From a virus: DNA of 21,919 bases. The stretch covers positions 1 through 21,919 of the IMG/VR virus record IMGVR_UViG_3300005664_000112; one strand, written 5' to 3'. The notes beneath the pieces were generated by a model, which made no database searches, was not told where the DNA came from, and saw only the letters and a list, made by a program, of their open reading frames with translations. Of the stretch, positions 1 to 21,919 are shown one piece after another. How positions within the stretch are numbered: position 1 is the first letter of the stretch; every line of letters starts with the position of its first letter. Both the position numbers and the translations under genes were made by a program.

Positions 1-12
1 GGAGAAAAAGCA

Positions 13-573
13 GTGAATATCCAGAAGGCATACAGCCTCCTCGAGGTTAAAGCGCTCAGCGATGAGAAGCGCGAAATCACCGGAATAGCCACAACTCCAG
101 AACCCGACCGCGTGGGCGATATTGTTGACCCCATGGGCGTCAAATTCAAAAACCCGCTCCCACTGTTGTGGCAGCACCGGCATGACAGCCCGGTGGGTTC
201 TGTGAAGTTCGGCAAGCCGACCAAAAACGGGATCCCATTCAGCGCGTCACTGCCGAAGATCACCGAAGACGGCCCCCTCAAGCAGCTGATCGATATGGCG
301 TGGCAGTCAGTGAAAGCTGAGCTGGTGCGTGGTGTATCAATCGGATTCAGGCCGATCGAGTATTCATACATCGATGGCGGCGGTGTCCGTTTCACTGAGT
401 GCGAAGTGTATGAGCTGAGCCTTGTCACCATTCCATGCAATGCAGCGGCAACAATCCAGAGCATCAAGGCATTCGACACCGGTCGTCGAGATCTCGGATA
501 CGTCAGGCTGCTCGATATCCAAAAAGCCAAACCAGCAAACCTAAACGGGGCTGTTCGCCTGATCCGCCCATAA
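13..573 (+). CDS. HK97-family prohead protease (peptidase U35/S78)
   Basis: This is the maturation protease that cleaves the capsid protein's N-terminal delta domain inside the prohead. The 186-residue protein has the family landmarks in order: a VGDIVDPMG segment near residues 34-42, the LLWQH block with His55 (and His57), GVSIGF with Ser109, and the YELSLVTIP strand with Glu134. The His/Ser pair fits the catalytic residues of the herpes-like U35 fold. Start is GTG at 13, chosen because GGAG at 1-4 lies 8 nt upstream; no in-frame ATG is placed as well. The length is normal for the family. It precedes the capsid gene, its substrate, with about 100 nt and a terminator-like hairpin between them. 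The fold call is confident; the exact acid residue of the triad is inferred. Confidence 0.93.
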   Translation: MNIQKAYSLLEVKALSDEKREITGIATTPEPDRVGDIVDPMGVKFKNPLPLLWQHRHDSPVGSVKFGKPTKNGIPFSASLPKITEDGPLKQLIDMAWQSVKAELVRGVSIGFRPIEYSYIDGGGVRFTECEVYELSLVTIPCNAAATIQSIKAFDTGRRDLGYVRLLDIQKAKPANLNGAVRLIRP

Positions 574-637
574 CCCAACCTCTCGATCAGCCGCTTGGCG
601 TTGCACCCAGGTCGCGAAGATCACCACGAAAAATATC

Positions 638-659
638 ACCGCCTCTTGGCGGTTTTTTT
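638..659 (+). terminator. terminator-like hairpin upstream of the capsid gene
   Basis: CCGCC (639-643) and GGCGG (648-652) form a 5-bp stem with a TCTT loop, extended by an A-T pair (638/653) and followed by seven T at 653-659. AAAAA at 629-633 lies just upstream, so it may work in both directions. The 574-677 gap holds no gene and no promoter I can support. Since the capsid must be highly expressed, the hairpin is either leaky, bypassed by antitermination, or followed by a promoter I cannot see. Confidence 0.7.
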
Positions 660-677
660 GTTTTTGGAGCATGAAAA

Positions 678-2111
678 ATGAAAACCTTTCTCGAACAGGT
701 TGCGGCCCTGAAAGAAACCCGCGAAGCAAAAATGACCGAGATGAAGTCCATCGCGCAGAAATCCGTGGACGAATCCCGCTCAATGGATACGGCAGAGGCC
801 GAGTCTTTCGATACCATCGAAGGCGAAATCAAGCGTCTCGACTCTGATATTGCGCGCCTGAGCAAACTGGCTGAAATGGACAGACTGTCCGCAAAAGCCG
901 TTGATGATTCTGCTGACCGTAACAAATCGGTTGATGGCGGATACAAGTCGCCCCTGCAGGTCAAAACCAATGAGCAGCTGCCTCCCGGCATCGCCTTTGC
1001 TCGTTATGCCATGTGTTTGACGAAGGCAAAAGGCAACCACCAGCTGGCATTCCAGCTTGCTCAGAAGTTCTACCCGAACACTGAGAGCGTGGTGCGCACG
1101 CTGAAAGCCCAGGCTGAAGGTGCAAACCTCCAAGAAATGCTGCAGCTCAAGGCAACTGTCGCTGCCGGTACTTCGCTGGACAGCACTTGGGCAGCTCCCC
1201 TGGTTTACGCTCAGAACTTCATGGGCGACTTTATCAGCTACTTGCGCCCACGCACCTTGATCGGTCAAGCCAATTTCCGGCCTGTGCCCTTCAACGTGCG
1301 CATTGGTGGCCAAACCTCTGGCGGTACCGCTCAATGGGTAGGTCAGGGCAAAGCGAAACCAGTTACCAAGTTCGACTATACCTCGACCACGGTCCCATTC
1401 TCCAAGATCGCAGCTATTGCGGTAATCACTCAAGAGCTTGCCCGTTTCTCAGATCCGTCTGCTGAAGCTTTGGTACGTGACTCGCTTGCTGATTGCGTAA
1501 TCGAGCGCATTGATACCGATTTGTTTGACCCGGATCTGGCTGCCGTTTCTAACGTCTCGCCTGCATCCTTGTTGAACGGCGTTTCACCGGTTTCGGTGGT
1601 CGGCAACACGATCGACTATGCAGACCCCGCATCTGTCCGCGCTGCCATCGCTGCTTTGTGGGCCCCTTGGGATACCACTTACCTGGGTGCCCGCCCTGCG
1701 TATTACACCACCCCGGCAGTAGCTCGCCAGCTTTCATTGGCGCGTGAGGCGCTTGGAACACCGGCGTTCCCAGGCGTAACCCCGATGGGTGGCGTTCTGG
1801 ATGGTGTTCCCCTGCGTGTGTCTCAGTACCTGGCCAATAACGGCGGATCTGGCGGCGCGCCGTTCATCCTGGTTGATGAATCCGAGATCTATCTGGCTGA
1901 CGATGGCAGTGTGACGCTGGATGCATCTGATGTCGCATCGATCCAGATGGATGACGCACCCACCAACAGCTCCAGCGCCAGTGTGACTGCCACGTCGCTT
2001 GTCTCCATGTGGCAAACGAACAGCATCGCGTTCAGGGCTGAGCGGTTTATCTGGTGGGGCAAACGCCGTTCTGGCGCGGCTCAGTGGATTGACGGCTTCC
2101 CAACTTCTTGA
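678..2111 (+). CDS. HK97-fold major capsid protein with N-terminal delta domain
   Basis: This is the main head-shell protein (477 residues). Residues 1 to about 75 are charged and heptad-like (LEQVAALKETREAK, IEGEIKRLDSDIARLSKL), as in the delta scaffolding domain removed by the protease. The shell domain follows; the segment near residues 218-285 (AQWVGQGKAKPV, FSKIAAIAVITQELARFSDP, then a helix ending ERIDTDLF) is typical of the phage capsid family. Start ATG at 678 has GGAG at 666-669 with 8-nt spacing. An earlier ATG at 671 is in another frame. The cleavage site cannot be fixed by eye. A strong hairpin follows the stop codon. Confidence 0.95.
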   Translation: MKTFLEQVAALKETREAKMTEMKSIAQKSVDESRSMDTAEAESFDTIEGEIKRLDSDIARLSKLAEMDRLSAKAVDDSADRNKSVDGGYKSPLQVKTNEQLPPGIAFARYAMCLTKAKGNHQLAFQLAQKFYPNTESVVRTLKAQAEGANLQEMLQLKATVAAGTSLDSTWAAPLVYAQNFMGDFISYLRPRTLIGQANFRPVPFNVRIGGQTSGGTAQWVGQGKAKPVTKFDYTSTTVPFSKIAAIAVITQELARFSDPSAEALVRDSLADCVIERIDTDLFDPDLAAVSNVSPASLLNGVSPVSVVGNTIDYADPASVRAAIAALWAPWDTTYLGARPAYYTTPAVARQLSLAREALGTPAFPGVTPMGGVLDGVPLRVSQYLANNGGSGGAPFILVDESEIYLADDGSVTLDASDVASIQMDDAPTNSSSASVTATSLVSMWQTNSIAFRAERFIWWGKRRSGAAQWIDGFPTS

Positions 2112-2124
2112 TGTCTGTCGAGTC

Positions 2125-2148
2125 TGGAGGGGCTTCACGGCCCCTCCA
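2125..2148 (+). promoter_or_regulatory. perfect 9-bp hairpin after the capsid stop codon
   Basis: TGGAGGGGC (2125-2133) and GCCCCTCCA (2140-2148) are exact inverted repeats around a 6-nt TTCACG loop. The hairpin starts 14 nt after the capsid stop. It is followed by TGCTTTTGGAGTGAG, which has only four T, so it is a weak terminator at best. The GGAG ribosome site of the next gene begins 8 nt after the stem. It could protect the 3' end of capsid mRNA or partly end transcription, lowering downstream expression relative to capsid. Confidence 0.6.
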
Positions 2149-2164
2149 TGCTTTTGGAGTGAGT

Positions 2165-2494
2165 ATGCTGATTGAAGTGATCAGAAACGGGCGGCGCCAG
2201 CGTGTGCACCCGAAGATTGGCCAGGTGCTTTTGTCGAAGCGCATTGCAAAAGAGATCAGCGGAGAGAGCGCTGAATCTGTTGCTGTGGTTGCTGATGTAA
2301 TTGTTGAAGTTTCGGCAGAATCCGATGTAGTTGAACAAGCAGCGCCTGTGGTAGCTGAACAAGTAGATGCCGATGAGCTTACCGGCATGGATAGAGCCGC
2401 TTTGCTATCTATGGCCGAAGAACTTGGGCTGAAGGTGCATGGCCGTTCAGGCGACGAGAAAATCCGCGAAATCATCCGCGAGCACATCAAGTGA
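2165..2494 (+). CDS. small protein with C-terminal HeH/LEM-like domain
   Basis: The 109-residue protein has a beta-like N-terminus (MLIEVIRNGRRQRVHPK), an acidic Val/Ala/Glu-rich linker, and a C-terminal helix-extended-loop-helix pattern (LTGMDRAALLSMAEELGLKV, then a loop and IREIIREHIK). That pattern resembles HeH/LEM/SAP-type domains found in small proteins of phage head gene clusters. Start ATG at 2165 is chosen because GGAG at 2156-2159 precedes it. An in-frame ATG at 2111 would touch the capsid stop but would place the 2125-2148 hairpin inside the gene. It overlaps the portal start as GTGA. A minor head role is inferred from position only. Confidence 0.75.
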   Translation: MLIEVIRNGRRQRVHPKIGQVLLSKRIAKEISGESAESVAVVADVIVEVSAESDVVEQAAPVVAEQVDADELTGMDRAALLSMAEELGLKVHGRSGDEKIREIIREHIK

Positions 2495-3873
2495 AAATAT
2501 TCGGCTTCGAAATTACACGCGCGCAAAAAGAGAAGGCGCTCAACACCGTCGCCGATCATCGCGGCGGCTGGCGTAGAATTCTGGAGCCATTTTCAGGCGC
2601 TTGGCAGGCAGGCGTCGAAGAGACGCGCGGTGATCTGATCACGTATCCGACGCTGTATGCATGCGTTTCCCGGATATCATCGGATATTGGAAAGTTGCCT
2701 TTTCTGTTGCGTAAGCGCACGGACTCGGGCACATGGGTAACAGAAAGTAATGCGGCCTATGAACCTGTCTTGAAGCGACCCAACAGCTACCAGACAGCAG
2801 CACAATTTCGCGAATATTGGGTGCTATCAAAACTCACCCAGGGCAATACATACGTTTTCAAGCGTCGGGACGCGCGCGGTGTGGTGCGTGAGCTTTATGT
2901 GCTCAACCCTGAGCGGGTAATGCCCATGGTCTCTGATGCTGGCAACGTGTACTACCAGCTGCAAACAGACGCCATCAACACACTCCCAGAAGGTTACCCT
3001 GCCGAGAATCTGGTAGTTCCTGCCAGCGAGATCATTCACGACAGATGCATGACTGTACACCATCCGCTGATCGGTGTTCCTCCTCTGGCGGCCGCGTACT
3101 GGCCAGCGCTCAAGAACATGAAGATCCTGCGCAACTCCACCAAGTTTTTTGCAAACAACGCGCAGCCTGGTGGACTGCTCACGGCGCCGGCCGGCATGAG
3201 TGAAAAAGATGCCGACAAGATCAAGAACTACTGGGACCAGAATTTCACAGGCGACAATTCCGGCAAGGTGGCAATCATCGGCGCCGATATGAAATTCACG
3301 TCTTTCGCTGTCCGTTCGATTGATTCGCAAATGGTTGAACAGATGCGGTACAGCGACGAACAAATCTGCCAGCCTTTCGGAATTCCCCCTTTCAAGGTCG
3401 GCATTGGATCTATCCCGGCTGGTCTGGGCGTTGATGGCCTGAATCAGCTGTATTACTCGGATGCGCTCCAAACGCACATTGAGCACATGGAGACCCTCCT
3501 CGAGGACGGCCTACGCATAACAGCCCCCTTGAGTATTGAGCTGGATCTCGAGCCACTGCTGAGAATGGACGAGGGCAAACGTGCCGATGTGGCAACCAAA
3601 CTGGTTGGTGGCGGCATCGAAACCCCGAATGAAGGCAGGGCCCGGTTTAATCGTCCTCCCCTTGATGGTGGCGATACGGTCTACATGCAGCAGCAAGATT
3701 TTCCACTTGATCAGGTTCGGATGAACAAGATCGAGCAGGCTGCACCCCCGCCACCACCTGCACAACAAACTCCGATCTCTGACGATGATCAAGATGCCAT
3801 TGATGAGGCAAAAACCATCGTGGCGACCCAGAAAGCAATCAAGGCCCTAACGGAGGCAGTCAGTGAAATTTGA
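2491..3873 (+). CDS. HK97-family portal protein
   Basis: The portal forms the dodecameric DNA gate at the head vertex and binds terminase and connectors. The 460-residue protein has the HK97/lambda-type features: YPTLYACVSRISSDIGKLPF (52-71), a WVLSKLTQGNTYVFKRRD region, VLNPERVMPM, the IIHD...PLIGVPPLAAA clip-adjacent segment, the helix KILRNSTKFFANNAQPGG, and RYSDEQICQPFGIPPFKVG. The C-terminus has a Pro-rich stretch (PPPPPA) and a helical tail. Start is GTG at 2491, overlapping the upstream stop. Its place after the protease and capsid genes is unusual, since HK97-like phages usually carry portal first. Length is normal and all core motifs are intact. Confidence 0.95.
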   Translation: MKIFGFEITRAQKEKALNTVADHRGGWRRILEPFSGAWQAGVEETRGDLITYPTLYACVSRISSDIGKLPFLLRKRTDSGTWVTESNAAYEPVLKRPNSYQTAAQFREYWVLSKLTQGNTYVFKRRDARGVVRELYVLNPERVMPMVSDAGNVYYQLQTDAINTLPEGYPAENLVVPASEIIHDRCMTVHHPLIGVPPLAAAYWPALKNMKILRNSTKFFANNAQPGGLLTAPAGMSEKDADKIKNYWDQNFTGDNSGKVAIIGADMKFTSFAVRSIDSQMVEQMRYSDEQICQPFGIPPFKVGIGSIPAGLGVDGLNQLYYSDALQTHIEHMETLLEDGLRITAPLSIELDLEPLLRMDEGKRADVATKLVGGGIETPNEGRARFNRPPLDGGDTVYMQQQDFPLDQVRMNKIEQAAPPPPPAQQTPISDDDQDAIDEAKTIVATQKAIKALTEAVSEI

Positions 3874-4645
3874 CCCTGAACAATTTGGGCGCGCAATGGG
3901 GGAAGCAATTTGCAAGGCTGTCGAGCCATTGAAAGCTCGGATCATCGAGTTGGAAAAACAGATCGCGGCTATGCCTCAGCCTGTTCATGGGAAAGATGGC
4001 GCCCCGGGCAAAGATGGCCAGAGTATCACCCTTGATGATGTTCGCCCTTTGATTGATGACGGCATCAAGCTGGTGATGGCCGAGGCCAGACAACAAATTG
4101 ATCTGGCGGTAAAAGCTATCCCTGTGCCGAAAGACGGTGCCCCTGGCAAAGATGGGGCCCCTGGCAAAGATGGGGCCCCGGGTGAAAAAGGCTCTGATGG
4201 CATTGGCATCGCTGACACGATCATCGATCGAGGCGGCAATTTGGTCGTCACATTGATGGATGGCAGGATGAAAAATCTCGGGCCTGTGGTTGGTGCTGAC
4301 GGGCGCGATGGCGCTGACTTCACAGAATTCACCATGGATTATGACGGAGAACGCAAAATCACGATCAAAGGCCGTGGTGGCGACTTCACCAAGCTGGTAC
4401 CGATCCCGCTTGATCGCGGCTACTGGCGCGAGGGAATGGCCTGCGAAAAAGGTGACATCCTCACCCACGATGGCAGCGCCTGGATTGCCCTGCGTGACAC
4501 CAAGTCAAAACCCGGCATTGAAAACAAAGAAGACTGGCGCCTGTTTGCCCGCAAAGGGCGAGATGGTGAGCGAGGCCCTAAAGGTGCCGATGGTACACCT
4601 GCAGCCCCCGTGAAACTCAAACCTGAAGGCGAGGGCGCCAAGTGA
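3863..4645 (+). CDS. collagen-like (Gly-X-Y) protein with carbohydrate-binding-like domain
   Basis: The 260-residue protein starts with a helical segment (residues 1-35, AMGEAICKAVEPLKARIIELEKQ) that could trimerise. Gly-X-Y tracts are interspersed: GKDGAPGKDG near 43-52, a run rich in GKDGAP near 91-112, GADGRDGAD, and GRDGERGPKGADG near the C-terminus. Between the last tracts lies a module with Trp/Gly/Asp spacing (YWREGMACEKGDILTHDGSA, W, then DWRLFARKGRDG) that resembles chitin-type CBM5/12 repeats of phage proteins. GTG at 3863 is supported by CGGAGG at 3851-3856; it overlaps the portal by 11 nt. By analogy it may be a head or connector-region fibre that binds glycans. Its location in the particle is inferred. 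Confidence 0.82.
   Translation: MKFDPEQFGRAMGEAICKAVEPLKARIIELEKQIAAMPQPVHGKDGAPGKDGQSITLDDVRPLIDDGIKLVMAEARQQIDLAVKAIPVPKDGAPGKDGAPGKDGAPGEKGSDGIGIADTIIDRGGNLVVTLMDGRMKNLGPVVGADGRDGADFTEFTMDYDGERKITIKGRGGDFTKLVPIPLDRGYWREGMACEKGDILTHDGSAWIALRDTKSKPGIENKEDWRLFARKGRDGERGPKGADGTPAAPVKLKPEGEGAK
4130..4183 (+). repeat. three tandem 18-bp units coding GKDGAP
   Basis: Three consecutive 18-bp units (4130-4147, 4148-4165, 4166-4183) begin AAAGA(C/T)GG and end near CCCCTGG or CCCCGGG. They encode repeated Lys-Asp-Gly-Ala-Pro-Gly. The second and third units differ only at the end. Near identity at the DNA level suggests recent slippage within the collagen-like gene and likely copy-number variation between relatives. 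Confidence 0.85.
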
Positions 4646-5037
4646 CTCAGCTCATCTCAATTGACGAAGCTCGAGACCATCTGCGCATCGACACTGACGC
4701 GGATGATCTTTGGCTTGATCTGTGGATCTCTGCAGTGAGTAGTGCCGTTCTCGCATGGCTGAAAGATGACTGGCGCGCTTATGAACCTGCTGTCGATTCG
4801 AATGGAGACGTACTTGAGGACAGTGCTGGTGACGAAATACCTGCCCTGGACCAGCTTGGAAACGCAACCCCCAAGCCGCAAGTGAAGGGCGCGGTGTTGA
4901 TAGAGATTGCTCAGCACTATCGTTTCAGGGATGGCTCTGGCGTTGCGGCGGTCCCCAGCCACTGGGGCTATGGATATACACTGGGGGTCGGTGCCACTGC
5001 ATTGCTGGCCTCGCTACGGAAAACCACGATCGTATGA
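4642..5037 (+). CDS. gp6-like head-tail connector protein
   Basis: The 131-residue protein begins TQLISIDEARDHLRIDTDADD, the typical opening of HK97 gp6-like adaptors, in which helices pack under the portal. It continues with a helical LDLWISAVSSAVLAWL segment and ends with KGAVLIEIAQHYRFRDG, also typical of the family. These adaptors form a ring below the portal. Start is GTG at 4642, overlapping the previous stop (GTGA). The gene ends in an ATGA overlap with the head-closure gene, so the two are probably translated together. Confidence 0.87.
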   Translation: MTQLISIDEARDHLRIDTDADDLWLDLWISAVSSAVLAWLKDDWRAYEPAVDSNGDVLEDSAGDEIPALDQLGNATPKPQVKGAVLIEIAQHYRFRDGSGVAAVPSHWGYGYTLGVGATALLASLRKTTIV

Positions 5038-5390
5038 GCATCGAGGCCGGACGTCTGCGCCACCGGGTGAGGATTCAACGCCAGATCCAGACCCAGAACA
5101 CAACTACAGGGCAGGTCACAGTTGCATGGCAAACAGTGGCTACTGTGTGGGCAGATATACAGCCGCTCAGCGCCCGTGAATTCATCCAATCCCAGACTCT
5201 TCAGGCGCAGATTGTTGCCAGAATAGTCATCAGGCACCGGGATGGCATCGATACCTCAATGCGTCTGGTGCATACAAGGTTGAACCGTACCGATGTCATA
5301 TACAACATCCAAGGCATTCTCCCTGACGCAGATGGCGGCATGGAATATCTGACAATGCCGTGCAGCACAGGCGTAAATGACGGGCAATGA
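5034..5390 (+). CDS. head closure protein (phage head-tail joining family)
   Basis: This 118-residue protein seals the DNA-filled head and provides the tail docking face. Its sequence opens with EAGRLRHRVRIQRQIQTQN, continues through a VWADIQPLSAREF segment, and has the IVIRHRDGIDTSMRLVH strand pattern and YNIQGILPD. All match the SPP1 gp16/HK97 gp7-like beta-barrel family. ATG at 5034 overlaps the connector stop as ATGA. In related phages the next gene would be gp10-like. Here six sugar-related genes come first. Confidence 0.9.
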   Translation: MSIEAGRLRHRVRIQRQIQTQNTTTGQVTVAWQTVATVWADIQPLSAREFIQSQTLQAQIVARIVIRHRDGIDTSMRLVHTRLNRTDVIYNIQGILPDADGGMEYLTMPCSTGVNDGQ

Positions 5391-5905
5391 TTGCTGTCGT
5401 TATGGCAACGGGGCCAAGTTTGACGGCGGATGCCGTTGATTCAATTCGCGGAAAATGCACAGCAATTGTTGTTTCTGATGCTTATCGCCTGGCGCCATGG
5501 GCTGACGCCCTCGTTTCTGCTGATGCAGCATGGTGGAAGGCCAATCCAGATGCCATGGGTTTTGCAGGCATAAAGCTTGGGCTGCTGCACGATTTTCAGG
5601 GCGTCAAAGGCGTGGAGAAGATGACGGCAGCAAGCGGAACCAACTCTGGGCTGCTCGGTATTATGGCTGCAGTGCAGTTGGGAGCCAAAAGAATCCTGCT
5701 GCTGGGTTTTGATCTGCATTCCCCGGGCGATCATTTCTTCGGAAAGCATCCGTTGCCACTCAAATCCACGCCCCCCGGGCGGATGGACGTTTTCAAAAAG
5801 CAATTCGCGAATTACAGGCCGCGCGGCGTCGAAATTATCAATTGCACGCCAGGCACTGCACTCCACTGCTATCCGAAGGACGCCATTGAAAACTGTCTGG
5901 CTTAA
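5387..5905 (+). CDS. Rossmann-like DUF115/Cst-type putative glycosyltransferase
   Basis: The 172-residue protein starts with a beta strand and a GPSL loop (IAVVMATGPSL, residues 2-12). It later has NSGLLGIMAAVQLGAKRILL (86-105) followed by GFD. This layout matches DUF115/MptE-like proteins and Campylobacter Cst sialyltransferase-like folds, where GPSL contacts the nucleotide part of the donor. HFFGKHP near 116-122 may be an active-site loop. It is shorter than DUF115 proteins of flagellar systems. ATG at 5387 overlaps the head-closure stop (ATGA), so it is translationally tied to the head genes. Donor and acceptor are unknown. It opens the six-gene sugar block. Confidence 0.65.
   Translation: MIAVVMATGPSLTADAVDSIRGKCTAIVVSDAYRLAPWADALVSADAAWWKANPDAMGFAGIKLGLLHDFQGVKGVEKMTAASGTNSGLLGIMAAVQLGAKRILLLGFDLHSPGDHFFGKHPLPLKSTPPGRMDVFKKQFANYRPRGVEIINCTPGTALHCYPKDAIENCLA
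5875..5888 (+). promoter_or_regulatory. Shine-Dalgarno and TTG start of the second sugar gene
   Basis: GAAGGA (5875-5880) lies 5 nt before TTG at 5886-5888. The reading frame from this TTG gives MKTVWLNLRH, a natural beta-strand opening. The in-frame ATG at 5709 would put about 60 implausible residues on the front, fully overlapping the previous gene. This decides the start. Confidence 0.65.
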
Positions 5906-6599
5906 TCTGCGCCACTGTTCTGGCGATCGTGCTGACGCGTTTAAAAAAGGACTACTCCGACATGGATACAAAGTTGTATTTGGGATCCCAGGCGGCATAC
6001 CCAGCGACGATGATGTGTTCGTCACCTGGAACCGGATTCGTATTGGCGATCAGATAGCACAGAAATTCCGGCATGTGATCGTTGCCGAAAATGCGACGTG
6101 GGGAAACGATTTCGCCGGCCAGTCTTGGCTACATCTTGCCCGCGATCATCACAACTCTGCCGGCAAATTTCCGGTTGGCGCCACCGACAGGTGGGACGCT
6201 CTCGGAGTTGATCTGCTGCCGTTCAGGACCACAGGCGAAACTGTGATTATTGCCCAGCGTGGAATCGGGAGCGCACCAACTGCAATGCCAATGCACTGGC
6301 CTGAGCGCGCGCTCAAGCGCCATGGCGGGCGCATCCGGCGACACCCTGGCATATCGGGCGGAATTTCTCTTGACGATGACCTGAGCAGCTGCGGGCTGGT
6401 TGTGACGTGGGGCAGCGGGGCAGCGGTGAAGGCTCTGATGATGGGCATTCCGGTAATCAGCGAAATGCCAAATTGGATAGCCGCACAAAACAATACCGTG
6501 TCAGGCCGCCTTGAGATGTTCAGGCGGTTGGCATGGGCGCAATGGACAATCACTGAGATCTCAAATGGACAGCCTTTTGCGCGCCTCCTCTCTCTCTGA
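5886..6599 (+). CDS. putative GT-B-like glycosyltransferase (paralogue of the gene at 7915)
   Basis: The 237-residue protein, read from TTG at 5886, has an opening strand (MKTVWLNLRH), a DDDVFVTWNR segment near 41-50, and IIAQRGIGS near 121-129. A C-terminal donor-site-like region contains CGLVVTWGSGAAVKALMMG (169-187), IPV (188-190), and RLEMFRRLAWAQWT (208-221). The same C-terminal signature recurs in the gene at 7915, so the two are paralogues. The pattern 'strand, Ser/Gly loop, small-residue helix, GIPV' is common in GT-B and capsule-synthesis (KpsS/C-like) proteins. It is small for a full GT-B enzyme. It overlaps the previous gene by 20 nt. Enzyme activity is inferred. Confidence 0.6.
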   Translation: MKTVWLNLRHCSGDRADAFKKGLLRHGYKVVFGIPGGIPSDDDVFVTWNRIRIGDQIAQKFRHVIVAENATWGNDFAGQSWLHLARDHHNSAGKFPVGATDRWDALGVDLLPFRTTGETVIIAQRGIGSAPTAMPMHWPERALKRHGGRIRRHPGISGGISLDDDLSSCGLVVTWGSGAAVKALMMGIPVISEMPNWIAAQNNTVSGRLEMFRRLAWAQWTITEISNGQPFARLLSL

Positions 6600-7104
6600 A
6601 TTTGAGAGGAAATTTGTCAGGCCAAATGCAGGCCGGACACTGATCGTCGGATCCAAGATATACCAGGGCAAAGAGGATCGGCGCCAGAGATACGCGGATG
6701 CAGTAGGCATCGATATGTTAGAGGGAGATGGCGTCGATATCGTTCTTGATCTCGAGGAAGAGCTGCCTAGCAGTATTGGTAAGTTTGCACATGTTGAGTG
6801 CATGAGCGTATTGGAACATTCGCGGCGTCCATGGTTGATGGCTGAAAACATTCAGAAATTGATGCTGCCCGACGCAACGATCTTTTTGTCCGTCCCGTTT
6901 ATTTGGCGAATTCACGCATACCCAAGTGACTATTTCCGCATCACGCCTGCCGGGATTTCCAGCCTATTCACGGGGATCGATTGGCGGCATCTGATGCTTG
7001 CGGCTGATGATCTGCGCACGGGTCCGTCAGTCCATAGCACGACCATCGCCGGACACCCATATATGGCCAGGACAGAATCAGTTGGCTTTGGTGTGCGTCT
7101 GTGA
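6565..7104 (+). CDS. SAM-dependent methyltransferase (class I, type 11-like)
   Basis: The 179-residue protein has a class I methyltransferase layout: a degenerate motif I (RTLIVGS, residues 24-30), the acidic strand end GIDMLEGDGVDIVLDLEE (48-65), motif IV-like VECMSVLEHS (77-86), then IQKLMLPDATIFLSVPF and the HAYPSDYFRITPAGI segment common in Methyltransf_11 proteins of polysaccharide clusters. ATG at 6565 gives this clean opening with a weak GAG 7 nt upstream. An in-frame ATG at 6511 would add residues that look like an out-of-frame reading of the previous gene. It likely methylates a sugar or glycan intermediate made by its neighbours; the substrate is inferred from context. Confidence 0.78.
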   Translation: MDSLLRASSLSEFERKFVRPNAGRTLIVGSKIYQGKEDRRQRYADAVGIDMLEGDGVDIVLDLEEELPSSIGKFAHVECMSVLEHSRRPWLMAENIQKLMLPDATIFLSVPFIWRIHAYPSDYFRITPAGISSLFTGIDWRHLMLAADDLRTGPSVHSTTIAGHPYMARTESVGFGVRL

Positions 7105-7925
7105 AAGTGCTCTTTACCGGACGCGGTACCAGCGGTAGCTGGCAGATTCGCGGCGTGCAGCTTGGTGAAGCCCTGGGCGCTGATGTGCAGCCGATGGTGA
7201 GTAAAACTTCCGCTGATGTCGTGATCGCGGTGAAGCGAATTCCGGACCAGCTACTCAGGGCCATCAGGGGCAGCTTTGTTGTTTGGGATGTCGTCGATGC
7301 ATGGCCACAGCCCCATGGTAATGACTGGACTGAGGGCGCTTGCAAGGCATGGCTCGATGCCGAGTTCGCCAGGATCAGACCCAATGCCATCATCGCCGCC
7401 ACGCAACAAATGGCAAATGACTGCGCCCATTTTGGTGTGCCGGTTTTGTGGTTGCCGCATCATCATCGCCCTGACATAGAGCTGAATCCTATTCGAGACC
7501 GGATCCTGAAAATTGGGTATGAGGGGGCCGCGAATTACATTGCACCGTGGTTGCCTGCTATCCAATCAGAATGCCAGCGAATTGGCGCAGAGTTTGTGCT
7601 CAGTCCCCGCTCACTTGCTGATCTCGATATCGTCCTCGCGTTGAGAGGCTCCTCAGGATACGCGCCGCGCAATTGGAAATCCGGTGTCAAGCTGGCCAAT
7701 GCTCAGGGCAGCGCGACCCCGTGGGTTGGCTGCCGAGAAGCTGGTTACATCGAAACAGCATCTGGTGGCGAAGAATGGGCAGACACCGTTGGCGAGCTGG
7801 CTGCAGCAATTCGTTTGTTTCAAGAATGGGAAGCGCGCGCGGTGGCCTCTGAAGCGTTGCGGACGCGGGCGTTTACGGTCGAAAAGGCTGCGGCGGAATT
7901 GCGCGGGTTTTTGAATGGATTGTGA
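7101..7925 (+). CDS. putative GT-B glycosyltransferase
   Basis: The 274-residue protein begins KVLFTGRGTSGSWQIRGVQLG, a GT-B-style N-terminal strand and loop. DVVIAVKRIPDQLLRA and VVWDVVDAWPQP follow, then AATQQMANDCAHFGVPVLWL. The C-terminal half contains SPRSLADLDIVLALR and WKSGVKLANAQGSATPWVG, ending near REAGYIE. The 'K-x-A-N-A-x-G-x-P' block resembles the donor-binding loop of GT4-like enzymes that read a nucleotide-sugar. The C-terminus is an alpha-helical tail. GTG at 7101 overlaps the methyltransferase stop (GTGA). No signal peptide or membrane segment is visible, so it is probably cytosolic. Confidence 0.68.
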   Translation: MKVLFTGRGTSGSWQIRGVQLGEALGADVQPMVSKTSADVVIAVKRIPDQLLRAIRGSFVVWDVVDAWPQPHGNDWTEGACKAWLDAEFARIRPNAIIAATQQMANDCAHFGVPVLWLPHHHRPDIELNPIRDRILKIGYEGAANYIAPWLPAIQSECQRIGAEFVLSPRSLADLDIVLALRGSSGYAPRNWKSGVKLANAQGSATPWVGCREAGYIETASGGEEWADTVGELAAAIRLFQEWEARAVASEALRTRAFTVEKAAAELRGFLNGL

Positions 7926-8706
7926 GGTCATTCTCCAGCCAAGAACGTCGCGGCGTGGCGAGAAGATATTGCGCGCAATGGTCGAGACAGCGACGCCAGC
8001 TGGCGTGTCTGTCTATCTATCCAGTGAATGGAAAGGCCGCTCAGAATGGCTCATGAGCTACGGATTGGGCCACGTTGGGCGTAGACCATGGATCAACGAT
8101 CACCTGCGTGCTGGTGGCCACCTTATAGGATGGGATCTCGGTTATTGGGGCCGTGACACCCCAGTGAACTTCAGCATGCGCCTGACAATCGATGCTGATC
8201 ATCCACACCGTTTAATCAAGACAATGCCACCTGAACGCTTTGATAACGCCGGTATCAACCTGCGCAATGATGCGGATTCAGCTGGGCCAATTATCTTGGT
8301 AGGCCAAGGCCGCAAGCAGCGGAAATTCATTGGCAGTGGGGGGCCAGACTGGGAAACCAAGAAGCTGGCTGACCTCCGCGTTCGCTATCCAGGTAAAAAA
8401 ATCCTCTATCGGCCGAAGGTGCCAGGCGAGTCTCTACGGAGCTGCAAAAACGCATCCGGCAGTATTGAGCAGGCAATCGAGGGGGCTTCACTCGTCGTCT
8501 GCAGTCACTCGAATGTGGCAGTGGATGCATGCATTGCAGGAATTCCAGTCGAGTGTGAAGACGGCGCGGCATACGCGTTGTACAAAAACAATCATGCACC
8601 CACCACTGAACAGCGCCTGGAATTTCTTCGCGCTCTTGCGTGGTGGCAGTGGACTCCATGTGAGTCGCTGCAGGCATGGAAACACATCATCGGAGTTCTT
8701 TCATGA
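7915..8706 (+). CDS. putative capsule-synthesis-like glycosyltransferase (paralogue of the gene at 5886)
   Basis: The 263-residue protein contains AGGHLIGWDLGYWGRD near 66-81, PIILVGQGRKQRKFIG near 125-140, GKKILYRPKVPG, and a C-terminal region with SLVVCSHSNVAVDACIAGIP (192-211), V and E, then RLEFLRALAWWQWT (234-247). The 'SHSNVAVDA...GIPV' loop resembles the donor-site end of KpsC/S and related capsule transferases. The final block matches the 5886 product almost residue by residue (LE, R, LAW, QWT). It overlaps the previous gene by 11 nt and the next by ATGA. Transferase activity is inferred from fold resemblance; a sugar-binding, non-catalytic role is possible. Confidence 0.62.
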   Translation: MDCEVILQPRTSRRGEKILRAMVETATPAGVSVYLSSEWKGRSEWLMSYGLGHVGRRPWINDHLRAGGHLIGWDLGYWGRDTPVNFSMRLTIDADHPHRLIKTMPPERFDNAGINLRNDADSAGPIILVGQGRKQRKFIGSGGPDWETKKLADLRVRYPGKKILYRPKVPGESLRSCKNASGSIEQAIEGASLVVCSHSNVAVDACIAGIPVECEDGAAYALYKNNHAPTTEQRLEFLRALAWWQWTPCESLQAWKHIIGVLS

Positions 8707-9359
8707 TCAAATTGTTCTGCGGATATGATGCACGCGAAGCTGTCGGGTTTCATGTTTTCGTGTCATCGGTTCTAACGCGGACAAGTAGGCCACTATCCAT
8801 CATCCCTCTCGCGTTAAATGGATTGCCTACAGGGAGCAACAATTTCACGCTCTCGCGTTTTCTGGTTCCGTATTTGATGGGATATAAGGGCCACGCAATC
8901 TTTGCTGATGCCGCTGATATGTTGGCGTTGGCTGATATCGAAGAATTGGATTCGTTATTCGATCCATCGTATGCGGTGCAGGTCGTCAAGCGGCCCGATT
9001 ATGAGAGCAGGCATGCGCGCAAATACATTGGTACGCCACTGGAGTGTAGCCAGAGCAACTATCACCGCAAAAACTGGGCGAGTCTGATGATCATCAATTG
9101 TGAGCATCACGCATGGCAGTGGGTGAATCCTGTGAGCATCGCAAACACAAGCCCCCTCTACCTTCTGCAGCTAAGTTTTTGCGGTGATGCAATTGGTGAG
9201 CTGCCACCCCGCTGGAATGTGCTTGCTGATGAAGGCGATGATATCGAGGAGGCTGCGATTCTGCATTGGACTGCCGGCATCCCGGCCATCCAGTACTATG
9301 CGGATGCGCCAGCTGCTAGTGCTTGGCTTGATGAAGCTGTCGACATGCTGAGGATCTGA
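8703..9359 (+). CDS. GT8-like GT-A glycosyltransferase
   Basis: The 218-residue protein opens IKLFCGYDAREAVGFHVFV, typical of phage and bacterial GT8-like enzymes, and continues FTLSRFLVPYLMGYKGHAIF. The metal-site region is FADAADMLALADIEEL, with D69 and D72 in a DxxD arrangement, close to the DxD-type site of GT-A enzymes. Conserved HRKNWASLMIIN and HWTAGIPA blocks follow. ATG at 8703 overlaps the previous stop (ATGA) and has GGAG at 8692-8695 with 7-nt spacing; an upstream in-frame ATG at 8676 lacks that support. It ends the sugar block, one nt before the gp10-like gene. Donor and acceptor are unknown. Confidence 0.8.
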   Translation: MIKLFCGYDAREAVGFHVFVSSVLTRTSRPLSIIPLALNGLPTGSNNFTLSRFLVPYLMGYKGHAIFADAADMLALADIEELDSLFDPSYAVQVVKRPDYESRHARKYIGTPLECSQSNYHRKNWASLMIINCEHHAWQWVNPVSIANTSPLYLLQLSFCGDAIGELPPRWNVLADEGDDIEEAAILHWTAGIPAIQYYADAPAASAWLDEAVDMLRI

Positions 9360-9360
9360 A

Positions 9361-9816
9361 ATGGATTCAGTGACGTTCAAGCTCAGCGGCATTGATGATT
9401 TGGTTATCAAGCTGCGGAATGCGAATAATGAAACCAAGTACAAGGGTGGTCGATCGGCTCTCAGAAAAGCAGCAAACCTTGTTGCAATTCAAGCACGAAA
9501 AAATGCAAAACAACTCGATGATCCGGATACTGGCCGTAGCATAGCGCGTAACGTCGCTCTGCGTTGGAACGGTCGGTTGTTTAAGCGCACAGGGGATATC
9601 GGATTCAGAGTAGGGATACGGCACGGTGCCGTGTTGAGCAAAGATCCTGAAACGGGCGTCAATGCGCCAACACCTCACTGGCGTTTACTTGAGTTTGGCA
9701 CTGAGAAGATGCAGGCCCGGCCATTTTTCCGTCGAGCGCTGTCAGAGCGAGTCGATGACGTGATATCCAAGTTTGCTGCCGAATACACCGAAGAACTCAG
9801 CAAGGCGATTGAATAA
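9361..9816 (+). CDS. HK97 gp10-like head-tail completion protein
   Basis: The 151-residue protein has the HK97-gp10 family pattern: a start with KLSGIDDLVIKLRN, the basic helix GGRSALRKAANLVAIQARKN, a central beta region, then HWRLLEFGTEKMQARPFFRR and a C-terminal helix. The 'LEFGT...ARPF' motif is the most diagnostic. Proteins of this family help finish the neck or tail terminator end of siphophage tails. ATG at 9361 has TGAGGA at 9349-9354. The stop codon TAA shares its last A with the next ATG. The sugar block has separated it from the head-closure gene. Confidence 0.88.
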   Translation: MDSVTFKLSGIDDLVIKLRNANNETKYKGGRSALRKAANLVAIQARKNAKQLDDPDTGRSIARNVALRWNGRLFKRTGDIGFRVGIRHGAVLSKDPETGVNAPTPHWRLLEFGTEKMQARPFFRRALSERVDDVISKFAAEYTEELSKAIE

Positions 9817-10181
9817 TGTTTCCGCCTATTTTCGAAGTATGCGCTGCCAATGCTGCCGTCACTGCTCTGCTTGGATCGGTCCCCACCAGGCTGTACAAAT
9901 TTGGCGAGGCTCCTCAAGGTGTACAGCTGCCATATGCAGTCTGGCAGACCATAGGAGGGTTTCCGCAAAACTACTTGGATTCAGCGCCTGATGCTGACCA
10001 GTTTTCTATTCAGATCGATGTTTACGCAAGCACAGCTGATTCTGCGACGGCAGTAGCCCAAGCGATCAGGAATGCAATTCAGCGACGTGCAAACATCGTC
10101 TCATGGGGCGGTACAGACCGAGACCCAAGCACCAGAAATTTTCGTTATGGATTTTCCGTTGATTGGATAGTCCGACGCTAA
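9816..10181 (+). CDS. DUF3168 tail completion/terminator protein
   Basis: The 121-residue protein shows DUF3168 features: an opening FPPIFEVCAANAAVTALLG, LYKFGEAPQGVQLPYAVWQT, the DADQFSIQIDVYA strand followed by a helix of small residues, and a terminal strand ending FSVDWIVRR. This family includes lambda gpU-like and HK97-type terminator proteins that cap the head-proximal end of the tail. The start overlaps the previous stop by one base (TAATG). A terminator-like hairpin follows 19 nt after its stop. Confidence 0.87.
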   Translation: MFPPIFEVCAANAAVTALLGSVPTRLYKFGEAPQGVQLPYAVWQTIGGFPQNYLDSAPDADQFSIQIDVYASTADSATAVAQAIRNAIQRRANIVSWGGTDRDPSTRNFRYGFSVDWIVRR

Positions 10182-10200
10182 AACCGAGCACCACCACCAG

Positions 10201-10222
10201 CCCGCCATGTGCGGGTTTTTTT
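10201..10222 (+). terminator. terminator-like hairpin before the tail tube gene
   Basis: CCCGC (10201-10205) and GCGGG (10211-10215) form a 5-bp stem with a CATGT loop, followed by seven T at 10216-10222. It lies between the tail completion gene and the tail tube gene, a placement like the hairpin before the capsid. No promoter motif is evident in 10182-10247. Confidence 0.72.
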
Positions 10223-10247
10223 ATGCCTGCAATTCAGGAGACATGCT

Positions 10248-10757
10248 ATGTCAATTTTGACTCAAGGCACCCAGCTGTTTGTCATCGATCCCGCATATGA
10301 CAGCAACGGCGCGGGCGTCCGTGAAATCGAGTGCATTACCTCTTTCAATCCCGGTGGCAACCCTGCGGATCAAATCGAGGATACCTGCCTCTCAGCTACG
10401 ACTCGCAGCTATCGCCCCGGCCTGCGCACTCCTGGCCAGGCCACTGGGACGCTCAACGCTGACCCCAACAACCAGAGCCACTTGCGCCTTTATGAATTCA
10501 GCGAATCGGACCCGTCTCCGGTGCTTGATTTCGTTATCGGCTGGTCTGATGGCCCTCTGGACGTGAACAACAACCCCACGGCGCTGCCTACTCTCGATGG
10601 CAGCGACGAGTTTGTGTTGCCGACCACTAGAACTTGGTATCGCTTTAGTGGCTATGTATCGGACTTCCCGTTCGATTTCACGGCCAACACTGTCGTGACC
10701 ACCAACTTCACGATTCAGCGCTCTGGCCGTGGTTACTGGATCCAGAGGGCTGTTTAA
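10248..10757 (+). CDS. major tail tube protein
   Basis: The 169-residue protein is the likely tail tube subunit. It has [14 protein letters not shown] at the start, [20 protein letters not shown] and [20 protein letters not shown], and beta-rich C-terminal segments ([28 protein letters not shown]), all typical of lambda gpV-like tail tube families. ATG at 10248 is chosen because AGGAG at 10236-10240 is 7 nt upstream; an in-frame ATG at 10223, or 10209 farther back, would read through the terminator-like hairpin. Its place before the chaperone pair is the standard tail order. Confidence 0.9.
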
Positions 10758-10760
10758 TCA

Positions 10761-11111
10761 ATGAAACTGTCAATCGATAGCTTGCAGGCAGTTGGCGCGT
10801 TCACGGGCGCGCCGGTGGAGCGGGAGATCAAATGGCAGCAGGGTGAAGAGGAATTGACGGCGACGGTTTACGTCCGCCGTCTCTCCTACAACTCAGCGCT
10901 TGAGGATTTGAAGTCTCTCGCAAGAAAAACAGAGGCCGCTGCCGGCCGTATTGCGTCCTGCATTTGCGATGAAAATGGCAAGGCTGTTTTCACCGTTGAG
11001 GATGTGACCGGGGAGGCTGATCCTCAGCGTGGTCCCTTGAACTCAGAGCTTACCTTTGCGCTTCTTGGTGTCATCGCTGAGGTCAATTCCGAGGGAAAGA
11101 CAAAGAGCTGA
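10761..11111 (+). CDS. tail assembly chaperone, zero-frame (lambda gpG-like) product
   Basis: The 116-residue protein binds the tape measure and recruits tube subunits. It contains FTGAPVEREIKWQQGEEELT, a YVRRLSYNSALEDL helix entry, and ELTFALLGVIAEVNSEGKTK at the end. Position between tail tube and tape measure fits gpG-like chaperones. The last codons carry a G GGA AAG slippery site at 11093-11099, four codons before the TGA at 11109-11111. Some ribosomes should shift to -1 and make the longer gpGT-like protein described separately. Confidence 0.88.
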   Translation: MKLSIDSLQAVGAFTGAPVEREIKWQQGEEELTATVYVRRLSYNSALEDLKSLARKTEAAAGRIASCICDENGKAVFTVEDVTGEADPQRGPLNSELTFALLGVIAEVNSEGKTKS

Positions 11112-11146
11112 CGCAAGAGGACGAGTTTTGGTGCGAGCTCGTCCTC
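11093..11146 (+). promoter_or_regulatory. programmed -1 ribosomal frameshift signal
   Basis: G GGA AAG (11093-11099) is in the correct phase of the zero frame (codons GAG GGA AAG) and is the same heptamer used by lambda G/T. The zero-frame stop is at 11109-11111. A perfect 9-bp inverted repeat follows: GAGGACGAG (11117-11125) and CTCGTCCTC (11138-11146) with a 12-nt loop. The 17-nt gap from heptamer to stem is longer than the usual short spacer, so a stimulatory role is plausible, not certain. Confidence 0.87.
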
Positions 11147-11401
11147 AGTGGCGTTGGTGGCCGCACGATTGCGGAGGCCAAGGAGCGGATCAGCTTTGTG
11201 GAATATATGCAGTGGGTCAGGTTTCGCAATAAACGCGGAACCTTAAATACCCCGTTTCGCCTTGAAATGTGTATTGCCCAGCTATGTGCACTCACAGCCA
11301 ATCTACACAGCAAGGATGGCGGGTGGACACAGCGGGATTTTTCGCCGCACATGGATGAACCGGCTTTAACGCTCGAAGAAGCAATGAGGACTTGGAACTA
11401 G
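11099..11401 (+). CDS. frameshift extension (lambda gpT-like) of the tail assembly chaperone
   Basis: This is the -1 frame part of the fused chaperone. Shifting at the heptamer joins 113 zero-frame residues to 100 residues starting DKELTQEDEF and ending TWN at the TAG at 11399-11401, giving about 213 residues. The extension has RTIAEAKERIS, a WVRFRNKRGTLN block and IAQLCALTANLHS, matching T-domain proteins that contact the tape measure. No good start codon with a ribosome site exists in this frame. A GTG at 11198 is internal. It ends immediately before the tape measure ATG. Confidence 0.88.
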   Translation, partial: DKELTQEDEFWCELVLSGVGGRTIAEAKERISFVEYMQWVRFRNKRGTLNTPFRLEMCIAQLCALTANLHSKDGGWTQRDFSPHMDEPALTLEEAMRTWN

Positions 11402-14400
11402 ATGGCAACCAGATCACTAGGTGTTTTGACGCTCGATGTCATAGCCAAGACAGGCAATTTCACTGCTGGCATGGGGCAGGTAGAACGCGCCAGCAAGAAG
11501 GCCTCTGCAGCAGTCGCGAGAACATCAGGACAGGCTACAGCCAGCGTTCAAGCCCTTGGCGATCAAAGTGTAAAGACCGCGCATGAGGTGGCTACTCTGG
11601 GCACGGCTCTGAGCAGTATTGCCGCCCCAATTGCAGCTTTCCTTGGCACTCAGCAAATCGCCCGAGCTGCTGATGAATGGACGAATATCAGCAACAGGCT
11701 GAAGCTTGTCACTGAATCCTCTGCCGGGCTGGCACAGGCCCAAGAAAACGTTTTCAGGATAGCTCAGGAAGCCCGCGCGCCACTTGCTGAAACTGCCGAG
11801 CTCTACCAACGCATTGCCTCGAATGCGGAGGAGCTGCGTTTGAGCTCTGATGGTGTTGCCGGGATTGTCTCGACGATCAGCAAGACCCTGGCAATCAGCG
11901 GTGCAAATGCAGAGTCAGCCCAGGCCGCATTGGTGCAGCTGGGTCAGGCTTTTGCCAGTGGAGTACTCCGCGGCGAGGAATTCAACTCGGTCATGGAGCA
12001 AACTCCGGCCCTGGCGAAAACCATCGCTGATGGGCTTGGCGTCACAATCGGCAAGCTGCGGACAATGGCCAATGACGGGAAGCTGACGGCAGATGTTGTC
12101 GTTGGTGCCCTCGAGAAACAGTCAAAAGCAGTCGATGAGCAATTCGGCAAGATAGCTCCGACAATAAGCCAGTCTTTGACCACGGTGAACAATTCGTTCA
12201 CCAAGATGATTGGCACAATGGACCAATCGCTAGGAGCATCCACCGCAATAGCTGATGCCATTATTGGCGTTGCCGGCGCTATGGATTACTTAGCAGAAAA
12301 TTCCGGAATTGTTGAAAAAGCGCTTGGTCTTGGCGTGGCGGTTGCTGGCGGCAAGGCTGTTGGTGCACTTGTCCAGATGGTCAAAGCTGCTCAGGCCAAT
12401 GCGGCAGCGACAAAAGCGGCGGCCGGTGCTGCAGCCCAGAAGGCATTTACAGACCAAAAAGCGGCGCTTGCAACACTGGCTGTGGTGAAGGCGGAACAAC
12501 AGAGGGCCATCGCTGCCGTTGCCGCTGTAAATGCTGAGAACGCGGCGACCAAGGCCCGCCAAGTTCAGGAAATAACCCGGCTTCGGTCGGTGCAATCTGC
12601 CATCGCCGCTGAGCTTGAGCTTGAGCAGGTGCGTCACAAGGCCCAGATCACCGATATGGGGCGGCAGCAATCAGTGGCCCGAATGGCAGAGCTCAGGCTA
12701 TCTGAGGTCGCCATCATCAAGCAATTGCAGGCCGCTGAAGCATCGCTGGCGGTCACTACTCAAGCCAATTCTGCGAAGGCCATCGCGGCGCTCGAAGCCC
12801 GGCGAATTGCGACTATCAACGTGGCCACGGCTGAGGCTGCGGCGACGGCCGCCACCGGGGCGCGTGGCGCTGCCATGCTGGCCAGTGCCTCAGCTGCGTC
12901 ACTGGGCGCTGCAGCCCTTGGCAAGGTGGCGGCCGCTGGTCGTGGGTTGGTTGGTGTGCTTGGTGGGCCTGTGGGGCTGATTGTGACGCTGGGGCTGGCG
13001 GCCACGGCGTTTGTGGACTTTGGCGAAAGTGCTGAAAAGGGATTCGACGCCGCTGCTGCAGCTGCGACAAAAGCTGATGAGCGGGTGAGAAATCTCAGCA
13101 AGCAGATCCTGGCGAATGACCTCAAGATCAACGTCGATACAGCATCATTTGACCAGATCGGTGATGCCATAAAGCGCGCTGAGAAAGACCTTGAGCAGCT
13201 GGAGAGCCAGCGCGATCGCATGCAGGATATCCTGTCGAGTGATGTGCCACAGATTGGCCCCAATCAGGTCACTCAGGAATCTTTGACTGCCACAGAGGAA
13301 AAGATCAATGCCCTGACATCTGCGCTTGGCAAGCTGCAGAAGGCACAGGGATCCAGCCGTTTCAAGAGCATCGACGATGCTCAGAAATACCTCGAGACGC
13401 TGGACAAGCAGAACCTCAAACTTCAAGACCTCTCTGAGAAAGAGGAAGCGCTGAATTGGCTGAAGAAAAACAGCATTGATATCAATAGCGAGATCGCAAC
13501 GAAGATCCTTGCTCAGGCTGAAGCCAATGACAAGCTGAACGACTCCAAGAAGGAAACCAAAAAGGAAGACAAGGACCAAGAGTCTCGCATCAAACGCATT
13601 GCCAGCAAATATCAGTCCTACGTCGAGACACTTCAAACACAGATAACCAAGGTCGAGAAGATGACGGCGGCAGAAAAGCTGCTGTTTGATATTCAGGCCG
13701 GCCGCCTCAACGGCATCAACGAAAAACAACGTGAAAACCTTGTGGCGCTTGCTGCTGAAGTCGACGCCAAGAAAGAGCTGGCCAAAGTTGAAAAAGACCT
13801 CAGGAAAATTGCAAATTTCCAGGGTGCAGCGAATGATGAAACCGCTGGGGCAAAAGAGAACTATCGCATTCAACTTGCCACTTTTGGCCTTGGAGAAAAG
13901 CAAGCCGAGCGCATGCGAGAGCGTATAGCTCTTGAGCAGGAATTTGCCCGAAAACGCGAAGAGCTACTAAACCAGCGCAATACTGGTGGTATCAACGAAA
14001 GCGTCTACGCGGAAGAAACCAAGATCCTTGAGGATTCTCTTGGCCAACGCAAGGCCATGCAAGAGGACTATTATGCCGCCATAGATGCCGCTCAGCGAGA
14101 TTGGACGAACGGGGCTAGCCGCGCATTAGATGATTACGCTGATAGAGCAAATAACGTTGCTGGTCAGGTAGAGAGTGCTCTCGGTGGGGCGCTTGAAAAC
14201 CTTACGCAAGGGTTTTCGGAAGCTGCAGCAAAATCCATTCTCTGGGCTGAGGATTTTGACTCGGCAATGAAGGGAATCGCCAGATCCATTCTGGAGAATG
14301 TCCTCAGCGCTTTGATTGAGCTGGGCGCTAGGTACGCAGTGAACGCCGCTCTTGAGATCGCAGGAGTGCAAGCAGTAGCGACTGCAAAAACGGCCGCTGC

Positions 14401-14917
14401 TGCTCAGGTATCCGGTGCTCAGATTGCAGCTATTACGTCAACATCAAGTGTGGCCCAGGTGGCGACCGCCACAAACACAGCAACTCAAACCGCTGCAGCA
14501 ACGCAAACCACAGCAGCATGGACACCAGCCGCCACAGCCGCGTCTATCGGCTCATTCGGCACGGCTGCTGCAGTTGGCTTGGCTGCAGTGATTGCTGCTA
14601 TCGCTATGGCAAAGGGCGGATTCAAGAAGGGTGGATATACCGGCAACGGCAGCGCAGATGATGTTGCCGGTGTAGTGCACGGGAAAGAATTTGTTTTCGA
14701 CGCGGCATCCACAAGCCGGATCGGTGTTGCAAACCTCGAGAAACTTCGATCAGGCCGCGACAACATTGGCAAGCCGGGAGCGGCATCTACAAGCGATGGC
14801 CGCGGCGTTCGGCAGACAGTAGTCAATCAGGTGTTCAATGTTAAAACACCAGACGCTGATTCATTTAGAATGAGTCAGCGCCAGTTATTAAAACGAGCTA
14901 AGCGAAGCATTGCATGA
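11402..14917 (+). CDS. tail tape measure protein
   Basis: The 1171-residue protein sets tail length and is ejected with DNA. Its N-terminal third (about residues 75-285) is the TMP_2-like domain: IARAADEWTNISNRLKLVT, PLAETAELYQRIASN, RGEEFNSVMEQTPALAKTIA, TISQSLTTVNNSFTKMIG. Ala/Glu-rich coiled-coil regions follow. Hydrophobic stretches near 500-540 (LVGVLGGPVGLIVTLGLA) and 1050-1070 (AAVGLAAVIAAIAMA) could be membrane-active during DNA entry. The C-terminus has a Gly-rich GGFKKGGYTGNG and VVHGKEFVFDAA, common in these proteins. At about 1.5 angstrom per residue the tail would be roughly 175 nm (inference). GAGGA lies 11 nt before ATG, directly after the chaperone stop. Confidence 0.95.
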   Translation: MATRSLGVLTLDVIAKTGNFTAGMGQVERASKKASAAVARTSGQATASVQALGDQSVKTAHEVATLGTALSSIAAPIAAFLGTQQIARAADEWTNISNRLKLVTESSAGLAQAQENVFRIAQEARAPLAETAELYQRIASNAEELRLSSDGVAGIVSTISKTLAISGANAESAQAALVQLGQAFASGVLRGEEFNSVMEQTPALAKTIADGLGVTIGKLRTMANDGKLTADVVVGALEKQSKAVDEQFGKIAPTISQSLTTVNNSFTKMIGTMDQSLGASTAIADAIIGVAGAMDYLAENSGIVEKALGLGVAVAGGKAVGALVQMVKAAQANAAATKAAAGAAAQKAFTDQKAALATLAVVKAEQQRAIAAVAAVNAENAATKARQVQEITRLRSVQSAIAAELELEQVRHKAQITDMGRQQSVARMAELRLSEVAIIKQLQAAEASLAVTTQANSAKAIAALEARRIATINVATAEAAATAATGARGAAMLASASAASLGAAALGKVAAAGRGLVGVLGGPVGLIVTLGLAATAFVDFGESAEKGFDAAAAAATKADERVRNLSKQILANDLKINVDTASFDQIGDAIKRAEKDLEQLESQRDRMQDILSSDVPQIGPNQVTQESLTATEEKINALTSALGKLQKAQGSSRFKSIDDAQKYLETLDKQNLKLQDLSEKEEALNWLKKNSIDINSEIATKILAQAEANDKLNDSKKETKKEDKDQESRIKRIASKYQSYVETLQTQITKVEKMTAAEKLLFDIQAGRLNGINEKQRENLVALAAEVDAKKELAKVEKDLRKIANFQGAANDETAGAKENYRIQLATFGLGEKQAERMRERIALEQEFARKREELLNQRNTGGINESVYAEETKILEDSLGQRKAMQEDYYAAIDAAQRDWTNGASRALDDYADRANNVAGQVESALGGALENLTQGFSEAAAKSILWAEDFDSAMKGIARSILENVLSALIELGARYAVNAALEIAGVQAVATAKTAAAAQVSGAQIAAITSTSSVAQVATATNTATQTAAATQTTAAWTPAATAASIGSFGTAAAVGLAAVIAAIAMAKGGFKKGGYTGNGSADDVAGVVHGKEFVFDAASTSRIGVANLEKLRSGRDNIGKPGAASTSDGRGVRQTVVNQVFNVKTPDADSFRMSQRQLLKRAKRSIA

Positions 14918-15567
14918 GCCGATTTGTTGATGTGTATTTGCCTGATTGCGTTGCTGGATATCCGGTGTACGCCAGTCCGAAATTTTCGACGGATATCGCT
15001 GTGGTTGATTCCGGGCGGGAGCAGGTAAATCGAAGATGGCAACACCCATTGCATCGGTATACCCTGCCGGAGGTTGTCCGGGATATGTCGATTTTTAATG
15101 CAGTGCGATCTCATTGGCTTGTGATGGGCGGCCCTGCAAAGATATTTCCGTTCCGTGATCCGTTTGACTTTGCGAGCGTTGATCTCACATCCCCAACATT
15201 AGAACCGACCATATCTGCAGTCGATCAAGTGCTTGGTGTTGGAGATAGTCTGCGCACTACTTTTCAAATAACGAAAGAGTATGTTTCTGGTTCAAGCACA
15301 TATGTCAGAAATATATATCTGCCAGTCGTTTCGAGCGTGATAGTTGCGGTCAATGGAATAATTCAGGAGTCTGGATGGGAAGTCAGTCGAGAGGGCGGCG
15401 AGATTGTTTTTGCTGATGCCCCAGACAGTGGGCTTGCCGTAAGCTGCGGCTTTCTATTCGACGTTTCAGTTAGATTCGAGTCTGATGATTCGTTTGATGC
15501 TGTTGTTCAAACGTTTGGTCTGGGTGGATACTCAGACCTCACCCTTCTCGAAACGCGACTTTGCTGA
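14914..15567 (+). CDS. DUF2460 distal tail (gpM-like region) protein
   Basis: The 217-residue protein has DUF2460 landmarks: FVDVYLPDCVAGYPVYAS with a following FSTDIAVVDSG, the RRWQHPLHRYTL pattern, KIFPFRDPFDFAS, LRTTFQITKEYVSG and IIQESGWEVSREGGEIVFAD, ending with FLFDVSVRFESDDS. Such proteins make the distal tail ring in phages with GTA-like or HK97-like tips. ATG at 14914 overlaps the tape measure stop (ATGA). In close relatives DUF2163 usually follows directly. Here another gene is inserted between them. Confidence 0.88.
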   Translation: MSRFVDVYLPDCVAGYPVYASPKFSTDIAVVDSGREQVNRRWQHPLHRYTLPEVVRDMSIFNAVRSHWLVMGGPAKIFPFRDPFDFASVDLTSPTLEPTISAVDQVLGVGDSLRTTFQITKEYVSGSSTYVRNIYLPVVSSVIVAVNGIIQESGWEVSREGGEIVFADAPDSGLAVSCGFLFDVSVRFESDDSFDAVVQTFGLGGYSDLTLLETRLC

Positions 15568-15574
15568 GGTAAAA

Positions 15575-16627
15575 ATGTCATTAATTTTTATGGATGGCTT
15601 TGACCATTACGATGGCAGCAACTCCAATTTGGCAATAGGGCAATACCTGTCTGTTTCAGGAGCGCAGCTGTCAAGCACTCAGGTGCGAACGGGATCAAGA
15701 TCATTGAGAGGCGCGTCCTCATCAAGCGGTGAGCTTATTTTTGGGTTTCCTTCTCTGCTTTCTGAGGTTGGTTTTGGATTTGGTTATTATTTTGATTCTT
15801 CGCCATCATCGTCAGAGGTGTTGTGTGGCCTGAGCAACTCATCTGGTGTGTTCGGTTCGACAGCAAACCTATATTTCATTCAATTGCCATCGGGCGCAAT
15901 TGAGGTTAGGCGAACCAGCATTGTTGGGACTGTATTGCACACGACATCACCCAGCATATTATCCCCCGGCACATGGCAACACATTGAAATACGCGCCGCT
16001 GCCTCGAATTCAGCGGGCGAAATTGAAATACGAGTCAACGAAGTTATTGTGGCGAATGTTTCAAGCCTTGACACAGTGCACACCGGAACCGACCATTTTG
16101 CATCAGTCATGTTGAGTCTTGAAACTATTGTAGGCTCAACTAACGTAAGATATTTCGACGACTTTTTTGTATGGGACACCAGCGGCACGTTGAACAATGA
16201 TTTCATTGGTGATCGTCGAGTGATTACGCTATTACCAAATGCAAATCAGGCAACACAAGACATGACTGTCACTGGGGCTGCAAATGCCTATACAGCCTTG
16301 AGGTCTGCAGACGGCGACACCAGCTACATCACTGCATCAGATTCTGTGCCCGTCACCAGCGAGTTTGGTTTTGAGAATGCTGGTGATAACGTTGGAGCTA
16401 TCAGCGGTGTCCAGGTTGTCACGCTTGCGCGCAAGACTGAGGCCGGCGCCGCAACCATGCAGGTGAGCATGATATCAGGGAGTGATGTCGATGCCGGTGA
16501 TGTGCACTCCATAGCGGACAGCTATTCCTACTATGAGGACGTTTTTGAAACTAACCCAGCAACTGGTGCGCCATGGAATGCGTCTACGATATCATCAGCA
16601 TCATTCAGATTGCGTAGGCTTTCATGA
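15575..16627 (+). CDS. tail-associated protein with concanavalin A-like (LamG) fold
   Basis: The 350-residue protein begins SLIFMDGFDHYDG and has a beta-sandwich pattern. Strand-rich segments include LRGASSSSGELIFGFPSL, LYFIQLPSGAIEVRR, and GTWQHIEIRAAASNSAGEIE followed by IRV. The 'G-x-W-x-H-x-E' strand is typical of LamG/ConA-like domains. A second region opens with FIGDRRVITLLPNAN and QDMTVTGAANAYTALR, seen in phage tail proteins. ATG at 15575 has GAGGT 4 nt upstream. Reading further 5' would overlap DUF2460 by 90 nt without support. A glycan-binding role on the tail tip is inferred from fold and position. Confidence 0.65.
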   Translation: MSLIFMDGFDHYDGSNSNLAIGQYLSVSGAQLSSTQVRTGSRSLRGASSSSGELIFGFPSLLSEVGFGFGYYFDSSPSSSEVLCGLSNSSGVFGSTANLYFIQLPSGAIEVRRTSIVGTVLHTTSPSILSPGTWQHIEIRAAASNSAGEIEIRVNEVIVANVSSLDTVHTGTDHFASVMLSLETIVGSTNVRYFDDFFVWDTSGTLNNDFIGDRRVITLLPNANQATQDMTVTGAANAYTALRSADGDTSYITASDSVPVTSEFGFENAGDNVGAISGVQVVTLARKTEAGAATMQVSMISGSDVDAGDVHSIADSYSYYEDVFETNPATGAPWNASTISSASFRLRRLS

Positions 16628-17628
16628 CAATACGCACATCCCAGGCTGGCATTCTTGCTCTATATGACGGTGATGGTGACATCCGCACGTCACAATCATC
16701 AGTGCTTGTTTTGTACCGGGAATCCCAGCCTGTAGTTTTCTCTCAGGCTTGCGTTCTCGCCCTGGCATCAATATCGCCTTGCATCAGCTACCGTTGCCAA
16801 TGTTGGAAAATAACGCGCCGTGACGGCAATGTGTTTGCCTTTACCACTCACGATGAGCCAATCACGTTTCAGGCGATTGAGTATTTGCCGTGCAATTCGT
16901 TGGTTGCCAGCGCGTTTGAAGCCGGTGTCATCACGTCAGGCGGCGGCGTTGGTGATGCTGAGGTCAACGGCATACTGGCTGATGAATCAATCACCGAGCA
17001 TGATCTGGCCAGCGGCCTGTTTGATGGCGCCTTGGTTGAGATATGGCAGGTATCTTGGGGCGATGTCACTGACACGCCTCGCCGCCTCGCAAAGGGCATA
17101 CTCGGGAAAACTACTCAGGGCGGTGTGAGATACACGGCCGAGATGTTGAGCACCGGCGCCAAACTTTCCCAGAGGCCGCTACTCGACACGGTAACGCCTG
17201 CCTGCCGGTTCAGGCTTGGCGATGGCCGATGCCCTGTAAATCTGGCGGCGCTTGAAGTCGATAGCGAGGTCACCGGATTACTCGCGAGAAACGCTTTGCA
17301 GCGGAACCGCTTCCGGCAGTTTGTTGACTCGTCACTGACTGAAGCAGATGGATATTTTGATTTTGGCCGGTTGACATGGACAACGGGCGACAACGCCGGC
17401 ATATCGAGCGAGGTGAAATCATACGTTGCTGGCGACAACATCATCACGCTTTGGGAAATCATGCCCAATGAGATACAAGTGGGTGATGAATACACGATCA
17501 CGCCAGGATGTGACGGCACACGCACGGCACACACGGACAAGTTCGGGCTGACCATGGCGAGCTTTGGCGGATTCCCTGACATTCCAGGTTTCGATTCTAT
17601 GGTGCAAACGCCAAATGCCAGATCATAG
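16624..17628 (+). CDS. DUF2163/BR0599 tail tip protein (lambda gpL-like), with N-terminal repeats
   Basis: The 334-residue protein carries DUF2163 (about 55-215: CQCWKITRRDG, FTTHDEPITFQAIEYLP) and a C-terminal BR0599-like domain (WTTGDNAGISSEV to FGGFPDIPG). Lambda gpL relatives bind a [4Fe-4S] cluster with four Cys in a C-x8-C...C-x6-C pattern. Here C194 and C203 keep the x8 spacing and C296 is present, but the position seven after it is H303, not Cys. The first 53 residues are three 17-residue repeats that do not belong to DUF2163. ATG at 16624 overlaps the previous stop (ATGA). It joins the distal ring to the tip. Confidence 0.88.
   Translation: MTIRTSQAGILALYDGDGDIRTSQSSVLVLYRESQPVVFSQACVLALASISPCISYRCQCWKITRRDGNVFAFTTHDEPITFQAIEYLPCNSLVASAFEAGVITSGGGVGDAEVNGILADESITEHDLASGLFDGALVEIWQVSWGDVTDTPRRLAKGILGKTTQGGVRYTAEMLSTGAKLSQRPLLDTVTPACRFRLGDGRCPVNLAALEVDSEVTGLLARNALQRNRFRQFVDSSLTEADGYFDFGRLTWTTGDNAGISSEVKSYVAGDNIITLWEIMPNEIQVGDEYTITPGCDGTRTAHTDKFGLTMASFGGFPDIPGFDSMVQTPNARS
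16630..16782 (+). repeat. three 17-residue repeats at the DUF2163 N-terminus
   Basis: Residues 3-19 (IRTSQAGILALYDGDGD), 20-36 (IRTSQSSVLVLYRESQP) and 37-53 (VVFSQACVLALASISPC) align without gaps at a 17-residue period. The shared core is (R/F)-(T/none)-S-Q-x-x-(I/V)-L-x-L. The third unit is more divergent. Similar 'SQ..VL.L' repeats occur as short decorations in other phage tail proteins. The DNA of the units has diverged, so it is not a recent duplication. Confidence 0.78.
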
Positions 17629-18052
17629 CGACGTTATTGCAGAGGCGCGCAGCTGGATTGGCACGCCATATCACCATCAAGCATGCACCAAGGGGCACGG
17701 CGTTGACTGTGCAAGATTGGTTGAGGGCGTTGGTGTCGCGCTGGGACTTATGCCAGCCCTGACACGTGACCTCATCAGGTATTCACGCTTGCCAAATCCA
17801 ACGCAAATGCAGCGCGTCATGGAGATGCATCTGGAGCGCATCGAGGCGGATGCCGTCAGGTATGGTGATATTTTCTGGATGTGTTGGCGGCCCGGAATCC
17901 CCCAGCATCTTGGGTTTTATTCTGACCATCATGGAGCCGGGATGATTCACGCATACGGCCAGGCGGGTTTGGTTGTCGAAACAGCAATGAACGAGCATAC
18001 AAAGTCTCAGGTGCATGGCTGGTGGAGATACAGGGGGCTGACAAGTGGTTGA
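17615..18052 (+). CDS. NlpC/P60 family tail-associated peptidase (gpK-like)
   Basis: The 145-residue protein has the NlpC/P60 core: an ARSWIGTPYHH opening, Cys32 in GHGVDCARLVEG, His98 in PQHLGFY, and His112 in GMIHAYGQAG. These fit the Cys-His-(polar) catalytic set of peptidoglycan peptidases. It would trim cell wall peptide at the tail tip or process tip proteins, as lambda gpK homologues do. ATG at 17615 is chosen because it starts the conserved helix. It overlaps the DUF2163 gene by 14 nt. No signal peptide is visible, fitting a virion component. Confidence 0.88.
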   Translation: MPDHSDVIAEARSWIGTPYHHQACTKGHGVDCARLVEGVGVALGLMPALTRDLIRYSRLPNPTQMQRVMEMHLERIEADAVRYGDIFWMCWRPGIPQHLGFYSDHHGAGMIHAYGQAGLVVETAMNEHTKSQVHGWWRYRGLTSG

Positions 18053-20351
18053 TGTTGCATCTGGGGCGCTAATTATTGCCGCATCGGCGAGTATTTGGTC
18101 TCTCGATATTGCCGGGAAAGTTTTCAATGAGCTGTTTGATACCATCAAGATACCAGGTCAGCGTTCTGGATCAGACAAGATCAGCTCATCTGCATACGGC
18201 ACGCCAATCCCCCTGATTTTTGGCACGCGGAATCGCAGCGCTGGTAATTTGATATGGGCTGGCGAATTGACTGAGCGCCGCCGGAACCAGAGCTCAGGCG
18301 GAAAGGGCGGATCCCCAGAGGTCGAAACGACAACATACAGTTATTCCCGCTCATATGCATTTTTGGTGGGCGAACGGATCACGACAATCACGCGGATCTG
18401 GGCAAATGCAAAACTGATATTTGAGCAGGGCACGGTTCCTGTTTTGCCAGATGCCGGTGAGGTGTTCCCTGGTGATGATGGGCTGGTATACGGATCGATC
18501 GCGATTTACCCAGGCAGCGATACCCAAAACCCTGACCCGACAATCGAGGCAGTGCTTGGTGCTGGTAACGTGCCGGCATATCGTTATGTGTCATACGTGG
18601 TCATCGATACATTGCAGCTCGCTGACTTCGGCAACAGTACACCAAACTTTGAATTTGAAGTCGTTGGCGAGGTATCGACGACAAGGGACATAATCACGAC
18701 CATATGCGAGCGGGCTGGCCTTGAGTCTGATGAGTTCTACATCAGCGCCGGAATGAATGACACCGTTGATGGCTTTATCATCTCATCTCAAACTGATGCC
18801 GTTTCGGCAACGGAACCGCTCCAAAAAGCGTTTGCATTTGATGTCGCTGAATTCTCGGGCGCGATCCGTTTCACAAAGCGTGGGCGGCATTTTACCACCG
18901 CCATCGAGCTGTCTGAGATGGCCACGCGTGGGCCCGGATCTGGCGAGGCTGTCACTCCACTTCAGACATCGAGGGAGCCAGATTTCAAGCTGCCAAAATC
19001 GGCTACGCTGACCTATTACGATTATGCCCGGGACTATCAAGAAAACACCCAGACATCATTCAGATATCAGGGATCTGCAGAAACCAAGCTCAACGTCACT
19101 ATGCAGATCACAATGAGCTCAAGCAGGGCGCGGCAAATTGTCGACCGTTTGCTTTGGGAGCCATGGACCACGCGCATGAGCTGCAGTATCAACGTCAGTG
19201 ATAAATTTCAATTCATCAAGCCCGCTGATGTAATTGCTTTGCCGGTTTCGGACAACTGGCTACCGTTTCGCGTTGAAAGCGTTACCCGTGGCGCTGATGG
19301 TGTAATTGGGTTGTCTATGGTGATGGATGACCCATTCATCTATGACGGAGCCACGGCGGCCGCTGAGGCTGACGTACCTGCAAACACCCAGCTGACGGCG
19401 GGCGATACTTTCGCGATGCCAATCAATATGCCCATCGTCTCAGCAGGGGAAACAGGCACTTCATTCAATTACGCGATCGACGGATCCAGCGCCGGCTGGC
19501 GCGGCGGCCAGATGATGCGCTCAATTGATAGCGGGGCCTCATTCTCGACTGCCGGCGCTGCAAACATCCGGAACATTACTGGCGCGATCGCTGTTGCCAC
19601 GCCCGGTGCATCAGCCGACTTTTGGGACCGGGAAACGGTCATTCAGGTGCAACTACTTTATCGCCGTCACCAACTTGAATCAGTCACTGATCTTGAGGTG
19701 TTGAACGGCCGGAACGCGGCGTGGATCGGCAGGGCGGACGGCTCGCGTGGAGAAATCATCCAATTTGCCACCGCGACCTTGGTGAGCAGCAATCCCCGCA
19801 TATACAACTTGTCGGATTTGCTACGCGGCAGGCGCGCCACAGAGCATGAAATAGAATCTCACACCACAAATGAGATTTTCGTCCTGCTTGAATATGGCCT
19901 GATGCCGTCAGTAGACTTCACCATAACGGATTGGGATCGCCAAAGGCTCTACAAAGGCGTGTCGACCCTGCAGCTCGAGGCAGATGTCACTGATACCGTC
20001 ACGTTCACCAACACAGGCGAAAAGGCAAGGCCCCGCAGCCCGGTGCACGGCAGGGGATATCGAGATGGCACAGGGGATGTCGTTATTACATGGATGCGCA
20101 GGACGCGCCATTTCGCACCTGGTATCGGGTATGGGGCTGTTGCGCTCGACGAGCCAACAGAATCGTATCAGGTTGTCGTTTATGATGGGGCGACCCCAGT
20201 CCGCACGATAAGCGCCAGCGCAACAACCGTGACTTACACGGCGGCCCAGCAGACGGCAGACGGATTCACCCCCGGTGATCCGGTATCCATCAGAATTTAT
20301 CAAATCAGCTCCACGCGTGGGCGTGGGCATGCGGGAGTGTTTACAGTATGA
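18045..20351 (+). CDS. tail tip attachment protein (J-like, phage tail_3 family)
   Basis: The 768-residue protein is the likely central tip or host-specificity protein. The N-terminus has a hydrophobic segment (ALIIAASASIWSLDIAGKVF), then YGTPIPLIFGTRNRSAGNLI and TYSYSRSYAFLVGERITTIT, the latter characteristic of the GTA/HK97-type tail protein family. A middle region has FDVAEFSGAIRF, RQIVDRLLWEPWTTRMSCSI and VIGLSMVMDDPFIYD. A C-terminal beta region (DVVITWMRRTRHFA, SYQVVVYDGATPVRTISA) resembles an FN3-like domain. Start GTG at 18045 overlaps NlpC/P60 by 8 nt. It is shorter than lambda J (about 1130), so receptor-binding parts may be in other proteins. Confidence 0.87.
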   Translation: MVDVASGALIIAASASIWSLDIAGKVFNELFDTIKIPGQRSGSDKISSSAYGTPIPLIFGTRNRSAGNLIWAGELTERRRNQSSGGKGGSPEVETTTYSYSRSYAFLVGERITTITRIWANAKLIFEQGTVPVLPDAGEVFPGDDGLVYGSIAIYPGSDTQNPDPTIEAVLGAGNVPAYRYVSYVVIDTLQLADFGNSTPNFEFEVVGEVSTTRDIITTICERAGLESDEFYISAGMNDTVDGFIISSQTDAVSATEPLQKAFAFDVAEFSGAIRFTKRGRHFTTAIELSEMATRGPGSGEAVTPLQTSREPDFKLPKSATLTYYDYARDYQENTQTSFRYQGSAETKLNVTMQITMSSSRARQIVDRLLWEPWTTRMSCSINVSDKFQFIKPADVIALPVSDNWLPFRVESVTRGADGVIGLSMVMDDPFIYDGATAAAEADVPANTQLTAGDTFAMPINMPIVSAGETGTSFNYAIDGSSAGWRGGQMMRSIDSGASFSTAGAANIRNITGAIAVATPGASADFWDRETVIQVQLLYRRHQLESVTDLEVLNGRNAAWIGRADGSRGEIIQFATATLVSSNPRIYNLSDLLRGRRATEHEIESHTTNEIFVLLEYGLMPSVDFTITDWDRQRLYKGVSTLQLEADVTDTVTFTNTGEKARPRSPVHGRGYRDGTGDVVITWMRRTRHFAPGIGYGAVALDEPTESYQVVVYDGATPVRTISASATTVTYTAAQQTADGFTPGDPVSIRIYQISSTRGRGHAGVFTV

Positions 20352-20710
20352 GTACACCGGACTATGGGATTCCAACAGTGGCATCCCAACAGGAACAGCC
20401 AGAGGTGACCGTCAATGAGGCGCTATTCGCCCTGCAGCTGCTGGCGGGTATCGGTGTCATTGGCGTCACAAACACCCCGCCAGGGTCGCCAACCGATGGT
20501 GATGCGTATGTAGTCGGTGCATCACCCACCGGGGCGTGGTCAGGCAGGGCAAACTGCATTGCTGGGCGGTATAACGGCGGGTGGATTTTTGTGCCTGGGT
20601 ATGATTCGGCTGGCACCCAGATCACGCCAGGCGCCCGCCATGAGGGCATGCATGTGTACCGACAGGATACAAACGCTGTATATCGTTGGAACGGGTCTGC
20701 CTGGGCCTAA
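20348..20710 (+). CDS. DUF2793 phage tip-associated protein
   Basis: The 120-residue protein shows the DUF2793 pattern: an opening with QEQPEVTVNEALFALQLLAG, PPGSPTDGDAYVVGASPTGA followed by WSGRAN, GGWIFVPGYDSAG, and a C-terminal YRWNGSAW. These proteins usually follow J-like genes and may be small tip or fibre modules. ATG overlaps the previous stop (ATGA). It is the last gene of the late + strand operon; four bases separate it from the convergent minus-strand gene. I see no terminator hairpin there. Confidence 0.83.
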   Translation: MSTPDYGIPTVASQQEQPEVTVNEALFALQLLAGIGVIGVTNTPPGSPTDGDAYVVGASPTGAWSGRANCIAGRYNGGWIFVPGYDSAGTQITPGARHEGMHVYRQDTNAVYRWNGSAWA

Positions 20711-20714
20711 AATG

Positions 20715-21074
20715 TCAGCATCGCCTCGGCGGCCTGTTGAACTCCTGACCGACCTCGCGCCAAAGGTGTAGGCAACCGGGGTGGTGATTCACATAGTCGG
20801 ATTCAGGTGGGTGGAATTGTGCAACGCAATCCTCAGGCCCCCAGAACAGCGACTTGATAAAACACATCTCATCCCAAGTCGGGCAGCGCTGGTTGCCCAT
20901 GATTGAGACGCTGACGTGCTCCCATCCACCACCATCGCTGGCAATGACGATGAATACCACCTTTGGAAATTTCAGGGTCCGGATCTGAAAAGCCCCGTTA
21001 TTGCCGAAACTTTCATCTGAGGACCACTTCCCGAAATTGCGGATCCTGAATTTCTCCGGCACCTTAAACGCCAT
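20715..21074 (-). CDS. DUF7694-like phage protein
   Basis: This 119-residue minus-strand protein carries a conserved block of phage and prophage small proteins: RCPTWDEMCFIKSLFWGPED, then QFHPPESDYVNHHPGCLHLW. I recognise it as DUF7694-like; no function is established to my knowledge. Start ATG at 21074 is decided by GGAG on the minus strand, ending 8 nt before it; an upstream ATG at 21092 has no such site. It overlaps the preceding minus-strand reading frame by 11 nt. The orientation opposite to the late genes suggests it belongs to another phage operon, perhaps an early one. Confidence 0.72.
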   Translation of the reverse strand: MAFKVPEKFRIRNFGKWSSDESFGNNGAFQIRTLKFPKVVFIVIASDGGGWEHVSVSIMGNQRCPTWDEMCFIKSLFWGPEDCVAQFHPPESDYVNHHPGCLHLWREVGQEFNRPPRRC

Positions 21075-21258
21075 TGTCTTCTCCAAAGCCAAATTCTTTG
21101 AGCTGCTTGCACAGTTGTTCGATTTGCTCTACTTCCAGATAGATTTTTATGGCTGATTTGTTGCCAGAAAACCGCAAATAAAAGCCATGGCCGAACTCTT
21201 CAGAGACTTCAATTTCAGCGCTCTCATCGGCGTGGAGGTCATGCTCGATCTAAGCCAT
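21064..21258 (-). pseudogene. small gene with amber codon after the best-placed ATG
   Basis: From 21249 down to 21064 the minus strand encodes 61 plausible residues: IEHDLHADESAEIEVSEEFG, then HGFYLRFSGNKSAIKIYLEV, EQIEQLCKQLKEFGFGEDNG, V. The block looks like a real small acidic alpha/beta protein. It lacks a usual start: in frame upstream is ATG GCT TAG (21258-21250), so an amber codon lies at codon 3 after an ATG preceded by AGGAG. One base change would restore MA-x-IEHDL. Alternatives are initiation at ATC 21249 or at an internal TTG, or a real but unusual start. Its 3' end overlaps the DUF7694-like start, as expected of a coupled gene. Confidence 0.55.
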
Positions 21259-21771
21259 TGGTGATGATCTCCTCTTGATATGACCCACGCAGTGCATCCA
21301 GCAAAGCCAGGGCTGATTTCTTTCCGGCCTGATCCTGGGCAAAGTAGGCGGCCTTATCGAGCCTGACCATTGACTGGCGCAGCCGGTCTTCAAAGGCCTC
21401 CTCAGCTGTTTCGTAGTGCAGGTTCTCTTTATCGGGTGCGTAGCAAAACCCGGTGGTGTGCCAGCGCAGATCGACGCCAGCGGCCCACCCTGGCTCCACA
21501 TGCGAGACGGGATGTACTGGTATTGCAGTCGGCCGCACTCATTCAGTACGCAGCATTCGTAAAACGGTGCCAGCGCGTTATCGACTAGGTGGATGACAGC
21601 CTTCAAGCCGACAGCCTTTGAAACGGCCAAGTCAAGCAGCGGGCCCTCGAGATCCTCGGTGCGGTAGTCGTGCGGCCCATCCAGCATTGCCCGCCCGGCC
21701 ATGGCCCTGATGTCGCGGATCTTCGCTGCCTGCCCTTGTATTCCTCGCACGTCAAGTACTTGGTGGTTCAT
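21239..21771 (-). pseudogene. DUF2591/NinX-like gene split by a -1 frameshift
   Basis: Reading from ATG at 21771 (GGAG on the minus strand, 7 nt before it), the frame gives MNHQVLDVRGIQGQ, later EDLEGPLLDLAVSKAVGLKA and YQYIPSRMWSQGGPL. The 'L-x-G-x-x-LD...P...WSQGGP' pattern resembles DUF2591/NinX-like phage proteins. After SQGGPL this frame turns basic and odd and ends at 21250-21252. The -1 frame continues sensibly (GVDLRWHTTGFCYAPDKENL, then HYETAEEAFEDRL, QEEIITNGLDRA) and ends TGA at 21239-21241. The switch lies near 21478-21494, by GGGTGGGCCG. Restoring one missing base would fuse both parts. It may be a decayed gene, a sequencing error or programmed shifting. Confidence 0.55.
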
Positions 21772-21868
21772 CGTTGCTCTCCGCAAGCCTCCGGCCTGCT
21801 CGGTTTCAAAGCGCCCACCGCTGTGCGGTCGGCTTGTGTGTTGGTCAGGCTCAGTGCTTTGCACCATG
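21772..21868 (-). other. gap between the attC-like site and the minus-strand genes
   Basis: I see no separate gene here. The frame of the NinX-like gene is open back to an ATG at 21867, giving an unstructured MVQSTEPDQHTSRPHSGG leader that I do not accept as coding. A small hairpin lies at 21817-21829 (ACCGC, TGT loop, GCGGT). I find no pair of -35/-10 boxes that I can defend. Confidence 0.4.
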
Positions 21869-21919
21869 GCCTAACCGTTCGCTCAAGCGGACGCAGAGCG
21901 CCGCTTAGCTGGAGGGTTA
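21869..21919 (+). other. attC-like integron cassette recombination site (cut by the window edge)
   Basis: The inverse core GCCTAAC (21869-21875) fits RYYYAAC; the window ends in GTTA (21916-21919), the first four bases of GTTRRRY. Between them GCT-C-AAGCGG (21881-21890) pairs with CCGCTTAGC (21901-21909), leaving C21884 unpaired. CGC (21892-21894) pairs with GCG (21898-21900), leaving A21891 unpaired. The layout, 7-nt spacer before the last core, and both extrahelical bases match aadA-type attC sites. The extra bases are on the left arm, so the site has the + orientation and would end a cassette lying to its left. Confidence 0.82.

Follow-up and report, generated by a model that had tools for sequence, protein, structure and literature searches.

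A recurrent cassette of predicted glycosyltransferases and methyltransferases in virion operons of Gram-negative siphophages

Why does a tailed phage carry six predicted sugar-modification genes between two genes of its head and neck, and what would their products act on? We addressed this question in a viral sequence of 21,919 nucleotides (IMG/VR record IMGVR_UViG_3300005664_000112, hereafter the window), in which six ORFs, S1 to S6, fill the interval between the head closure gene (Hc1) and the HK97 gp10-like tail completion gene. By computation we establish the genes and their folds, their place in the virion operon, the recurrence of the set, the swapping of its interior genes and the fusions of S1 to fibres. 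The relevant features are as follows.

678–2111, plus strand: major capsid protein, a candidate acceptor (Pfam Phage_capsid, 5.6e-10)
2491–3873, plus strand: portal protein (phrog_2271, 1.1e-93)
3863–4645, plus strand: collagen-like protein after the portal gene, a possible, unproven acceptor (Pfam Collagen, 4.7e-4; phrog_1289, 4.8e-16)
5034–5390, plus strand: head closure Hc1, left flank (phrog_25, 1.9e-33)
5387–5905, plus strand: S1, putative initiating transferase, DUF115/MptE-like and GT42 (Cst)-like, the constant gene of the slot
5886–6599, plus strand: S2, putative GT-B-like transferase, homologous to S5
6565–7104, plus strand: S3, predicted SAM-dependent methyltransferase, optional in the cassette
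7101–7925, plus strand: S4, predicted GT4-type GT-B glycosyltransferase
7915–8706, plus strand: S5, predicted GT-B transferase with the fold of the β-Kdo transferases KpsC/WbbB
8703–9359, plus strand: S6, predicted GT8-like GT-A glycosyltransferase
9361–9816, plus strand: tail completion/Neck1 protein, HK97 gp10-like, right flank (phrog_5, 2.8e-18)
10245–10757, plus strand: tail tube protein, a candidate acceptor (Pfam Phage_TTP_11, 1.3e-63)

The block is chained by overlaps of 4 nt (Hc1/S1), 20 nt (S1/S2), 35 nt (S2/S3), 4 nt (S3/S4), 11 nt (S4/S5) and 4 nt (S5/S6), and a gap of 1 nt separates S6 from the gp10 gene. Since every one of the six ORFs has homologues in many contigs and dN/dS in close pairs is mostly 0.05–0.2, we regard them as real genes. 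The inferred start of S2 is a TTG codon after AAGGA, which the alignment of related loci supports. No plus-strand promoter-like site was found within 4600–10300, terminator-like sites occur at chance level (5 observed, 4.4 expected), and the credible terminator nearest to the block lies at 10199–10217, 3′ of the tail terminator gene. The ORF positions, the overlaps and the PHROG matches of the flanks bear out the first-pass annotation, which had placed six overlapping genes between head closure and a gp10-like gene, and its view that the block has no promoter or terminator of its own within the virion operon agrees with these observations.

Profile and structure comparisons support the enzyme identities that had been proposed for the six proteins, and the modeled S4 and S5 folds are those of glycosyltransferases. 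S1 matches phrog_4603, named 'alpha-2,3-sialyltransferase' (3.3e-33), and weakly matches Cst-II in the PDB (E 0.028); the Cst identity competes with that of Pfam MptE-like, which is found in 11 of 14 S1 members (best 1.2e-6). S2, with homologues in 12 aligned related loci and in Caulobacter phages, is related to the S5 family by hhalign (probability 97.8, E 1.1e-12). The AlphaFold model of S5 (pLDDT 93) retrieved WbbB (2.6e-7) and KpsC (3.8e-7) by Foldseek with TMq of 0.51–0.56, and its best PDB structure matches were WbbB, KpsC and KrkA (E ~1e-7 to 1e-6, TMq ~0.5). The modeled fold of S5 is that of the β-Kdo transferases KpsC (GT107) and WbbB (GT99), although identity is just 10–18% and none of 14 S5 members matched the Pfam capsule-synthesis family. 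The invariant residues D74, H96-P97, K168 and H198-S-N (A1 numbering) are candidate catalytic or CMP-Kdo pocket positions. The S4 model (pLDDT 96) matched SdgB (E 9.7e-9), SenB and GtfC by Foldseek with TMq of 0.6–0.7. S3 matches Methyltransf_23 weakly (E 0.016), and its family profile matches UbiG structures (E 1.5e-4). Pfam Glyco_transf_8 was detected in 6 of 14 S6 members (best E 0.002); S6 also matches phrog_28018 (3.2e-26) and has phage relatives annotated 'nucleotide-diphospho-sugar transferase'. A PDB search by sequence profile with S2, S4, S5 and S6 gave nothing significant. The window contains no nucleotide-sugar genes, as had been stated earlier.

A search for the block in relatives revealed a recurrent cassette in dozens of viral contigs. 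Both flanks could be seen in 49 portal groups; 30 of these carry at least three of S2, S4, S5 and S6, and the cassette occupies at least three sites in virion operons: between Hc1 and gp10, between a capsid or collagen gene and the connector, and between tail tube and tape measure. The two flanks are usually neighbours, as had been assumed: the Hc1–gp10 gap is ≤0 in six portal groups devoid of any S gene, and the two genes overlap by 4 nt in Stenotrophomonas phage SOVA965. S1 accompanies all of the occupied slots (32/32), and in most relatives the set includes another methyltransferase, S7. The divergence of S1 follows that of Hc1 (rho 0.79), whereas that of the interior genes S4, S5 and S7 does not track virion genes (rho 0.05–0.33). 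S1 is thus the constant gene, co-diverging with head closure, and the interior enzymes are swapped. Part of the S1–Hc1 correlation could reflect nothing more than the adjacency of the two genes. DNA similarity of the window to known phages is confined to two weak matches, both in the collagen/connector region.

The virion-linked location claimed for the block is strengthened by relatives in which S1 is fused in frame to a fibre. In L052, L057, L059, L061 and L064, a single reading frame combines S1 with collagen and PKD domains, and a lectin-like domain is also present; five to seven contigs carry such fusions. As read from these sequences, the fusions appear to tie S1 to the virion surface. 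As a rule, the S2 to S7 families have no transmembrane-like segments; a hydropathy above 1.6 is reached by 37% of S1 ORFs, many of them with extended starts.

The explanation we favour, with a probability of about 0.6, is a cytoplasmic line, produced along with the proteins of the head and neck, that builds a variable, methyl-capped glycan on a virion protein from host donors. We infer as follows what the enzymes do, which donors and acceptor they use, the sequence in which they act and the purpose served. The first sugar would most likely be placed by S1 on a protein of the virion that lies at or close to the head or neck, and S2, S4, S5 and S6 would lengthen the chain from nucleotide sugars of the host. 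For S5, and perhaps for S1, CMP-Kdo or another CMP-activated ulosonate is a plausible donor. Methylation by S3, and by S7 in relatives, would yield particles bearing a short methyl-capped glycan, which may mask or alter the virion surface. Because the interior genes are swapped, the outer part of the glycan would differ between phages. A wider reading is possible, and we advance it tentatively: Gram-negative siphophages would share a widespread glycan island anchored by S1. There S1, which is sometimes fibre-borne on the particle, would start a virion glycan from host CMP-ulosonate, while swappable transferases, methyltransferases and a 2OG oxygenase would create surface variation analogous to O-antigen diversity.

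The enzymes might instead act late in infection on a glycan of the host envelope, either the LPS core or a capsule precursor, and so prevent superinfection or keep progeny from re-adsorbing to debris. A lipid-linked glycan of the host is a conceivable target because S5 and S2 resemble capsule/LPS enzymes, S5 by its KpsC/WbbB fold match, and because bacterial S4 relatives lie near envelope-type genes (L095 and L096): a lipid A acyltransferase gene in L096, as well as ABC transporter and ELM1-like genes. Of 201 family genomes, 3 matched S4, one of them weakly; the S5 alignment matched 1 of 101 bacterial genomes, the one with the Variovorax JS1663 prophage, and the contig scan of bacterial genomes with the S5 alignment gave no match. 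Phage D3 does alter host LPS, but through other genes, and its LPS-conversion gene, the O-antigen polymerase wzy(beta), is kept apart, elsewhere on the opposite strand. In the sampled lineages the block is embedded among virion genes, which would be late for exclusion, S1 can be fused to a virion-type fibre, and the block encodes no flippase or membrane transferase; the window proteins showed neither a Pfam match to a Gtr-type flippase or bactoprenol transferase nor a 19-residue hydrophobic peak above 1.6. We therefore consider a host-envelope target unlikely. Less likely still, the main role of S1 could be structural, as a scaffold of GT fold that carries fibres in the virion, with the other enzymes decorating only S1 or its fibre. 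The fusions and the co-divergence with Hc1 would suit this role, as would the 'structural protein' label of PAJU2 S1 (ORF010), a database annotation shared with the PAJU2 capsid protein. However, the conserved S1 motifs (GPS, NSG, GxD and two His) are retained in fused forms, as for an enzyme, most S1 proteins have no fibre, and jumbo phages, among others, have S1 in different contexts.

The choice of acceptor bears on a further alternative, a cassette specific for the collagen-like protein, as in collagen or exosporium-type glycosylation. A collagen-like gene lies upstream of the cassette in the window and in many relatives, and the 2OG-Fe(II) oxygenase within the cassette of six loci is a possible hydroxylase. 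The association of cassette and collagen is, however, not significant (18/12 versus 7/12, Fisher p = 0.15); the slot is empty despite collagen in L109, L124 and L125, L006, L010, L017 and L090 have the cassette without a detectable collagen-like protein, and the oxygenase-bearing L062 has no GXY run of 6. The earlier link between the collagen-like protein and the block is not upheld: as a general rule we reject this protein as the dedicated acceptor, and we consider such specificity very improbable. No dedicated acceptor gene travels with the cassette among the clusters of unlabelled ORFs, where nothing emerged beyond structural genes, an HNH-like family and the 2OG oxygenase. Phages also apply glycosyltransferases to modified bases, but sugar hypermodification of phage DNA is scarcely credible here: the cassette sits among virion genes, the examined cassette loci, L021 excepted, are not near replication or nucleotide genes, and the S4 and S5 folds are nearest to protein, small-molecule or polysaccharide transferases.

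Virion glycosylation by phages has been shown in few cases, chiefly mycobacteriophages; PMC12363180 and PMC11256854, which cite Freeman et al. 2023, describe glycosylation of the capsid or tail tube in Che8, Corndog and Myrna. Phage-encoded glycosyltransferases acting on virion proteins, shown there, are what we predict here, whereas the present system comprises 4–5 transferases and 1–2 methyltransferases in one head/neck-operon cassette of Gram-negative siphophages. No Mycobacterium phage was among the listed tblastn matches of S2, S4, S5 and S6 in 50,697 phage records, an indirect comparison as regards the Che8 and Corndog proteins. In chlorovirus PBCV-1, a eukaryotic virus, viral transferases and a sugar methyltransferase glycosylate the capsid (PMC7019647); the production of a virion glycan by soluble enzymes, predicted here, is a functional analogy with no claim of homology. 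The literature searched contained no description of the cassette: the phiCbK genome paper does not discuss the block, PMC4936722 (Pseudomonas AH14a) has nothing on S1, and a sialyltransferase-like gene of phage TayeBlu receives a mere mention (PMC12772287). Within the literature searched, the suggestion of an undescribed virion-glycan system thus stands for this gene set, but not for phage virion glycosylation as such. If our favoured reading is correct, virion glycosylation by a conserved, modular cassette, reduced in D3-type Pseudomonas phages and Caulobacter jumbo phages, would be a general and testable feature across many Gram-negative phages. This would bear on adsorption, immune recognition and the surface chemistry of phages, and a PHROG family so far called just sialyltransferase would gain a function.

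Cultured relatives are Pseudomonas phages D3, PMG1 and PAJU2 and Caulobacter jumbo phages. The Pseudomonas slot holds S1, the GT-like orf12 and the methyltransferase orf13; it shares the S1 homologue and the Hc1–gp10 neighbourhood with the window, but orf12 and orf13 do not match S2–S7 profiles, and S1 of D3 is located before the connector. Although the block in Caulobacter Bertelyvirus and Colossusvirus (CcrBL9 gp527–522, CcrColossus gp126–131) belongs to jumbo phages, has a tail gene on one side and an endolysin on the other, and yielded no S4, it likewise comprises S1, S2, an S2/S5-like gene and S6, and it includes genes for a methyltransferase and a GT9 enzyme.

The 21.9-kb virus record contains an HK97-like siphophage virion operon, in which the interval between the head closure gene (Hc1) and the gp10-type tail completion gene (gp10) is filled by six plus-strand genes, designated S1 to S6.

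5034-5390, head closure gene Hc1, left flank (phrog_25)
5387-5905, plus strand, S1, sialyltransferase-like
5886-6599, plus strand, S2, S5-related
6565-7104, plus strand, S3, predicted methyltransferase
7101-7925, plus strand, S4, GT4-like
7915-8706, plus strand, S5, Kdo transferase-like
8703-9359, plus strand, S6, predicted GT8-like
9361-9816, gp10-type tail completion gene, right flank (phrog_5)

Overlaps of 4, 20, 35, 4, 11, and 4 nt chain Hc1 and the six genes together, followed by a 1-nt gap to gp10. No plus-strand promoter-like site was found in 4600-10300 of the window, and terminator-like sites around the cassette did not exceed chance level. A terminator-like stem-loop with a T run lies at 10199-10217, downstream of the tail terminator gene and ahead of the tail tube gene; the cassette may therefore be co-transcribed mainly with the head and neck genes. 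Among the relatives compared, the cassette genes are under purifying selection.

S1 matches phrog_4603 "alpha-2,3-sialyltransferase" (3.3e-33), 11 of 14 S1 family members have the Pfam MptE-like domain, and a PDB profile match to Cst-II is weak (E 0.028). S2 is a homologue of S5 (hhalign probability 97.8). The S5 model (pLDDT 93) matches Kdo transferases (WbbB, KpsC, and KrkA; E about 3e-7), with a CcrColossus protein among its viral matches; KpsC and WbbB use CMP-Kdo. The S4 model (pLDDT 96) matches GT4-type enzymes, with SdgB, which glycosylates SD-repeat proteins, ahead of SenB and GtfC. At the position where S6 of other clades has DxD (FVDCDML), the window clade shows a DxxD-type pattern (FADAADML).

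Searches with S5 and S4 yielded about 90 viral loci (20 from one search; 112 confirmed and 80 kept from another, some contigs being counted twice). In a profile-based gene map, most have the order S1-S2-(S3)-S4-S5-S7-S6, where S7 is a second methyltransferase (Methyltransf_11) absent from the window. The location of the cassette varies: it can occupy the Hc1-gp10 interval, follow capsid or collagen genes and precede the connector, or separate tail tube from tape measure (e.g., L025, L036, and L045). The first-pass annotation held that Hc1 and gp10 are normally adjacent, and this was right, since they abut or overlap in six groups of portal relatives without any cassette gene (e.g., L109, L118, L124, and L143) and do likewise in Stenotrophomonas phage SOVA965. 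They also abut in nine portal groups with a full cassette elsewhere. Reduced slots contain S1 alone or S1 with a GT2-type protein, other methyltransferases, or S2; S1 is present in all 32 portal groups with a slot >600 nt, the right flank being doubtful in one (L100). At L021:7729-11838, S4, S5, a GT8-like gene, and a GT/FkbM-like protein lie close to replication and terminase-like genes rather than in a virion operon. At L033:16263-19900, tail genes are seemingly inverted relative to head genes, an inversion or assembly artefact.

Across 22 complete loci, S1 diverges in step with Hc1 (rho 0.79) and with the tail terminator (0.69), whereas correlations with virion genes are just 0.05 to 0.33 for S4, S5, and S7. 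In some close pairs (L013/L020, L081/L082, and L077/L076), S7 has diverged much further than the genes beside it. Although adjacency accounts for part of this pattern, the cassette interior has clearly been exchanged.

The best indications of a link between the enzymes and the virion are S1-fibre fusions and a deposited label. In five loci, a single ORF joins an S1 domain (residues 1-170) to downstream collagen repeats, a PKD domain, and one more C-terminal region, which is laminin-G/ConA-like by Pfam in L057.

L052:4206-5930, S1-collagen-PKD-lectin-like fusion
L057:6887-8782, S1-collagen-PKD-lectin-like fusion
L059:3058-4854, S1-collagen-PKD-lectin-like fusion
L061:2116-4035, S1-collagen-PKD-lectin-like fusion
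L064:3487-5382, S1-collagen-PKD-lectin-like fusion

The same fusion occurs in L111 and the truncated L121. The S1 homologue of phage PAJU2 (ORF010, L170:5962-6531) is labelled "structural protein", as are the capsid (ORF003) and ORF015.

In the reading we favour, the cassette glycosylates a virion protein in the cytoplasm. The analysis shows the genes, folds, operon, recurrence, and fusions, and enzyme activity, donor, acceptor, order, and purpose are inferred: S1 would begin the glycan, S2, S4, S5, and S6 would lengthen it, and S3 and S7 would cap it by methylation, with sugar donors supplied by the host. The main rival explanation is modification of the host envelope. Among cultured relatives, D3, whose LPS conversion has been reviewed (PMC11436027), carries its O-antigen polymerase gene wzy(beta) elsewhere, on the opposite strand; in both D3 and PMG1, S1 lies downstream of the capsid gene, and genes for a GT-like protein and a methyltransferase directly precede gp10. 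In Caulobacter phage CcrBL9, a tail gene and the endolysin flank a block of S1, S2, an S2/S5-like protein, S6, a methyltransferase, and a GT9; the CcrColossus block is similar. At L172 and L185, loci of Caulobacter jumbo phages, tail and lysis genes enclose a related S1-S2-S6 block. A prophage of Variovorax sp. JS1663 (L093) contains the whole cassette; otherwise, bacteria carry S4 and S5 very rarely. S4 relatives in Burkholderiales chromosomes (L094-L096) lack evident phage context, and that of L096 adjoins an ABC transporter, a lipid A acyltransferase, and an ELM1-like gene.

Virion glycosylation as such is already known in mycobacteriophages (PMC12363180, PMC11256854). The chlorovirus capsid glycan is built by virus-encoded transferases and a methyltransferase (PMC7019647). 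No description of the cassette was found in the literature searched; it would be a new form of virion glycosylation if a glycan is found.

Collagen as the sole acceptor was not supported (18/12 vs 7/12, p=0.15). A hydroxylation step is possible in six cassettes, because a 2OG-Fe(II) oxygenase (Pfam 2.5e-17) sits inside them between S5 and S7 (e.g., L062:11552-12250 and L048:3269-3964). L015:3109-5009 and L020:3774-5698 encode two further collagen-like proteins after the portal gene, besides the counterpart of the window's collagen-like protein (g04).
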